The notes beneath the pieces are model-generated. The model saw nothing but the letters and a program-made list of their open reading frames with translations, was not told where the DNA came from and made no database searches. Positions 1-64,000 of a stretch of DNA of 64,000 bases are shown one piece after another (position 1 is the first letter of the stretch; each line of letters begins with the position of its first letter). The position numbers and the translations under genes were made by a program. This DNA comes from Actinomycetota bacterium (lineage in GTDB: Bacteria; Actinomycetota; Acidimicrobiia; Acidimicrobiales; Ilumatobacteraceae): NCBI GenBank assembly GCA_005788815.1, contig SYAZ01000068.1, positions 1 through 64,000 of the forward strand, written 5' to 3'.

Positions 1-1
1 G

Positions 2-103
2 CGTGTATCTATGGCTCGTGCATCACGTGAACGTGCAGAAACTGAGTTTGACTATGAAGTTTTGGCAGGGCGTTTAGGAAATGTCTTGAAGGTCGGGCAA
101 TGA
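2..103 (+). CDS. C-terminal fragment of an upstream CDS (possibly GT4-type glycosyltransferase; tail ...SRERAETEFDYEVLAGRLGNVLKVGQ)
   Basis: Open frame from window edge to TGA at 101-103; overlaps the next ATG; tail resembles glycosyltransferase C-termini. Confidence 0.45.
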   Translation, partial: RVSMARASRERAETEFDYEVLAGRLGNVLKVGQ

Positions 104-612
104 TGGACACCATGAAAGGCCGCGCAATTATTCAGATCAATGCGTTGCTGACACTTGTGTTTATCGTGACATCGCTCGCGGCGGTCGTTGTATTCGACCA
201 GCCGTGGAAAGCCATTGCCGTCACCGTTTGTCTGGTGTGTTTCTCGGTGGGTGTTGTGGCGTTTCTGTGGGGGTATTGGACAGCGGTGCAACGTAGTAGA
301 GAAGACGAGATTTCTGTTGCGGCTCTCTATTTTCTTGTAGATGGCGCAGCTCCTTCACGCGTTAGTCGGATGTTGAATGGGGTACTTCTCGTCCAAGTAG
401 TTGTGGCGATTGCAACAGCAATTGCGCGCTCATCCACCGATGGCAAAGCAGGGAGCACACTTGCCTTTGGCATTTTGGTCCCCATGATGGGACTGGGCAT
501 GAATGGCCTGTGGGGAGCGACTCACGGCAAGTTTTCTCCCCGTTTTCAAGCACAAACCGAGGTGATGCCACCGGAGAGCACCGAAACAAGGCAAGATAAA
601 GACCATGACTGA
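100..612 (+). CDS. hypothetical membrane protein
   Basis: ORF with about four hydrophobic segments; ATGA coupling upstream and overlap with next gene. Confidence 0.7.
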   Translation: MMDTMKGRAIIQINALLTLVFIVTSLAAVVVFDQPWKAIAVTVCLVCFSVGVVAFLWGYWTAVQRSREDEISVAALYFLVDGAAPSRVSRMLNGVLLVQVVVAIATAIARSSTDGKAGSTLAFGILVPMMGLGMNGLWGATHGKFSPRFQAQTEVMPPESTETRQDKDHD

Positions 613-1039
613 TCGTGCCGCGCAGACCATTCTTATCGACGCTCCTGCCTCGAAGTGTCTCGAGATTGTTCTTGATTTCGAGCGTTATCCCGAGTGGGCT
701 CAAGATATTAAGGAAACCACGGTTCGCTCTCGCGATGCCGAAGGTCGTGCAAGTCATGTTGAATATCGTGCCTCTGCACTTGGTCGCAGTACTCATTACA
801 CACTCGAGTACAACTATTCAGAACTTCCATCTCGTTTGTCGTGGCACATTGTTGAAGGCGACATCATGCGCGCAATTGATGGTGCGTACTCTTTTGTTGA
901 AGTCGATGGAGGCACACAAGTGTTTTACGAACTTGACATTGAACTTGTTGTGCCGCTTCCCGGATTCGTGAAGCGTCGTGCTGAAGCACGCATTTTGATT
1001 GAGGCCGTGAAAGAACTGAAGGCTCGCGCAGAGTCGTGA
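605..1039 (+). CDS. SRPBCC / polyketide cyclase-like protein
   Basis: START-like pattern ('APASKCLEIVLDFERYPEWAQDIKE'). Confidence 0.8.
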   Translation: MTDRAAQTILIDAPASKCLEIVLDFERYPEWAQDIKETTVRSRDAEGRASHVEYRASALGRSTHYTLEYNYSELPSRLSWHIVEGDIMRAIDGAYSFVEVDGGTQVFYELDIELVVPLPGFVKRRAEARILIEAVKELKARAES

Positions 1040-1905
1040 GTTCTATCGGAATTGATGTCGGTGGCACCAAGTGTCACGGCGTCCGTGTTGATGTAAAAGG
1101 CGAAGTACTAGCAGAGGTTCGCTACCCAACGCCACCTGTTGCAGAATTAGTGCCATTGCTGGGCTCCATGTTCAAAGAATTAGGCGGAACAACTGCGTTG
1201 GGGATCGGTGTTCCAGGCCTGATTACGCCAGAAGGGGTAGTGAAGGCCTCGCCAAATATGCCGGGTGCTTTCAATATTCCTGTTGGTCCACAGTTGCGCG
1301 AACAACTTGGCATCGCTGTGCATGTAGAGAACGATGCAACCATGGCGGCGTTTGGTGAATGGAAAGCGGGCGCTGCGCGTGGTGCCGAGAATGCAGTGAT
1401 GGTCACGCTTGGTACCGGAATCGGTGGTGGCATTGTTATGTCTGGAAAGTTGCAGCGTGGTGCCAACGGATTTGCGGGCGAGATTGGGCACATGGTGGTG
1501 CAACGTGATGGCGCTGAATGCGTGTGTGGCAGACGCGGTTGTTGGGAACGGTATGCCTCAGGCTCTGCGCTCAAGATGTTGAGTGGTGGCTCTTCTGGTG
1601 AAGAAGTGTTTGCCGCAGCGGCTGCAGGGGATGCGCGCGCCTTGGAAGTAGTTGATACTTACGCACAATGGATTGCCGTGGGGTTAGCAAGTCTCACAAA
1701 CATTTGCGATCCAGAAATCATTGTTCTTGGTGGTGGAGTTGTTGACTCTGTTGGTGTCGTAATGGATGCGGTGCGTACAAGTTTTATTGACGCGTTGTAC
1801 TCAGCGCAGTGGCGTGCACACCCACAACTTGTTACTGCCGAATTAGGTACACGTGCCGGAGCTATTGGAAGTGCACTAATGGTGTTGGAAACGGTCGATC
1901 GTTAA
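1036..1905 (+). CDS. ROK family sugar kinase (glucokinase-like)
   Basis: 'IGIDVGGTKCHGV', 'GTGIGGGIV', ROK zinc motif 'CVCGRRGCWE'. Confidence 0.92.
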   Translation: MSSIGIDVGGTKCHGVRVDVKGEVLAEVRYPTPPVAELVPLLGSMFKELGGTTALGIGVPGLITPEGVVKASPNMPGAFNIPVGPQLREQLGIAVHVENDATMAAFGEWKAGAARGAENAVMVTLGTGIGGGIVMSGKLQRGANGFAGEIGHMVVQRDGAECVCGRRGCWERYASGSALKMLSGGSSGEEVFAAAAAGDARALEVVDTYAQWIAVGLASLTNICDPEIIVLGGGVVDSVGVVMDAVRTSFIDALYSAQWRAHPQLVTAELGTRAGAIGSALMVLETVDR

Positions 1906-3374
1906 TCAATGACTGTGTCGGCAGATTCCCACTGCCGCGAACGTTCCACTGCACGTAGCCATTGAGCATGGGAATTATCTGTGGCCTGTGGTTCGAATCG
2001 TTCATCAAGAGTCCACATCTGGCCAATCTCTTCAACTGATCCCCACACGTCTTCGGCAAGACCAGCAAGGTACGCAGCGCCTAAAGCGGTTGTTTCGTGA
2101 TCAGTTGGTCGAAGCACGGGTACACCCAGTTCATTTGCTTGTCGTTGCACCATTGCATTCATGACAGAAGCACCGCCATCGACGCGAAGTTCGGTCAACT
2201 GCACACCGCCGGCATGAGTCATTGCTTCAATTGCGTCTCGTGTTTGATACACCATTGCATCGACCACGGCGCGCGCAATATGTGCCTTGGTGGTGCCACG
2301 AGTGATTCCAACAATTGTTCCGCGTGCATAAGGGTCCCACCACGGACTGCCAAGACCAGTGAAAGCGGGAACGACGTACACGCCACCAGCATCGGGAACT
2401 GATTCAGCGAGTGGTCCAATTTCTGAAGATTCAGAAATGATGCCGAGTCCATCTCGTAGCCATTGCACTGCAGCACCAGTGACAAAGATGGCGCCTTCGA
2501 GTGCATACGTGGGGTGGCCGTCACCAAGATCCCATGCAACTGTTGTCAACATTCCTTCTGCAGGTTCAGGGCACACAGTGCCGATGTTGAGCAGAACAAA
2601 GCTTCCGGTGCCGTATGTATTTTTCGCCATTCCAACTTTGGTGCACGCTTGACCGAAGAGAGCTGATTGTTGGTCACCTGCAATCCCGGAGATAGGAATG
2701 CCATTTGGAACTCCAGAGAGTTGTGTTGTGACGCCGTATCTGGAACTTGATGGTCTGACTTCGGCGAGAACGGCACGTGGTACTTGCAGTAATTCACACA
2801 TCGCGTCGCTCCATTGCATTTTTCGTATGTCGAACAGCATGGTGCGGCTTGCATTGCTGGGGTCTGTCACAAAAGAGGCGCCGTGCGTGAGGTTCCACAC
2901 AATCCAAGAGTCAATGGTGCCGATGCAGAGATGTTCTGTGGGAGGGGTCTCGACATTGCGCAGCAGCCATGCTGCTTTAGTGCCAGAGAAGTATGGATCA
3001 AGGACAAGACCAGTAGTTGCTCTCACGACGTCGAGGTGGGGAAGTAGTTCGGTGCAACGTTGTGCAGTACGTCTGTCTTGCCACACAATCGCGCGCGCGC
3101 ATGGTTGACCATTTCTTTTGTCCCACGCCACAACGGTCTCTCGTTGATTTGTGATTCCAATGGCTGCAATGGGTTCAGTGAGTTGAGCACAGACCGTGGA
3201 CAAAGTGGAGAGGACTGCCGACCAAATCTCTTGGGCGTCGTGTTCTACCCATCCGCCGTGGGGAAAATACTGAGGGAACTCTTCGTATGCAGAAAAGGAG
3301 GGTCGCCCATCGTCAAACACTGCGCGAGTGCGAACGCCCGTTGTGCCAGCGTCAATTGCAAGTACAACTCCCAT
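1902..3374 (-). CDS. glpK: glycerol kinase
   Basis: FGGY family: 'AIDAGTTGVRTRAVFD', 'GITNQRETVVAWDK', 'GIAGDQQSALFGQ', 'AYLAGLAEDVW'. Confidence 0.92.
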   Translation of the reverse strand: MGVVLAIDAGTTGVRTRAVFDDGRPSFSAYEEFPQYFPHGGWVEHDAQEIWSAVLSTLSTVCAQLTEPIAAIGITNQRETVVAWDKRNGQPCARAIVWQDRRTAQRCTELLPHLDVVRATTGLVLDPYFSGTKAAWLLRNVETPPTEHLCIGTIDSWIVWNLTHGASFVTDPSNASRTMLFDIRKMQWSDAMCELLQVPRAVLAEVRPSSSRYGVTTQLSGVPNGIPISGIAGDQQSALFGQACTKVGMAKNTYGTGSFVLLNIGTVCPEPAEGMLTTVAWDLGDGHPTYALEGAIFVTGAAVQWLRDGLGIISESSEIGPLAESVPDAGGVYVVPAFTGLGSPWWDPYARGTIVGITRGTTKAHIARAVVDAMVYQTRDAIEAMTHAGGVQLTELRVDGGASVMNAMVQRQANELGVPVLRPTDHETTALGAAYLAGLAEDVWGSVEEIGQMWTLDERFEPQATDNSHAQWLRAVERSRQWESADTVID

Positions 3375-4174
3375 CAGGTGTTGCCTTCTGCCTCTGCGAT
3401 CAATGCAATGAGTTCTTGTTGGATAAGCGGAGAACTGGCGAGTACCTGCTCGGGTGTGACGGGCTCACCCGCATAGTTAGTAACAACGGCGCCTGCCTCT
3501 GTGGCGATGATTTGTCCGGCGACTAGATCCCACGAATGCAAATGTTCTTCGAAGTAGGCGTCGAGTCGTCCGCAGGCAACGAAACATAGGTCCACAGCGG
3601 CTGCGCCAAATCGACGAACATCGCGCACCTTCATGACCATGTGTGCAACCCGTTGTGCATGTGCCTGTCTTTCACTGATTCGGTAACTAAAGCCCGTGCA
3701 GACCATTGCATCTGTTAGCAAAGAATTCTTTCGACACGAGATAGTTGCGCCATTCATCGTTGCGCCTTCGTTGCGAGATGCACTGAACATTTCCCCAAGT
3801 GCTGGGACATATACGGCGCCGGCAAGTGGGCCGTCTTCGTCAACTGCGCCAATGGACACTGCCCACATAGGAATGTCGAAGAAAAAGTTAGAGGTTCCAT
3901 CAATCGGATCGATGTGCCATGTAATGCCAGAGGTACCTGACTTTGACGCACCTTCTTCGCCAACAATTGCATCGTCAGCGCGTATCTGTGCAAGACCTGC
4001 AGTAATGAGTTCTTCACTTGCTTTGTCGTACTGGGTCACCATGTCTGTAGGGGAAGATTTGGTCGTTGCGGTGACGTCGCCACTCTTGCGTCCACGTAAG
4101 GCCATATCGCCTGCCTGGCGGGCGAGGGTCTCTGCAACGTTTCGCAGTTCGCTACCAAGAGAAGTCGACATCAT
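3374..4174 (-). CDS. inositol monophosphatase family protein
   Basis: 'IVGEEG', 'WHIDPIDGTSNF', 'SWDLVAGQIIATEAGA'; start set at MMSTSLGSEL, not the longer ORF start at 4309. Confidence 0.88.
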   Translation of the reverse strand: MMSTSLGSELRNVAETLARQAGDMALRGRKSGDVTATTKSSPTDMVTQYDKASEELITAGLAQIRADDAIVGEEGASKSGTSGITWHIDPIDGTSNFFFDIPMWAVSIGAVDEDGPLAGAVYVPALGEMFSASRNEGATMNGATISCRKNSLLTDAMVCTGFSYRISERQAHAQRVAHMVMKVRDVRRFGAAAVDLCFVACGRLDAYFEEHLHSWDLVAGQIIATEAGAVVTNYAGEPVTPEQVLASSPLIQQELIALIAEAEGNT

Positions 4175-4443
4175 TTTCTGTCGACCGTCTCGCGCCACTC
4201 GCCAAGTGCACGCAGTGCAAGAACCGCGACAATTGCTGTTCCTGCTGCGGTGAGAACTGCTCCAATCAAAATGCCAAGACCTTGAGGAGTTGCACATGAG
4301 CCTTCGCATTGCACATCAACGAGGCCATAACCAATCAATGCGCCGGCGAGACCGCCAACGAGAATTGTAATGAAAGCGATAGCTCGTGCTGCAGTAGAGG
4401 GAAGTGCAGATAGCGATACAGAGGGGTCATTCACGTCCCCCAT
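4171..4443 (-). CDS. small hypothetical membrane protein
   Basis: 90 aa, two hydrophobic segments, ATGA-type overlap with the IMPase gene. Confidence 0.65.
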   Translation of the reverse strand: MGDVNDPSVSLSALPSTAARAIAFITILVGGLAGALIGYGLVDVQCEGSCATPQGLGILIGAVLTAAGTAIVAVLALRALGEWRETVDRK

Positions 4444-4484
4444 CGTAGGCGTCTTCCTCTGGGGCTGAACTAGCGTGATGCGAA

Positions 4485-5741
4485 GTGGCTACTCATCGTT
4501 CAATACTTCACGTAGACATGGACGCTTTTTATGTCTCAGTAGAACTCTTGCGTCATCCAGAGTTGCATGGTCTGCCTGTCGTAGTTGGCGGCACGGCGGG
4601 TCGAGGAGTGGTGTCGGCCGCTTCGTATGAGGCACGTCGATACGGGGTGTATTCAGCGATGTCGTCAGCAACGGCGCGCAAACTATGCCCGAACGCGGTA
4701 TTTCTTCCGCCAGATATTTCTCACTACATCGAGGTCAGTCGCCATTTGCACACCGTCTTTGAGTCATTTACTCCGCTTGTCGAACAGATCTCTGTTGATG
4801 AAGCGTTTATGGATGTCAGTGGAGCTACCACGTTGATGGGTGATGCAGTCTCGATTGCTTGGCAATTACGTGAACGAGTGATGGCAGAGACCAAGTTGTC
4901 GTGCAGTGTGGGAATTGCACCCAATAAATTTCTCGCCAAGTTGGCATCAGAGCATGCAAAACCAAAAGCAACGGCAGATGGAATCAACCCAGGACATCAA
5001 GTTTTTGAGGTGAAGCCCGGCGATGAATTGCACTTCTTGCTTCCTCTCCCTGTGCAAGCGCTATGGGGTGTAGGTCCAGCGACGCTAAAGAAACTCGAAT
5101 CAATTGGTGTTCGTCGTGTGTCTGATTTGGCACAACTCGATGAGGCGGTGGTCTGTGCCGCAGTCGGCGATGCTCACGGACGCCACTTGTATGCATTGGC
5201 TCACGGTAGAGACAATCGATCAGTTGAACCAGAACGAATCGCCAAATCAATTGGGCATGAGGAAACTTTTGCTCACGACCTCACCACGCACGACGAATTG
5301 CGAGTAGAGCTTGTGAGATTGTGCGATGCCGTTGCGCGTCGCACAAGAGAAGCCGGTGTGGCGGCTGGCACTTTGATGTTGAAATTGAAATTCTCCTCTT
5401 TTGAATCGGTAACACGGTCGGTCACGCCGTCCATGCCACTCACCACGGGGCCATCAATGGTGGCGGCACTTGAACCATTATTGGCAACACTGGACTGCAG
5501 TCAGGGGGTGCGTCTCATTGGTGTCCACGCCCAGAAACTCTCTGAAGAGGCATTGCGGGCTCCTCGTCTGTTTGATGACAGCGAGGGTTCACTCGAAGAC
5601 ATTGAGGAGCAATGGCAGCCTGCAAGCAAAGCCATCGACTCGATAGTTGACAAGTTTGGTGCGGGCACAATCGGGCCAGCCAGTGGAATGGATCGGCGAA
5701 AGCCGGGGGAAAATCCGTTTGGTCCTGTCCTCGAAGACTAA
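4485..5741 (+). CDS. dinB: DNA polymerase IV (Y-family)
   Basis: 'ILHVDMDAFYVSVE', 'SVDEAFMDVSG', 'SVGIAPNKFLAKLAS'. Confidence 0.95.
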   Translation: MATHRSILHVDMDAFYVSVELLRHPELHGLPVVVGGTAGRGVVSAASYEARRYGVYSAMSSATARKLCPNAVFLPPDISHYIEVSRHLHTVFESFTPLVEQISVDEAFMDVSGATTLMGDAVSIAWQLRERVMAETKLSCSVGIAPNKFLAKLASEHAKPKATADGINPGHQVFEVKPGDELHFLLPLPVQALWGVGPATLKKLESIGVRRVSDLAQLDEAVVCAAVGDAHGRHLYALAHGRDNRSVEPERIAKSIGHEETFAHDLTTHDELRVELVRLCDAVARRTREAGVAAGTLMLKLKFSSFESVTRSVTPSMPLTTGPSMVAALEPLLATLDCSQGVRLIGVHAQKLSEEALRAPRLFDDSEGSLEDIEEQWQPASKAIDSIVDKFGAGTIGPASGMDRRKPGENPFGPVLED

Positions 5742-5803
5742 ACAATCGCAAGATTCACCTCTTCTGCATTGTTTTTAGGTTCCCAGAGTGAGACAATCAA
5801 GAT

Positions 5804-6133
5804 GTGCCACTTTCAGATGACGAACAAAGAATTCTTCGAGAGATCGAAGAACAACTTCAGACCGATGAGAAGTTTGCTAACGCAGTTTCTTCTGCTGGGT
5901 TGTACAAACACTCTGCCCGCACCGTGTGGCGTTCGTCGGTGGGGATGCTGCTTGCACTCATCGCAGTTGTAGCCACTTTGCAAATTCATTATTTGGTGGC
6001 GTTTGGCGCATTTGTTGTCATGCTCGGATTCGCAGTTTCTATTGAACGTCAGTTGCGTATGATCGGTCGTGCTGGCGTACAAGATTTCGCACAGAACATT
6101 CGACGACCACGAGTGAAGTTTCCTCGCGGATAA
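5804..6133 (+). CDS. DUF3040-type small membrane protein
   Basis: 'MPLSDDEQRILREIEEQL' N-terminus and two TM segments. Confidence 0.75.
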   Translation: MPLSDDEQRILREIEEQLQTDEKFANAVSSAGLYKHSARTVWRSSVGMLLALIAVVATLQIHYLVAFGAFVVMLGFAVSIERQLRMIGRAGVQDFAQNIRRPRVKFPRG

Positions 6134-6157
6134 TGGTTCTGCGCTACGGTAAGACCT

Positions 6158-6451
6158 GTGCCGGCAGCCAATAATCAGAAGTCACTGGGAGTATTTTCCT
6201 GGGCAATTGTCGCAGCTGTCCTTATTCGGCCGCACCTCTGGATGACTGCACTACGTCAATTAGTGCGTCTTGCGCCGAGTCGATGGTGGGCACATGCACC
6301 GTTTCTTCCCATTCCTCCGCGCAATTACATGGAGTTTCGCCTGGTCACTCAATACGGCGGAGGTCATGGTGCCCCCCAAGGAGACGTACAGGTGGTCGAT
6401 GTGGTGGACTATCTGAGATGGTGCAAGCAATGGAACAGAGACTTTTCGTGA
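6158..6451 (+). CDS. conserved actinobacterial hypothetical protein
   Basis: 97 aa ORF filling the gap between neighbours. Confidence 0.6.
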   Translation: MPAANNQKSLGVFSWAIVAAVLIRPHLWMTALRQLVRLAPSRWWAHAPFLPIPPRNYMEFRLVTQYGGGHGAPQGDVQVVDVVDYLRWCKQWNRDFS

Positions 6452-6494
6452 AGCGACGGCCTATCACCGCTGCTAGGGCTATTGGTAGATAGTC

Positions 6495-6992
6495 ATGCGA
6501 AGCGCGCTCGTACTCAATGCAACGTACGAACCGCTCAGTGTCGTGTCTGCTCGTCGAGCCATCTGCTTGGTGTTGTGCGATAAAGCAGATGTAGTTGCCG
6601 ACGACGGCACCGAAATTCACTCAGAGAAATTGTCTATGGCCGGGCCAATAGTTATTCGATTGCGCTATGTGGTCAAGGTTCCTTATCACCGACATACCGC
6701 AATGTCTCGGCGCGCTGTGTTTGCGCGAGACAATCATCGGTGTGGCTATTGCGGCGAAACAGCCGACAGCATCGACCATGTCATGCCACGCTCACGAGGC
6801 GGAAAAAATGTATGGGAGAACGTCATCGCTGCATGTCGCGGTTGCAATTTGCGCAAGCGAGATCGGACACCAGAGGAGGCAGGCATGCACCTATCGACGG
6901 TGCCCCGCGCGCCTCGAGAAATGTCTTGGATCACTTATGCAGTACAGCGCGTACCAGAGGAGTGGAAGCCGTTCTTGGCTGAAGCAAGTTAA
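6495..6992 (+). CDS. HNH endonuclease
   Basis: 'CGYCGETADSIDHVMPRSRGGKNVWENVIAACRGCNLRKRDRTPEEAG'. Confidence 0.92.
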   Translation: MRSALVLNATYEPLSVVSARRAICLVLCDKADVVADDGTEIHSEKLSMAGPIVIRLRYVVKVPYHRHTAMSRRAVFARDNHRCGYCGETADSIDHVMPRSRGGKNVWENVIAACRGCNLRKRDRTPEEAGMHLSTVPRAPREMSWITYAVQRVPEEWKPFLAEAS

Positions 6993-7010
6993 GTACGCAA
7001 GAGTGGTGGG

Positions 7011-7667
7011 ATGACGATGGCCTCGCTCTCTTGGTTGCGCCATAACTGGGTAGGCACGGCCAGTGATTTTCACTCGAAAGATCTGCCGGTACAACGTGCA
7101 TTGTGGTTGTGCTCAGCAGAGTCGCCGGCTCTGATTCTTGGATCAACACAAGATCATGCAGATGTACTCGTCGATGCGGCAGCGAATTCGGGAATCGAGA
7201 TTGTGCGCCGACGCAGTGGGGGCGGAGCGGTGTACGTAGCTCCCCATGATTCGGTGTGGCTAGATATCACAATCAGTAGAGAAGACCCGTTGTGGCAGGA
7301 CGATGTCAGCGCATCGATGATGTGGTTAGGCGATGTGTTTGTTCAAGCACTACGGCCATGGGTTCATGCGAAAACTTTCCGAGGAACATTTGACAACGGC
7401 GACATTGGTCGTGCCGTGTGTTTTGCAAGTGCAGCACCTGGCGAAGTTTTTGTGGGTGAAAACAAACTTGTTGGAATTAGTCAACGTCGAAACCGCGAGG
7501 GTGCTCGATTTCAATGTGTGTTGTATCGGCAATGGAATCCCCATGTCTGGACTTCACTGTTTGCATCGCTTGATGTTCAAAAACGAATACGCGATATGCA
7601 GGTGGCAACAATTGCTGCACCTGCGAGTGACATTGCTGATGCAGTGATGTCTGCCTTGCCGCACTGA
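7011..7667 (+). CDS. lipoate/biotin protein ligase family (LplA-like)
   Basis: 'PALILGSTQ', 'RRRSGGGAVYVAPHDSVWLDI', 'GENKLVGISQRR'. Confidence 0.82.
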   Translation: MTMASLSWLRHNWVGTASDFHSKDLPVQRALWLCSAESPALILGSTQDHADVLVDAAANSGIEIVRRRSGGGAVYVAPHDSVWLDITISREDPLWQDDVSASMMWLGDVFVQALRPWVHAKTFRGTFDNGDIGRAVCFASAAPGEVFVGENKLVGISQRRNREGARFQCVLYRQWNPHVWTSLFASLDVQKRIRDMQVATIAAPASDIADAVMSALPH

Positions 7668-7735
7668 CGCCGGCCTAAATCGTCAGCAGTTACAAATTTC
7701 AAACCACTTTTTGCGAACCCTTTTTGGCGTCCCAG

Positions 7736-7840
7736 TGGAGCCCGATTGGGGAGTTGTGGGGGCAGTGGGGAACAAAGTGGAGATAAATGGGTCAAGGTGG
7801 TTGACAGTGGGGCAAAGTGGGGATTAAGGTGACCCGTGGG
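7736..7840 (+). promoter_or_regulatory. array of about ten MraZ-type boxes (TGGG/TGGA/TGGT) with about 10-bp periodicity
   Basis: TGG at 7736, 7747, 7757, 7766, 7778, 7788, 7798, 7808, 7818, 7837; exact 10-bp spacing from 7778 to 7818; immediately upstream of mraZ. Confidence 0.8.
7801..7830 (+). promoter_or_regulatory. candidate SigA/HrdB-type promoter for the mra operon
   Basis: TTGACA (7801-7806), 18-bp spacer, TAAGGT (7825-7830); embedded in the box array. Confidence 0.5.
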
Positions 7841-7872
7841 AGGAGCGGAGTTCCCCCGGGAAGGCGGAGACT

Positions 7873-8289
7873 GTGTTTGTCGGAGTGCACGAGCGACAAC
7901 TCGACCCGAAAGGTCGTCTCGCTCTCCCTGCTGCATTTCGTCCCCGTCTCGAGCCGCGCTGTTACTTGGCCTTTGGCCGCGACAAGTGCATCGATGTTTT
8001 GACTGCTGAGGCATTTGAGCAGGTCGCTCAAGAGATGCTGGAGAAGGTTCGTAACGGCGAGATGTCGCTCAATGAGCGCCGTGCGCTTGCAGCCAACACC
8101 ATTGAAGTAACTATCGACGCCCAGGGTCGCATCAATATTGATGAAAAATTGCGTTCATACGCCGGAGTAGTGCTTGGCGAAAAAGTGGTCGTTGCCGGTT
8201 CTTTTGATCGCATTGAAATTTGGGAGCCCGTTCGTCACGAACGCAACATCAGCGTGGGCACCGAACAAATCGCTGGAGCGGGCGCGTGA
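7873..8289 (+). CDS. mraZ: transcriptional regulator MraZ
   Basis: 'FVGVHERQLDPKGRLALPAAFR', 'IEVTIDAQGRINIDEKLRSYAG'; first gene of dcw cluster. Confidence 0.95.
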   Translation: MFVGVHERQLDPKGRLALPAAFRPRLEPRCYLAFGRDKCIDVLTAEAFEQVAQEMLEKVRNGEMSLNERRALAANTIEVTIDAQGRINIDEKLRSYAGVVLGEKVVVAGSFDRIEIWEPVRHERNISVGTEQIAGAGA

Positions 8290-8322
8290 TCGTCAATGCT
8301 TCGCACGTTTCTTCAATCAGCC

Positions 8323-8460
8323 AGTGGTCGTCGGCCTTTGGCAGTCTCCCGGATGGCACGGTGGTTAGCTCCAACTCCGCCCGCTACCATCGCGCACGCA
8401 CCGGGGATACATCCGGGCGGCATTTGCTGTCCGGGAGGCTGCCATCGGCCGACGATTGTT
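8323..8460 (+). ncRNA. structured rsmH (mraW) leader RNA candidate
   Basis: 8323-8336 pairs with 8447-8460, 8339-8352 with 8431-8444, 8353-8358 with 8425-8430 (34 pairs incl. G-U, one 2x2 internal loop); ends 14 nt before rsmH ATG. Confidence 0.75.
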
Positions 8461-8474
8461 CGTCGGGTGCAATC

Positions 8475-9425
8475 ATGAATGGCGCTTTCGAGCATGTCTC
8501 AGTGATGTTGCAAGAAGTCTGTGATGTGTTTGCAGACACCAATGAAGGAGTCTTTCTCGACGCCACTTTGGGTGGAGCGGGCCACAGTGCTGCGCTACTC
8601 GAGCGGCATCCACAATTGCGGCTCTTGGGGATCGACCAAGACGACACGGCTCTCGCTGCTGCTTCGCAAGTTCTGACAACTGCCGGTTACGGCGAGCGCG
8701 TGGCCCTCCGACGCGCCCGTTTTGATTCGGTGGCTTCCATCGTGGCCGAGGAGGGTATTGGTTCGTTGGCCGGTGCCCTCTTCGACCTCGGTGTCTCTTC
8801 GCCGCAATTTGATGTTGCCGAGCGTGGTTTCTCCTATCGATTTGATGCACCACTAGATATGCGAATGGACCAATCGCAGTCGTTCAGTGCAGACAATGTC
8901 GTCAATGAATACAACGTCATTGAGTTAACAAAAATGTTGCGTCGAAATGCAGACGAACGACATGCGCATCGCATTGCCCATGCCATCGTTGCTGCTCGAC
9001 CTATTCGATCCACAATGCAATTAAGTGATGTGGTGAGCGCAGCGATTCCTGCACCGGCACGACGTCGCGGTGGTCATCCTGCAAAGCGGTCTTTTCAAGC
9101 TATTCGCATTGAAGTCAACTCTGAACTGGCAATTCTTCCTGAAGCATTGCGCGCCACGATTGCGGCTCTTGCGCCCGGAGCGCGTCTCGCGGTATTGACA
9201 TATCACTCTGGTGAAGATCGGATTGTGAAGTCGGTTATGCGCTCTGCAGAAACCGGGAATTGTTCCTGTCCATCGCATCTTCCATGTGCTTGTGGTGCAG
9301 TGCGTTCGGTGCGTCGCATACGCGCTTCACGCGATGCAAGTACCGCAGAGCGTGAGAGTAATCCGCGTTCTACGTCGGCTCGTTTGCGGGTTGTTGAGAA
9401 ACTCAACGAAGGTGATGTGGAGTAG
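8475..9425 (+). CDS. rsmH: 16S rRNA (cytosine(1402)-N(4))-methyltransferase
   Basis: 'FEHVSVMLQEVCDVF', 'FLDATLGGAGHS', 'GALFDLGVSSPQFD', 'PAKRSFQAIRIEVN'; start at ATG 8475, not ORF start 8220. Confidence 0.95.
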   Translation: MNGAFEHVSVMLQEVCDVFADTNEGVFLDATLGGAGHSAALLERHPQLRLLGIDQDDTALAAASQVLTTAGYGERVALRRARFDSVASIVAEEGIGSLAGALFDLGVSSPQFDVAERGFSYRFDAPLDMRMDQSQSFSADNVVNEYNVIELTKMLRRNADERHAHRIAHAIVAARPIRSTMQLSDVVSAAIPAPARRRGGHPAKRSFQAIRIEVNSELAILPEALRATIAALAPGARLAVLTYHSGEDRIVKSVMRSAETGNCSCPSHLPCACGAVRSVRRIRASRDASTAERESNPRSTSARLRVVEKLNEGDVE

Positions 9426-9427
9426 TC

Positions 9428-9895
9428 ATGGCTGTCGCAGTACGTTCTACGACTCAGCGTCGCCCTCGTGAGTCGAGCGAGCAGCAGCCTCTGCTCACAC
9501 TTGTTCCAGAGACTGGGTTTAGTCACTGGCGGATCGCAGTAGTGGCTGTGTGTGGTCTCGTCGCCATGTTGGCGATTGTGACTTTGAATGTCAGTATGGC
9601 CCAACAACAGATGCGTCTTGATCGTCTGAATACAGATGTGTCCCGTGCTCGCGCGCACTTCGAAGAGCTACGCGCAGACCGTGCACAGTTGCAATCTCCT
9701 GTACATCTCATGAAAGAAGCTCGCGTTATTGGGCTTGTCCCAGCAATGGCGACCAAGACCGTCAATATCCCCGCAAGTATTGCGGCTGAGGTTGCAGCAA
9801 CGGTGGGAAAGATTGACGCAGACATCACTACTAAAGATGAGTCACCACTCGACAAGTTCGGTCGCATAAAAGCTGCAGTAGTGGGCAATCCATGA
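9428..9895 (+). CDS. ftsL: FtsL-like cell division protein
   Basis: Position between rsmH and ftsI, single TM plus coiled coil. Confidence 0.75.
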   Translation: MAVAVRSTTQRRPRESSEQQPLLTLVPETGFSHWRIAVVAVCGLVAMLAIVTLNVSMAQQQMRLDRLNTDVSRARAHFEELRADRAQLQSPVHLMKEARVIGLVPAMATKTVNIPASIAAEVAATVGKIDADITTKDESPLDKFGRIKAAVVGNP

Positions 9896-11958
9896 GTTCT
9901 TCAGAAGGATTTCAGCGAGGCAGTCGTTCACACGGCAGTCCATCGCAACGGTCATCGTCTGCTAGCCGTTCTAGATCACAAACTTCACAGCGAGCATCTA
10001 CTCGTCCAAATGAATCTCGCACACGGCCACGTTCTTCAGCAGGTTCCACAGCGGCTCGCCGTTCGGCAACGCATCAATCCTCTCGCTCCATTCGTCCACA
10101 ACCCTCAGCTCCTTCACCGTTTCAATCGCGCTTGGTCGATTTGTGGCGTGCGCTCAAGGTTTTTGTCTCTGGCGAAATCCCACCTGATCTGAAAGAGGGA
10201 AAAGTGACATCGTCGGCGGCGCACCAGGCCGTGCACCGTCGACTTGGTGTGTCATTTGTGATTCTTACTGCGATGCTGCTTATTGCTGCTGGACGAGTTG
10301 TTCTAGTACAGACAACGATGCGTGGTGACTACCTTGTCGCAAGTCTTGATCAGCGCACACGAATCAGTACTGTGCGAGCTGCCAGAGGTGTAATTTTTGA
10401 TCGGCACGGAAATGAGCTTGCTCTTTCTATTCCGAGTAGCACAGTGTTTGCCGACCCGCGTGACATTGAAGATTTTCCGGGTACGGCGCGCACGCTTGCT
10501 GTAGCACTTGGTTACACGCCAGAACAAGAAGCAAAACTACTGACGGCATTGTCGGCACCAGGGGAGAAGTTTCACTACATTGCTCGCCAATTAGACGAAC
10601 CTGCCGCACAAGGAATTTTGGGATTAGGTCTAAAAGGCATCTACTCATACACAGAACCTGCGCGTCAAGTAGAAGGTGGTGTGGCTGCTGCAATTATCGG
10701 ACGTACAGATCCTGACGGCGTTGGCACAAGCGGTTTAGAGAAACAGTTCAATAAAAACTTGACTGGTCTAGATGGCCGATTGCAACGCGAAGTCTCGAAG
10801 AAGGGCGGTGCGATAGCTGGAAGCAGTCAAACAATTGTGGCACCAGTTCCTGGTGACGACATTGTTCTCACTATTGATAAAAACATTCAGTTTCAAACTG
10901 ACTCTGTGTTGATGGAGCGGGTGGGGCGCCTGAATGCAAAGGGTGGGACTGCGATTGTGATGAACAGTCGTACTGGTGAGATCTATGCCATGTCAAATGT
11001 GCGTCGTGATGATTCAGGGGCTGTCGTTATGGCGACTGGAAACTTTGCCGCCGTCGAAGCATATGAACCTGGATCTGTAGCAAAAGTATTTAGTGTCAGC
11101 GCTGCGTTGAACGAAGGAACGGTAAATGCAGACACGGTTATGAAAGTTCCAGGCATCATTGAAGTTGACAAGTTTCTGATTCGTGATGCATGGCCGCATG
11201 GAGTCATAGACATGAGTGTTCGTTCCATTGTGTCTGAAAGCTCGAACATCGGCACCATAATGACTGCTCAAACAGTGAAGACGTCAACACTGCATGATTA
11301 TTTGTCTGCCTTTGGTTTTGGTAGGAAGACAGGTCTGAACTATCCAGGCGAAAGTCGCGGCATTTTGCGCGATGCCAACAAATGGCGTGGTACAGAAAAA
11401 TTCACCGTGTCGTATGGCTACGGATTGGCAGTGACGCCATTACAGATGATTGCTGGGGTGAACACCGTGGCCAACAACGGTACGTATATCGCACCAAAAC
11501 TGGTCAGTGCCACTATCGACAAATCAGGAATTCGTCGCGAAGTGAAGGGTTCCACAACCCGACAGGTGTTGAAGCCGGAAACTGCGGCCACGATGCAAAG
11601 TATGTTGCGTGATGTGGTGTGCACAGGTACAGGTGAACAGGCCCAAGTTAAGGGAATGGAAATAGCTGGCAAGACGGGTACTGGATACAAGGTGCAATCA
11701 AACGGCACCTATCAAACTGATGCTGGTGGCCGTAAATACTTCGCTTCCTTTGCAGGTTTCTTTCCCGCTTCATCCCCTGAAGTAACAATTCTTGTCAGTA
11801 TCGACGAACCAGACGCATATTCGCGTGACCGTTTTGGCGGCACCGCGGCTGCGCCGGTATTCGCGCGTCTAGTCCCCGCAATCATGCATGAATTAGGTAT
11901 TGAAGCAACCGGAGCAGGGACCGGATGCAAGGCAGGCGCTACGCCAGCAGGGCTCTAA
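9892..11958 (+). CDS. ftsI: penicillin-binding protein / peptidoglycan transpeptidase
   Basis: 'ARGVIFDRHGNELALS', 'YEPGSVAKVF', 'SESSNIGTI', 'AGKTGTGYK'. Confidence 0.94.
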   Translation: MSSSEGFQRGSRSHGSPSQRSSSASRSRSQTSQRASTRPNESRTRPRSSAGSTAARRSATHQSSRSIRPQPSAPSPFQSRLVDLWRALKVFVSGEIPPDLKEGKVTSSAAHQAVHRRLGVSFVILTAMLLIAAGRVVLVQTTMRGDYLVASLDQRTRISTVRAARGVIFDRHGNELALSIPSSTVFADPRDIEDFPGTARTLAVALGYTPEQEAKLLTALSAPGEKFHYIARQLDEPAAQGILGLGLKGIYSYTEPARQVEGGVAAAIIGRTDPDGVGTSGLEKQFNKNLTGLDGRLQREVSKKGGAIAGSSQTIVAPVPGDDIVLTIDKNIQFQTDSVLMERVGRLNAKGGTAIVMNSRTGEIYAMSNVRRDDSGAVVMATGNFAAVEAYEPGSVAKVFSVSAALNEGTVNADTVMKVPGIIEVDKFLIRDAWPHGVIDMSVRSIVSESSNIGTIMTAQTVKTSTLHDYLSAFGFGRKTGLNYPGESRGILRDANKWRGTEKFTVSYGYGLAVTPLQMIAGVNTVANNGTYIAPKLVSATIDKSGIRREVKGSTTRQVLKPETAATMQSMLRDVVCTGTGEQAQVKGMEIAGKTGTGYKVQSNGTYQTDAGGRKYFASFAGFFPASSPEVTILVSIDEPDAYSRDRFGGTAAAPVFARLVPAIMHELGIEATGAGTGCKAGATPAGL

Positions 11959-11967
11959 GAGGTTCTT

Positions 11968-13410
11968 GTGTCCAGGTATTCGTGCACATCAGCATCTCTC
12001 TCCCGCATTGTTGACTCTGCCGAGATCATTGCTGAATTCATTGGGTCGCCCGACGTTGTCATAAGTGGGATTACACAAGACTCCCGTGTAGTGCAAAGTG
12101 GCGACCTTTTTTGTTGTGTTCGTGGTCAGTTTGCTGACGGTCATGCCTTTGTTCAACAAGCACTACTTCGTGGTGTGCATGCACTGTTGGTCGATGAGGT
12201 GCAACCAAATGTGCCATCACATGTCACTCAGATTGTTGTGTCATCGGTTCGGAGTGTTCTAGGCAATATTGCAAGTGCAGTCTTTGGTCACCCCTGTCGT
12301 GCATTAAAGATGACAGGTATCACGGGAACTAACGGCAAAACCTCCACCGCATATATTCTTGGTGAAATTCTCAAAGCCAATGGAGCGTCGGTATTGGTCG
12401 TTGGCACGTTGACAGGGGAGCGCACGACACCAGAAGCGATTGACCTGCAACACCAATTGCGTGAGTTTGCTGATGCAAGTGGCACACACGTCGTGATGGA
12501 AGTGTCATCGCATGGTCTTGTGATGGGTCGCGTGAATGGGATTCTGTTTGACGTCGCAATCTTTACGAACCTTGGTCGAGATCATCTTGATTTTCATGGC
12601 ACCTACGAGAACTACTTTGCTACAAAGGCTCAACTGTTTACTCCGGCACTTGCCAAGCACGCAATCATCAACGCAGATGACAAATATGGTCAACTTCTTA
12701 TTGACGTGTGCGAAGTTGGTGTAACCACGTTTGGGCGAGATGGCGCACGTGATGTTCGCGTTGACGTGGGGTCGGTTGACTTCGAGTGGAACTCTCTCGC
12801 AGTACATCTTTCACTGGGTGGGGAGTTTTCTCTGGATAACGCATTGGCTGCAATGACAGCAGCACAAGTGCTTGGCGTTCCAGACAAAGTCATTGTGAAC
12901 GGATGCATGCAGGTTGCTGGTGTCCCTGGCAGATTTCAATCGGTGTCGAACGACGATGGTATTGGTGTGGTCGTGGACTATGCACATACTCCTGAGAGCC
13001 TTGAAGGCGTTTTACGGAGTGCTCGACGACTTACTGACGCAAGAATCATTGTTGTCTTTGGTTGCGGTGGCGATCGAGATGCCGGGAAACGTTCGGTGAT
13101 GGGCGAAATTGCTTCTCGGCTGTCAGATGTTGTGTATATCACCTCGGATAACCCCCGCAGCGAAGATCCAACGGCAATCATCGAAGAGATTATGAAGGGC
13201 ACGAGAGGCAGCACGGCTGTAGTGCAATCATGTATCGATCGGGCCGAAGCAATTCACAATGCCATCGCCGAGGCTCGAATTAGTGACATTGTTGTGATAG
13301 CAGGAAAAGGTCACGAGTCAACACAAGAGACCCGTGGGGTAGTTGTCCCATTTGATGATGTCGAGGTCGCCCGCGCGGCATTGTTGTCGAGAAAGAAGAA
13401 TGACAAATGA
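11968..13410 (+). CDS. murE: UDP-N-acetylmuramoyl-tripeptide synthetase (MurE)
   Basis: 'GITGTNGKTSTAYI', 'DYAHTPESLEGVL', 'GCGGDRDAGKRSVMGEIA', 'TSDNPRSEDP'. Confidence 0.95.
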   Translation: MSRYSCTSASLSRIVDSAEIIAEFIGSPDVVISGITQDSRVVQSGDLFCCVRGQFADGHAFVQQALLRGVHALLVDEVQPNVPSHVTQIVVSSVRSVLGNIASAVFGHPCRALKMTGITGTNGKTSTAYILGEILKANGASVLVVGTLTGERTTPEAIDLQHQLREFADASGTHVVMEVSSHGLVMGRVNGILFDVAIFTNLGRDHLDFHGTYENYFATKAQLFTPALAKHAIINADDKYGQLLIDVCEVGVTTFGRDGARDVRVDVGSVDFEWNSLAVHLSLGGEFSLDNALAAMTAAQVLGVPDKVIVNGCMQVAGVPGRFQSVSNDDGIGVVVDYAHTPESLEGVLRSARRLTDARIIVVFGCGGDRDAGKRSVMGEIASRLSDVVYITSDNPRSEDPTAIIEEIMKGTRGSTAVVQSCIDRAEAIHNAIAEARISDIVVIAGKGHESTQETRGVVVPFDDVEVARAALLSRKKNDK

Positions 13411-14465
13411 TCGCAGTTCTCATTGCTGGTTCAGTATCGATGATTTTTTCGCTATTCGGAACACGGTGGCTCATTGCCATTTTTGATTCATTAGGCAAGG
13501 GTCAACCCATCCTTGGTTCAGAAGATCACGGCCCAGTGCATCACATGAAGAAGCAGGGCACAGCGACCATGGGTGGCATCGCCATCATTTTTGCCGCCTT
13601 CATCGGATGGCTGGTTGCTCACTTGCGCGGAGGTATCGCGCTTTCTGACCAAGCAATGATTATGTGGGCCGGTGTTGGGGTCTTGTCACTGATGGGCTTC
13701 CTAGATGATTTTCTCAAAGTGAGAAAATCGCATAACCGTGGAATTCTCTGGAAGAAGAAGGGCTACATCACGTTTGCAATAGTGCTTGGCCTGATGTGGT
13801 GGTTGATGGCCGGGACTGGAATCAGCGAAACACTGTCTTTTACCCGCTCTGATTTTCCTGGTTGGAATTTGTCTCCCGTTTTGTGGGTGGTGTGGACTGC
13901 CGTCATGGTGTGGGCCACCACTAATGCGGTGAACGTCACTGATGGCCTAGACGGTCTCGCTGCAGGGTCGGCATTGTTTGGCTTTTTAGCTTTCACAGTG
14001 ATTGCGTATTGGGGATTTCGTAATCCTGACGTGTACAACCTGGTCAACCCACTTGACCTCGCTGTCTTCTCTGCAGCAATGGCTGGCGCGTGTGGAGGAT
14101 TCCTTTGGTGGAATGCTGCGCCTGCTCGCATCTTCATGGGAGATGTTGGTGCACTTGGTATCGGCGCGGCACTCGGGCTCTTGGCCGTTGCAACAAACAC
14201 CCATATGTTGCTTCCATTGATTTGTGCGCTCAACGTGATGGAGGCCGGATCTGTTGCACTGCAGATGGGGGTATTCAAGGCATCGGGGCGCAAGAAGCGA
14301 CTATTTAAAATGTCGCCTATCCATCACCATTTCGAATTACTTGGTTGGCCCGAGACCACTGTCATTATTCGTTTCTGGATACTTTCTGGAATTTGTGTCG
14401 CTGTTGCCGTAGGGCTGTTCATCGCAGACTTCACAAACATCGCCGATAATTTTGCGGGACGATGA
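13407..14465 (+). CDS. mraY: phospho-N-acetylmuramoyl-pentapeptide-transferase
   Basis: 'KKQGTATMGGIAII', 'NAVNVTDGLDGLAAG', 'KMSPIHHHFELLGWPE'. Confidence 0.96.
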   Translation: MIAVLIAGSVSMIFSLFGTRWLIAIFDSLGKGQPILGSEDHGPVHHMKKQGTATMGGIAIIFAAFIGWLVAHLRGGIALSDQAMIMWAGVGVLSLMGFLDDFLKVRKSHNRGILWKKKGYITFAIVLGLMWWLMAGTGISETLSFTRSDFPGWNLSPVLWVVWTAVMVWATTNAVNVTDGLDGLAAGSALFGFLAFTVIAYWGFRNPDVYNLVNPLDLAVFSAAMAGACGGFLWWNAAPARIFMGDVGALGIGAALGLLAVATNTHMLLPLICALNVMEAGSVALQMGVFKASGRKKRLFKMSPIHHHFELLGWPETTVIIRFWILSGICVAVAVGLFIADFTNIADNFAGR

Positions 14466-14466
14466 C

Positions 14467-15813
14467 ATGAAGAAAGCTGCTGTATTTGGTCTTGCTCTCG
14501 CAGGGACAGCAGTAGCGCGTGCTTTTGTCGAACGCGGCATCAGTGTTGTGATGTCAGACGACAAGTTGAACGATGAACATCGTGCATTGGCCTATGAGTT
14601 GAAATGCATGGTGATGGAAGTGGTTGACGATGCCAGCATCGACAGATTCCTGACGGGAGTGGATGTTCTTGTCCCGGCTCCTGGGGTGTCGCCACAACAT
14701 GCAGTCATCAGGCGTGCTACTGAATTGGGTGTTTCTGTGCGAACAGAGATTGATATTGCGTATGAATGGGAACATCAGCGCCCAGCGGGGCCTCGTCCCA
14801 TCCTTGCTGTGACAGGTACGGACGGCAAGACGACAACGACCATGTTGGTGGCCGCATTATTGAGAGGTGCGGACTACTCAGTTGCCGAGGTCGGAAACAC
14901 AGACCTGCCATTTGTTTCTGCCTTGAGTGACGATGTTGATGTCTTTGTCGTGGAGTGCTCCAGTTTTCGTTTGCAGTTCACACAATGCTTCCGCAGTGTT
15001 TCTTCTGCCTGGCTCAATATCGCCCCCGACCACTTGGATTGGCATGGGACTTTTGATTCATATGTAGATGCAAAGGCTCGGATGTGGGCATTTGCAATAT
15101 CGAACGATGTAGCCATTGTTCCTGTCGATGTATCACTCATCTCTAACGCAGCACTTCTTTCAAAAGCGCGCGTCGTTACCTTCGGTGGTGCCGACGGCGA
15201 CTATCACGTGGCGGACAACATGTTGATGTCTCCGGTTGGTCCCATCACAAGCGTTGACTCGTTATGGCGCACAATGCCTCACGACATTACGAACGCACTT
15301 GCGGCTAGCGCAGTAGTTTTGGAATCTGGTTTGGTGCAGGTAGATCAACTGAGTTCAGCGTTGAAAAACTTTGTTGCCGCGCCGCACCGCATTGAGCGAG
15401 TGGGAAACTTTGGAGGCGTTGATTGGTATGACGATTCAAAAGCCACAAGTCCCCATGCAGCCCTCACGGCAATACGGGCATTTGAGTCGCTTGTCCTTAT
15501 TGCCGGTGGGAAGAACAAGGACTTGGATTTGACACACATGGCTGTGGAGCCCAAGCGCATGCACGGAGTAGTTGCAATCGGTCATGATGCGGAATTGATT
15601 GAGGGTGCCTTTAGTAATATTTGCCAAGTGCGAGTTGCTACATCAATGGCTGAGGCAGTGAAGATAGCCGTACAAATGTCCGAGGGTCGGGTGCCCGTGT
15701 TGTTGTCGCCGGGTTGCACGAGTTATGACTGGTATCGCAATTACAACGAACGTGGTGATGATTTTCAACGATGCGTCAAAGATTTTTTCGCTACAAATTC
15801 AGGAGTCGCATGA
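14467..15813 (+). CDS. murD: UDP-N-acetylmuramoylalanine--D-glutamate ligase
   Basis: 'AVTGTDGKTTTTMLVAALL', 'PHRIERVGNFGGVDWYDDSKATSP', 'LLSPGCTSYDWYRNYNERGDDF'. Confidence 0.95.
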   Translation: MKKAAVFGLALAGTAVARAFVERGISVVMSDDKLNDEHRALAYELKCMVMEVVDDASIDRFLTGVDVLVPAPGVSPQHAVIRRATELGVSVRTEIDIAYEWEHQRPAGPRPILAVTGTDGKTTTTMLVAALLRGADYSVAEVGNTDLPFVSALSDDVDVFVVECSSFRLQFTQCFRSVSSAWLNIAPDHLDWHGTFDSYVDAKARMWAFAISNDVAIVPVDVSLISNAALLSKARVVTFGGADGDYHVADNMLMSPVGPITSVDSLWRTMPHDITNALAASAVVLESGLVQVDQLSSALKNFVAAPHRIERVGNFGGVDWYDDSKATSPHAALTAIRAFESLVLIAGGKNKDLDLTHMAVEPKRMHGVVAIGHDAELIEGAFSNICQVRVATSMAEAVKIAVQMSEGRVPVLLSPGCTSYDWYRNYNERGDDFQRCVKDFFATNSGVA

Positions 15814-17024
15814 TGTCAGATACAGATAATCGTAAAAAGACTCCCACCGTACGAGAACGTCGTGAGGCGATGGTTGGCCGTATTGGTTTTCGTGAGCGGT
15901 ATCGCATGCCAACGGGACGTCCACCTGCGGTCGTGTACTGGATTGCGATAACTGTTGCTTGTTTGGTCATGCTTGGACTAATTATGGTGTTGTCTGCATC
16001 GTCGGTCGTCAACTTGTACGACGGTTCTTCTGCTTGGGCCATGTTTCAGCGCCAATTGTTGTGGGTGGTTTTGGGAACTGCAGCAATGTATTTTGCGGTC
16101 ATTATGCCCTATGACATGTGGAAGGGAAATGGAGTATTGCTCTTTCCAGTAACGATTGTGGTGTTGCTTGCCAACATGTTTGTTGTTGCGAGAGGCGAAA
16201 TCACTAACGGTGCTAAAGCGTGGCTCGACATCGGACAGTTTCAATTCCAGCCGTCTGAGTTCATGAAAGTTATGACGATTCTTTTCTGTGCGAACTTTTT
16301 GGCTCAACGCCACCGCTCGGTAGCTATTAGACAAGCGGTGCTATATCCGATGCTGGCAATCCTTTCAATCACCGTGGGACTATGTGTACTGCAGAAAGAT
16401 TTTGGCGGCGCAACGATTTTCTTCGGAGTGATGATTGTTCTTCTCTTTATGGCTGGCCTACCTACACGTCAATTAAGTGTGGTTGTTGGTGGTACTGCAT
16501 TACTTGTAGTTATTGGCTTACCCTACGCAGGTAGTGCCGCAGAGCGCGTGCACGCGTGGATGAATATGGAATCTGAAATGGTTCGCGCCGACAAGGGCTA
16601 TCAGGTGTATCAGGCTTTACTCAGTATTGCTAACGGTGGATGGCAAGGTAGTGGTGCGGGTTCTGGTACCAGTAAATGGGGTTACGTTCCGCTTGCACAT
16701 AGCGACTTTATCTTCGCCGTTGTGGCCGAGGAGATGGGCCTATTGGGCACGGTGCTTGTCTTTGGTGGGTTTTTGCTGTTGATCTATTTTGCTATTCAAG
16801 TTGCCTACACAGCATCTGATACCCACGGTGCATTTATCGCAGGTGGTGTCGCTGCATGGTTTGGTTTGCAGGCGTTTGTCAATATTGGTGGAGTAGTGGG
16901 ACTCATACCAATGACAGGCTTGACGTTGCCCTTCCTGTCGTATGGCGGCTCATCTGTTGTCGCATCCATGATTGGTGCGGGGCTGTTAATCAATGTTGCC
17001 CGATATTCAAAGAAGTCTGCGTGA
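15810..17024 (+). CDS. ftsW: lipid II polymerase FtsW (SEDS)
   Basis: SEDS motifs 'GAKAWLDIGQFQFQPSEFMKV', 'AHSDFIFAVVAEEMGLLG', 'GLTLPFLSYGGSSV'. Confidence 0.94.
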   Translation: MMSDTDNRKKTPTVRERREAMVGRIGFRERYRMPTGRPPAVVYWIAITVACLVMLGLIMVLSASSVVNLYDGSSAWAMFQRQLLWVVLGTAAMYFAVIMPYDMWKGNGVLLFPVTIVVLLANMFVVARGEITNGAKAWLDIGQFQFQPSEFMKVMTILFCANFLAQRHRSVAIRQAVLYPMLAILSITVGLCVLQKDFGGATIFFGVMIVLLFMAGLPTRQLSVVVGGTALLVVIGLPYAGSAAERVHAWMNMESEMVRADKGYQVYQALLSIANGGWQGSGAGSGTSKWGYVPLAHSDFIFAVVAEEMGLLGTVLVFGGFLLLIYFAIQVAYTASDTHGAFIAGGVAAWFGLQAFVNIGGVVGLIPMTGLTLPFLSYGGSSVVASMIGAGLLINVARYSKKSA

Positions 17025-18142
17025 CGTTTGCGGTCATAACCGGTGGGGGCACAAGCGGACATGTGATTCCAGCAATAGCCATCTGTGAGGCACTCATCGA
17101 TGCTGGTCATGATGCATCTGACTTGAAGTATGTCGGCACCATTCGTGGTGTGGAGACGTCATTGATGGCCGACAGCACGGTCGAGTCTTTGTTCTTGCCA
17201 ATATCGGGCTTGCAAAGATCTTTTTCGGTTCGAGCCATATTGCGCAATATGGCATTGCCATGGCGTTTGCTACGAAGTCGTCTTGTTGCACGTCGATATC
17301 TTTCTCAGTGGTCTCCGCAAGTGGTGGTGTCTGTCGGCGGGTACGCCAGTGAACCCATGTCGCGTGCAGCCATTGCTGCGGGCATCCCATTGGTGTGTGT
17401 CAGTTACGACCATCTGGCAGGTCTAGCCACGAGGCGTCAAGCCAAACATGCACAAGTGTGTGCGGTTGCTTTTGCTGATAGCAATCTTCCGCGCGCGTGT
17501 GTTACGGGCGCCCCCGTGCGTCGTGTGTTGCGAACACTTCACGTTTCTGAGTATCGAGTGCAGGCTCGACAAGAGTTACATGTTTCCGAAGAAGACAGCT
17601 TGATTGTATTTATGGGCGGATCGTTAGGTTCGCAAAGCATCAATTCTGTCGCAGTGGATTTTGCGCAACAAGGTTCTGTATCAGGTGATACTCGAGTTTC
17701 TATCTTGCATATCTGTGGCGATCGATTTTTGAAAGAACCGATGCCATCGGTGGCAGATGGAGTTCAATACCAACGAGTTGGTTACGAATCGCGGATGGCT
17801 GCTGTCTATAGCGCCGCTGATGTCATTGTGGCCCGAGCAGGAGCGAGCACCGTGGCAGAGATTGCAACAGTGGGAGTTGCGTCTGTTCTCATTCCGTGGC
17901 CTGCAGCGGCAGATAATCATCAGGAGCACAATGCCCGCTGGTTGTCAGATGATGGGGCCGCGTTGCTATCTGATGATGCCTCGTGCCGTAGCGGTGCGAC
18001 CCTTCAAATGGTGCAAGGTCTCGTTGGTAATAAGGATTTGCAGGTGAGTTTGGCGCAAAAGGCCCGCCAAAAGGGTGACATTCACCGCAGCAATGAGCTC
18101 GTGAAAGTCATAGAGAACGCCGCATCGTCTGCTCTGTCGTGA
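17021..18142 (+). CDS. murG: UDP-GlcNAc--undecaprenyl-P-P-MurNAc-pentapeptide GlcNAc transferase
   Basis: 'ITGGGTSGHVIPA', 'GGYASEP', 'VARAGASTVAEIATVGVASVLIPWPAAADNHQEHNA'; GTG 17021 overlaps ftsW stop. Confidence 0.94.
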   Translation: MTFAVITGGGTSGHVIPAIAICEALIDAGHDASDLKYVGTIRGVETSLMADSTVESLFLPISGLQRSFSVRAILRNMALPWRLLRSRLVARRYLSQWSPQVVVSVGGYASEPMSRAAIAAGIPLVCVSYDHLAGLATRRQAKHAQVCAVAFADSNLPRACVTGAPVRRVLRTLHVSEYRVQARQELHVSEEDSLIVFMGGSLGSQSINSVAVDFAQQGSVSGDTRVSILHICGDRFLKEPMPSVADGVQYQRVGYESRMAAVYSAADVIVARAGASTVAEIATVGVASVLIPWPAAADNHQEHNARWLSDDGAALLSDDASCRSGATLQMVQGLVGNKDLQVSLAQKARQKGDIHRSNELVKVIENAASSALS

Positions 18143-18157
18143 GACAATGGGCATCCC

Positions 18158-19573
18158 ATGCAGTCGCGTGATTCTCGCCGCCAAACTGAACCTTTGATTG
18201 ATCTTTCTCTTCCACGCCATTGCCACGTGGTGGGAATAGGTGGCCCCGGCATGAGCGCTATTGCTTTGCTCTTGCACAAATCGGGCCACAAAGTATCGGG
18301 TTCTGATCTTTACGAATCAGATGTCATAGCCCAGCTTCGTCGCGAAGGCGTTGTGGTGTCAATTGGGCACGATGCATCGCTTGTGCATGGCAAAGATGTC
18401 GTTGTGTATTCCACGGCAATACCTTTTTCGAATGTTGAACTGCAAGAAGCGCAGCGGATGGGAATACCGATTCGTCATCGCAGTGGCATTTTGGCGTCGC
18501 TATGTGCAGTACGCCACGCCATCGGTGTGGCTGGTACGCACGGCAAAACCACAACAACAGCACTCATTGCTCACATCATGGGTGTTGCTGGCACGTCACC
18601 ATCTTCTCTGATTGGTGCTGAAGTGGTTGGTTTGGGAATTGGCGCTCAATCTGGCACTAGTGAGTATTTCGTATTGGAAGCAGATGAGAGTGATGGCACT
18701 CTTGATGTGTTGCCGTTGTCATCAATTGTTCTGACAAACGTAGACATTGATCATCTTGATTACTTTGCCACTTTTGAAGCGATACAAGATTGTTTTGTTG
18801 AGGCTGCGTCCTTGGCTACTCATCACGTGGTGCTGAACTCTGATGACCCAGGTTCGAGTGCAGTAGTTGTCGCCCTTCAGGGCAACAGCCAAGTAGTCAC
18901 TTTCGGAACGAGAGCGGGGAGTACTTTCCACATCCAGAATGAACGGTCTTCTGAGCACGGTACCGAATTCGAAGTAGTGCATGGAAATGAACGTGCACTG
19001 GTGGCATCTCAATTGCGTGGCCATCACAATGTCATGAATATTGCTGCTGCAATTGCTCTCAGTAGTTCCGTCGGCGTCTCTCTTCGTGTTGCCAGCGATG
19101 CTGTGACTTCGTTCCCCGGGGTGATGCGTCGATTCACCGAACGGGGAACTTTTGACGGTGCGCTCTTGATCGATGATTACGCCCACTTGCCAGCAGAGAT
19201 TGAAGCCACACTCCTGAGTGCGCGGAGTCATCCAGCACTGCGAGGAAAGTTGATTGCAGTGTTTCAACCAAACCGCTATCACCGGATAGCCACAATGGCC
19301 GATACGTATCAAGATTGTTTTGCAACTGCTGACATCGTCGTAATCACGGATGTTTATGCCTCTGGGACACCACGAATTGACGGGGTGACAGGCGAGCTGG
19401 TTGTACAAGCCATTACGCAAGCTCACCCAGACGCCACGGTTGTGTGGGCTCCCAGCAGGGCAGACATAGTGTCTGCGGTCCAGTCAGTCATATGCGCTGG
19501 TGATGTATGTGTATCTATGGGGTGCGGTGACATCGAGACGTTTCCCGATGATCTAGTGCGAGGTGTCTCATGA
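18158..19573 (+). CDS. murC: UDP-N-acetylmuramate--L-alanine ligase
   Basis: 'VGIGGPGMSAIALLL', 'GVAGTHGKTTTTALIAHIM', 'IDDYAHLPAEIEATL'. Confidence 0.95.
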   Translation: MQSRDSRRQTEPLIDLSLPRHCHVVGIGGPGMSAIALLLHKSGHKVSGSDLYESDVIAQLRREGVVVSIGHDASLVHGKDVVVYSTAIPFSNVELQEAQRMGIPIRHRSGILASLCAVRHAIGVAGTHGKTTTTALIAHIMGVAGTSPSSLIGAEVVGLGIGAQSGTSEYFVLEADESDGTLDVLPLSSIVLTNVDIDHLDYFATFEAIQDCFVEAASLATHHVVLNSDDPGSSAVVVALQGNSQVVTFGTRAGSTFHIQNERSSEHGTEFEVVHGNERALVASQLRGHHNVMNIAAAIALSSSVGVSLRVASDAVTSFPGVMRRFTERGTFDGALLIDDYAHLPAEIEATLLSARSHPALRGKLIAVFQPNRYHRIATMADTYQDCFATADIVVITDVYASGTPRIDGVTGELVVQAITQAHPDATVVWAPSRADIVSAVQSVICAGDVCVSMGCGDIETFPDDLVRGVS

Positions 19574-20592
19574 GTGACGCAACCTGGCAGCCGTTTGTTC
19601 AGCACTGTGCGGATGCTGGTCTACAAATAGATACGAATGTCGCAATGGCGCAACGCACGACGTATGGAGTGGGTGGAAGTGCAGCCGTCGTAGTTGTTGT
19701 ACACAGCGAAAGTGATGCCGTTGCATTGTCGAGAGCTGTTGCGCAGTGTCAAGTGGACAACATTGTGGTGATTGGTCGTGGAAGCAATGTGCTGGTTTCT
19801 GATGAAGGATTCGGTGGTGTTGTTGTCTTGCTCGGCGCTGTGTCACCTGACTCTGCTGTCGGCATTGAAGGCGATGTGGTGCAAGCAGGTGGCTCAGTAT
19901 TGATGCCTGTACTAGCAAGACGATCAGTGGGCGCTGGTCGCGGTGGTCTTGAATGGTGTGTTGGCATTCCCGGAACTGTGGGTGGTGCTGTGCGTATGAA
20001 TGCAGGTGGTCACGGCGCAGAAATGGTGGACAACCTGATTGATGCTCGTCTTGTGTCATTGAAATCAGGAAATGTTTGTGTTGTTCCGAACGCAGACCTT
20101 GGCTTGCACTTTCGTGGTTCAGCGTTGAGTCAACATCATGTCGTTCTTTCAGCGCGATTCCAGACGTCGAACATCACTCCAGAAGAGGGAACTGCAACTA
20201 TTAACTCGGTGGTTGCATGGCGTCGAGAACATCAACCAGGCGGGCGAAATGCTGGGTCTGTGTTTGTGAACCCAGCACAGGGTGAGGGAAGTGCTGGTGC
20301 GTTAATTGATGGTGCGTCGCTTCGGGGTTACAGCAGGGGAAATGCTGTGGTATCTGAAAAACATGCCAATTTCATTCAGGCAAATGAACATGCAACTGCC
20401 GCTGATGTTGTTGCAGTTATGACGGATGTTCAACAAAAAGTCTTCGAAATTCACGGGATTATGTTGCGTAGCGAAGTTGCTCTGGTGGGGTTTGACGCAA
20501 GTATTGCCGAGCGGTTTTCCGACCCGCGCCATAGCGCTTTAGAGCAGAATGATGCGCGCGCACATTTGAGCAGACTGTTGGGAGATCTATGA
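19570..20592 (+). CDS. murB: UDP-N-acetylmuramate dehydrogenase
   Basis: 'TTYGVGGSA', 'IGRGSNVLVSDEGFGG', 'GIPGTVGGAVRMNAGGHG', 'GSVFVNP'. Confidence 0.95.
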   Translation: MSDATWQPFVQHCADAGLQIDTNVAMAQRTTYGVGGSAAVVVVVHSESDAVALSRAVAQCQVDNIVVIGRGSNVLVSDEGFGGVVVLLGAVSPDSAVGIEGDVVQAGGSVLMPVLARRSVGAGRGGLEWCVGIPGTVGGAVRMNAGGHGAEMVDNLIDARLVSLKSGNVCVVPNADLGLHFRGSALSQHHVVLSARFQTSNITPEEGTATINSVVAWRREHQPGGRNAGSVFVNPAQGEGSAGALIDGASLRGYSRGNAVVSEKHANFIQANEHATAADVVAVMTDVQQKVFEIHGIMLRSEVALVGFDASIAERFSDPRHSALEQNDARAHLSRLLGDL

Positions 20593-21728
20593 GTAACTCT
20601 GATGATTCCAAACCCTCTAGTGAGTTTGTTGTTTCCGAGGTATCTAATGAAGTGCTCGATGAACTGTCTCAACTTTTTGGAAGTGATAGCGATGCGTCCG
20701 TGTCACAGACTCCAGAGCCTGAAGGCGATGACAATGTAGATACCACCACAGTGCTGGCGTCAGTTGGTGAGGTCACTGCTGCTGGCGTGGCTGACGAGAG
20801 TGTGTCAGCGGTTATCGAGATAGTTGACGAGTCGTTAGATTTTTCCTCACCAACGCCAGGCCCTGCCGACCCACTGATTGTTGAAATGCTTGGAGATGTC
20901 TTAACTGGAGACGACGAAGCAGAGGCCTTCGTAGTTATTTCCGACAGCCTCGATCATGTGGTCATCGTGGATGATGATCGACCAGATCCCACCTTTGAGG
21001 ATCGTCGGCGTAAACAAGAACGCCGCGAGAGATTGCAACGAGTCAAGTGGCTGAAACTTGCTGGCGTTGTGGTGGGAGTCGTTGTCGTAGTGATGGCAGT
21101 CCTGGCGTCTCCTTTGTTTGCTATTCGGTCCGTCACGCTTGAAGGAAATGTCTACACATCAAAAGAGGCACTCAATCAAGTCGAAGATGTACTAAAGGGT
21201 GCGTCTGTTTTTACAGTCGATACAGGTAGGGCGCGTGAAATTCTTCTTGCCGACCCATGGGTATCCGATGTGCGCATCACCACTCATTTTCCTTCCAAGG
21301 CTTTGGTGGAAGTAGCAGAGCGAGTTCCGGTTGTGTGGTACGTCGGCATCGACCAAAAGGTGCGAGTAGTTGATGCTCGTGGTCGGGTCATCGTGGTGCT
21401 TGACGGGTGGCCAACGAAATATCTACAAGTAGAGGGTGTGGGGCCATCGCTAGAGGCTGGGGCAGTGGCCGACGATGCATATCGAGCCGCAGCCCAATTG
21501 GTATTGGCTTTGCCAGACGAGATACGCCCGAAGGTCGCTTCACTTACTCTCAGTCCTGGTGGGGAACTCTCTATGACATTGAAGTCTGGAACTGTTGTGC
21601 GTTTCGGCCAACCTGCTGACCTGCAGAGCAAGTTGGTTCTAGTGGTGGTGTTATTGCGTCGTCAGGACCCTGGAACCCTTGCTGTCGTTGATGTTTCTAC
21701 CGGAACGGCCACCGTACAGATCCGTTGA
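20589..21728 (+). CDS. ftsQ: FtsQ/DivIB POTRA-domain cell division protein with long acidic N-tail
   Basis: TM then 'IRSVTLEGNVYTSKEALNQV', 'VSDVRITTHFPSKALVEVAERVPVVWY'. Confidence 0.88.
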   Translation: MSNSDDSKPSSEFVVSEVSNEVLDELSQLFGSDSDASVSQTPEPEGDDNVDTTTVLASVGEVTAAGVADESVSAVIEIVDESLDFSSPTPGPADPLIVEMLGDVLTGDDEAEAFVVISDSLDHVVIVDDDRPDPTFEDRRRKQERRERLQRVKWLKLAGVVVGVVVVVMAVLASPLFAIRSVTLEGNVYTSKEALNQVEDVLKGASVFTVDTGRAREILLADPWVSDVRITTHFPSKALVEVAERVPVVWYVGIDQKVRVVDARGRVIVVLDGWPTKYLQVEGVGPSLEAGAVADDAYRAAAQLVLALPDEIRPKVASLTLSPGGELSMTLKSGTVVRFGQPADLQSKLVLVVVLLRRQDPGTLAVVDVSTGTATVQIR

Positions 21729-21826
21729 TTTCTCTAGGTGGGGTTGAATTGCCACAAATATGGCTCTCGCTGTGGAAACATTGAGAAACACAGTCCATCA
21801 GGACTTCTTTTCGGAGGTAATGGCCC

Positions 21827-22927
21827 ATGGCCGGAGCACCACAGAACTATCTCGCAGTTATCAAAGTCATCGGTGTCGGTGGCGGAGGTGTCAACGCTGT
21901 TAATCGAATGATTGACGCCGGACTGCGCGGAGTTGAATTCGTTGCAATCAACACAGATGCCCAAGCACTTCTCATGAGCGATGCCGATGTCAAGCTCGAC
22001 ATTGGTCGTGATCTGACGCGTGGACTTGGTGCTGGGTCTGACCCCGATGTTGGACGTGCGGCCGCAGAAGCGCATCGTGACGAAATCGAAGAACTGATTA
22101 ATGGCTCTGACATGGTCTTTATTACGGCAGGAGAAGGTGGCGGTACCGGAACTGGCGCTGCTCCTGTCATTGCAGAAATTGCAAAGTCACTTGGTGCACT
22201 AACAATTGGTGTTGTCACTCGACCATTCCAGTTCGAAGGACGTCGTCGTGCTGTGCAGGCAGACAATGGCATAGAAAGACTGAAGGAAAAAGTTGACACG
22301 TTGATCGTTATCCCTAACGACAGACTTCTCACAGTCGCTAACGACAAGACATCTTTAGTAAACGCATTCAAGATGGCAGACGAAATCCTGTTGCAGGGCG
22401 TTGCAGGCATTACAAACCTCATCACCACTCCTGGTCTAATCAACACTGACTTTGCAGACGTGAAGATGATCCTCACCAATGCAGGATCCGCACTCATGGG
22501 TATCGGTATTGCAAGTGGCGACAATCGCGGTGTTATTGCCGCAAAAGATGCTATTTCCAGTCCAATGCTCGAGGCAGCTATCGACGGTGCTCGTGGCATC
22601 TTGCTCAACATCACTGGACCATCAAGCATGGGCTTGTTCGAAGTCAATGCTGCAGCAGAAGTTGTACAAGCAGTTGCACATCAAGACGCCAACATCATCT
22701 TCGGTACGGTTATCGACGATGAAATGGGCGACGAGATGAAGGTAACTGTGATTGCTGCCGGATTCGAACGGTGGGACAGTGGCTCACATCGTTCTTCCTC
22801 AGGCACAAGAAGCACTTCGCGTCCAGCCGAGAGTCGTCCATCTTCGAACGTTCGAGACATCTTCTCTGATTCAGACCCACTGTCTGATGACGACGATGAC
22901 TTTGACGTTCCATCATTCCTGAAATAA
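21827..22927 (+). CDS. ftsZ: cell division protein FtsZ
   Basis: '[14 protein letters not shown]', '[18 protein letters not shown]', C-terminal 'FDVPSFLK'; SD GGAGGT at 21813-21818. Confidence 0.97.
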
Positions 22928-22938
22928 GGAACCCACAC

Positions 22939-23583
22939 TTGGTCGACCCCGCTGAGGTCGCTGATCGCATTTCTCTCGTGCGCGATGAGATTCTTCGCGC
23001 AGGCGGAGTGGGCGTTCAGTTAGTTGCTGTCACAAAATCTTTCCCGCGCGATGCAATTGTTGCTGCTGCCCTTGGCGGTTGTGATGCTGTTGGCGAGAAC
23101 TACGCACAGGAATTGCTAGCGAAAATGGAAGAGGGTGTGCCACCTGTCGACATCCATTTCATTGGTGGATTGCAGTCGAACAAAGTGAAATCGATCGCCC
23201 CGTACGTGGCCTTGTGGCAGTCGGTGGATTCCATGTCGGTCATCCATGAGATTGCAAAACGTGCGCCAGGAGCGCGTGTTCTGTTGCAGGTGAATACCAC
23301 TGGGGAACAGTCGAAGGGCGGCATCGCTACAGATGACGTCTTGGCTTTTCATGATGCTGCCCTGCAGTCGGGCCTGACTGTGGAGGGCTTGATGACAATT
23401 GGCCCGACAGAGGGCAGTGTGAGTCAACGCCGGGACTCTTTCACCATTTTGCGCCAAATGGTTGATGAATTGGGGCTTTCTGTGTGCTCGATGGGGATGT
23501 CAGATGACTTCGTGCAGGCGGTGGAATGTGGCTCGACGATGGTGCGAGTCGGCAGCCGATTGTTCGGTCAACGCCTCGCCTGA
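22939..23583 (+). CDS. YggS/PLPBP family PLP homeostasis protein
   Basis: 'LVAVTKSFP', 'GENYAQELLAKM', 'IHFIGGLQSNKVKSI', 'MGMSDDFVQAVECGSTMVRVGSRLFG'; TTG start. Confidence 0.92.
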   Translation: MVDPAEVADRISLVRDEILRAGGVGVQLVAVTKSFPRDAIVAAALGGCDAVGENYAQELLAKMEEGVPPVDIHFIGGLQSNKVKSIAPYVALWQSVDSMSVIHEIAKRAPGARVLLQVNTTGEQSKGGIATDDVLAFHDAALQSGLTVEGLMTIGPTEGSVSQRRDSFTILRQMVDELGLSVCSMGMSDDFVQAVECGSTMVRVGSRLFGQRLA

Positions 23584-23634
23584 TCTGGTGTAGTCCTCCC
23601 ACATCTGTCGCCAGAAGTGGATTACCCTATACAC

Positions 23635-24177
23635 ATGTCATTTTTCCGTCGCGCAATGGATTACCTCGGTTTGAGTGGGGAAGAGGCCTACGACGACTAC
23701 GACATGTCGATGGAGTACGAGCGCCCTGCACGACCTCAACGTTCGGCACCAGAACCTGCTCAGCGTCGGGGATACGAGCCAGAGTATTCATCTGAGATGC
23801 AACGCCCCGCACAACGCCCAATGCGCGTCGACGACACCGGCGCTGCTCGTCGCCCTGATGATTCCGGTTTGCAAGTGCGCCCTGTGGGAACTCCACGCCA
23901 AACTGCAACAGCCCAAACGGTTCGTCCTATTGCAGCAGGTGGCGAGACCGTCACAGTGCGGCCACGTTCTTTTAATCAAGCACAAGAGATTGCTGACTAC
24001 TTCAAAGAGGGTCTTCCAGTCATTGTCAACCTTGAAGGATTAGATGGCGAGATGCCTCGGCGCATTATCGATTTCGCAAGCGGCATGTGTTACGCGCTTG
24101 GCGGCACAATTGAAAAAGTTGGAACTGGTGTTTTCTTATTGAAGCCCGCAGTCAGTTTTGACTCTCCTCGTTACTAG
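23635..24177 (+). CDS. sepF: cell division protein SepF
   Basis: 'MSFFRRAMDYLGL', 'RPRSFNQAQEIADYFKEGLPVIVNLEGLDGEMPRRIIDFASGMCYALGG'. Confidence 0.95.
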   Translation: MSFFRRAMDYLGLSGEEAYDDYDMSMEYERPARPQRSAPEPAQRRGYEPEYSSEMQRPAQRPMRVDDTGAARRPDDSGLQVRPVGTPRQTATAQTVRPIAAGGETVTVRPRSFNQAQEIADYFKEGLPVIVNLEGLDGEMPRRIIDFASGMCYALGGTIEKVGTGVFLLKPAVSFDSPRY

Positions 24178-24183
24178 GTCATC

Positions 24184-24426
24184 ATGAATCTGATTTGCAC
24201 AATTGCGAACCTGTACGTATTGATCATCATTCTTCGTGCAATTTCTTCATTCTTTCCCATTGCTCCTGACAGTCCTTTTGCGCCCGTCGTGCGTATTTTG
24301 TACCAGGCAACTGAGCCTGTGTTTCAACCCGTTCGGCGAGTGCTTCCCACCTTGGGCGCCTTTGACTTCACACCTCTCGTAGTTCTCATTGGGGTGCAAG
24401 TGGTTGCTGGCCTTCTTGGGTGCTAG
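24184..24426 (+). CDS. YggT family membrane protein
   Basis: 'YVLIIILRAISSFFPI...LYQATEPVFQPVRRVLP' and position after sepF. Confidence 0.9.
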   Translation: MNLICTIANLYVLIIILRAISSFFPIAPDSPFAPVVRILYQATEPVFQPVRRVLPTLGAFDFTPLVVLIGVQVVAGLLGC

Positions 24427-24451
24427 CCCATCTCGCCCCTAGCCTGATTGC

Positions 24452-27400
24452 GTGACATACCCGCACGTTGACTCTCAACCTCACTTCCCCTCTGTGGAAG
24501 AAGGGGTCCTTGCCCGTTGGGAACGCGACAACACCTTTGCTGCCAGTGTTGCTGCTCGTCCCGCTGGCGCAAATGGCGACAACGAATTCATTTTTTATGA
24601 CGGTCCACCATTTGCAAATGGGCTACCTCACTATGGTCACTTGCTTACCGGGTTCGTGAAAGATGCTGTGCCGCGTTATCAAACGATGCGAGGTCGTCAC
24701 GTTGAGCGTCGATTCGGTTGGGACTGTCACGGACTGCCCGCTGAAGTAGAAGCAGAAAAAGAACTTGGTATTGCCGGACACCCAGCAATTGCTGCATTTG
24801 GTATTGACAAGTTCAATGATGCATGCCGCACAAGTGTGTTGCGATACACCGACGAATGGCAACGTTATGTCACGCGCCAAGCGCGTTGGGTTGATTTTGC
24901 AAACGACTACAAGACTCTTGATACGCCGTACATGGAAAGCGTCATGTGGGCGTTTCGCACATTGTGGGACAAGGGCCTCATCTACGAGGGTTTTCGTGTG
25001 TTGGCATACTGCTGGCGTTGCGAGACTCCGCTTAGCAATACCGAAACGCGGATGGACGATGTGTACAAGGATCGCCAAGATCCTGCGCTCACTGTTGCAT
25101 TCCAATTGGACTCTGGCGAAAAGATCCTCGCGTGGACGACTACTCCGTGGACCTTGCCAGCAAACCTCGCTCTCGCTGTCGGCCCCGATGTCGAATACTC
25201 AGTTATGAAGCACCCGCAGGGTGACACGTACATTCTTGCCTCGGCTCGATTAGCCAGTTATGAAAAAGAATTAGAAGGTGCCGAACTCGTACGTTCGGTG
25301 CAAGGGTCTGAACTTGTTGGCCAGAAATACACGCCTCTGTTTCCATTTTTTGCAGATGAAGAAAATGCGTTTCAAGTATTGGGCGCTGAATTTGTTACCA
25401 CTGAAGATGGAACTGGCGTTGTCCATATGGCTCCCGGTTTTGGTGAAGACGACCAAAACGAATGCAACGCAGCTGGCATCGCCACGGTGTGTCCGATGGA
25501 TGAACATGGTCAGTACACCGCCGAGATAACGCCGTGGGTGTCACGTCATGTCTTCGATGCCAATCCCGATGTCATTCGTGCACTGAAAGAGATGGGGGTA
25601 GTGCTTCGACATGATTCGTACAACCACTCATATCCGCATTGTTGGCGCTGTGCAGAGCCGCTTGTATATCGCGCTGTGTCCTCCTGGTTTGTTCAAGTCA
25701 CGGCCTTTCGCGACCGCATGGTTGAACTGAACGAGAACATCTCGTGGGTACCTGAACACATCAAAGAAGGAACATTTGGAAAATGGATTGCTAATGCTCG
25801 TGATTGGGCAATCAGTCGTAATCGTTTCTGGGGTTCACCCATTCCTGTATGGAAGAGCGATGACCCCACGTATCCACGCATTGATGTGTACGGGTCAATT
25901 GAAGATCTCAGCCGTGACTTCGGCGTAACTGTTACAGATTTACACCGCCCTGGTATTGACAATTTGGTGCGTCCAAACCCTGATGACCCCACAGGCAAGT
26001 CAATGATGAGGCGCGTGCCAGAGGTGCTCGACTGCTGGTTCGAAAGCGGTTCAATGCCATTTGCTCAAGTGCATTATCCGTTCGAGAATCGTGAATGGTT
26101 TGAAAATCACTATCCAGGCGACTTTATTGTGGAATACATCGGCCAAACACGTGGTTGGTTTTACACGTTGCATGTTCTCGCCACGGCGTTGTTTGACCGT
26201 CCAGCGTTTGACTCGTGTATTAGTCACGGAATCGTGCTTGGTGATGACGGTGCAAAAATGTCTAAGAGTTTGCGCAACTATCCAGACCCCATGGCGGTGT
26301 TCGATTCTCATGGTGCAGATGCGATGCGTTGGTATTTGTTGTCGTCGCCAATCTTGCGCGGTGGCGACTTCTCTGTCACAGATACCGGCATGCGTGACAC
26401 AGTTCGTCAAGTGCTTTTACCAATGTGGAACTCGTGGTATTTCTTATCGCTCTACGCCAACGCAGAGAATCGAACTGGTGTTTTTCGCATTGATAGCCCG
26501 CATGTTCTCGATCGATATGTCCTAGCGAAACTTGGCGACGTCATTGACTCTGTCACGGAGTCGATGGATACGTATGACCTCTTTGATGCATGCGCCACGG
26601 TGCGTCAATTCCTCGATGTTCTTACCAATTGGTACATCCGCCGCAGTCGAGACAGGTTCTGGGCAGGCGACCAAGACGCAATTGACACCCTGCATACGGT
26701 TCTCCACCTGCTGACTCAAATTGCAGCGCCGCTTTTGCCGTTGTTGACAGATGAGATTCATCGGGGTCTCAACGGCGATGCGTCTCCAAGTGTGCATCTC
26801 ACTGATTGGCCAACTAGTTCAGCACTGCCAAAAGACGCCACTCTTGTTGCGTCCATGGACCTAGTGCGCGAAGTGTGTTCGTCTGCGTTGTCTGTGCGCA
26901 AAGCTCATAGTCGTCGCGTGAGGCTTCCATTGTCGTCACTTACCGTTGCATGTGCCGATGCATCAACGCTCGAAGGTTTCCTAGACATTGTGCGAGACGA
27001 AGTGAATGTTCGTGATGTTGTACTCACGACTGATGTCGATGCGGTGGCATCTCGTGAATTACAAGTTGTTCCAGCAGTGGTGGGACCACGTCTCGGAGCA
27101 CGTACTCAGTCGGTGATTGTTGCAGTAAAGAAGGGCGACTGGACGCAAGACGGTGACGTCATTGTCGTGGCAGGTGAGCGCCTTGTGCCCGGCGAATACA
27201 GCCTGAAGTTGGTCACCAAGCAAGGGACAGCCAGTGCGCCATTGTCGGGCGGTGGTGGAGTTGTATTGCTAGATATAGAAGTGACGCCAGAACTCGAAGC
27301 TGAAGGATTAGCAAGAGATATTGTGCGTGTAGTGCAGCAAGCTCGTCGTGATGCGCAACTCGATGTCTCGGATCGCATCGTTCTCACCTTGGGTGTGGAC

Positions 27401-27547
27401 GAGGCGACGAAAGCCCAGGTGGAGACTCATGAAAGCCTCATTGCCGGTGAGACTTTGGCCGTATCTGTGGTCTGGGACACGGGCGTTGAACGCACGAGTG
27501 CCATTGAAGGCACTCTGATTCATGTCTCTGTTGCCGCTCAACGTTGA
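24452..27547 (+). CDS. ileS: isoleucine--tRNA ligase
   Basis: '[19 protein letters not shown]', '[10 protein letters not shown]', '[16 protein letters not shown]'. Confidence 0.97.
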
Positions 27548-27613
27548 GAAAACCCCATAATTAGCCGTAGCCTCACGGGGCAACATGGGCCATCGCCCAA
27601 GTTCAAGGAGAGT

Positions 27614-28501
27614 GTGGTCACCATGCCAACAAAGAAGAAGTCTGCCCCTGCAAAGAAGGCAACAAAGAAAGTAGCCCCTGCAACGAAGAAGGCTGCTCCT
27701 GCGAAGAAGTCGGCTCCGGCCAAGAAGAAATCAGCGCCCGCGAAGAAGGTTGCACCTGCGAAGAAGGTTGTGAAGAAGGCTGCTCCTGTCAAGAAGAAGG
27801 TTGCACCTGCGAAGAAGGTTGTGAAGAAGGCTGCTCCTGTCAAGAAGAAGGCAGCACCTGCGAAGAAGGTTGTGAAGAAGGCCGCTCCTGTCAAGAAGAA
27901 GGCAGCACCTGCGAAGAAGGTTGTGAAGAAGGCTGCGCCAGCGAAAAAGGTTGTTCCCGCCAAGAAGGCAGCGCCAGTTAAAAAGGCTGCACAGGTCAAA
28001 GCCGCAGCAGTAGTTGTTCCTGACCCGCACGCATTGCCGCCACGCAAGTTTCCTAAGAAGCCAGAACCGCCAAAGCGTCCGGTGATCGTGAAGGGTCCTG
28101 CGCAAGACGGAGTGCAATCCACAAAAGAATTCGATTTGAAGTTCCTCTTCTCCCAACGAGAACTACTTATCTCAGAGCGCGCAAAGTTGTTGGGCCAAGC
28201 CAATCGACTTGAGAGTGAAGCAAATGCAATGATCGAAGACCACGAGATGGGTGACGTTCAGTTCGACGAAGATGGTGGCGAGGGCGACACCATGGTGGTT
28301 GAGCGCGAACAAGATCTCACTCTTTCAGCAGCTGCTCGTCAGACAATTGAAGAGATTGACTTAGCATTGCAACGTTTAAAAGTGGGCGAATACGGATACT
28401 CCGTTGTGTCTGGTTTCCCAATTCCAAAAGAACGATTAAAGGCACTTCCGTGGGCAACAGAACTTGTCACCGAACGTGCTGGCGGATTGGGTCGCCGCTA
28501 G
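27614..28501 (+). CDS. Lys/Ala/Pro-rich histone-like tail fused to a TraR/DksA-like domain lacking zinc-finger cysteines
   Basis: N-terminal APAKKVVKKAAPVKKK repeats; C-terminal coiled coil and 'VGEYGYSVVSGFPIPKERLKALPWATELVTERA'; start may be ATG 27623. Confidence 0.85.
   Translation: MVTMPTKKKSAPAKKATKKVAPATKKAAPAKKSAPAKKKSAPAKKVAPAKKVVKKAAPVKKKVAPAKKVVKKAAPVKKKAAPAKKVVKKAAPVKKKAAPAKKVVKKAAPAKKVVPAKKAAPVKKAAQVKAAAVVVPDPHALPPRKFPKKPEPPKRPVIVKGPAQDGVQSTKEFDLKFLFSQRELLISERAKLLGQANRLESEANAMIEDHEMGDVQFDEDGGEGDTMVVEREQDLTLSAAARQTIEEIDLALQRLKVGEYGYSVVSGFPIPKERLKALPWATELVTERAGGLGRR
27752..27955 (+). repeat. four tandem 51-bp (17-aa) units APAKKVVKKAAPVKKKx
   Basis: Unit starts 27752, 27803, 27854, 27905; near-identical DNA, last unit diverging. 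Confidence 0.92.
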
Positions 28502-28516
28502 GCGATTGTCAAAGTC

Positions 28517-29005
28517 GTGATTCAGCCTCAACGGCTTGCAGTCGTACTCGGTTGTCTCGTTGCATGTGACCAGTTAACTAAGGCATGGGCAGTGTCTGCC
28601 CTGTCTGAGGGACATGTGGTGGAGCTCTTGTGGACTCTTCAGTTCAACTTGGGTTACAACAGCGGTATTGCTTTCTCGCAAGGCCAAGGCCTCGGCCCGC
28701 TCGTGGGGCTCATTGCATGTGTAGCGGTGGTGTTCTTGGTGCGAAGTGCTCTTGCTGCCAATTCAAAACTGTCTGCGTACGGCCTGTTGTTCATCGCATC
28801 TGGCGCTCTCGGCAATGTGTTGGACCGAATTTTTCGCCAGGGTGGTTTTATGCGGGGAAGCGTTGTGGACTTTATTGATTTTCAGTGGTTCCCAATATTC
28901 AATGTCGCTGACTCGTGCATCACTGTTGGAGCTATAGCGTTATTACTGGGAGTATTTCTCGAATCGCGAGAACAAGAAGAAGTAGTAGTACAGCATGAGG
29001 GTTGA
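28517..29005 (+). CDS. lspA: lipoprotein signal peptidase II
   Basis: 'CDQLTKAWAV', 'NSGIAFS', 'GALGNVLDR', 'VVDFIDFQWFPIFNVADSCITVG'. Confidence 0.94.
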   Translation: MIQPQRLAVVLGCLVACDQLTKAWAVSALSEGHVVELLWTLQFNLGYNSGIAFSQGQGLGPLVGLIACVAVVFLVRSALAANSKLSAYGLLFIASGALGNVLDRIFRQGGFMRGSVVDFIDFQWFPIFNVADSCITVGAIALLLGVFLESREQEEVVVQHEG

Positions 29006-29927
29006 AGAGAATATTCCAGCAGCGCTTAATAATGAACGCATCGACCGAATTGTTTCCTTGATTGCCGACATCTCGCGCTCTGATGCAACCAAATTGGTGG
29101 CTGACGGTGGAGCAGAAGTAGACGGTGTCGTTGCTCTTTCTGGAAAGATTCGCTTGAAAGAAGGTCAAAACATTGTTGTCGACCTCGACAAGATTCCTGT
29201 TGCAGAACCTCCTGGGCCCGATGAATCTGTTGTTCTTGATGTTGTGTATGTAGACGAAGACATCATCGTGGTGAACAAGCAGGCTGGCCTCGTAGTGCAC
29301 CCTGCATCTGGCCACGGACTAGGAACACTTGTAAATGGCATTCTTGCTTTGTATCCAGAAGTTGCATCTGTCGGTCAACCTGCACGGCCAGGGATTGTGC
29401 ATCGTCTTGACGCCGGCACAACAGGAATGATGGTTGTTGCGCGTTCTCAGCGCGCATACGACTCGCTTATTGCAGCCTTAACGGAACATGAAGTAGGGCG
29501 TGAATACCTTGCGCTGACATGGGGTCATTTCGATTCACCCACTGCCATTGTCGATGCATCAATCGGACGTGATCCACGCGACCCCATGCGCATGGCGGTT
29601 GTGAACAGTGGAAAATGGGCCCGTACTCATCTTGCTGTGGAAGAAGAGTTCAACAAACCTGCTGCACTCAGTCTTGTGAAATGCAATTTAGAGACTGGTC
29701 GCACTCATCAGATTCGCGTGCACTTAGCCGCTGTCGGTCATCCGGTGGTGGGCGACTCTATGTATGGCGGTGCTAAGTCTGCGCTTGTTGCGCCTCGTCC
29801 CATGTTGCACGCACGCACGCTCACGCTTATCCATCCGGGAACAGGTGAAGAAGTGTCGTTTACATCTGAGCCGCCAAGAGACATGCGTGAGATCATCGAG
29901 CGGTGTTCGTTCGAAATTGCTGATTAG
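28995..29927 (+). CDS. rluD: RluD-type pseudouridine synthase
   Basis: S4-like N-term; 'VVNKQAGLVVHPASGHGLGTLVN', 'GIVHRLDAGTTGMMVVA', 'GRTHQIRVHLAAVGHPVVGD'. Confidence 0.93.
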   Translation: MRVEENIPAALNNERIDRIVSLIADISRSDATKLVADGGAEVDGVVALSGKIRLKEGQNIVVDLDKIPVAEPPGPDESVVLDVVYVDEDIIVVNKQAGLVVHPASGHGLGTLVNGILALYPEVASVGQPARPGIVHRLDAGTTGMMVVARSQRAYDSLIAALTEHEVGREYLALTWGHFDSPTAIVDASIGRDPRDPMRMAVVNSGKWARTHLAVEEEFNKPAALSLVKCNLETGRTHQIRVHLAAVGHPVVGDSMYGGAKSALVAPRPMLHARTLTLIHPGTGEEVSFTSEPPRDMREIIERCSFEIAD

Positions 29928-29933
29928 CAATAA

Positions 29934-30392
29934 TTAGTGGTGGTGATGCGGGTCCACAGTGGGCCATGGGCCCGTGCCGTGCGCAGCCGCTGCAATCGAT
30001 TCGAGGGTGTACGCATTGAGGTGGTCACGCATATGGTGACCTGCGACATCCCAAATAGCGAGCAGCACACACTGTCCTTCGTGGTCACACGAACCGTCTT
30101 GGTGTGGTTGGCCAAAATCGCCGAGAGTGATGGGGCCATCGACGGCAGAAATGATGTCGGAGAGACGAATATCTGCTGGTTCCTTGGCAAGGATGTAGCC
30201 GCCACCGACACCACGCTTGGAACGAACTAGCCCAGCGCCTTTCAATGCCAACAAGATTTGTTCGAGATATGGCTGCGGTAAGCCAGTGCGCTCTGCGATA
30301 TCGCGAACTGAGGTCGGACAGGCTGTCTCGGCGTGCATTGTCAAAGACAAAAGGGCCCGACAGGCATAATCACCTCGCGTAGAAACTCGCAT
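29934..30392 (-). CDS. Rrf2 family transcriptional regulator (IscR-like)
   Basis: 'MRVSTRGDYACRALLSL', 'GLPQPYLEQILLALKGAGLVRSKRGVGGGYILAKEP', 'CDHEGQC'. Confidence 0.92.
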   Translation of the reverse strand: MRVSTRGDYACRALLSLTMHAETACPTSVRDIAERTGLPQPYLEQILLALKGAGLVRSKRGVGGGYILAKEPADIRLSDIISAVDGPITLGDFGQPHQDGSCDHEGQCVLLAIWDVAGHHMRDHLNAYTLESIAAAAHGTGPWPTVDPHHHH

Positions 30393-30421
30393 GTTGCCAT
30401 CGTAGGTGGTGGAATGGGTGT

Positions 30422-31531
30422 GTGAGTGTCCTAACCCCAGTTCTGCCCCAATACGCCTCCGGGTGCCTCTCGGGCATCATTCCTGTTTTGTGTGCCCCAG
30501 GCGGGCCACGACAGGTGCCTGCGTGGATGCCAGCGGTGGTGCAAGGAGCTGAGCGCATCGTTCTTTTGCTGCTCGATGGACTTGGCTGGAATCAATTCCA
30601 ATCACATGCTGCCCTCATGCCCACGTTGTCTCAGTTCGGCGGGTCATACATCACCACCGTTGCGCCTTCCACCACCGCAACTGCGCTCACATCTTTAGTG
30701 ACCGGTCTATCTCCCGGTGAGCATGGCATTCTCGGGTACCGAATGGACATGGGTGACACGGTGATGAACGTGTTGCGATGGGGTGACGAGCAGGGCGACC
30801 TGCGACGTCGTTATCCACCAGAGATCGTGCAGTCATGTCCACCATTTCTTGGTTCGAGTGTGCCAGTCATCAGTAAGGCCGAACTAGAGGGAAGCGGATT
30901 CACCAACGCGCACTTGTCGGGAGTGAAAGCAATGGGGTGGAGAGCAGCAAGCAGCATCCCACTCATTGTGCGCGACGCTTTAGCTGCTGGTGAAAATTTC
31001 GTGTACGCGTATTACGACGGTGTCGACAAGATTGCGCACGAGCGAGGATTCGGTGATTACTACGACGCTGAACTGCAAACGGCCGACAAGTTAGTTGCAG
31101 ATATTTTGTCTGTTCTTCCCACAGACACAGTTCTCATCGTCACAGCAGATCATGGTCAAGTCCATGTTGGCGATGGCACCATCTTTCCGTCACGTGATGT
31201 TTTGGATTTGGTACGTCATCAATCAGGTGAAGGACGTTTTCGTTGGTTGCATTCCATCCGCGGTCGTGAGTCTGCATTGTCGGAAGCATGTTCTCAATAC
31301 AACGATGTTGCATGGGTAGTGACGCGCAATCAAGTTCTTGACGAACAATGGTTTGGGCCGCGAATCAGTGATGAGATCAAGCGTCGTATGGGCGATGTGG
31401 CCCTGGTAGCTCATGCTCCCGTCAGTTTTGATGAACCTCTCGACGGTGGTGCATTTCAATTGGTCTGTCGACATGGGTCATTGACGGCAGATGAAATGCT
31501 GGTGCCTTTGCTTGCCACCGTTGCATCCTGA
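30422..31531 (+). CDS. alkaline phosphatase-superfamily phosphodiesterase / nucleotide pyrophosphatase
   Basis: 'IVLLLLDGLGWNQ', 'TTVAPSTTATALTSLVTGLSPGEHGILGY', 'YYDGVDKIAHERGF', 'LIVTADHGQVHV'. Confidence 0.85.
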   Translation: MSVLTPVLPQYASGCLSGIIPVLCAPGGPRQVPAWMPAVVQGAERIVLLLLDGLGWNQFQSHAALMPTLSQFGGSYITTVAPSTTATALTSLVTGLSPGEHGILGYRMDMGDTVMNVLRWGDEQGDLRRRYPPEIVQSCPPFLGSSVPVISKAELEGSGFTNAHLSGVKAMGWRAASSIPLIVRDALAAGENFVYAYYDGVDKIAHERGFGDYYDAELQTADKLVADILSVLPTDTVLIVTADHGQVHVGDGTIFPSRDVLDLVRHQSGEGRFRWLHSIRGRESALSEACSQYNDVAWVVTRNQVLDEQWFGPRISDEIKRRMGDVALVAHAPVSFDEPLDGGAFQLVCRHGSLTADEMLVPLLATVAS

Positions 31532-31570
31532 CGCGGAGGCTTCTGTCTTTTTGTCGGGCAGACTGTGTGT

Positions 31571-32050
31571 ATGTCTATACCTGACGAAAATTCCCAACAT
31601 GTCACCGGGGCAGAAGTAGTTAACTCTGTACCTGCAACAAGTGAGGCTGCGACCGAATCGGTCACTGAACCAGCAAAAGTGATGCGCATCGGTTCCATGG
31701 TGCGTCAACTGTTAGAAGAAGTTCGTGGAACGCAGTTAGACGAAGCGAGTCGAGAGCGACTTGCAGAAATCTATGAACGTTCAATCGTTGAGATTTCAAG
31801 CGCTTTGTCGCCAGACCTCGTTGAAGAACTCCATTCACTCGCGTTGCCATTTAAGGACGGTGAAACTCCGAGTGACGGGGAACTACGAATTGCTAAAGCT
31901 CAGTTGGTCGGATGGCTCGAAGGTCTCTTCCATGGCATACAGGCCACATTGTTCGCCCAACAGATGGCTGCTCGGCAACAGTTTGAGCAATTACGCCAGA
32001 TTCCTTCGGCTGGGGATAACTCGAGCACGCCTCCTGGCACCTATCTCTAA
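31571..32050 (+). CDS. bpa: bacterial proteasome activator Bpa/PafE
   Basis: 'AQLVGWLEGLFHGIQATLFAQQMAARQQFEQLR' and C-terminal ...PPGTYL (GQYL-like HbYX tail). Confidence 0.88.
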   Translation: MSIPDENSQHVTGAEVVNSVPATSEAATESVTEPAKVMRIGSMVRQLLEEVRGTQLDEASRERLAEIYERSIVEISSALSPDLVEELHSLALPFKDGETPSDGELRIAKAQLVGWLEGLFHGIQATLFAQQMAARQQFEQLRQIPSAGDNSSTPPGTYL

Positions 32051-32168
32051 GGCGGGTCGTCACGAAGGCATAGGTGGATGACACGCTCGACTGCTAATTT
32101 GGCAAATCACAGCAGTGTCATCTGTTGTGCGGTGCGAGTCCCATGGTTGAGTGGAGAAGGAGTTAGTA

Positions 32169-35100
32169 GTGAGTTCATCATTTACTCACCTACACGTCCA
32201 CACCGAGTACTCCATGCTCGACGGTGCAGCCCGTCTCGATGCCCTCGTCAAAAAAGCAGTGGAAGATGGTCAGCCTGCTCTCGGAATCACCGACCACGGC
32301 AACATGTATGGGGTTATCGAGTTCTATAAAGAGTGCAAGAAACAGGGCATCAAGCCCATCATTGGTACCGAGGCCTACATGGCCCACGATCATCGCACCG
32401 AACGCATTCCACGCCGCGGTCGCATGGACGACAATGGTGGTTCCGACGAGGGCGGGCGCAAGCAGTATTACCACCTCACGTTGTTGGCAGAAACAAATGA
32501 GGGGTATCGCAATCTCATTCAGTTGTCGAGTCTGGCCTTCTTAGAGGGCTACCACTACAAGCCGCGCGTCGACTGGGAATTGCTCGAACGCTATTCGTCT
32601 GGCCTCATCGCTACCACAGGGTGTCTTGGTGGCCATGTACTGCAGTCCCTTCTCAATGGTGACGAAAAGGGTGCCATTCAAAAAGCCGGACGGTTGCAAG
32701 AAATTTTTGGCAAAGACAATCTGTTTGTCGAATTGCAAGATCACGGAATTGCAAATCAGCGTCTCACGAATCCCAAACTGGTGGAGATAGCGCGAACAAT
32801 TGGTGCGCCACTCTTGGCTACGAACGACTCTCACTATGTCAACAAGAGCGACCACGAAGCCCACGATGCATTGTTGTGTGTTCAAACTGGCGCACTCATG
32901 CGTGACCAAGATCGTTTTCGATTCGACGGTAACGAGCACTACCTGAAGACATCTGCCGAGATGCGCGCTATCTGGAACGAACTACCCGATTCATGTGACA
33001 ACACATTGTGGGTTGCCGAACGCGCCAACGTAGACATCTCGTTCGACGAGACGCATCTGCCCGATTTTCCTATTCCGTCTACGTACAAAGACGAAGCTGC
33101 GTACTTGTCGTACCTCACATGGGAAGGTGCAAAAGAGCGGTGGGGTGAAAACCTCAGCTCCGAACAAGTAGAGCGAATCGCCTTTGAGCTAAAAGTCATT
33201 AGCGACATGGGGTTCAATGCATATTTCCTCATCGTGTGGGATCTCATTCGTTATGCACGTGGAGAAGGTATCCGCGTGGGGCCCGGCCGTGGTTCTGCTG
33301 CCGGGTGCGCCGTTGCATATTGCTTGCGCATCACAGACCTTGACCCGTTGAAGTACGACTTGCTCTTCGAACGCTTCTTGAATCCGTCACGTGTCAGCAT
33401 GCCCGACATCGACATGGACTTTGACTCTCGTTACCGCGATCAAATGATTCGCTATGCAGCAGATAAATACGGTCGAGACCATGTGGCACAGATCATTACC
33501 TTTGCCACCATCAAGGCGCGAAATGCCGTGCGTGACGCCGCGCGTGTATTGGGTTTTGAGTACGGAGTAGGCGACCGCATTGCGAAACTTATGCCAGCGT
33601 TACAACAGGGTCGCGACACTCCTCTTGCTGCTTGTTTTGAATTCGATGCTGAACACGCCGATGGTTATCGCGAAGCCCAAGGGCTACGAGATTTAGTCGC
33701 CATCGATGAAACTGCTTCCAAGGTTGTAGAGGTTGCACGAGGACTTGAAGGACTCAAGCGGTCAGATGGTATTCATGCTGCAGCCGTAGTTATCACTGGA
33801 AAGCCCCTCACGGACTACTTGCCGATTCAACGCAAGGGAAGTGACGCATCGGGGGAAGAAGCACCCATCGTTACTCAATACGAGATGCACGCCGTGGAAT
33901 CGCTTGGCCTCTTGAAGATGGACTTCCTTGGCTTGCGCAACCTCGACGTCATCTCTGACGCAGTTGCAATGATTCGCGAACAAACAGATCCAGATTTCGA
34001 TATTGACAAAGTCTCGCTTGAAGACCAAGCAACGTTCGACCTACTTGGTCGAGGCGACACCATCGGTGTGTTCCAGTTGGAGTCTGCGCCAATGCAGCAG
34101 TTGTTGCGTCTTATGAAACCCACAGAGTTTGGCGATGTATGTGCTGTGATTGCTCTGTACAGACCAGGGCCAATGAGCACCAAGATGCACACGCGTTATG
34201 CGAAGTACAAAAATAATCTCGAAAAGCCTGATTATTTCCATGAAGATGCAAAAGCTGTTTTGCATGACACCTATGGCCTCATGGTGTATCAGGAAAGCAT
34301 GATGCGTGTTGCACAAAAGTTCGCTGGTTACGACCTCGCTCAAGCAGACAACTTGCGAAAAGCCTGCGGTAAGAAAGATCCAAAGGCGATGGCCGCAGAA
34401 GAGGGGTCCTTTGTCGATGGCTGCGAAAAGAAGGGATACGGTCGCGAATTAGGTCAAGAATTGTTCGACATTATTCGTGGCTTCGCTGATTACGCATTCA
34501 ATAAGAGCCATGCATTCGGATACGGCCTCATCGCGTATCAAACTGCCTATCTCAAGGCTCATTTTCCAGTTGAGTATTCCGCGTGCCTTTTGTCTTCTGT
34601 AAAAGGCAACTATGACAAAGCTGCAGTACATCTCGCCGATGCACGTGCCATGGGTATCACGGTTTCTAACCCAGACATCAATGCCGGACGTTCAGACTTT
34701 GCAGCCATTACGGCTAATGGTGAAAAGCGCATCGTATTTGCTTTGTCGGGTGTGCGCAATGTTGGTGAAGGCCTCGTTGAGCAAATTCTTCAAGAGCGCG
34801 ACATCAATGGTCCGTACCAATCGTTCCACGATTTTGCTCGGCGCGCACCAGAGCAGGCTCTGAATAAACGCGCAATTGAATCCTTGATCAAGGCTGGTGC
34901 GTTCGATTCTTTCGGGCACCCACGACGAGGCCTTTTGATGGTGCATGAATCGATAATCGATTCGGCACTCGCCAAGCGGCGCGAAGAAGAAAAAGGCGTC
35001 ATGTCGTTGTTCGGAGAGATGGAAGATGCTTCCGACAGTGGCTGGACATCGGAAACACAGATTCCAGATTTGCATTTCACCAAGCCCGATCAGTTGCGCA

Positions 35101-35693
35101 ACGAAAAAGACATGTTGGGTTTGTATATCTCTGATCATCCACTACGGGGGGTGGAGTTCGCTTTGCGCCGACTTGTCACAAGCAGCATTCGGGACCTCGA
35201 GAACTTAGAGCCAGGTCAAGTCACCATCGGCGGCGTGATGACATCTCTCAGTCGTCGATTTACAAAGAAGGGCGACCAGATGGCCACATTCGTGTTGGAA
35301 GACATGGATGGTTCGGTGGAGGTCACTGTGTTTTCAAAAACACTTACCGAGTATGGGCACATGCTTGTTGACGATCAAATCATCACAGTGGCTGGTCGAT
35401 TAAACAAACGTGACGACCAGCCTGCAAGTTTCTCGGCACAGCGAATCAGTGTTCCCGAGAATCTCGACGCTCGTATCCCAGAGATAGTCATTTCGTTGCC
35501 AACTGGGTTCACTCCTGAGAAGATCGAGAAATTAAAGGCGATCATTGCTGAGTTCCCGGGCGCCTCCCCATGCAAAGTCAAACTGACAGGTGGAAAGGTC
35601 TTCGACCTCGGTGACACAGGTCGACTTGATTTCGAGAAGGCTTTAGCGCCTTTGCGCCTCACATTTGGCTCCAACGCGGTGAAAATCATCTAA
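32169..35693 (+). CDS. dnaE: DNA polymerase III subunit alpha
   Basis: PHP 'FTHLHVHTEYSMLDGAARL', 'GPGRGSAAGCAVAYCL', 'MPDIDMDFD'; alternative in-frame GTG at 32151. Confidence 0.97.
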   Translation: MSSSFTHLHVHTEYSMLDGAARLDALVKKAVEDGQPALGITDHGNMYGVIEFYKECKKQGIKPIIGTEAYMAHDHRTERIPRRGRMDDNGGSDEGGRKQYYHLTLLAETNEGYRNLIQLSSLAFLEGYHYKPRVDWELLERYSSGLIATTGCLGGHVLQSLLNGDEKGAIQKAGRLQEIFGKDNLFVELQDHGIANQRLTNPKLVEIARTIGAPLLATNDSHYVNKSDHEAHDALLCVQTGALMRDQDRFRFDGNEHYLKTSAEMRAIWNELPDSCDNTLWVAERANVDISFDETHLPDFPIPSTYKDEAAYLSYLTWEGAKERWGENLSSEQVERIAFELKVISDMGFNAYFLIVWDLIRYARGEGIRVGPGRGSAAGCAVAYCLRITDLDPLKYDLLFERFLNPSRVSMPDIDMDFDSRYRDQMIRYAADKYGRDHVAQIITFATIKARNAVRDAARVLGFEYGVGDRIAKLMPALQQGRDTPLAACFEFDAEHADGYREAQGLRDLVAIDETASKVVEVARGLEGLKRSDGIHAAAVVITGKPLTDYLPIQRKGSDASGEEAPIVTQYEMHAVESLGLLKMDFLGLRNLDVISDAVAMIREQTDPDFDIDKVSLEDQATFDLLGRGDTIGVFQLESAPMQQLLRLMKPTEFGDVCAVIALYRPGPMSTKMHTRYAKYKNNLEKPDYFHEDAKAVLHDTYGLMVYQESMMRVAQKFAGYDLAQADNLRKACGKKDPKAMAAEEGSFVDGCEKKGYGRELGQELFDIIRGFADYAFNKSHAFGYGLIAYQTAYLKAHFPVEYSACLLSSVKGNYDKAAVHLADARAMGITVSNPDINAGRSDFAAITANGEKRIVFALSGVRNVGEGLVEQILQERDINGPYQSFHDFARRAPEQALNKRAIESLIKAGAFDSFGHPRRGLLMVHESIIDSALAKRREEEKGVMSLFGEMEDASDSGWTSETQIPDLHFTKPDQLRNEKDMLGLYISDHPLRGVEFALRRLVTSSIRDLENLEPGQVTIGGVMTSLSRRFTKKGDQMATFVLEDMDGSVEVTVFSKTLTEYGHMLVDDQIITVAGRLNKRDDQPASFSAQRISVPENLDARIPEIVISLPTGFTPEKIEKLKAIIAEFPGASPCKVKLTGGKVFDLGDTGRLDFEKALAPLRLTFGSNAVKII

Positions 35694-35792
35694 TTCATCT
35701 TTCCGTTTCAGGGAAATGCCACTTGTAATGGCAGAATAGAGGGGTTGTTGTCGGCTGTATGCCGCCTGAGTCAAGAGGGAGCTAGCCAGTCA

Positions 35793-36452
35793 ATGTCGTT
35801 GGAAGTTGCCACACAGGACTGCAGTGCGCTCACTGAGGCCCAATTGGAAGAAATGCTCACCATTGAAGGTGCGTTCTCTGCTGCCCAATTTGCCAAAGCT
35901 CAACAAGATTGGGTGTTGTGCACGTTGGCCCGACTCGACGGGAAACTACACGGCGTCACATTTTCTACGCTCGAGCGCATCGGTGGAACTCCATGCGTTC
36001 TGCTCGGGCTGATGACCATCAAGCGAAATGCAAAGCGTGATGCAGTGTTGAAGGGTTTAATGACCGAGGCGTATCACCGTGCACTAATGGCTTTCCCCGA
36101 TGAAGACGTTGTGGTCGGAAGTCGTTTCGCTACAGCCGACGGAGTGGAAGCGTTTAAGTCGCTCACCGAAATGATTCCTCGTTTTGATCACCGCGCTGTT
36201 GGAGAAGAACGCGCATGGGGCCGTCGACTTGCTCGCCGGTTTGGTGTTGATGCGAACTACGACGAAAAGACATTTGTTGTATCCACTGCAGGTCAAAGTG
36301 GCTTTCTCGATCACGAGTCATCAAAGCCAGAGAAAATCTCTGCTGAGATTTCCGACTTGTTTAAGGGTGTTAATGCCAAAAAGGGTGGCGTTCTTATCAT
36401 TCATGGTTGGACCATGGCTGAGAGTCTCGTCAAGTTGGGCGCTCGTTCGTAA
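35793..36452 (+). CDS. conserved hypothetical protein
   Basis: ORF with in-frame ATG at 35793; no recognised motif. Confidence 0.7.
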   Translation: MSLEVATQDCSALTEAQLEEMLTIEGAFSAAQFAKAQQDWVLCTLARLDGKLHGVTFSTLERIGGTPCVLLGLMTIKRNAKRDAVLKGLMTEAYHRALMAFPDEDVVVGSRFATADGVEAFKSLTEMIPRFDHRAVGEERAWGRRLARRFGVDANYDEKTFVVSTAGQSGFLDHESSKPEKISAEISDLFKGVNAKKGGVLIIHGWTMAESLVKLGARS

Positions 36453-36457
36453 CCACC

Positions 36458-37057
36458 GTGGAGTTCGCAGACGTCGTGAAGTCTCGACGGATGTCGAGAG
36501 CATTTTCACAAGTAGCTATTGATCCCTCTCTCTTTGAAGAGTGTGTCGATCTCGCGACTCGAGCTCCAAGTGCCGGAAAAACTCAGGGTTGGTCTCTTCT
36601 TGTTGTCACGGGAGATGAGACCAGTCGGTACTGGGACATTGCGTTACCTATTGAGAAACGAGAGTCTTTTTCTTTTCCGACTTTGATTAATGCACCACTC
36701 GTAGCACTTGTGCTTGCCGACCCACACGCGTATCTCGCGCGGTACTCAGAACCAGACAAAGCATCTACCGGACTTGGTGAGTCGGTCGACGAATGGCCAG
36801 CACCGTATTGGACAATTGATGCTTCGTTTGCAACCATGACGTTGTTGTTGGCGCTTGAAGACAGAGGAATCTCTTCCTTGTTTTTTGCCCATGCACAGGA
36901 AGAAAGACTGCGCGAGTCATTTGGCATCCCGGCTCATGTACAGGTGCTGGGAACAATTGCGTGTGGTTATTCGTTGCCAGACAATGAGCGCAAAGGCAGA
37001 AGTGCTTCGCGTACTCGCAACACCGCTGCGTCGGTTATTCGCCACTCGCATTGGTGA
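36458..37057 (+). CDS. nitroreductase family protein
   Basis: '[45 protein letters not shown]'. Confidence 0.88.
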
Positions 37058-39032
37058 TAATTCGTTGGCGTAGGTCATCTGGTGTTTGTGCGGGCAACAA
37101 GCACACATGGTCTCTGCACACATACGCCATCCCTTCGGTGCGGCCTTCCCACAGAGGCGACGAGGTAGGTTCACCCCACGCCACCACGGCTAACGGCAGC
37201 CATTGGGAGTGCACAACATTCAACAGGGCAGGTTGAATGCCAGGGATAACGATCTCTGTGACTCCTTCTTCGAGAAGGCTGTTTGCATAGGCAGCATTAC
37301 AAAAAGCAGTGGGCGCAGATGGAGTAACGCGTGCAAGAAGCTTGAGAATCTGAACTGCCTTGTCGTTCAAATCAATGTCTGCAGTGAGTGCCGACAATCG
37401 GAGAAATGCAATAGCCGCCACAGAATTGGCAGAAGGGGTTGCGTTGTCCATTAAGTCTTTTTGGCGCACGACTAGTTGCTCTGCATGGTCAGAAACGGTG
37501 AACAGGCCACCGTGTTCTTCGTCCCAATACTCTGCAATCAGTCTGTGCGCTGTGTTATGGGCGAGGGTGAGCCATTGATGGTCGGCGGTTAGTTCGTACA
37601 CGCGCGTAAATGCATCAACGACGTGCGCAAGGTCGTGCGCCAAGGCAGCGTGCTGTGCTTGTGGACGGGCGTGAGATTGCCAACTGCGGTGCCATTGGCC
37701 AGTTGATGTCTGCAAATTGTCACGAAGAAACTCAGCATTACGTACTACCGCTGTAACGATGTCTTCTCGACCAAAAGCTGTTGCTGCTTCACATAACGAC
37801 GACAGCATCATGGCGTTCCATTCACTGAGCACCTTGTCGTCAAGACCAGGTCGGTGGCGAAGAGCTCTGTGTTCAAAAAGCAATGTGCGAGACGCATCGA
37901 TAGATGAGGGGCGTAACAGTGCCCCTCGTTGAGGAATGCGATGAGGAATGTTTCGGCCTTCGAAGTTGCCCTCGTCGGACATGTTCCACCATGTGAGTGC
38001 CTCGTCTGCAGCATCTCCAAGAATGTTTCGAATTTCTGTCGGGGTCCATGTGTAGAAGGCACCTTCTTCGGAATGGCCGTGTTCGTCTAGGGAATCTGCG
38101 TCTTCGGCACTGTAAAAGCCGCCGAGTTCATCGGTCATTTCGTTTAGGAGGTATGTGATTATCTCTTCGGCAATTTGTTGGTAGTGCGATTCGCGAGTGA
38201 CGAGCCATGCGTGGATGTAAACACGCAAGAGCAACGCTTGGTCGTACAGCATTTTTTCAAAATGGGGGACAAGCCATTGGCGATCGACGCTGTATCTGGC
38301 AAATCCGCCGCCGATATGGTCGTACATGCCACCTGACGCCATTGCGTCCAGTGAAACGCGAACCATTGCGAGTAAATCTTCGTTGCCATTGCGTTGATAC
38401 TCTCGCAGCATGAGGTCGAGGGCAAAAGTTGAAGGAAACTTTGGAGCATTGCCAAAGCCTCCCCAGTCTGCGTCGAAATCACCTTGTAGTTTTGTGAGCG
38501 TGTTGGTAAGCATCTCTGCTGAGTTGAGCTCATCTGCCGGCGTGATGTTTCGCGTACGTCCGATTGCTTCGATGAGGGCATCAACATTCTGATTCAGTTC
38601 TTCCCGTCGATTTTTCCATGCATCGTCTACTGCATTCATTAATTGAACAAATGAATTACGTGGGTAATACGTTCCGCCGTAGAAGGGCTCTCCGGTGGGG
38701 GTGCAAAACACTGTCATGGGCCACCCGCCACGACCGGTAAGAGCCTGCACGGCGTCCATGTATACGGAGTCAACGTCTGGTCGTTCTTCACGATCAACTT
38801 TCACGTTCACAAACAGATCGTTCATTACCGCTGCGGTGGGTTCGTGCTCAAAGCTTTCATGCGCCATGACATGGCACCAATGGCAGGCGGAGTATCCAAC
38901 AGAGAGAAGGATTGGTTTACCCGTTCGTTGCGCTTCGGCAAAAGCATCCTCACCCCATTGAAACCAATGAACAGGGTTGTCTTTATGTTGACGAAGGTAC
39001 GGTGAAGATGCTGAGGAGAGACGATTAGTCAC
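37035..39032 (-). CDS. thioredoxin-domain (DUF255 / YyaL / SPATA20-like) protein
   Basis: '[60 protein letters not shown]'. Confidence 0.94.
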
Positions 39033-39037
39033 GGGCC

Positions 39038-39805
39038 TTATGCACCCATTGCGTGATAGCCACCATCGACATGAATCACTTCACCCGTTGTGGCGGGGAA
39101 CCAATCAGACAGCATGGCAACGACGGTGCGCGCAACTGGTGAAAAATCGGTGACGTCCCAACCAAGCGGAGCTCGCTCGTCCCATACATCTTCGAACTTC
39201 TTGAAACCAGGAATCGATTTCGCAGCCATGGTCTTGATCGGGCCGGCAGCAACAAGATTGCTACGGATTCCTCGTGGGCCGAGTTCTTTTGCGAGATAGC
39301 GGCTAGTGGATTCCAATGCGGCTTTGGCCACTCCCATCCAGTTGTATGCAGGCCATGCAACGGTGTTGTCAAAATCAAGACCAACGATGGTGGAGCCATG
39401 TTCCATCAAGGGAAGAAATGCATCGATCAGAGTCTTCATCGAATATGCAGAAATCTGCATGGCCACGGCAACGTCGCTCCATTGAGCGGCTAGGAAGTCG
39501 TCTCCAAGGCATGCCTCGGGGGCAAATCCGATGGAGTGCAGGACGCCATCGACCCGCCCGAGTGAGGCACGCACTTGTTCACGAACCGTCTCTACGTGTT
39601 CTGCAACTGTGACATCAAACTCGAAGACATCGACGGGGGTGTCGAGGCGACGCGCTGTGCGCTGGGTGAGCGAGAGCGCTCGGCCTGCGCCGGTGAGCAC
39701 TATTTGGGCTCCTTCTCGCTGCGCAAGTTGGGCAACCCCAAAAGCGAGAGATGCGTCGGTAAGAACGCCAGTAATCACAATTTTCTTGCCGTCAAGTAAA
39801 CCCAT
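39038..39805 (-). CDS. fabI: enoyl-[acyl-carrier-protein] reductase (InhA/FabI)
   Basis: '[39 protein letters not shown]', '[45 protein letters not shown]'. Confidence 0.92.
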
Positions 39806-39852
39806 GCTTATGACCGTAGTTCGGTGGGGGTCTGTGTGTAAGGCTCTACGGG

Positions 39853-40527
39853 ATGCGAATTGGAATACTTGGCGGAACAGGCCCTGCTGGAAGCGCCCTT
39901 GGCGCTCGACTGGCCTCAGTTGGCTTTGATGTCGTACTCGGCTCTAGGTCAAAGGAAAGGGCAATAGAAATTGCTGCTGCTGTCAAAGCCAAATGGCCGG
40001 CATTGACACTTGCGATTACTGGTGGAGATAACGACGATGCATCTGCATGCGATGTCATCGTGCTTGCAACGCCATGGGATTCCGCAGCGACAACTGCCGT
40101 TGACCACCTTGCATTATTGCGTGGAAAAGTTGTCATCAGCATGGCTAATGCTCTCGTTCGTGTTGGTCACGAATTTCAGCCACTTTTGCCACCACGCGGA
40201 AGTGTTGCGGCGCATGTGCAAGCTGCTGTTCCAGAGTGTCGGGTAGTTGCAGCGTTTCACCATCTTCCAGCAACAGAACTTGGACACCTAGGCGATCCCA
40301 TTGACTCAGATGTTTTGATTTGTTCTGATTATGCAGAGGCAAAAAAGATTGCAATGGATATCACTGCGCATATTCCTGGTTGTCGTCCACTAGATGCGGG
40401 TGAGTTGTCGAACGCGACAGCAATTGAGGCATTCACCGCCGTGTTGTTGCAACTCAATGTTCGTTACAAAACTCGCGTTGCACCAAAACTGAATGGCATC
40501 AAGAAGGATCCGCGAGCTGGGGCCTAG
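39853..40527 (+). CDS. F420-dependent NADP reductase (NpdG/Fno family)
   Basis: 'MRIGILGGTGPAGSALGARLASVGFDVVLGSRSKERA', 'VAAFHHLPATELGHLGDPIDSDVLICSD'. Confidence 0.87.
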   Translation: MRIGILGGTGPAGSALGARLASVGFDVVLGSRSKERAIEIAAAVKAKWPALTLAITGGDNDDASACDVIVLATPWDSAATTAVDHLALLRGKVVISMANALVRVGHEFQPLLPPRGSVAAHVQAAVPECRVVAAFHHLPATELGHLGDPIDSDVLICSDYAEAKKIAMDITAHIPGCRPLDAGELSNATAIEAFTAVLLQLNVRYKTRVAPKLNGIKKDPRAGA

Positions 40528-40531
40528 CCAC

Positions 40532-41677
40532 ATGACAATGCAGTTATACGACACGGCGAAGCGTGAGATAGTTCCGTTTACGCCGGGTCCATTGGTGATG
40601 ATGTACACATGTGGCATTACGCCATACGATGCAACTCACCTTGGTCATGCGTCAACATTTTTGGTGTACGACATCTTGCAGCGTCGCCTCATTGATATGG
40701 GTCATGAAGTCCGTTGTGTTCGAAACGTCACCGACGTAGACGACCCATTGTTTGCAAAAGCACGCGAATTGGGCGTCCATTATCTAGATCTAGCCGCAGG
40801 AGAGGAAGCACGTTTCAACAGAGACATGGTTGCTCTTGACGTATTGCCTGTGTTCAGTACGCCTCGTGCATCTTCGGCCATCTCTGACATTCGCGGTTTC
40901 ATCGGAATGGTTCTCGACCGTGGCTTTGCATACACGGCCGGTGGTTCGGTGTATTTTGATGTTTCAAAATTCCCAACGTTTGGCGAAGTGTCGCACTATT
41001 CGCATGAGCAGATGATTGAGTTCGCTCGCTTGCGCGGCGGCAACGTGGATGATCCGCACAAGCGCAATCCACTTGACTTTGTGTTGTGGCATCCATCTGC
41101 AGATGACGAACCATCATGGGATGCAACGTGGGGCTCGGGACGGCCTGGCTGGCACATTGAATGTTCCGCTCTTGCCTTGCGAGAACTCGGCACAACAATC
41201 GACTTGCATGGTGGTGGAAGTGATTTGATCTTTCCCCATCACGAATGTGAACGCGCTCAGTCTGAGGCGGCGACGGGCGAGCAGTTCGTGCGACACTGGA
41301 TGCACGTTGCGATGGTCTTCAAAGATGGTGAGAAGATGTCAAAGAGTCTTGGCAACCTCGTCTTTGTCGATCAACTGCGCACGTTATGGGACCCGCGTTC
41401 TATTCGTCTTGCGGTGATTGAGCATCACTATCGCAACGAGTGGGAGTGGGACGAAGAGTTGATGCCTCGTAATCACGAACGGTTGGTTCGCTGGAAGGCA
41501 TCTGTCGGTGGTGGTGCATCGGAAGTGCTAGATATTGTGCGCACGTGTCTCGATGATGATTTGGATACACCTGGGGCACTGCAGGCAGTAGACAAGGCAG
41601 CAGCATCTGGCGCAGATGTTTCTGTGGCTGCGGCCCTTCTCGGTGTGCACCTCGAGTTGGAGATAGGACCTCGGTAA
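40532..41677 (+). CDS. mshC: L-cysteine:1D-myo-inositol 2-amino-2-deoxy-alpha-D-glucopyranoside ligase (mycothiol ligase)
   Basis: 'LYDTAKREIVPFTPGPLVMMYTCGITPYDATHLGHAST', 'GRPGWHIECSALALRELGTTIDLHGGGSDLIFPHHECERAQSE', 'KMSKSLGN'; MshC-like rather than CysS-like N-terminus. Confidence 0.85.
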   Translation: MTMQLYDTAKREIVPFTPGPLVMMYTCGITPYDATHLGHASTFLVYDILQRRLIDMGHEVRCVRNVTDVDDPLFAKARELGVHYLDLAAGEEARFNRDMVALDVLPVFSTPRASSAISDIRGFIGMVLDRGFAYTAGGSVYFDVSKFPTFGEVSHYSHEQMIEFARLRGGNVDDPHKRNPLDFVLWHPSADDEPSWDATWGSGRPGWHIECSALALRELGTTIDLHGGGSDLIFPHHECERAQSEAATGEQFVRHWMHVAMVFKDGEKMSKSLGNLVFVDQLRTLWDPRSIRLAVIEHHYRNEWEWDEELMPRNHERLVRWKASVGGGASEVLDIVRTCLDDDLDTPGALQAVDKAAASGADVSVAAALLGVHLELEIGPR

Positions 41678-41735
41678 TCGTTGTCGCGATTACCCCGTTT
41701 ACCTCGCCTCAAATCACGACTAGTGTCAGTTTGAG

Positions 41736-42488
41736 ATGACACCGCAGGACTCTTCCAAGCCCCGCAATGTTGCAATGACAACGCCGTCACGCAACAAAGC
41801 CCAAGAGCGTTTGCGAAAAATACTGACTCCGGTGAGTCACAAGTTGTGGAATATCACACTTGAAGGTTTTGAGAATTTGCCGACCAGTGGTCCAGCAATC
41901 CTGTGCCCCAATCACATCAGCTTTTTTGATTCTGTTTTCACCATGGTGTTTGCAGGTCGTCAAATTAGTTTTGTTGGCAAAGCCGAGTACATGGATTCGT
42001 GGAAAACGAAGTATCTATTTCCGGCACTTGGAATGATTCCTATTGATCGTGCCGGTGGTTCGAAAAGTGAAGGAGCGTTGCTCGCAGCCGAAGCAGTCTT
42101 GCAGCGGGGTGAATTGTTCGGTATTTATCCAGAAGGAACACGCAGCAGAGACGGCATGTTGTACAAGGGACACACAGGTGCGGCTCGACTTGCATTGAAA
42201 GTCGGATGCCCCATTTTCCCAATTGGCATTATTGGCACTCGAGACATCCAACCGCCCGATACGTTCATGCCAAAATTTGGGCGGGCGTGCACCATCAAAG
42301 TGGGGCGCCCCATAGATGTAACCCGATACATGGATCGTAAAGATGACCATATGGTGCTGCGCGAGATCACGGATGAACTCATGTATGAGATTCGCGAACT
42401 AACGGGTCAGGAATACCGCAATACATACGCCACAAAGAAGGCCGAAAGCATTCCTTCAGACACTGCGGTGATTGAATCAGCTAATTAG
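41736..42488 (+). CDS. plsC: 1-acyl-sn-glycerol-3-phosphate acyltransferase
   Basis: 'LCPNHISFFDSVF', 'GIYPEGTRSRDGMLYKGHTGAARLAL'. Confidence 0.9.
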   Translation: MTPQDSSKPRNVAMTTPSRNKAQERLRKILTPVSHKLWNITLEGFENLPTSGPAILCPNHISFFDSVFTMVFAGRQISFVGKAEYMDSWKTKYLFPALGMIPIDRAGGSKSEGALLAAEAVLQRGELFGIYPEGTRSRDGMLYKGHTGAARLALKVGCPIFPIGIIGTRDIQPPDTFMPKFGRACTIKVGRPIDVTRYMDRKDDHMVLREITDELMYEIRELTGQEYRNTYATKKAESIPSDTAVIESAN

Positions 42489-42529
42489 CACCTCTACCGA
42501 GCCTGCAAACTCCGTAGAATAGGGGTCTC

Positions 42530-44515
42530 ATGTCAGAGATTTCAGTCCTTCTTCCCGATGGGTCATCGCGTTCGGTGGCTAGTGGCGCCACCGTTGCTGA
42601 CCTTGCAGCGTCTATTGGTTCACGCCTTGCCAAGGCAGCGATTGCGGGCACCATTAACGGAGCAGAGGTTGACCTCACTGTTGGACTGTCAAACGGTGAT
42701 GCGGTGTCAGTGATTACTGCAGATTCCGACGCCGGTCGTCACGTGCTTCGTCACTCCACAGCCCATGTCCTAGCCCAAGCGGTACTCCAAATGTTCCCCG
42801 GTGCACATTTCACAATTGGGCCCGCCATCGAAGATGGTTTCTATTACGACTTCGCATTGCCGAACAATCAAACATTCTCAGATGACGACTTGGCTGCTAT
42901 CGAGATTCGTATGCGCGAGATCATGAAATCTAATCAACCGTTTACACGGTCGGAAGTTTCAGTAGAAGAAGCACTAGCAATTTTCTCTTCGCAGCCGTAC
43001 AAGTGTGAAATCATCGAGCGCGTTACTTCAGGTGCTGCCGACGGTAGTGATGCAGCAGAAGTGGGCGATGGTGGCGCGGTCAGCCTGTATCGCAACTCTG
43101 ATGAGTTTGTCGATCTTTGCCGTGGCCCGCATGTTCCTTCTACAAACCGACTCGGCCACTTCAGCCTTATGAAGGTTGCTGGGGCGTACTGGCGAGGAAA
43201 CGAAAAAGGTCCGATGTTGCAGCGCATCTACGGAACTGCATGGGAATCTGACACTGCTCTCAAAGAACATCTTCACCGTCTTGAAGAAGCAACAAAACGA
43301 GATCACCGTCGACTGGCAAATGAATTAGATCTTCTGTCGTTTCCATCTGAACTAGGCGGCGGTCTTGCTGTGTGGCATCCAAAGGGTGCGATTATTCGCA
43401 AACTGATGGAGGACTACAGCCGTCAACGACATCAAGATGGTGATTACCAGTTTGTGTACACACCTCACCTGGCGAATGCGAATCTATTTGCAAAGTCTGG
43501 ACACTTAGATTTTTATGCCGACGGTATGTACCCACCAATGGAGATGGACAACGGCACTTATTACATGAAGCCAATGAACTGTCCGATGCATTGCCTCATT
43601 TTTGATAGTCGCCAACGCAGCTACCGTGAGTTGCCACTTCGTCTATTCGAACTAGGCAATGTGTATCGCTATGAGCGCGCTGGAACACTTCACGGACTCT
43701 TGCGTATCCGAGGATTTACACAAGATGACAGCCATATCTACTGCACAGAAGAACAGATGGCCGATGAAATCTCCTCATTGCTCGACTTCATTATGTCGGT
43801 ATTGCGTCGCTTCGGATTCAACGAGTTCGAATTCAATTTGTCAACACGTGACCCCGAAAAATCGGTTGGTTCTGACGAAATCTGGGGCAAGGCAACAGAA
43901 GCTCTTCGCGAGGCACTCGATCGTCACGGTGTTGAGTACAAAATCAAAGAAGGCGATGCTGCGTTCTACGGACCAAAGATTGATATCGATGTTCGCGATG
44001 CCATCGGCCGTAAGTGGCAACTAAGCACAATCCAATGTGACTTCAACTTGCCCGAACGCTTTGAACTTGAATATGTCGGCAGTGACGGCGCCCGTCATCG
44101 ACCAATCATGTTGCATCGCGCGTTATTTGGTTCCATCGAACGATTCTTTGGCGTATTGATTGAACACTATGCCGGTGCTTTCCCAACGTGGCTCTCTCCA
44201 GAGCAAGTGCGCGTACTTCCAGTTGCGTTAGCTCATGATGACTATGCACAGTCAGTCGTGAAGCAACTGAAGAAGGCCGGTTTCCGCGTAGAAATAGATC
44301 ATGCTGATGAACAACTTGGCAAGAGAATTCGTAATGCGAAAACCAGCAAAGTGCCATACGTGTTAGTGGTCGGTGATGATGACGTTGCGCATCAATCAGT
44401 AGGCGTTAACCCACGTGGCGGGGAAGTGGAACGTGATGTTTCGGTATCAGACTTCATTGCGCGCCTCGGTGTAGAAGTTGCAGAGGGACAGTTGGGCGAC
44501 CTAGATGTCTCTTGA
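42530..44515 (+). CDS. thrS: threonine--tRNA ligase
   Basis: TGS domain, 'HSTAHVLAQAV', 'YYMKPMNCPMHCLIF', 'FYGPKIDIDV', 'HRALFGSIERFFGVLIEHYAG'. Confidence 0.97.
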   Translation: MSEISVLLPDGSSRSVASGATVADLAASIGSRLAKAAIAGTINGAEVDLTVGLSNGDAVSVITADSDAGRHVLRHSTAHVLAQAVLQMFPGAHFTIGPAIEDGFYYDFALPNNQTFSDDDLAAIEIRMREIMKSNQPFTRSEVSVEEALAIFSSQPYKCEIIERVTSGAADGSDAAEVGDGGAVSLYRNSDEFVDLCRGPHVPSTNRLGHFSLMKVAGAYWRGNEKGPMLQRIYGTAWESDTALKEHLHRLEEATKRDHRRLANELDLLSFPSELGGGLAVWHPKGAIIRKLMEDYSRQRHQDGDYQFVYTPHLANANLFAKSGHLDFYADGMYPPMEMDNGTYYMKPMNCPMHCLIFDSRQRSYRELPLRLFELGNVYRYERAGTLHGLLRIRGFTQDDSHIYCTEEQMADEISSLLDFIMSVLRRFGFNEFEFNLSTRDPEKSVGSDEIWGKATEALREALDRHGVEYKIKEGDAAFYGPKIDIDVRDAIGRKWQLSTIQCDFNLPERFELEYVGSDGARHRPIMLHRALFGSIERFFGVLIEHYAGAFPTWLSPEQVRVLPVALAHDDYAQSVVKQLKKAGFRVEIDHADEQLGKRIRNAKTSKVPYVLVVGDDDVAHQSVGVNPRGGEVERDVSVSDFIARLGVEVAEGQLGDLDVS

Positions 44516-45017
44516 ACAACTGTGGAACGGGTGGAGGGCTGAATACATCGGTACCGCTCATTCGAATTTGACCAATCCTGCTCAGTCAGTCTTTACGTCG
44601 ATTTTGAACTCGGGATTGTCCGATGAAGATGCGTTTATCGTGCATCGTTCGCAATTGTGCTTTGCAATCTTGAATGCATATCCGTACGCATCGGGGCATG
44701 TTCTTGTTTTGCCGTACCGCGAAGTGGCACATCTGGAAGACCTTTCCTCCGACGAATCAGCAGATCTCTGGTCCACTGTTACTAATGCCTCTGTCGCGTT
44801 GAAGGCCTCGCATCGCCCAGATGCATTGAATGTAGGAATTAACTTGGGAACTGCTGCTGGTGGCAGTATTGCTCAACACCTGCACGTTCATATTGTTCCT
44901 CGCTGGAATGGGGATTCAAACTTTATGACTTCAGTAGCAAACACCAGAACCATCCCTGAACCACTCCCTATGACCGCATCAAAAATTCGAGATGCATGGC
45001 CGAAAGAAAAATCATGA
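44505..45017 (+). CDS. HIT family hydrolase
   Basis: 'YASGHVLVLPYREV', 'GGSIAQHLHVHIVPRW'. Confidence 0.93.
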   Translation: MSLEQLWNGWRAEYIGTAHSNLTNPAQSVFTSILNSGLSDEDAFIVHRSQLCFAILNAYPYASGHVLVLPYREVAHLEDLSSDESADLWSTVTNASVALKASHRPDALNVGINLGTAAGGSIAQHLHVHIVPRWNGDSNFMTSVANTRTIPEPLPMTASKIRDAWPKEKS

Positions 45018-45520
45018 CAGACGAAATTCGCGATCAATTACCCGATGATTTGAATGCAGTAGATCACATCGGTGCGTACGACTTTCCCGATAACAGTCGC
45101 CGCCGTATTCCTGGTGTTATTTACTCTGTACTTGCTCTAGTCTGTGTCATTGTTTGGTTTGTTGCTGATAATCAAGATTCTGCTCTCATCAACAAAGGAA
45201 TTCTGTTTGCTGCGGTGCTTCTGGCTGTCATGTCGATTATCAGCATCACCAGTGGTTGGCGGATGTCCATTAATGAATCAGAAGCACTCGTCGAGGCGAC
45301 AAAGTCGGTGGGTTTTGCAGTCGGGCACGCATCTGCTCAGCAAGTGTGGCGAGGGATTCGTAGCCGTCCCACATGGCGCATATTTTGTTACAGCGTGGAA
45401 GAACCCCCATTGCGTCGGGGTCTAGTGCTTGTTGATGCTGTCAATGGCACAGTGATCGAATGTCTGATTGAAGACAATCCAGAAGTGCAAGAGCCCACTT
45501 CTACCGACGTTCGGGACTAG
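45014..45520 (+). CDS. hypothetical membrane protein
   Basis: Two TM segments; ATG 45014 overlaps HIT stop. Confidence 0.7.
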   Translation: MTDEIRDQLPDDLNAVDHIGAYDFPDNSRRRIPGVIYSVLALVCVIVWFVADNQDSALINKGILFAAVLLAVMSIISITSGWRMSINESEALVEATKSVGFAVGHASAQQVWRGIRSRPTWRIFCYSVEEPPLRRGLVLVDAVNGTVIECLIEDNPEVQEPTSTDVRD

Positions 45521-45530
45521 CGTTCTCACA

Positions 45531-46235
45531 ATGTTTGACGGTCGCTTTCGTGCACCAATCGAGAAGGCTGTTCGCCCAGTAGGTCAGTTACTTCGTCGAA
45601 CTGGAATGTCGCCGGACCATCTCACAATTCTCGGCATCCTCTTTGCAATTGCAGCCTCATTTGCCATCGCCCAGGGCGCACTTCGTGGAGGACTCATCTT
45701 GGTCATTCTTGCGGCCTTGCCCGACATGTTGGATGGAGCATTGGCAAAAGCATCTGGTTCGGCAAGTCAACGAGGAGCATTCTTTGACTCAGTTGTTGAT
45801 CGCGTTACTGATTCGCTGTTGTTTGGTGGTGTCGCGTGGTTTTATGCATCAGAAAAGAGCCCGCATCTTGCGCTTCTTCCCATGGCAATCATGGGCGTGT
45901 CCTCACTCATCTCGTATGAGCGGGCAAAGGCTGAGTCGCTCGGGCTCTATGCAAAGGGTGGACTCATGGAGCGTGCCGAGCGCATCATCGTCCTGTGTGT
46001 GGGCTTGCTGTTTGATTCATTGTTGACACCAATCTTGTGGGTGATGTTGGCTCTCACTGTCGCCACGGCCATTCAAAGATTTGTACAAGTGTGGCGTCAA
46101 GCAGAAGTGTCAACTACCACGAAACAAAAACGTGAGGTTCGCCAGGTTCGCCGGGTGGATAGACAAAGCATTCGCGCCTCGCGTCGTCAATTGTCGGTCG
46201 TATCGCGTCAGCGCCGTCGTCAACGCAATGGCTAG
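45531..46235 (+). CDS. pgsA: CDP-alcohol phosphatidyltransferase (phosphatidylinositol phosphate synthase-like)
   Basis: Motif 'DMLDGALAKASGSASQRGAFFDSVVDRVTD'; thrS-HIT-pgsA-acyltransferase synteny. Confidence 0.9.
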   Translation: MFDGRFRAPIEKAVRPVGQLLRRTGMSPDHLTILGILFAIAASFAIAQGALRGGLILVILAALPDMLDGALAKASGSASQRGAFFDSVVDRVTDSLLFGGVAWFYASEKSPHLALLPMAIMGVSSLISYERAKAESLGLYAKGGLMERAERIIVLCVGLLFDSLLTPILWVMLALTVATAIQRFVQVWRQAEVSTTTKQKREVRQVRRVDRQSIRASRRQLSVVSRQRRRQRNG

Positions 46236-47163
46236 TCCTTTCGACGAATTCAATGATGCTCTCACGGTCGGTGGATACCGACTCGGATCGCTGATTGCAC
46301 GGCTCACACCAGGGCCGGTGGCCCAAGGCGCAGTATCACTTTTGTCTCCTGGTATCGCATTGTCACTGCGTCAACGTCGTCTCATTATCGAACGTCACTT
46401 AAAGAGAGTCGACCCATCGTTATCTGGCCTCGCATTGCGCCGCGCGTCTCAACAAGCATTTGATAGTTACATGCGCTACTACACCGAAAGTTTTCGCTTG
46501 CCTACGTTGTCTCGCAAGCATGTGCTGCGAACATTTTCCTACGACGGTTATCAGCACATTCTGGAAGGCCTTGAAAAAGGCAAAGGCGTCATCGTTGCTT
46601 TGCCTCATCTTGGCGGTTGGGAATGGGCGGGCCGATGGATGTCTGAGATGGGTCATCGCATGACTGTGATTGTTGAACCACTTGAACCACCTGAGTTGTT
46701 TGATTGGTTTGTGAAACTGCGTAGTGACCTCGGAATGAATGTTGTTCCCCTTGGGCCAACAGCAGGTTCTGCAGTTCTTGCAGCGTTGGCGCGTAATGAG
46801 ATTGTGTGTTTGCTCTCAGACAGAGATATTCAAGGCAACGGAGTAGAAGTGGAGTTCTTCGGCGAGCAAACCACATTGCCAGCTGGTCCTGCCATGCTGG
46901 GTATTCGTTCAGGTGCAGTTGTTGTTCCCACTGCGGTGTACTTCACAAAGTCGGTCGATGGTCATCATTGTGTGGTGCGCCCGCCCTTATCGCTTGAACG
47001 CACAGGCGGTCTACGTGAAGCTGTTGCAGCAGGCACGCAAGCATTGGCCCATGAACTCGAAGGATTGATCCGTAGAGCACCAGAACAGTGGCATTTGTTT
47101 CAGCCCAATTGGCCGAGTGATCCGGGGTTCGCAGAAATGCGCAAGGCGTCTAGCGCTGAATAA
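46228..47163 (+). CDS. phosphatidylinositol mannoside acyltransferase / LpxL-HtrB family
   Basis: 'GKGVIVALPHLGGWEWAG', 'LSDRDIQGNGVEVEFFGEQTTLPAGPAMLGIRSGA'. Confidence 0.88.
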   Translation: MASPFDEFNDALTVGGYRLGSLIARLTPGPVAQGAVSLLSPGIALSLRQRRLIIERHLKRVDPSLSGLALRRASQQAFDSYMRYYTESFRLPTLSRKHVLRTFSYDGYQHILEGLEKGKGVIVALPHLGGWEWAGRWMSEMGHRMTVIVEPLEPPELFDWFVKLRSDLGMNVVPLGPTAGSAVLAALARNEIVCLLSDRDIQGNGVEVEFFGEQTTLPAGPAMLGIRSGAVVVPTAVYFTKSVDGHHCVVRPPLSLERTGGLREAVAAGTQALAHELEGLIRRAPEQWHLFQPNWPSDPGFAEMRKASSAE

Positions 47164-47467
47164 AAGCCTGAGCTCTGCTCAGCGATTCTTCTACTACCGA
47201 GTACCACAACCATGTTCCTTCGCGTCGTGCTTGTACGAGTCCGGCTTCTCTCAGCACCTTTAAGTGATGGCTAATTGTGGGTTGGCTTCGTTCTAGTGGT
47301 CCTGTGAGGTCGCAAGAACACACTCCAGTGCTGCCCGCACGATGAACGAGATCGAAGAGTCGCAAACGAACAGGGTCTGAGAGTGCCGCAAAGACAGGGG
47401 CAAGAAGCGCAGATTGCTGATCGGTGAGTGGTCGACGTGTCAGCGGGAGAGAACGGGCGACAGGCAT
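47150..47467 (-). CDS. arsR: ArsR family transcriptional repressor
   Basis: 'FAALSDPVRLRLFDLVHRAGSTGVCSCDLTGPLERSQPTISHHLKVLREAGLV' with CxC metalloid motif. Confidence 0.92.
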   Translation of the reverse strand: MPVARSLPLTRRPLTDQQSALLAPVFAALSDPVRLRLFDLVHRAGSTGVCSCDLTGPLERSQPTISHHLKVLREAGLVQARREGTWLWYSVVEESLSRAQAFIQR

Positions 47468-47480
47468 GGCTTCATAATAC

Positions 47481-47520
47481 ATTGATGATTGTCAATGTGT
47501 TGTATATTGACAGTTGTCAA
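47481..47520. promoter_or_regulatory. two ArsR-type inverted-repeat operators
   Basis: ATTGATGATTGTCAAT (47481-47496) and TTGACAGTTGTCAA (47507-47520) between divergent arsR and cadI/arsI. Confidence 0.75.
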
Positions 47521-47551
47521 AGTATGCATCGGCATACGCAAGGAGTATTTC

Positions 47552-47998
47552 GTGTCTCGTGTTCAGTTAGCCCTCAATGTTTCTAATATCGATGAAGCTA
47601 TTGCGTACTACTCAAAAATGTTCGGAGTAGGTCCAGCCAAAGTGCGCGAAGGATACGCAAACTTTGCAATTGCAGATCCACCACTCAAATTGGTTCTCAT
47701 TGAAGGTCACGGGGAAGCGGGCACTTTGAATCATGTTGGTGTGGAACTGGAAGACACTCAAGCCGTCGCAGACAAAATCACGCACGCACAAAATGTTGGC
47801 CTTCCGATTGAGGTGCAGGAAAGCACCACATGCTGTTTCGCTGTTCAAGACAAAGTGTGGGTGAAAGGCGGCGAACTTGCATGGGAGTGGTACACGGTCC
47901 TTGCAGATGCCCCTAGTGACACGTCGCTTGCTCCAATGCCCATCATGCTCGGCGTGCCAAACACCGTTAGTTGTTGTGGACCAGAGGGTTGCGACTAG
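47552..47998 (+). CDS. cadI: ArsI/CadI family heavy-metal resistance metalloenzyme (glyoxalase fold)
   Basis: 'VSRVQLALNVSNIDEAIAYYSKMFGVGPAKVREGYANFAIADPPLKLVLIE', 'TTCCFAVQDKVWV'; Cys-rich C-term 'SCCGPEGCD'. Confidence 0.92.
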   Translation: MSRVQLALNVSNIDEAIAYYSKMFGVGPAKVREGYANFAIADPPLKLVLIEGHGEAGTLNHVGVELEDTQAVADKITHAQNVGLPIEVQESTTCCFAVQDKVWVKGGELAWEWYTVLADAPSDTSLAPMPIMLGVPNTVSCCGPEGCD

Positions 47999-48000
47999 TC

Positions 48001-48657
48001 ATGAACCGTCGAGTACTTGCTGAGTTTCTCGGCACGGCATTGCTAGTGATGGCAGTTGTTGGGTCTGGCATCATGGCTCAAACGATGACAAAAGATATTG
48101 GTCTTCAGTTGCTGGCAAATGCCGTAGCAACAGGTGGGGCCCTGTTTGGATTGATCACCATCTTTGGCCCTATCTCTGGCGCCTCTTTTAATCCCGTTGT
48201 TTCCCTCGTTGATTTCTTTATTGAGAAGACATCGTCACCGTTGCAGCTTGGGCTTGACATCGTGTCTCAAGTTCTTGGAGCGATTGTTGGTTGCATCATT
48301 GCAAACATCATGTTCGCCCATCCGTACATCGAAATCTCTCAGAAGATTCGAACTGGTGGGCCAACCTGGTTCTCTGAAGTGGTAGCAACTGTTGGATTAT
48401 TGCTCGTGATCTGGGGTGGCATTCGTGCAAAGGCCAATGTGGCAGCGCTGGTAGCAGCGTGGATCACTGGTGCATATTGGTTTACATCGTCCACCAGTGT
48501 TGCTAACCCTGCTGTTGGTATCGGCCGAATGTTCTCCGATTCATTTGCGGGCATTGCTCCAGAGTCCATGCCAATGTTTGCACTAATGCAGGTAATCGGT
48601 GGAGTTGTGGCTGCTGTCATAATCCGCACGTTGTGGCCAGCAAAGCTCTCCGCATGA
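48001..48657 (+). CDS. aqpS: MIP/aquaporin family channel (AqpS-like, arsenic-linked)
   Basis: 'LAEFLGTALLVMAVVGSGIMA', 'GPISGASFNPVVS' (NPV), 'SVANPAVGIGR' (NPA); located between cadI and arsC. Confidence 0.88.
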   Translation: MNRRVLAEFLGTALLVMAVVGSGIMAQTMTKDIGLQLLANAVATGGALFGLITIFGPISGASFNPVVSLVDFFIEKTSSPLQLGLDIVSQVLGAIVGCIIANIMFAHPYIEISQKIRTGGPTWFSEVVATVGLLLVIWGGIRAKANVAALVAAWITGAYWFTSSTSVANPAVGIGRMFSDSFAGIAPESMPMFALMQVIGGVVAAVIIRTLWPAKLSA

Positions 48658-49040
48658 GTGGCATTCTTTTTCTCTGCATACACAATGCGGGCCGTTCGCA
48701 GATGGCAGCAGGTTTTGCTCGCGAATTATCTGGCGGCGCGGTAACAATCTTGTCGGGTGGCTCTGAACCAGCTGATTCTGTAAATCCTGTTGCAGTGGAA
48801 GTGATGAACGAAGTCGGAATCGACATTTCGTCGTTTGTCCCCCAGAAGTACAACGATGAGTTGCTTCACGCCGTTGATGTGGTTGTCACCATGGGTTGTG
48901 GCGACACATGCCCATACATACCGGGCAAGAAATACATTGATTGGCCACTTGATGATCCAAAGGGTCAGCCTCTAGACGTCGTGCGACGCATCAGGGATGA
49001 AATCAAACAGAATGTGTCTGACTTGTTGTCTCAGTTATAG
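48654..49040 (+). CDS. arsC: arsenate reductase, LMW-PTP fold (likely arsenate-mycothiol transferase type)
   Basis: 'ILFLCIHNAGRSQMAAGFA' CX5R loop, 'VVTMGCGDTCPYIPGKKYIDWPLDDPKGQ'; ATGA coupling with aqpS. Confidence 0.92.
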   Translation: MSGILFLCIHNAGRSQMAAGFARELSGGAVTILSGGSEPADSVNPVAVEVMNEVGIDISSFVPQKYNDELLHAVDVVVTMGCGDTCPYIPGKKYIDWPLDDPKGQPLDVVRRIRDEIKQNVSDLLSQL

Positions 49041-49945
49041 ACATCAAACAGTTCGTTGATGGCCTTTACTTGGCCACCAGATGTTGAAGACATCACGGCA
49101 ATAGGCATAACGCCAACATTGGCCCATTCTTCAAATCTTTCCCGCACTAATGAAGCTGGTCCGCTTATTGTGTTGTCATCTAGCCATTTGTTTGTCATCA
49201 GCGATGGAAGTTTGTCTTTGTCGCCAGCGGCCAATGCTGATTCGATTGCGGTCATCTCTTCTTCGTAACCAGCTGCTCGCCAATAATTGCGATAGTTGGG
49301 AAGAGACACATAACCGGTCAATGTGCGGCGATTGATTGCGCGCGCTGCCTCAATGTCTTCATCAATCACAGTTGGGATCATGTTTGAGAGAAAGAAGTCA
49401 TCACGTCGTGCACTAGAAACTTCGTCGAGTTGCTTGCTCATATGACTGAGTGATGCGTTTGCCCAGATAGCGCCTTCAGCAACTTCTGTTGCCAATTGCA
49501 GCATCTTGTTGCGCAATGTCGCAAGATAAATGGGAGGCAAGGCTCCGCCAAAGCGTTCGTTTGCTCGCATTGTCTCTACATAATCTGCAATGTCAGATAA
49601 TGGCTTTCCTGTTGAAACACCAAGACGTTGTGTCACTGGACCGTGACTGACGCCAATACCGAAACGAAAACGACCCTGGGACATTTCATGAATATGAGAT
49701 GCGGTGTTCGATGCCTCCACTGGATGGCTGTAATAGATGGGTTGAATGGAAGTCCAATATTGGATGCTGCGTGTTGCATGAGCCAGAGAGACGCACAAAC
49801 CCATGGTGCCACCGAGGCTTGGGCATGCAAGACCATAAAGGCCCCGATTCTCGGCTTCCACAGCCAAGTCAAGAATTGCCTGGCGTTTTGTGGGTGATGC
49901 CACGATGGAAAGGGCGGGACGGAAAGAAGAATCAACCTGAAGCAT
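49031..49945 (-). CDS. LLM-class (luciferase-like) oxidoreductase, possibly F420-dependent
   Basis: 'MSQGRFRFGIGVSHGPVTQRLGV', 'GGALPPIYLATLRNKMLQLATEVAEGAIWANAS'; start assigned at ATG 49945. Confidence 0.83.
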   Translation of the reverse strand: MLQVDSSFRPALSIVASPTKRQAILDLAVEAENRGLYGLACPSLGGTMGLCVSLAHATRSIQYWTSIQPIYYSHPVEASNTASHIHEMSQGRFRFGIGVSHGPVTQRLGVSTGKPLSDIADYVETMRANERFGGALPPIYLATLRNKMLQLATEVAEGAIWANASLSHMSKQLDEVSSARRDDFFLSNMIPTVIDEDIEAARAINRRTLTGYVSLPNYRNYWRAAGYEEEMTAIESALAAGDKDKLPSLMTNKWLDDNTISGPASLVRERFEEWANVGVMPIAVMSSTSGGQVKAINELFDVYN

Positions 49946-49963
49946 TCCGATACCGTAGTACCC

Positions 49964-51130
49964 ATGTTGCGTATTGGAATGGTGAGCCCGTACAGCCTCA
50001 CAATTCCTGGGGGAGTCCAGCAGCAAGTATTGGGCCTTGCCCGCAGTCTGCGCGCCATGGGCCATGAGGTGCGAGTGCTGGGGCCATGCGATGGGCCACC
50101 ACCCGACCCTTTTGTGACGCCGCTCGGAAATAGCTTGCCGACCGTGGCTAACGGTTCCATTGCGCCCCTTGCGCCGGATGCTTCGGCGGCGCTTCGCACT
50201 ATCCGTGCATTGAATGACGAAGCCTTTGATGTGTTGCACGTGCATGAGCCGCTGGTCCCTGGCCCGTCGTTGACAGCGCTACTAGTCAAAATGGCACCCG
50301 TTGTTGCCACGTTTCATTCAGCTGGAGAGTCGGCTGCCTATCGAACTTTTTCCCGTCAGTTGAAATGGATTGCATCTCGCATCGATATCCGTGTTGCTGT
50401 GTCGAAAGATGCAGTGGAGCTTGCGCAGCGATACATCGGTGGAGAGTACGAAGTGCTATTCAACGGAATTGAATTGTCACGATTCGCTGGCACAACCCCG
50501 GTGGAAAAAGAGAATGCAATTTTCTTCATTGGTCGTCACGAGCCGCGCAAAGGTCTCAGTGTGTTGTTGGAAGCGATGGCGCTACTTCCCGGTGACGTTC
50601 ACTTGTGGGTTGCATCTGATGGTCCAGAAACCGAAGAACTGAAACGTCGATTTTCCGCAGATTCGCGAATTGATTGGCTCGGTCGAATCGACGATGCTGA
50701 AAAGTATGAACGCCTTCGCCGAGCATCATTGTTTTGTGCACCGTCACTGCGCGGAGAATCCTTTGGCGTGGTGTTGCTTGAGGCGATGGCCGCAGGGACT
50801 CCCGTTGTAGCTAGCGATATTGATGGGTATCGAAATGTTGCGACCGATGCAGAGACGGCTGTTCTTGTTGAGCCCGGCAATGTGCAGGCATTGGCATCAT
50901 CGATGGCGCGAGTCATTGCTGATTCTCGCTTGTCGGAATCTTTGATTTCTTCGGGTCTCGCACATGCTCAGTCATTTTCGATGGATGCTTTAGCCGTGAA
51001 ATACGTTGCAATGTATGAGCGGGCTCTTCATATGGAGGCAACAAACATCACCACTATTACTGTGCCCCGTATGCTGAAAAGGTTCGAAGGCAGATTCCTG
51101 CGTCAATCTCGACTGAACGGAAAAAAGTAA
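49964..51130 (+). CDS. pimA: GT4 phosphatidylinositol alpha-mannosyltransferase
   Basis: 'MLRIGMVSPYSLTIPGGVQQQVLGLARSLRAMGHEVRVLGP', 'FIGRHEPRKGLSVLLEAM', 'ESFGVVLLEAMAAGTPVVASDIDGYRNV'. Confidence 0.92.
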   Translation: MLRIGMVSPYSLTIPGGVQQQVLGLARSLRAMGHEVRVLGPCDGPPPDPFVTPLGNSLPTVANGSIAPLAPDASAALRTIRALNDEAFDVLHVHEPLVPGPSLTALLVKMAPVVATFHSAGESAAYRTFSRQLKWIASRIDIRVAVSKDAVELAQRYIGGEYEVLFNGIELSRFAGTTPVEKENAIFFIGRHEPRKGLSVLLEAMALLPGDVHLWVASDGPETEELKRRFSADSRIDWLGRIDDAEKYERLRRASLFCAPSLRGESFGVVLLEAMAAGTPVVASDIDGYRNVATDAETAVLVEPGNVQALASSMARVIADSRLSESLISSGLAHAQSFSMDALAVKYVAMYERALHMEATNITTITVPRMLKRFEGRFLRQSRLNGKK

Positions 51131-51160
51131 CTGCGCCATGAAGTCGCAACGAAAGGTCAT

Positions 51161-51979
51161 ATGAATCAGCAACAATGGATTCCTCTTGAGAGGTCAACTG
51201 CTACAAACGTGCGCCATATCGCCACTATCTCTGCAGTGATGCATCTTGTGGTGGTTGTCGTATTCACACTGATCGGGGTTCTTGTCGGTCAGTTGTTCGT
51301 TGGTATCGCAATCGGTGTGGCAGCAGGTGCATTTTTGGTTCGTTCCATTCGTCGTGGAGCCGAACAAAAAGTCCTGGACAGTCTTGGCGGGGAACCAGCC
51401 TCTGAAACAGAGCACGCTCGATTGTTCAATGTGGTTGATGGGCTGTGTGTCGTAGGTGGAGATCAACGGCCCGTGTTGCGAGTCGTAGACGCCGGTTTTC
51501 CTATTGCATTGATTGTCGCCATGCCTGGTTCTGCCGGAACCATCGTCGTGTCTTCCGGATTTGTTTCTCTCATGGGTCGAATTGAAACCGAGTCTGTTGT
51601 GGCCCATCTCATGGCTCGATTGCGTTCGGGCGATATTTCGCTCACTACGTATCTCATGTCGTTATCTCAATTGCTCGGTCGCATCGGTCTCGGATCGCTC
51701 GCGTGTTACATCGTGGCGAAAACAACTGATGAACGCTCTGTATTGGTGGCAGACATTGCTGCCTGTCAAGCAACGCGCTATCCGCCAGGGTTGATTTCTG
51801 CGTTAGAGATTGTGGTTGATCATTCCCAAGAGACATTGCACAGGCTGGGGGCGCGTCCGTTGTGGTTTGCAACTCCTCATGGATCGCGCAATGACACCAC
51901 TCGGGAAGCTGGGCTATCTAGTCTTGGGTTTGAGCGCCCATCTCTCGATGAGCGAATCGCCCTTTTAAAGGAAATCTAA
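51161..51979 (+). CDS. membrane protein related to M48/HtpX peptidases, metal-binding motif degenerate
   Basis: 'ESVVAHLMARLRSGDISLTTYL' in place of 'AHELAHIRNGD', later 'LVADIAACQATRYPPGLISALEIV'; follows pimA. Confidence 0.75.
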   Translation: MNQQQWIPLERSTATNVRHIATISAVMHLVVVVVFTLIGVLVGQLFVGIAIGVAAGAFLVRSIRRGAEQKVLDSLGGEPASETEHARLFNVVDGLCVVGGDQRPVLRVVDAGFPIALIVAMPGSAGTIVVSSGFVSLMGRIETESVVAHLMARLRSGDISLTTYLMSLSQLLGRIGLGSLACYIVAKTTDERSVLVADIAACQATRYPPGLISALEIVVDHSQETLHRLGARPLWFATPHGSRNDTTREAGLSSLGFERPSLDERIALLKEI

Positions 51980-51980
51980 A

Positions 51981-53066
51981 TTGAACAGTTCACGCCGTTT
52001 CTTCACACGTCTTGCAGCCGGAGCAATTGTGCTGTCTGTTGTTGCCTCTTGTGGGGGCGGTGGAAGTAGCTCAACAGCGGACACCAATCCAGACGGCACT
52101 CCGGTAGATACAACATCGTCGCTAGGTCCAGTGTTTCCGCTTTTGGGAACGCCAGTCACTGACACTGCCGCCGCATCGAGGGTTGCACTTGCCGCCAAGA
52201 TCGACAACCACCCAAACGCGCGTCCACAAGCAGGCCTTAATAAAGCAGACATTGTGTTTGAAGAGAATGTTGAGTCACTCACACGCTTTGCAGCTGTCTT
52301 CCAAAGTCAGGGGAGCGATCCAGTGGGGCCGCTGCGCAGTGGTCGAACTCAAGACATTGACATCCTTGGTGCTTACAACAAGCCGTTGTTTGCATGGAGT
52401 GGTGGCAACTATCGCGTGACAAAAGCAATTAACGCAAGTGACCTTGTCAATGTTGGGTACTCAGCATCTCGTGGCAAGGGTGGCTATTACCGAGCCAAGG
52501 ATAAAAAAGCTCCGTATAACTTGTTTGCAAAGACTTCAGATCTTTGGAAGCTTGCTCCCGAGGGCTCTGGTCCACCGCAACAACAATTTACGTATCGCTC
52601 CGAGAGTGATGCTAAGCCTGCAACTTCTGTTGCTGTCGATGGCGCAAAAGTTTCGATGTACAACGTCAAGGTGTATTGGAAATGGGATGCAGCAAGTGGA
52701 AACTTCTTGCGGTCAAGCGAGAACGTAAAGCGAGTTCTAGAGCCGCACATGACCGATGACGGACAAGTCAACACTAAAAATGTTGTTGTCTTGTATGTCA
52801 CATACATTCGCAGCAAGGCCGATCGAAAGAGCCCTCACGCTGTGACAACTGGCGATGGCACCGGGTATGTCATGACCGACGGTGGTCTAATTCCCATCAC
52901 TTGGACACGTGCCGCACGCACCGACCCCTTCATTTTCAAGGATGCCAACGGTGCAGTCGTACGGTTGACCCCAGGTCGCACCTGGGTGGAATTGGCGTGG
53001 AAGAACTCTCTGGCTCAAGTTGATCCAGGCGTCGACCCAGCCAAAGTGGCATGGCCTGTTGTTTAG
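51981..53066 (+). CDS. DUF3048 domain-containing lipoprotein
   Basis: Lipobox 'VVASCGGGGSS'; 'ARPQAGLNKADIVFEENVESLTRFAAVFQSQGSDPVGPLRSGRTQDIDIL'. Confidence 0.87.
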   Translation: MNSSRRFFTRLAAGAIVLSVVASCGGGGSSSTADTNPDGTPVDTTSSLGPVFPLLGTPVTDTAAASRVALAAKIDNHPNARPQAGLNKADIVFEENVESLTRFAAVFQSQGSDPVGPLRSGRTQDIDILGAYNKPLFAWSGGNYRVTKAINASDLVNVGYSASRGKGGYYRAKDKKAPYNLFAKTSDLWKLAPEGSGPPQQQFTYRSESDAKPATSVAVDGAKVSMYNVKVYWKWDAASGNFLRSSENVKRVLEPHMTDDGQVNTKNVVVLYVTYIRSKADRKSPHAVTTGDGTGYVMTDGGLIPITWTRAARTDPFIFKDANGAVVRLTPGRTWVELAWKNSLAQVDPGVDPAKVAWPVV

Positions 53067-53118
53067 TCACACTTATTTGGGCGGGGCTTGACCCTGTCAC
53101 CTAGATACCATTGGGCGC

Positions 53119-54018
53119 ATGAGTTCAACGAATAGTTCTTCTGTGGGCACCCTGCGCGTCAAGCGTGGTCTTGCCGAAATGCTGAAGGGTGGCGTCATCA
53201 TGGATGTCGTCACGCCTGAACAAGCCCGTGTTGCCGAAGATGCAGGAGCATGCGCAGTGATGGCACTTGAGCGCGTCCCTGCAGACATTCGTCGGGATGG
53301 TGGCGTTGCGCGAATGAGCGATCCCGAGATGATTGAAGCCATCAAGGCTTCAGTGCGTATTCCTGTGATGGCAAAAGCTCGTATTGGACATTTCGTTGAA
53401 GCACAGATTTTGGAATCACTTGGCGTGGACTTTGTTGATGAATCAGAAGTTCTCACACCAGCCGACGAGAAGCATCACATCGACAAGTTTGCATTTACCG
53501 TTCCGTTCGTGTGTGGTGCTACAAACCTTGGTGAAGCGCTTCGTCGTGTATCTGAAGGTGCTTGCATGATTCGTTCAAAGGGCGAAGCCGGCACTGGTAA
53601 TATTGTTGAAGCAGTTCGACACTTGCGTTCCATCTTTGGTGACATCCGTAAAATTACCCAGGCCGATGCATCAGAGTTATTTGATTGGGCTAAGAACCTC
53701 CAAGCTCCATTGCCACTAGTGCAAGAGATTGCCGAGACTGGCAAGTTCCCAGTTCCCATTTTCTGTGCGGGTGGCATTGCAACTCCTGCAGATGCCGCAC
53801 TCGCCATGCAATTAGGTGCTGAAGCAGTTTTTGTTGGTTCGGGAATTTTTAAGAGCGACGATCCTGCACCACGTGCGAAAGCAATTGTTGAAGCAACGAC
53901 TCACTTCCGTGACCCACAGATTTTGGCAAAAGTTAGTCGTGGACTGGGCGCTCCAATGACGGGTATCGGCATGGACGAAATTAACGAAGCGCAGAAATTC
54001 GCTTCGCGTGGTTGGTAA
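53119..54018 (+). CDS. pdxS: pyridoxal 5'-phosphate synthase lyase subunit PdxS
   Basis: '[42 protein letters not shown]'. Confidence 0.97.
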
Positions 54019-54046
54019 AACTCATCCATGAACGCGAGGCCTCCGG

Positions 54047-54631
54047 GTGAACAGTTGCGTCGGGGTGTTGGCCCTTCAAGGGGCTTTTGCTGCTCATTGT
54101 GAGTCGCTCGCTTCGATTGGCATAAAGACCATCGAAGTGCGTACGCCTGAACAATTGGCAAATGTCGATGCATTGTTAATGCCTGGTGGCGAATCGAGCA
54201 CAATGTCTCAGTTGTTGGAATCGTCAGGTTTGTTCGATCCCATCGCTGCGCGCATTGCAAATGGCATGCCGACGTTTGGAACATGTGCGGGCATGATTCT
54301 TCTTTCTTCTGAAATTCTCGATGGTCGTAGTGATCAACGCAGCTTTAACGCAATAGATGTCTCAGTTCGACGTAATGCTTTTGGCCGTCAAGTCGATTCT
54401 TTCGAATCCGATATTGACACTCGCGTCGGTCAATTCCACGGTGTGTTTATACGGGCACCGCGAATCGAGCGCGTGGGCCCCGAAGTTGAAGTGCTGGGTC
54501 GACTCGGAGACGAACCAGTCTTGGTGCAACAGGGAAAGGTGATGGCGGCTTCGTTTCATCCGGAGCTTTCACACGATGTGCGCTTGCACGAGTATTTTGT
54601 TTCTTTAATGCCAACTGCAGGAAAGGTGTAG
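54047..54631 (+). CDS. pdxT: pyridoxal 5'-phosphate synthase glutaminase subunit PdxT
   Basis: 'VGVLALQGAFAAHCESLASIG', 'LLMPGGESSTMSQLL', 'GTCAGMILLS', 'SFHPELSHD'. Confidence 0.96.
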   Translation: MNSCVGVLALQGAFAAHCESLASIGIKTIEVRTPEQLANVDALLMPGGESSTMSQLLESSGLFDPIAARIANGMPTFGTCAGMILLSSEILDGRSDQRSFNAIDVSVRRNAFGRQVDSFESDIDTRVGQFHGVFIRAPRIERVGPEVEVLGRLGDEPVLVQQGKVMAASFHPELSHDVRLHEYFVSLMPTAGKV

Positions 54632-54634
54632 CCA

Positions 54635-55381
54635 ATGTCTGGTCACTCTAAATGGGCAACAATCAAACACAAAAAGGGTGCTGCAGATAAAGCACGCGGA
54701 AAATTGTTTGCAAAACTGTCTCGTCAAATTGAAGTAGCAGTAAAAGGTGGCGGAGGAGACATTGAATCAAATGCTTCTCTACGAACTGTTGTGCAAAAGG
54801 CTAAGGCTGCACAGATGACGAAAGATGCAATTGATCGAGCAGTGAAGCGTGGGCTTGGAGAAACTGGCGGCGCAAACTACGAGACCATCATGTACGAGGG
54901 CTATGCACCAGGCGGTGTGGCGCTTCTTGTTGATGTTCTGACAGATAATCGCAATCGCACTGCTGCAGATGTTCGCAGTGCATTCACAAAGTTCGGTGGT
55001 TCTATGGCTGAACCAGGCGCTGTCAGTTGGCAGTTCTCGCGGCGCGGACTCATTTTGGTCCCCATTGCTCTTGAAGAAGACACTGTCATGACTGCCGCGC
55101 TCGAGGCCGGAGCAGACGACATAGAGCCAGATGGTGATTCATGGCGAATTCTCACCGACCCCTCAGTGGTGTACGACGTGAAGGACGCTCTGGAAGCCTC
55201 TGGTATTGAGGTTCAGAGCGCCGAAAGCACAATGGTGTCATCGAACACCATTGAAGTGACTGTGCTTGAAGATGCGCGTCAGATTCTGCGTATTATGGAC
55301 ATGTTGGAAGATAACGACGATGTTCAAGACGTCTTCGCCAATTTCGATATTGACGAATCATTGATGCAGGAGATTGACTGA
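54635..55381 (+). CDS. YebC/PmpR family protein
   Basis: 'MSGHSKWATIKHKKGAADKARGKLFAKLSRQIEVAVKGGGGD'. Confidence 0.97.
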   Translation: MSGHSKWATIKHKKGAADKARGKLFAKLSRQIEVAVKGGGGDIESNASLRTVVQKAKAAQMTKDAIDRAVKRGLGETGGANYETIMYEGYAPGGVALLVDVLTDNRNRTAADVRSAFTKFGGSMAEPGAVSWQFSRRGLILVPIALEEDTVMTAALEAGADDIEPDGDSWRILTDPSVVYDVKDALEASGIEVQSAESTMVSSNTIEVTVLEDARQILRIMDMLEDNDDVQDVFANFDIDESLMQEID

Positions 55382-55833
55382 TGGCCGTTGCAGTAGGGGA
55401 TCAAGCTCCCGAGTTCACATTGCCAGGCACTGGTTCCCAGTCCTATTCCTTAGCGTCATATCGCGGTAAGCCTGTTGTATTGGTCTTTTATCCTGGTGAC
55501 GACACTCCGGTATGCACAAAGCAATTGAATTCATACAACAACGAATTGTCTGCTTTTTCTGATGTCGGCGCACAAGTTCTCGCCATCTCGGCACAAGATG
55601 TCGCTAGCCACGATGCATTCGCTGAGAAACATGGTTTTGGGTTTCCACTTCTTGCAGATACCGACAAGGCCGTTGCGGGGCTCTACGGAACGGTTGGTCC
55701 GCTGGGGTTTCCTCGTCGAAGTGTCTTTGTGATCGATGCCAATGGCACAATCCGCTATGTCCACAGGGCCATAGCTGGCTTGACTTTCCGTCCCGTTGAG
55801 GAACTGGTAGCAGCCGTCGAGGCCGCCCGCTGA
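55381..55833 (+). CDS. peroxiredoxin (BCP/PrxQ family)
   Basis: 'VGDQAPEFTLPGT', 'VVLVFYPGDDTPVCTKQLNSYNN'. Confidence 0.94.
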   Translation: MAVAVGDQAPEFTLPGTGSQSYSLASYRGKPVVLVFYPGDDTPVCTKQLNSYNNELSAFSDVGAQVLAISAQDVASHDAFAEKHGFGFPLLADTDKAVAGLYGTVGPLGFPRRSVFVIDANGTIRYVHRAIAGLTFRPVEELVAAVEAAR

Positions 55834-55877
55834 CATTCCCACACAGGCCGCGCGAGCCTGGGGTACAATACGAACCT

Positions 55878-56420
55878 ATGTTCGGTCAGGGTTCTTCAGA
55901 GGGGTACATCATCTTGGGTATCGACCCTGGTCTTACTCGTTGTGGGTATGCCGTATTGCAGATGAACTCGGCTCAAGACATCACGGCCAGAGCATTGGGA
56001 GTTATTCGCACCCCAACAACTAATTCTCTCCCCGAACGACTTGGTGAAATTCATCAAGAGATCGAGGCGCTACTTGGCGAGTATCGCCCGCATGCAGTGG
56101 CCATCGAGCAAGTTTTTTTCCAGAACAACGTTCGTACCGCTATGGGTGTTGGTCAAGCAAGTGGCATTGTGTTGGCGCTTGCTGCGCGCGCGGGCTGCGT
56201 AGTTGCTCAGTACACACCGTCACAAGTCAAGAACACGGTGGCCGGTTGGGGTGGCGCAACGAAAGATCAGATTGGTCACATGGTGCAACAGCGACTGCAT
56301 CTTGAATCTGCACCACAACCGGCAGATGCGGCCGATGCGGCAGCTATTGCGTTGTGTCATTGCTCCATTGCACCGTTCATTGCTTCGCGAGATGCGGCAT
56401 TGTTGCGAGGCACCACATGA
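55878..56420 (+). CDS. ruvC: crossover junction endodeoxyribonuclease RuvC
   Basis: 'ILGIDPGLTRCGYAVL', 'VAIEQVFFQNNVRTAMGVGQASG'. Confidence 0.95.
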   Translation: MFGQGSSEGYIILGIDPGLTRCGYAVLQMNSAQDITARALGVIRTPTTNSLPERLGEIHQEIEALLGEYRPHAVAIEQVFFQNNVRTAMGVGQASGIVLALAARAGCVVAQYTPSQVKNTVAGWGGATKDQIGHMVQQRLHLESAPQPADAADAAAIALCHCSIAPFIASRDAALLRGTT

Positions 56421-57007
56421 TCGGCAGTCTGCGTGGAATAGTGCTTGAACGTTTCACGCCTTCCACAGTTCTCATTGAAGTCGCTGGAGTCGGATATTTG
56501 TGTTCTGTGACTACTTCTACATTTGCTGAACTCGAACCGACTGTTTCGGTGTTTCTTCATGTTCATCATCACATTCGCGAAGATGCTCAAACCTTGTTCG
56601 GCTTTTCGTCTCGAGTCGAGCGAGATACGTTCAACATCCTGATTGCAACCCATGGAATTGGCCCTGCGATGGCGATGGCAATTTTGTCAACGTATTCACC
56701 TACGGCTCTCGTCACTGTTGTTACATCAGGCGACACACAAGCACTCACTGTTGTTCCAGGTGTTGGCAAAAAGACCGCAGAGCGCTTAATGATTGAACTG
56801 AAGTCTCGTCTCAATCTCGAGGGAATCTCTGCAGTAGACGCGTACGGATCTGTGCAGTCGGCAGCAGCAGATGTTCGTGAGGCACTCACTGCTTTGGGTT
56901 ATGGACCAGAAGAAATACGTGAAGCAATGCGTCAACTCACCACCGCAGACGATGCTGAAACAATGTTGCGTGATGCGTTAGCCATGTTGGGAGCTCGCCG
57001 TGCGTGA
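56417..57007 (+). CDS. ruvA: Holliday junction helicase subunit RuvA
   Basis: '[11 protein letters not shown]', '[12 protein letters not shown]', '[20 protein letters not shown]'; ATGA coupling with ruvC. Confidence 0.95.
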
Positions 57008-57992
57008 TGAGTTTTTAGATCCATTCATTAATTCTGACCGCGAAGTGTCTGACGAAGTAGGTCTTCGTCCGCGTCATCTCGATGATTTTGTTGGTCAACG
57101 AGAATTAAAGGAGCATCTAGACATTGTGCTCGGCGCTGCCAAACAACGTGGTCAAGCTGCTGACCATATTTTGTTGGCAGGTCCTCCTGGTCTCGGAAAA
57201 ACCACTCTTGCTGGAATTGTTGCCGCCGAAATGAACGTAGCAATGCACGTCACTAGTGGTCCTGCACTTGAACGCGCCGGCGACCTCGCATCTATCCTCA
57301 CCAAACTTGGCGAGGGCGACGTGTTGTTCATTGACGAGATACATCGTCTTTCTCGCGCAGTAGAAGAGATTTTGTATCCGGCAATGGAAGATTTCCAGAT
57401 CGACATTGTGGTCGGCAAGGGGCCAGCTGCATCATCCATCAGACTCACATTGCCTCGGTTCACTCTCATTGGTGCCACGACGCGCACCGGAATGATTACA
57501 GGTCCACTGCGCGACAGATTCGGTTTGGTAGCACGACTCGATTACTACGACGCCGAGGAACTCGATTCCATTGTGACGCGTGCTGCAGGAATTCTTGATG
57601 TGCCTGTCACAAAAGAAGCATCTATTCATATTGCTCGTCGTAGTAGGGGAACACCTCGTATTGCTAACCGTTTGCTTCGTCGTGTTCGAGATTTTGCTGA
57701 AGTGCGAAGCGATGGTCACATCACTGCCGATACTGCTCTTGAAGCATTGCGGGTGTTCGGGGTCGATGAACTTGGACTCGACAAAGTGGACCGTGCCATC
57801 TTGCGTAGTCTCTGCGAGCAGTTTGAAGGCGGACCAGTCGGTCTCACCACATTGGCCATCGCAGTGGGTGAGCAACCAGAGACAGTGGAAGATGTCTACG
57901 AACCATTTCTGATACAGCAGGGCCTCATTGCGCGTACGCCACGAGGCCGAGTGGCGATGGATGCTGCTCGCTTGCACCTTGCTAACCCGTAG
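57000..57992 (+). CDS. ruvB: Holliday junction helicase ATPase RuvB
   Basis: '[23 protein letters not shown]', '[18 protein letters not shown]', '[22 protein letters not shown]'. Confidence 0.97.
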
Positions 57993-58001
57993 CCTCTGTG
58001 C

Positions 58002-59009
58002 GTGCAACTTTCTGACATTGACTATGACCTCCCAGAGGTTCGTATTGCTCAAAAGCCAATCGAACCCCGAGATTCAGCCCGATTACTAGTTGCACTTGAC
58101 ACCGACAACGTGCAACATTTGCAGGTCAAAGATCTGGTGTCATTAGTCGGTCCTGGTGATGTCATCGTTGTCAACGATACGCGTGTGTTGCCCGCACGAC
58201 TCATGCTTCAGCGTCGAACAGGTGGCACAGCAGAAGTGCTACTCCTCGAACAACGTTCTCCTGATCATCGTTTGTGGGAGGCCTTGATCCGACCCGCTCG
58301 CAAATTGAAGGAAGGCGAAATTCTCGAATACTTCGGAAAGCGTGTGGTGCGCATTGGACCACGCACCGAAGCGGGCGACACATTCGTTGTAGAAATTATC
58401 GACGAAGCCCCTTTGGCATTAGTGAATCGTATTGGTGCGATGCCTCTGCCGCCCTATATTCGCGGTTCATTGCAAGATGGTGAGCGGTATCAAACGGTGT
58501 ATGCGCGACGCGCGGCTAGTGCTGCTGCGCCCACTGCAGGTTTACATTTCACGCCTGAGCTCATTGATGCCATCACGGCAACGGGTGCTCAGATCCACCG
58601 AGTGGAATTAGTGGTGGGCCTCGACACGTTCAAGCCAATATCTGCAGACAATCCATTGGATCACGTCATCCATTCAGAGATGTACAACATTGAGCCGTCA
58701 GTGATTGAGGCGTGCACATCTGCCAATCGAGTAATTGCTATTGGTACTACGGCCGTGCGTGCCCTTGAGTCGGCTGGCTCGACTGGAAATCTGTCTGGGC
58801 GTACCAATATTTTTATTACACCTGGCTACGAATGGAAGATCGTCGACGTGATGCTGACGAACTTTCATTTGCCGAAGACATCTTTGTTGTTAATGATCGA
58901 GTCTTTTGTTGGCAAGAGTTGGCGTCAGTTGTACACAACGGCAATCGAAATGGAATACCGGTTCTTATCGTTCGGTGATGCAATGCTGATATCTCGAGAA
59001 AAGAATTAA
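58002..59009 (+). CDS. queA: tRNA preQ1(34) S-adenosylmethionine ribosyltransferase-isomerase
   Basis: 'LSDIDYDLPEVRIAQKPIEPRDSARLLV', 'VVNDTRVLPARL', 'TAGLHFTPELI'. Confidence 0.96.
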   Translation: MQLSDIDYDLPEVRIAQKPIEPRDSARLLVALDTDNVQHLQVKDLVSLVGPGDVIVVNDTRVLPARLMLQRRTGGTAEVLLLEQRSPDHRLWEALIRPARKLKEGEILEYFGKRVVRIGPRTEAGDTFVVEIIDEAPLALVNRIGAMPLPPYIRGSLQDGERYQTVYARRAASAAAPTAGLHFTPELIDAITATGAQIHRVELVVGLDTFKPISADNPLDHVIHSEMYNIEPSVIEACTSANRVIAIGTTAVRALESAGSTGNLSGRTNIFITPGYEWKIVDVMLTNFHLPKTSLLLMIESFVGKSWRQLYTTAIEMEYRFLSFGDAMLISREKN

Positions 59010-59014
59010 GTCAA

Positions 59015-60112
59015 ATGTTTCGCGTCAATCTAGATACATCAGCCAGCGAAGGTTCTGCTCGCAGCGCAACTGCAACCACACATCGCGGCACCTACAGCAC
59101 GCCGTGCTTTATGCCGGTCGGTACGCGTGGCGCCATCAAGTACCTCAGTGCTCGTGACTACGCAGAGTTGGGTGCACAGATTGTGTTGGGCAATACGTAT
59201 CACCTGATGTTGCGCCCCGGTGCCGAAGTCATCGAGCAATTCGGTGGACTCGGAGCGTTCGCTGCGTGGGAAGGTCTCACGCTCACAGACTCTGGTGGCT
59301 TTCAAGTGTTCTCGCTCGACCCAAAGGTTGATGATGACGGCGTCACCTTCAAGTCAACGTACGATGGTTCGTACCATCGTTTTACTCCTGAAATTGCTGT
59401 CGGGGTTCAGCAGAAAATTGGTGCAGATATTCAGATGGTGCTCGATGTCTGTACGTCATTGCCGGCAGAGCCCCATGTGGTGCGGCTCGCGTTAGAGCGC
59501 ACTCATGCTTGGGCAATCCGCGCTCGGGCAGCACATACTCGTACCGATCAGTCGTTGTTCGGCATTGTGCAAGGCGGAACAGATGCAGCGATGCGTGCAG
59601 AGAGTGCGCGACGAACGGTTGATGTTGGGTTTGATGGCTATGCCATTGGTGGTTTGTCGGTCGGAGAGTCTCGCGCAGAGATGGTTGATGCAATTGGCGC
59701 ATGTATCGATGAGTTGCCAAAGGATCAGCCGCGTTATCTCATGGGCGTCGGAGATCCTGCGTCGCTAGTGGAAGCAGTCGCGCTAGGAGTCGATCAATTT
59801 GATTGTGTTCTTCAAACGCGTGTTGGTCGACACGGAACTGCGCTGACATCTGAAGGCAAAGTGCATATGAAAAATGCGCAGCACACATTGTCTGAAGAAC
59901 CGCTCGACGCTTTGTGTCAATGTTGGGTGTGCAAGACCCACACGCGCGGGTATCTGCGTCATCTCACTCAGGTGGGCGAGCCAAGTGCTGCCCGGCTGTT
60001 GTCACTTCATAACGTGGCGTGGACAATTCAGTTGATGAACTCAATGAAACTGGCGATTGAAGCAGGCACTTTCAGTGAATTTCGCCGTCAAACCCTCGAG
60101 GTTTGGGGCTAG
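59015..60112 (+). CDS. tgt: tRNA-guanine transglycosylase
   Basis: 'TPCFMPVGTRGAIKYL', 'LTDSGGFQVFSL', 'FGIVQGGTDAAMRAESA', 'LMGVGDP', zinc 'CQCWVCKTHTRGYLRHL'. Confidence 0.97.
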   Translation: MFRVNLDTSASEGSARSATATTHRGTYSTPCFMPVGTRGAIKYLSARDYAELGAQIVLGNTYHLMLRPGAEVIEQFGGLGAFAAWEGLTLTDSGGFQVFSLDPKVDDDGVTFKSTYDGSYHRFTPEIAVGVQQKIGADIQMVLDVCTSLPAEPHVVRLALERTHAWAIRARAAHTRTDQSLFGIVQGGTDAAMRAESARRTVDVGFDGYAIGGLSVGESRAEMVDAIGACIDELPKDQPRYLMGVGDPASLVEAVALGVDQFDCVLQTRVGRHGTALTSEGKVHMKNAQHTLSEEPLDALCQCWVCKTHTRGYLRHLTQVGEPSAARLLSLHNVAWTIQLMNSMKLAIEAGTFSEFRRQTLEVWG

Positions 60113-60155
60113 GGAGAACAGTTCCACAGGCAATGGCTCGCTAGGCTTGTCTTCC

Positions 60156-60509
60156 GTGATTGCTATTTTACTTTCTGCAGAAACCACCACCACCAACAGT
60201 GGTAGCCCATGGTTCAGTCTCATTTTCTTTGGTGCCATTTTTGCCGCCATGTATTTCCTCCTACTTCGCCCACAGCGTCGTCGGGTCAAAGAATCTCAAA
60301 ACCTTCAGTCCTCGATTGCAGTCGACGATGAAGTTATTTTGAACTCAGGTATCTACGGGTTTGTTACTGCTATTGAAGGCGACATTTTGTGGATCGACGT
60401 TGCCGACGGCCACGACAAAGAGCGAATTGAAATTCGCGTTGCTCGTGCATCGATTGCTCGTAAGGCCCCCGTTGCAGCCAGTGATTCTCCTGATTCTGAA
60501 GCAAAGTAA
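60156..60509 (+). CDS. yajC: preprotein translocase subunit YajC
   Basis: 'FFGAIFAAMYFLLLRPQRRRVKESQNLQSSIAVDDEVILNSGIYGFVTAIEGD'. Confidence 0.93.
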   Translation: MIAILLSAETTTTNSGSPWFSLIFFGAIFAAMYFLLLRPQRRRVKESQNLQSSIAVDDEVILNSGIYGFVTAIEGDILWIDVADGHDKERIEIRVARASIARKAPVAASDSPDSEAK

Positions 60510-60515
60510 GTTTCA

Positions 60516-62018
60516 GTGAGTCGTCGTCCCCTATTGGCCTCGCTTATTGGCATAGTCCTGCTTGCGGTGGGGCTTTTTGGTGGCAACCTTCTCGCTGGCA
60601 ACACGCCTTCTCTTGGTCTCGACCTGCAAGGTGGCGCTTCTGTCACCATGACGCCACAGGGAACATACGACGCTGATGCACTAACAGTGGCGGTCGACAT
60701 TATTCGCCAACGCGTCGACTCAATTGGTGTGGCAGAGCCCGAAATTATTCGTCAGGGCGACACGGTCGTTGTCAACTTGCCTGGTGTGAAAGATCAACAG
60801 CGGGCACTCGAGCTCGTCGGTCGAACTGGTGCAGTAGAGATGCGCCCAGTGATCAACATGGCAGAGAATCCAGATAGCACCACCACAACAGTGGTGGGGG
60901 CAACGACCACCACCATTAAAGGTGCAAGTTCAGACGAGACATCCACAACGCTTGCGCCACCAGCCGGAGGGCTTGGTAGCGCTCGCCGCATTGCTGCTGA
61001 GACCACCACAACAACCCTTCCTGCAGATCCCTTAACTGGTCTTGCAGAAGGTCAAACAGTATTGCCTGGCCGTAAAGATGGGTTCATCTATCTGCTTGGC
61101 CCAGCGGAGGCAACTGGTGAAGTGTTCTCCAATGATTCAGCCGCTGAGGTCAGCAATGGCGCATGGGTGGTTGTCGCCCCATTGAAAGGTGGAGTTGCCG
61201 GCGAAGATCAGTGGAATGCGCTCGCGGCAAAGTGCTTCGCGGGCGGTGCTGATTGCCCAACGAAGCAGATCGCCATTATTTTGGACGGCGAAGTGATTTC
61301 GGCTCCGGTAGTACAGGCGCCATCGTTCGATAATTCTGTGCAGATCAGTGGCTCATTTACTGAGAGCGAAGCGAACGAGTTAGCTCGTGTCTTGCAATTC
61401 GGTGCAGTGCCAGTGCAGTTCGACATCCCTACGGTTCAGACAGTGTCGGCCACATTAGGTAAAGACTCTTTGAAGGCGGCGATTGTCGCTGGTCTCTTTG
61501 GCGTTCTACTGGTTCTCGTTTTCTTGCTGTTCTACTATCGCGTGCTGGCATTAGTTGTTGTCGGTGGACTTACTATCTCTGGTCTATTGCTGTGGAGTGT
61601 CATCTCTTGGCTGTCGAAAACCAATGGTCTAGCGCTCACGCTCTCGGGTGTTGCGGGAATCATCGTGTCTATTGGTGTCACGGTGGACTCATACGTGGTT
61701 TTCTTTGAGAAGATCAAGGACGACGTTCAGTCAGGCCGCTCGCTGCGTAATTCAGCTGCTCGTGGTTTTGAAAGTGCATGGCGCACAATCCTCGCTGCTG
61801 ACACGGTGTCGTTTATCGGCGCGTTGATCTTATGGTGGCTTACAGTTGGTCCTGTACGTGGTTTTGCGTTCTTCTTAGGCCTATCCACCTTGTCTGACAT
61901 AGTTGTTTCTTACTTTTTCACGCGACCAACAGTTTTGCTTTTGGCGCGCACAAAATTTATGAATAAAGGTCGCATCTTAGGAATCGCGCCATCAACAACT
62001 GAGGCGGTGTCATCATGA
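60516..62018 (+). CDS. secD: protein translocase subunit SecD
   Basis: 'PSLGLDLQGGASVTM', 'IRQRVDSIGVAEPEIIRQG', 'VTVDSYVVFFEKIKDDV'; Thr-rich insert. Confidence 0.96.
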   Translation: MSRRPLLASLIGIVLLAVGLFGGNLLAGNTPSLGLDLQGGASVTMTPQGTYDADALTVAVDIIRQRVDSIGVAEPEIIRQGDTVVVNLPGVKDQQRALELVGRTGAVEMRPVINMAENPDSTTTTVVGATTTTIKGASSDETSTTLAPPAGGLGSARRIAAETTTTTLPADPLTGLAEGQTVLPGRKDGFIYLLGPAEATGEVFSNDSAAEVSNGAWVVVAPLKGGVAGEDQWNALAAKCFAGGADCPTKQIAIILDGEVISAPVVQAPSFDNSVQISGSFTESEANELARVLQFGAVPVQFDIPTVQTVSATLGKDSLKAAIVAGLFGVLLVLVFLLFYYRVLALVVVGGLTISGLLLWSVISWLSKTNGLALTLSGVAGIIVSIGVTVDSYVVFFEKIKDDVQSGRSLRNSAARGFESAWRTILAADTVSFIGALILWWLTVGPVRGFAFFLGLSTLSDIVVSYFFTRPTVLLLARTKFMNKGRILGIAPSTTEAVSS

Positions 62019-63130
62019 GAGTCGGCATGAGGCGTTTGTATCGTGGCGAAACCACGTTTAATTTTTATGGACGTCGAAATATTGGGTTCATTGCATCTGG
62101 ATTTTTGGTTGTCGTCACAATCCTTTCCTTGTTCACACAAGGTCTCAACCTCGGCATCGACTTTAAGGGCGGCGTTGCTTTTGAAGTGCCGATGCAGGGA
62201 TCGATATCCATTGAGGTTGTTGAAGAGGTCTTGGAGAGTGAAGGTGTCCTCGATGATGGCATTAAAATTCAGACATTGAAATCTGAAACAGAGAGTCGCA
62301 TTCGTATTCAACTTGGAGATCAAACCCCAGAAAAAGTCACAGCAATACAGACCGCGCTAGTTGAGAAGGCAAAACTCACAGTGAACGATGTGAGCGTGTC
62401 GACTGTTAGTTCTACGTGGGGTAGGAATATCACGTTGAAGGCAATAAATGCACTTCTGGTGTTCTTTCTGGTCGTCTCCATATTTATCTCATTGCGTTTC
62501 GAGTGGCGAATGGCAATATCCGCGATCGCTGCAATGGCCCACGACGTTGCGATTAGCGTGGGCCTGTATTCGGTTCTTGGTCTTGAAGTCACTCCAGCAA
62601 CTGTGGTGGCATTCCTCACCATTCTTGGTTTCTCGTTGTACGACACCATTGTTGTGTTCGACAAAGTGCATGAAAACACCAGCAGATTTAGCGGTTCGAA
62701 AGTCTCGTACGGTGATGTAGTAAATGTGTCAATGAATCAAGTGCTGATGCGTTCTCTGAACACTTCGCTTGCTGCAGTGCTTCCTGTTTTGAGTCTCTTG
62801 GTTGTTGGATCTGGTGTATTTGGAGCAGTTGCACTGCGCGAATTTGCTCTGGCACTTCTAGTTGGATTGGCTACGGGTGCTTATTCTTCGATTTATATTG
62901 CGACACCTCTTCTTGGTCTCCTAAAAGAACGATCCGCTCAATTCGCCTCGGGCCGTGGTCAATTGTCATTGGGGCCAGACATGGAGCATCTCATGTCTAC
63001 AGGAGCACCTGTTGGTCGTCGTGCCTCCGCAAGTGCTTCGGCCGCAGCCAGCTCTGGGTCTGCCTTGCGACCGCCGGTTGACGCAATTCTTAGCCATCCA
63101 CCGCGACCACGGAAAAAGTCTCGTCGCTAA
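62015..63130 (+). CDS. secF: protein translocase subunit SecF
   Basis: 'GLNLGIDFKGGVAFEV', 'GFSLYDTIVVFDKVHENT', 'MRSLNTSLAAVLPVLSLLV'; ATGA coupling with secD. Confidence 0.96.
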   Translation: MRVGMRRLYRGETTFNFYGRRNIGFIASGFLVVVTILSLFTQGLNLGIDFKGGVAFEVPMQGSISIEVVEEVLESEGVLDDGIKIQTLKSETESRIRIQLGDQTPEKVTAIQTALVEKAKLTVNDVSVSTVSSTWGRNITLKAINALLVFFLVVSIFISLRFEWRMAISAIAAMAHDVAISVGLYSVLGLEVTPATVVAFLTILGFSLYDTIVVFDKVHENTSRFSGSKVSYGDVVNVSMNQVLMRSLNTSLAAVLPVLSLLVVGSGVFGAVALREFALALLVGLATGAYSSIYIATPLLGLLKERSAQFASGRGQLSLGPDMEHLMSTGAPVGRRASASASAAASSGSALRPPVDAILSHPPRPRKKSRR

Positions 63131-63139
63131 GATTGTTGT

Positions 63140-64000
63140 ATGGGTACTGCCGACCGCGTTCTTCCGTGGAGACGGCACCACAGTGCGCCGATTGAGGAAC
63201 TAGCGCCTCTCCTTACCGCTTTTAGGAAGCGACACCCAAAGGCAACTGTATCGATGGTCAATAAGGCCTACGAGGTTGCACGTGTTGCTCATACACATCA
63301 GATGCGTTCCTCCGGTGAGGCATACATCAATCACCCCATTGCGGTTGCGCGCATCGTGGCAGATATCGGTCTCGATGAGATTTCCCTCACAGCTGCACTT
63401 TTGCATGATGCTGTTGAAGACACAGAGATCACATTAGAAGATGTGCGCCGTGACTTTGGAGAAGAAGTCGCAACTCTTGTTGATGGCGTCACCAAATTAG
63501 AACGCTTGCAATTCGATTCACGTGAGGCTCAGCAGGCTGCAACTATGCGCAAGATGCTCGTTGCAATGGCACGTGACATGCGCGTCTTGGTCATTAAATT
63601 GGCTGATCGATTACACAACATGCGCACGCTGGCTGGAGTGCCTATAGAGAAACAACAGCGCACCGCGCAAGAGACACTCGACATTTATGCACCTCTTGCT
63701 AATCGGCTAGGCATGCAAGAGATTAAGCAGCAACTAGAAGATCTTTCGTTTGCTGCTTTGTATCCGAAACGGTTTGCAGAACTTGATCACTTGGTGTCAA
63801 CTCGTACGCCAGAACGAGACATCTACCTGGCAAAGGCCATCGCAGAAATCACAGCCCGTCTCACGGAAGTGAATATCTCTGCTGAAGTAACCGGTCGAGG
63901 AAAGCATCTGTGGAGCATCTACGAAAAGATGGTGCAGAAAGATCGTGACTTCGACGAAATATTCGATCTTGTTGCAGTCCGCATCATTGTTGACAGTATT
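63140..64000 (+). CDS. relA: RelA/SpoT bifunctional (p)ppGpp synthetase/hydrolase, 5' part (runs off window)
   Basis: Open to window end (287 codons); 'AYEVARVAHTHQMRSSGEAYINHPIAVARIVADIG', 'ALLHDAVEDTEI', 'KLADRLHNMRTL'. Confidence 0.95.
   Translation, partial: MGTADRVLPWRRHHSAPIEELAPLLTAFRKRHPKATVSMVNKAYEVARVAHTHQMRSSGEAYINHPIAVARIVADIGLDEISLTAALLHDAVEDTEITLEDVRRDFGEEVATLVDGVTKLERLQFDSREAQQAATMRKMLVAMARDMRVLVIKLADRLHNMRTLAGVPIEKQQRTAQETLDIYAPLANRLGMQEIKQQLEDLSFAALYPKRFAELDHLVSTRTPERDIYLAKAIAEITARLTEVNISAEVTGRGKHLWSIYEKMVQKDRDFDEIFDLVAVRIIVDSI

Follow-up and report, generated by a model that had tools for sequence, protein, structure and literature searches.

A putative MraZ operator-promoter at the head of the dcw cluster

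Directly upstream of mraZ, at the head of the dcw cluster of an Ilumatobacteraceae genome (Acidimicrobiia; 1.53 Mb, 68% complete), lies an array of TGG-core boxes. Very probably, the array and the promoter within it form an extended, Acidimicrobiia version of the MraZ operator-promoter of this cluster; by occupying the -35 element and the promoter spacer, MraZ would repress its own gene. As a near-universal regulator, MraZ controls the cluster of division and cell-wall genes. All coordinates below refer to the window, the whole stretch of 64,000 nucleotides that was analysed, and the array, the promoter and the genes from mraZ to the ftsI-type gene lie on its forward strand. A preliminary description of this DNA had proposed about ten MraZ boxes over the mraZ promoter, consistent with autorepression. 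The operator over the promoter and the autorepression are both supported by our results, whereas the number of boxes is not.

The gene downstream of the array (7873-8289; PF02381) has a GTG start and encodes a protein of 138 aa, the presumed array binder. It is followed by the next dcw gene, rsmH (mraW), at 8475-9425 (the ATG at 8475 is taken as the start; PF01795, E 7.9e-102), and by an ftsI-type penicillin-binding protein gene of the same cluster at 9892-11958 (PF00905, E 7.5e-66, and PF03717). On the other side, a lipoate-protein-ligase-like ORF (7011-7667; PF21948, PF03099) adjoins the mraZ promoter and ends about 90 bp ahead of the first conserved box. An HNH-endonuclease-like ORF (6495-6992; PF14279, PF01844) lies upstream of it in the same direction.

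The mraZ product matches PF02381 over two stretches (E 1.2e-19; 70.5 bits against a cut-off of 23), corresponding to the two AbrB-like repeats, each with its conserved basic loop, that mark the MraZ family. The loops, LDPKGR and IDAQGR, are near-invariant overall in 17 homologues, and their DxKGR and DxQGR motifs are invariant. The NCBIfam model TIGR00242 also hits the protein, below its cut-off (E 2.4e-21; 76.2 bits against 98.35). The predicted monomer fold has a pLDDT of 87.9, and its best structural matches are all MraZ proteins of M. genitalium and M. pneumoniae. Those to M. genitalium MraZ 9qlg, 9r4j and 9sz7 have TM scores of 0.74-0.77 and include a promoter complex (9r4j) and a '4 box promoter' complex (9sz7). 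From predicted fold and synteny, the window gene would be a divergent but clear member of the MraZ family.

Five boxes at exactly 10 bp

Reading the sequence confirmed the ten TGG cores listed previously, at 7736, 7747, 7757, 7766, 7778, 7788, 7798, 7808, 7818 and 7837, as well as the AAAGTGG contexts at 7778 and 7818 and the AAGGTGG context at 7798. The successive steps are 11, 10, 9, 12, 10, 10, 10, 10 and 19 bp. The term "10-bp-periodic array" is thus accurate for the five boxes from 7778 to 7818, which are spaced by exactly 10 bp as had been stated, but it does not hold for the remaining steps (11, 10, 9, 12 and 19 bp). Likewise, the proposed "about ten boxes" over about 100 bp reduce to a defensible set of about seven boxes that together span about 65 bp, the cores at 7736, 7747 and 7837 drifting freely.

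The periodicity is not a product of chance. In 20,000 dinucleotide shuffles of the 220 bp upstream of mraZ, a chain of five TGG at exactly 10 bp was never obtained, nor was a chain of ten TGG at steps of 9-12 bp, as found at 7725-7818; a chain of five at steps of 9-11 bp was obtained twice. Genome-wide, four TGG at 10 bp gave two overlapping matches at the array and two single matches elsewhere, at C39:1823 and at window position 13787. Three GTGG at 10 bp matched only once in the 1.53 Mb genome, at the mraZ array, as would be expected for a local autoregulator. Twelve other two-box RTGGG matches were found as candidate further MraZ targets, and none of the nine that were inspected had a comparable array. 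An Rfam search returned nothing at 7600-8000.

Conservation of individual boxes in the genus

Relatives were retrieved with the window's MraZ and are mainly MAGs from lakes and reservoirs, several of them labelled Ilumatobacteraceae. When the mraZ upstream regions of 21 genus members were anchored on the TTGACA element, the five boxes of the exact-10 block (7778-7821) proved to be conserved in 81-100% of the sequences, counts which are not independent samples because the sequences share ancestry. TGG is present in all 21 members at 7778 (position -23 from TTGACA; 100%) and at 7818 (+17; 100%), in 20 at 7798 (-3; 95%), in 19 at 7808 (+7; 90%) and in 17 at 7788 (-13; 81%). The two boxes of an upstream block (7757-7769) are less strictly kept: 16 of the 21 members have TGG at 7766 (-35; 76%), and 14 have it at the 7757 box, at -44 or -45 taken together (about 67%; 29% in the register of the window and 38% one base off).

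Mean pairwise identity is 0.96 in the TGG columns of the five-box block, 0.61 in the linkers and 0.34-0.43 in the flanks. This contrast is taken within the same sequences, and so does not depend on the genus members being independent samples. By comparison, the outer cores at 7736 and 7747 (7736-7750) are unconserved: fewer than 15% of the genus members have TGG in these slots, where column identity (0.31-0.34) is at flank level, suggesting that they are probably not functional boxes. The core at 7837-7839, near the predicted transcription start, is also unconserved at its own position; four of 21 members have a TGG one base away.

A promoter threaded through the array

The candidate promoter that had been placed inside the array is borne out by conservation. 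It consists of a -35 element TTGACA at 7801-7806, an 18-nt spacer and a -10 element TAAGGT at 7825-7830, of the actinobacterial TAnnnT type. TTGACA is 100% conserved in the genus and sits in the linker from box 7798 to box 7808, while the spacer holds boxes 7808 and 7818. A TAnnnT motif lies 17 or 18 nt past TTGACA in 20 of the 21 genus members, and at any other offset in at most two. A scan with the sigma-70 consensus did not match this promoter, since TAAGGT agrees with TATAAT at three positions only, and the promoter call is therefore based on conservation.

In the proposed mechanism, each ATGG/GTGGGG box would be read by one MraZ subunit, or by a half-ring contact. The five boxes of the exact-10 block are distributed across the promoter: two are upstream of the -35 element, a third adjoins it and the last two fill the -35/-10 spacer. 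One or two further boxes lie upstream, past the 12-bp step. Once assembled on the five-box block, MraZ would mask both the -35 element and the spacer and keep RNA polymerase away, so that mraZ and the dcw genes behind it would be under negative autoregulation. RNA polymerase could hardly occupy the promoter while a protein sits on these boxes, so that autorepression is the interpretation that suggests itself. According to the summary in PMC8475190, MraZ has been shown to repress its own gene in other bacteria, and work cited in PMC7761207 reports that MraZ of C. glutamicum acts as a regulator. Our literature search found no MraZ binding or expression results for Acidimicrobiia. We infer MraZ binding to the array, repression by this binding and its stoichiometry.

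A conserved 12-bp step separates two blocks

The linker at 7769-7777 sets box 7766 12 bp away from box 7778, and this step is conserved: among 15 instances in the genus of a box 8-14 bp upstream of the exact-10 block, 14 have it at 12 bp. Other family and class members show no single step past the exact block: on its upstream side 9, 11, 12 and other values occur, and on its downstream side mostly 11 or 12 bp. Pooled distances between boxes peak at 10, 20 and 30 bp, then at 31-32, 41-42, 51-52 and 61-62 bp. Four steps of 10 bp and one of 12 bp add up to 52 bp over five steps. B-DNA makes one turn per 10.5 bp, so that 52 bp is close to five turns and the 12-bp step restores the helical phase. 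This arrangement suggests two blocks that would each receive one MraZ assembly, and binding by two assemblies is possible. That two assemblies, one on each block, would bind cooperatively and give steep autorepression, the extended and promoter-threaded design being a trait of the Acidimicrobiia lineage, is a tentative proposal that is rather unlikely to hold in full.

Distribution across Actinomycetota

The comparison was extended to a de-duplicated set of about 170 upstream regions: the 21 of the genus, 68 from other members of the family (including L079, which is labelled Acidimicrobiia only), 40 from the rest of the class and 40 from the rest of the phylum. Pairs of TGG at 10 bp were in large excess over shuffled sequences at each level, with 79 observed against 5.7 in the genus, 176 against 14.7 in the rest of the family, 89 against 9.2 in the rest of the class and 83 against 4.2 in the rest of the phylum. 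The periodicity was thus retained in close relatives, where its loss would have argued against the proposed array. Conservation at these four levels supports the assignment as a putative MraZ-box operator, the promoter call and the autorepression that the operator would mediate. The array has what is expected of an MraZ operator, namely at least three direct repeats with a GTG or TGG core at about 10 bp (here five at exactly 10 bp), a location upstream of mraZ and overlapping its promoter, and conservation in related genomes (about 170 upstream regions).

The chains differ in length. Tolerating one missing slot, the genus has a median of six boxes per chain (range 4-11; median span 61 bp), the rest of the family five (maximum 10; 61.5 bp), the rest of the class five (maximum 10; 60.5 bp) and the rest of the phylum four (maximum 8; 31 bp). 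Three to four boxes at 10 bp are typical across Actinomycetota. Since long chains occur throughout the family and class, they reflect an Acidimicrobiia tendency and are not peculiar to the source genome.

Several variants were apparent in this set. Sister genera (L071-L075, L058-L064) have four boxes spaced by 10, 20 and 10 bp; where a CTTG(C/T)A element was recognised (e.g. L058-L061, L063), it occupies the slot of the third box. Their layout may be a simpler, ancestral form that preceded the five-box block. In four class members with small genomes of about 1 Mb (L136, L141, L163, L164), the boxes read GTGTC, e.g. AGTGTCATATAGTGTCATATAATG, which is nearer to the Mollicutes AAAGTG[T/G] than to GTGGGG. 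The box sequence thus changes within the class, and the 10-bp spacing appears to be retained. In L079 and several family members (e.g. L095, L104, L106), AGGGG replaces TGGGG in some slots while the register is kept; some boxes may thus not require the T of TGG, and these slots make the exact box requirement uncertain.

Some database names in the set call for caution. Four MAG contigs titled 'Bifidobacterium breve' (L034, L036, L038 and L053; CAMDLK01, CAMDVC01, CAMDBY01 and CAMAWR01) encode MraZ proteins 72-88% identical to that of the window and carry the same promoter array; their organism names look wrong. The names of L056 (Acidimicrobium ferrooxidans DSM 10331 isolate) and L074 (Ferrithrix thermotolerans DSM 19514 isolate) are similarly doubtful.

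Alternative readings of the array

The array could be the site of another direct-repeat regulator, such as a BldC-like protein or MtrA. BldC binds direct repeats head to tail in variable number, an organisation that allows cooperative multimer binding and to which the window array bears a likeness (PMC6428758), and work on MtrAB in an actinobacterium found that MtrA binds the mraZ upstream region (PMC9602371). However, BldC is unrelated to MraZ, and its repeat, AATT(N3-4)(C/G) (PMC6428758), is missing from the window array, there being no AATT within 7736-7840. Moreover, the box corresponds to the MraZ site known from the literature and is found with mraZ genes phylum-wide, while the confinement of three GTGG at 10 bp to mraZ in this genome is unlike what a global regulator would leave. 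We thus consider another regulator very improbable.

A G-quadruplex on the G-rich strand, regulating mraZ transcription, is slightly less probable still. The array contains several GGGG runs, and a functional G4 motif with claimed wide conservation has been described at the S. aureus mraZ promoter (PMC11796246). In the window's mraZ upstream region, however, the four-tract G3+ motif (loops of 1-7 nt) is absent, and it occurs in only one of 21 upstream regions of the genus, 22 of 68 of the family, 7 of 40 of the class and one of 40 of the phylum. At least three TGG at exactly 10 bp are present in 20, 40, 23 and 29 of these regions, respectively. The conserved trait is therefore TGG in 10-bp phase and not the number of G-tracts or the length of loops, and the quadruplex was rejected in the four-tract G3+ form that was tested, a motif that the window's upstream region lacks and that is seldom seen in those of the genus and phylum.

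Finally, that the periodic TGGs are a by-product of a recent short-unit tandem duplication or of G-rich composition is barely credible: G-rich promoters do yield chance TGG, which does explain the unconserved cores at 7736, 7747 and 7837, but composition-preserving dinucleotide shuffles fail to reproduce the array, and tandem duplication was rejected because Tandem Repeats Finder reported no repeat at a score of 30 and the linkers differ from box to box and drift between species while the boxes stay.

Discussion

The putative MraZ operator described here belongs to a well-known type of switch. The Mollicutes MraZ operator is given as (AAAGTGKN3)3 in PMC5282649 (Fisunov 2016, cited there and in PMC8475190) and its box as AAAGTG[T/G] in PMC8475190, so that the likening of the window boxes to AAAGTG-type sites in the preliminary description was correct. 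The window boxes agree with the sites described in the literature, both (AAAGTGKN3)n and the GTG repeats, in which a 7-nt repeat is followed by a 3-nt spacer (PMC5282649, PMC8475190, PMC7761207). The window and Mollicutes operators share direct repeats with a GTG or TGG core, a 10-bp period, a location upstream of mraZ and a homologous MraZ fold (TM about 0.75). They differ in that the window has GTGGGG boxes, five at exactly 10 bp and two past a 12-bp step, and has its -35 element and spacer within the array.

In B. cenocepacia, PmraBc carries four 7-nt repeats with 3-nt spacers, to which MraZ binds in EMSA (PMC7761207). The 10-bp period is the same, but these repeats lie downstream of the -10 element, over the transcription start, whereas the window boxes lie upstream of the -10 element and around the -35 element. 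The arrays of the 40 other Actinomycetota genomes of the phylum group have the same box and period directly upstream of mraZ, yet with a median of four boxes over 31 bp against six over 61 bp in the window's genus, and with the boxes nearer to the -10 element or past it in several examples judged by eye.

The published arrays that we found have three repeats (Mollicutes, PMC5282649) or four (B. cenocepacia, PMC7761207), and the approximately seven conserved sites of the window, in two blocks, exceed both. On sequence grounds, we read the array as the known MraZ operator, extended, interleaved with the promoter and split into two blocks. For annotation, a G-rich stretch ahead of mraZ in this lineage would thus be read as an operator, a quadruplex being unlikely. 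All together, the exact-10 block, the 12-bp step and the family variants with four to about ten boxes make up a ready series in which the roles of box number, phase and cooperativity in MraZ control of the dcw cluster may be approached.

Follow-up and report, generated by a model that had tools for sequence, protein, structure and literature searches.

The hairpin between mraZ and rsmH in the window (the whole stretch of 64,000 nucleotides that was analysed) is a real, evolutionarily conserved structured RNA whose fold, judged from its pattern of sequence change, is under selection. We consider it probable that this RNA is a cis-acting mRNA element controlling the translation of rsmH, the gene for an enzyme that makes fine adjustments to the ribosome, and that in the window's genus it has taken on a derived, in-frame form. 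The source genome of the window is 1.53 Mb in size and 68% complete, and the window's relatives are Ilumatobacteraceae (acIV-type, mostly freshwater) of the class Acidimicrobiia. The features of the locus are as follows.

7873–8289, + strand: mraZ, an open reading frame matching Pfam PF02381 (MraZ), with stop codon TGA at 8287–8289
8275–8278, + strand: Shine-Dalgarno GGAG, 7 nt 5′ of GTG 8286 and present in 29 of 29 genus genomes, with the caveat for this role that it doubles as coding sequence for the MraZ C-terminus
8286–9425, + strand: rsmH in its most probable translated form (379 amino acids), GTG 8286 overlapping the mraZ stop (GTGA)
8326–8358, + strand: 5′ strand of P1, from fold and covariation, containing the anti-Shine-Dalgarno-like CUCCC
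8359–8369, + strand: 5′ side of P2 (CGGUGG and AGC)
8370–8382, + strand: P2 loop, UCCAACUCCGCCC (13 nt)
8383–8392, + strand: 3′ side of P2 (GCU and CCAUCG)
8401–8416, + strand: P3 hairpin, 8401–8405 pairing with 8412–8416 around the loop GAUACA; missing from distant families
8425–8457, + strand: 3′ strand of P1, containing GGGAGG (8433–8438)
8475–9425, + strand: rsmH body, ATG 8475 being the start taken in the preliminary description of this DNA

Fold of the element in the window

The preliminary description had claimed a long imperfect helix between the two genes and proposed folding the region against shuffled controls. RNAfold recovers both arms where they had been placed, pairing 8326–8336 with 8447–8457 and, after a 2x2 internal loop, 8339–8358 with 8425–8444; an inverted repeat of 31 nt (8328–8358 and 8425–8455, 84% complementarity) was detected independently. 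The 191 nt from 8290 to 8480 have a minimum free energy of −95.7 kcal/mol versus −69.0 ± 4.4 kcal/mol for dinucleotide shuffles (z = −6.02), and none of 200 shuffles is as good.

The interior is no unstructured switch region; it forms the hairpins P2 and P3. Within P2, positions 8359–8364 pair with 8387–8392 and 8367–8369 with 8383–8385, i.e., the CGGTGG segment for which pairing with CCGCCCG had been claimed pairs with CCATCG instead. The other half of the proposed switch, CCGCCCG with CGGGCGG, pairs perfectly over 7 nt in the window but lacks conservation: its pairing level is 78.4% versus 78.4% in shuffles, and none of its pairs covaries. We therefore reject a switch between two mutually exclusive conserved helices.

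Conservation and covariation of the structure

Alignment A1 comprises 43 sequences, namely the rsmH leaders from the genus and from named Acidimicrobiia contigs. Covariation in homologous leaders, which had been suggested as a check on the helix, is found: of 41 pairs, 26 have two-sided changes, and 94.6% of cells are paired. Compensated cells number 218, versus 75 ± 7 after shuffling (0 of 500 shuffles); slid controls reach no more than 33. In P1 and P2, G·U pairs are about five-fold more frequent than A·C mismatches (167 versus 33), an excess which indicates that the functional molecule is RNA, of the sense (+) strand. In addition, the silent-site difference in the window's genus is nine times less in the motif than in the RsmH body (0.057 versus 0.506), and these near-frozen silent sites argue that selection acts on the letters of the RNA, not on codons. 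When 70 distinct leaders were folded singly, those shown formed P1 and mostly the same P2 with its 13-nt loop, the exceptions to the standard P2 being odd folds such as those of L088 and L126.

Distribution among the Acidimicrobiia

A covariance model built from A1, with E-values that are rough owing to a short calibration, matches 201 of 296 Acidimicrobiia genomes (about two thirds), at one place per genome; where a second match was seen, it was the same hairpin read on its other strand or a fragment lying where a contig ends. Fourteen of the 297 genomes in an Actinomycetota set are positive, all of them Acidimicrobiia and none from outside the class, where assignment to the class follows the organism names given for the matched contigs together with the kinship labels that the genome search supplied. 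The genomic position is constant: each of the 39 examined matches, which were chosen so as to cover the most distant families, falls in the mraZ–rsmH interval, and no other gene was found to have the element. The constant position, the covariation and the excess of G·U over A·C together bear out the earlier view of a structured RNA tied to rsmH.

In most clades that lack the element, the gap separating mraZ from rsmH is short (−4 to 79 nt). When the model was run on these loci, it recovered the element only in L106 and L128, whose loops are slightly different. P3 is present in most of the nearer families. A form of about 100 nt, with the same P2 loop and no P3, is seen in distant Acidimicrobiia (L165, L174, L175, L181, L182, L186, L187 and L189–L192), which suggests that P3 was gained or lost within the class. 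We note that contigs titled 'MAG: Bifidobacterium breve' (L051, L053, L063, L065 and L069) have mraZ–rsmH loci of the Acidimicrobiia type, with the element present in L051, L053, L063 and L069; the organism names on these contigs look wrong.

Comparison with the mraW RNA

The mraW RNA motif (RF01746) was described from Actinomycetales by Weinberg et al. 2010 (PMC2864571); its Corynebacterium diphtheriae example is located 5′ of the site where mraW transcription begins (PMC5784534). The two RNAs share the slot between mraZ and mraW/rsmH, a similar size, a long imperfect hairpin and an actinomycetotal host. However, the apical sequences differ (CACUUCCCC in the mraW RNA, ACUCCGCCCG here), and the mraW RNA is a single hairpin, whereas the present element is a P1/P2/P3 junction. 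The apical loop of the mraW RNA, ACUUCCCC, stands on a CCUGgcg/cgcCAGG stem, whereas the P2 loop, ACUCCGCCC, is closed by an AGC/GCU stem. The start codon lies outside the mraW hairpin in L041 and L045.

A search with RF01746 gave no match in the window, either at gathering (50 bits) or at E ≤ 10, and none in the sampled Acidimicrobiia genomes; nine further loci that carry the element were negative at E ≤ 1. Conversely, the model of the element gave no match to mraW RNAs (best E 0.11, off-site). The preliminary description had allowed for either a relative of the mraW RNA or a distinct leader; these searches support the distinct leader. On the searches and on its predicted structure and apical sequence, the element should not be filed as mraW RNA, although the two may do the same job. 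At a relaxed threshold, other Rfam families yielded only chance hairpin matches far below gathering (MIR918 and MIR3454), which were discarded, and no description of the element was found in Rfam 15 or in the literature searched, nor any for the Acidimicrobiia. The element adds a conserved, class-wide candidate regulatory RNA heading the dcw (division and cell-wall) cluster, where previously there was only the mraW RNA of other Actinomycetota. The presence of a second, unrelated-looking RNA in the mraZ–rsmH slot suggests a wider RNA control of rsmH in the phylum.

P1 and the start of rsmH

Of 37 anchored distant loci, 24 have within the 3′ strand of P1 a start codon, predicted from sequence alone, that is in frame with rsmH. 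Just 5′ of these start codons stands mostly GGGGG, GAGGG or GGAGG (for example GGGAGGCUGCUGAUGAGC and GGGGGGCUGGCAAUGGACC), and the P1 strand opposite this Shine-Dalgarno is a matching CUCCC/CCCCC. By sequence and fold, a covarying helix predicted to hold both signals is present in these 24 distant loci, and the window's genus has only the relic GGGAGG. With a Shine-Dalgarno and a start codon predicted inside it, P1 has the layout of a translation-repressing helix and should repress rsmH translation. GGGAGG (8433–8438) in P1 of the window is what remains there of an rsmH Shine-Dalgarno, which in other families persists beside the start codon.

The window's genus and some other families have their rsmH start outside P1, a point against translational control through P1. 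In those other families it has shifted downstream, by tens of nucleotides to about 100, with the element retained. Three loci with a shifted start (L086, L074 and L138) keep in P1 a Shine-Dalgarno and an AUG out of the rsmH frame, e.g., GAGGGGCUGCCGAUGAGC, and a short upstream open reading frame could begin at this AUG.

Riboswitches that sequester the ribosome-binding site, and RNA thermometers, likewise have these two signals within a helix, as is predicted here for many families though not for the window's genus. Unlike these, the element has no known ligand or heat-labile helix, and the sole alternative pairing tested is unconserved. In the mechanism that we propose, P1 would keep ribosomes off rsmH, and a binder of the P2 loop would either stabilise or open P1.

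The P2 loop and the C1402 site of 16S rRNA

The 13-nt P2 loop carries a nearly invariant ACUCCGCCCG (8374–8383 in the window), a conservation that within A1 is partly a product of selection, since its seeds were chosen by a pattern including the loop sequence, and that is less affected in the later model hits. Among the distant matches, the loop core CUCCGC occurs in 38 of 39 and ACUCCGCCCG in most, with the variants CUCCGCCCU and CUCCGCCAAC in some distant families. ACUCCGCCCG is identical in nine of ten positions to ACACCGCCCG, the 16S rRNA sequence around C1402, and C8380 is the equivalent of C1402. Across the whole 16S rRNA, the best ungapped match of ACTCCGCCCGC is ACACCGCCCGT at C1402 (9 of 11, the unique top). 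The 16S sequences compared are those of Acidimicrobiia relatives, as the assembly of the window's genome yielded no 16S of its own. Composition-matched shuffles equal the loop–16S match in 2–5% of cases, which puts it only modestly beyond chance. The idea that the mraW RNA is a C1402 mimic too was dropped, its loop having its best 16S matches elsewhere. In the window, AGCGGGCG (8277–8284), which overlaps the Shine-Dalgarno assigned to the putative GTG start, could pair without mismatch over 8 nt with CGCCCGCU (8378–8385); this pairing with the P2 loop is lost in L027–L038 and hence was treated as chance.

RsmH makes N4-methyl-C1402 in 16S rRNA (PMC5053481). Because the P2 loop resembles this methylation site, RsmH itself is, tentatively, the foremost single candidate binder and would act by negative feedback, and autoregulation of RsmH through the P2 loop is suggested by the likeness. 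In its full form, a possible but speculative reading is that an rRNA methyltransferase controls itself by way of a leader that copies its 16S target (CCGCCCG, with C1402) in an exposed loop while burying the ribosome-binding site, and that one freshwater genus has absorbed this leader in frame into rsmH. Purified RsmH is reported to be active on assembled 30S subunits and not on protein-free 16S rRNA (PMC5053481), and METTL15, an RsmH homologue, binds h44 RNA at about 1–2 µM without sequence specificity (PMC10828496); both points weaken the idea of a C1402 mimic. Our literature search found no paper on RsmH autoregulation. The nearest working comparison is with the autogenous leaders of ribosomal proteins, some of them rRNA-mimicking (PMC7247131, PMC4137082), which likewise combine a structured leader, a buried ribosome-binding site, an rRNA-like loop and a downstream gene product that acts on rRNA, whereas here the product is an rRNA methyltransferase and its binding is putative. 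If the loop is a decoy site for RsmH, ribosome maturation would be linked to expression of the dcw cluster, and there would be a testable reason for the presence of an rRNA methyltransferase in a cell-division operon.

We give roughly even chances to the alternative that the same RNA and the same control of the ribosome-binding site answer to a regulator other than RsmH, i.e., a ribosomal protein, an assembly factor, a small molecule (such as S-adenosylmethionine), temperature, or the translation of mraZ, in which case ribosomes on mraZ would open P1. An invariant loop over a helix that buries the ribosome-binding site suits any ligand-controlled leader, the reported need of RsmH for an assembled 30S subunit points the same way, and mraZ lies directly 5′ in every locus checked. 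Against such a regulator stand the top match of the loop in the whole 16S rRNA, which is the RsmH target site, and the restriction of the element to this one gene and one place per genome.

It is unlikely that P1 serves mainly RNase III processing or mRNA stability, separating mraZ from the remaining dcw transcript. With at least 27 pairs, P1 is long enough for RNase III, and a search of the mraZ–rsmH gap for an intrinsic terminator or a sigma-70-type promoter found neither; however, such a role leaves unexplained both the invariant P2 loop and the placement of Shine-Dalgarno and start codon inside P1 of many families.

In-frame capture in the window's genus

In the window's genus, the RNA appears, from the state of the reading frame, to have become part of rsmH, lengthening its N-terminal end by 63 codons. 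In all 29 genus genomes with intact context, the GTG overlaps the mraZ stop (GTGA) and the RsmH frame is free of stops from there to the RsmH body, whereas the other two frames contain stops in 29 and 28 of the 29. The ten lengths between element and rsmH, and the three between mraZ and element, are congruent modulo 3 within each set, for which the chance under free insertion and deletion is about 6e-6. The open frame and these lengths seemingly place the RNA within the present rsmH coding region. The start codon of P1 has been lost in the genus, and ATG 8475, previously taken as the rsmH start, is without a Shine-Dalgarno, with no start codon kept at that site across the genus. Translation probably begins elsewhere than at ATG 8475, and the region is very probably read as part of rsmH. 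Residues 1–63 of the extended RsmH correspond to the RNA element together with its spacers, and the Pfam MraW domain (PF01795) starts at residue 68. In the spacers, amino-acid change is nearly unconstrained (pN/pS about 0.8), which indicates that the frame is kept and not the peptide.

The plain reading is that an ancestral leader burying the ribosome-binding site has turned into rsmH coding sequence with its RNA fold still under selection. The genus would thereby offer an unusual natural example of a regulatory leader that acquired a coding role and kept its RNA constraint. Ribosomes finishing mraZ would probably start again at GTG 8286, on its stop codon, and translate the element in frame, and an RNA so placed would act on elongating or re-initiating ribosomes.

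A purely protein-coding origin of the conservation, as the peptide of an RsmH N-terminal extension, is highly improbable. The open frame in 29 of 29 genomes and the insertions and deletions in multiples of three agree with it, but in other families the element is found in each of the three possible frames with respect to rsmH (23, 13 and 7 loci), the motif's silent sites are nearly frozen while the spacer pN/pS is about 0.8, and the pairs carry compensatory changes; the frame variation and the silent sites led us to reject it. A DNA-level palindrome (a protein-binding site, an inserted mobile element or a repeat) would account for a long inverted repeat and is scarcely credible for an element that always lies at the same locus and has G·U five times as frequently as A·C, and a mobile element or repeat is ruled out by the single copy of the hairpin in the genome.

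Finally, the region 5′ of mraZ (7734–7841 in the window) is rich in GTGGGG/GTGGAG repeats, several of them spaced by about 10 nt (7756, 7765 and 7777; 7807 and 7817), which we take to resemble the direct repeats bound by MraZ in its own promoter.
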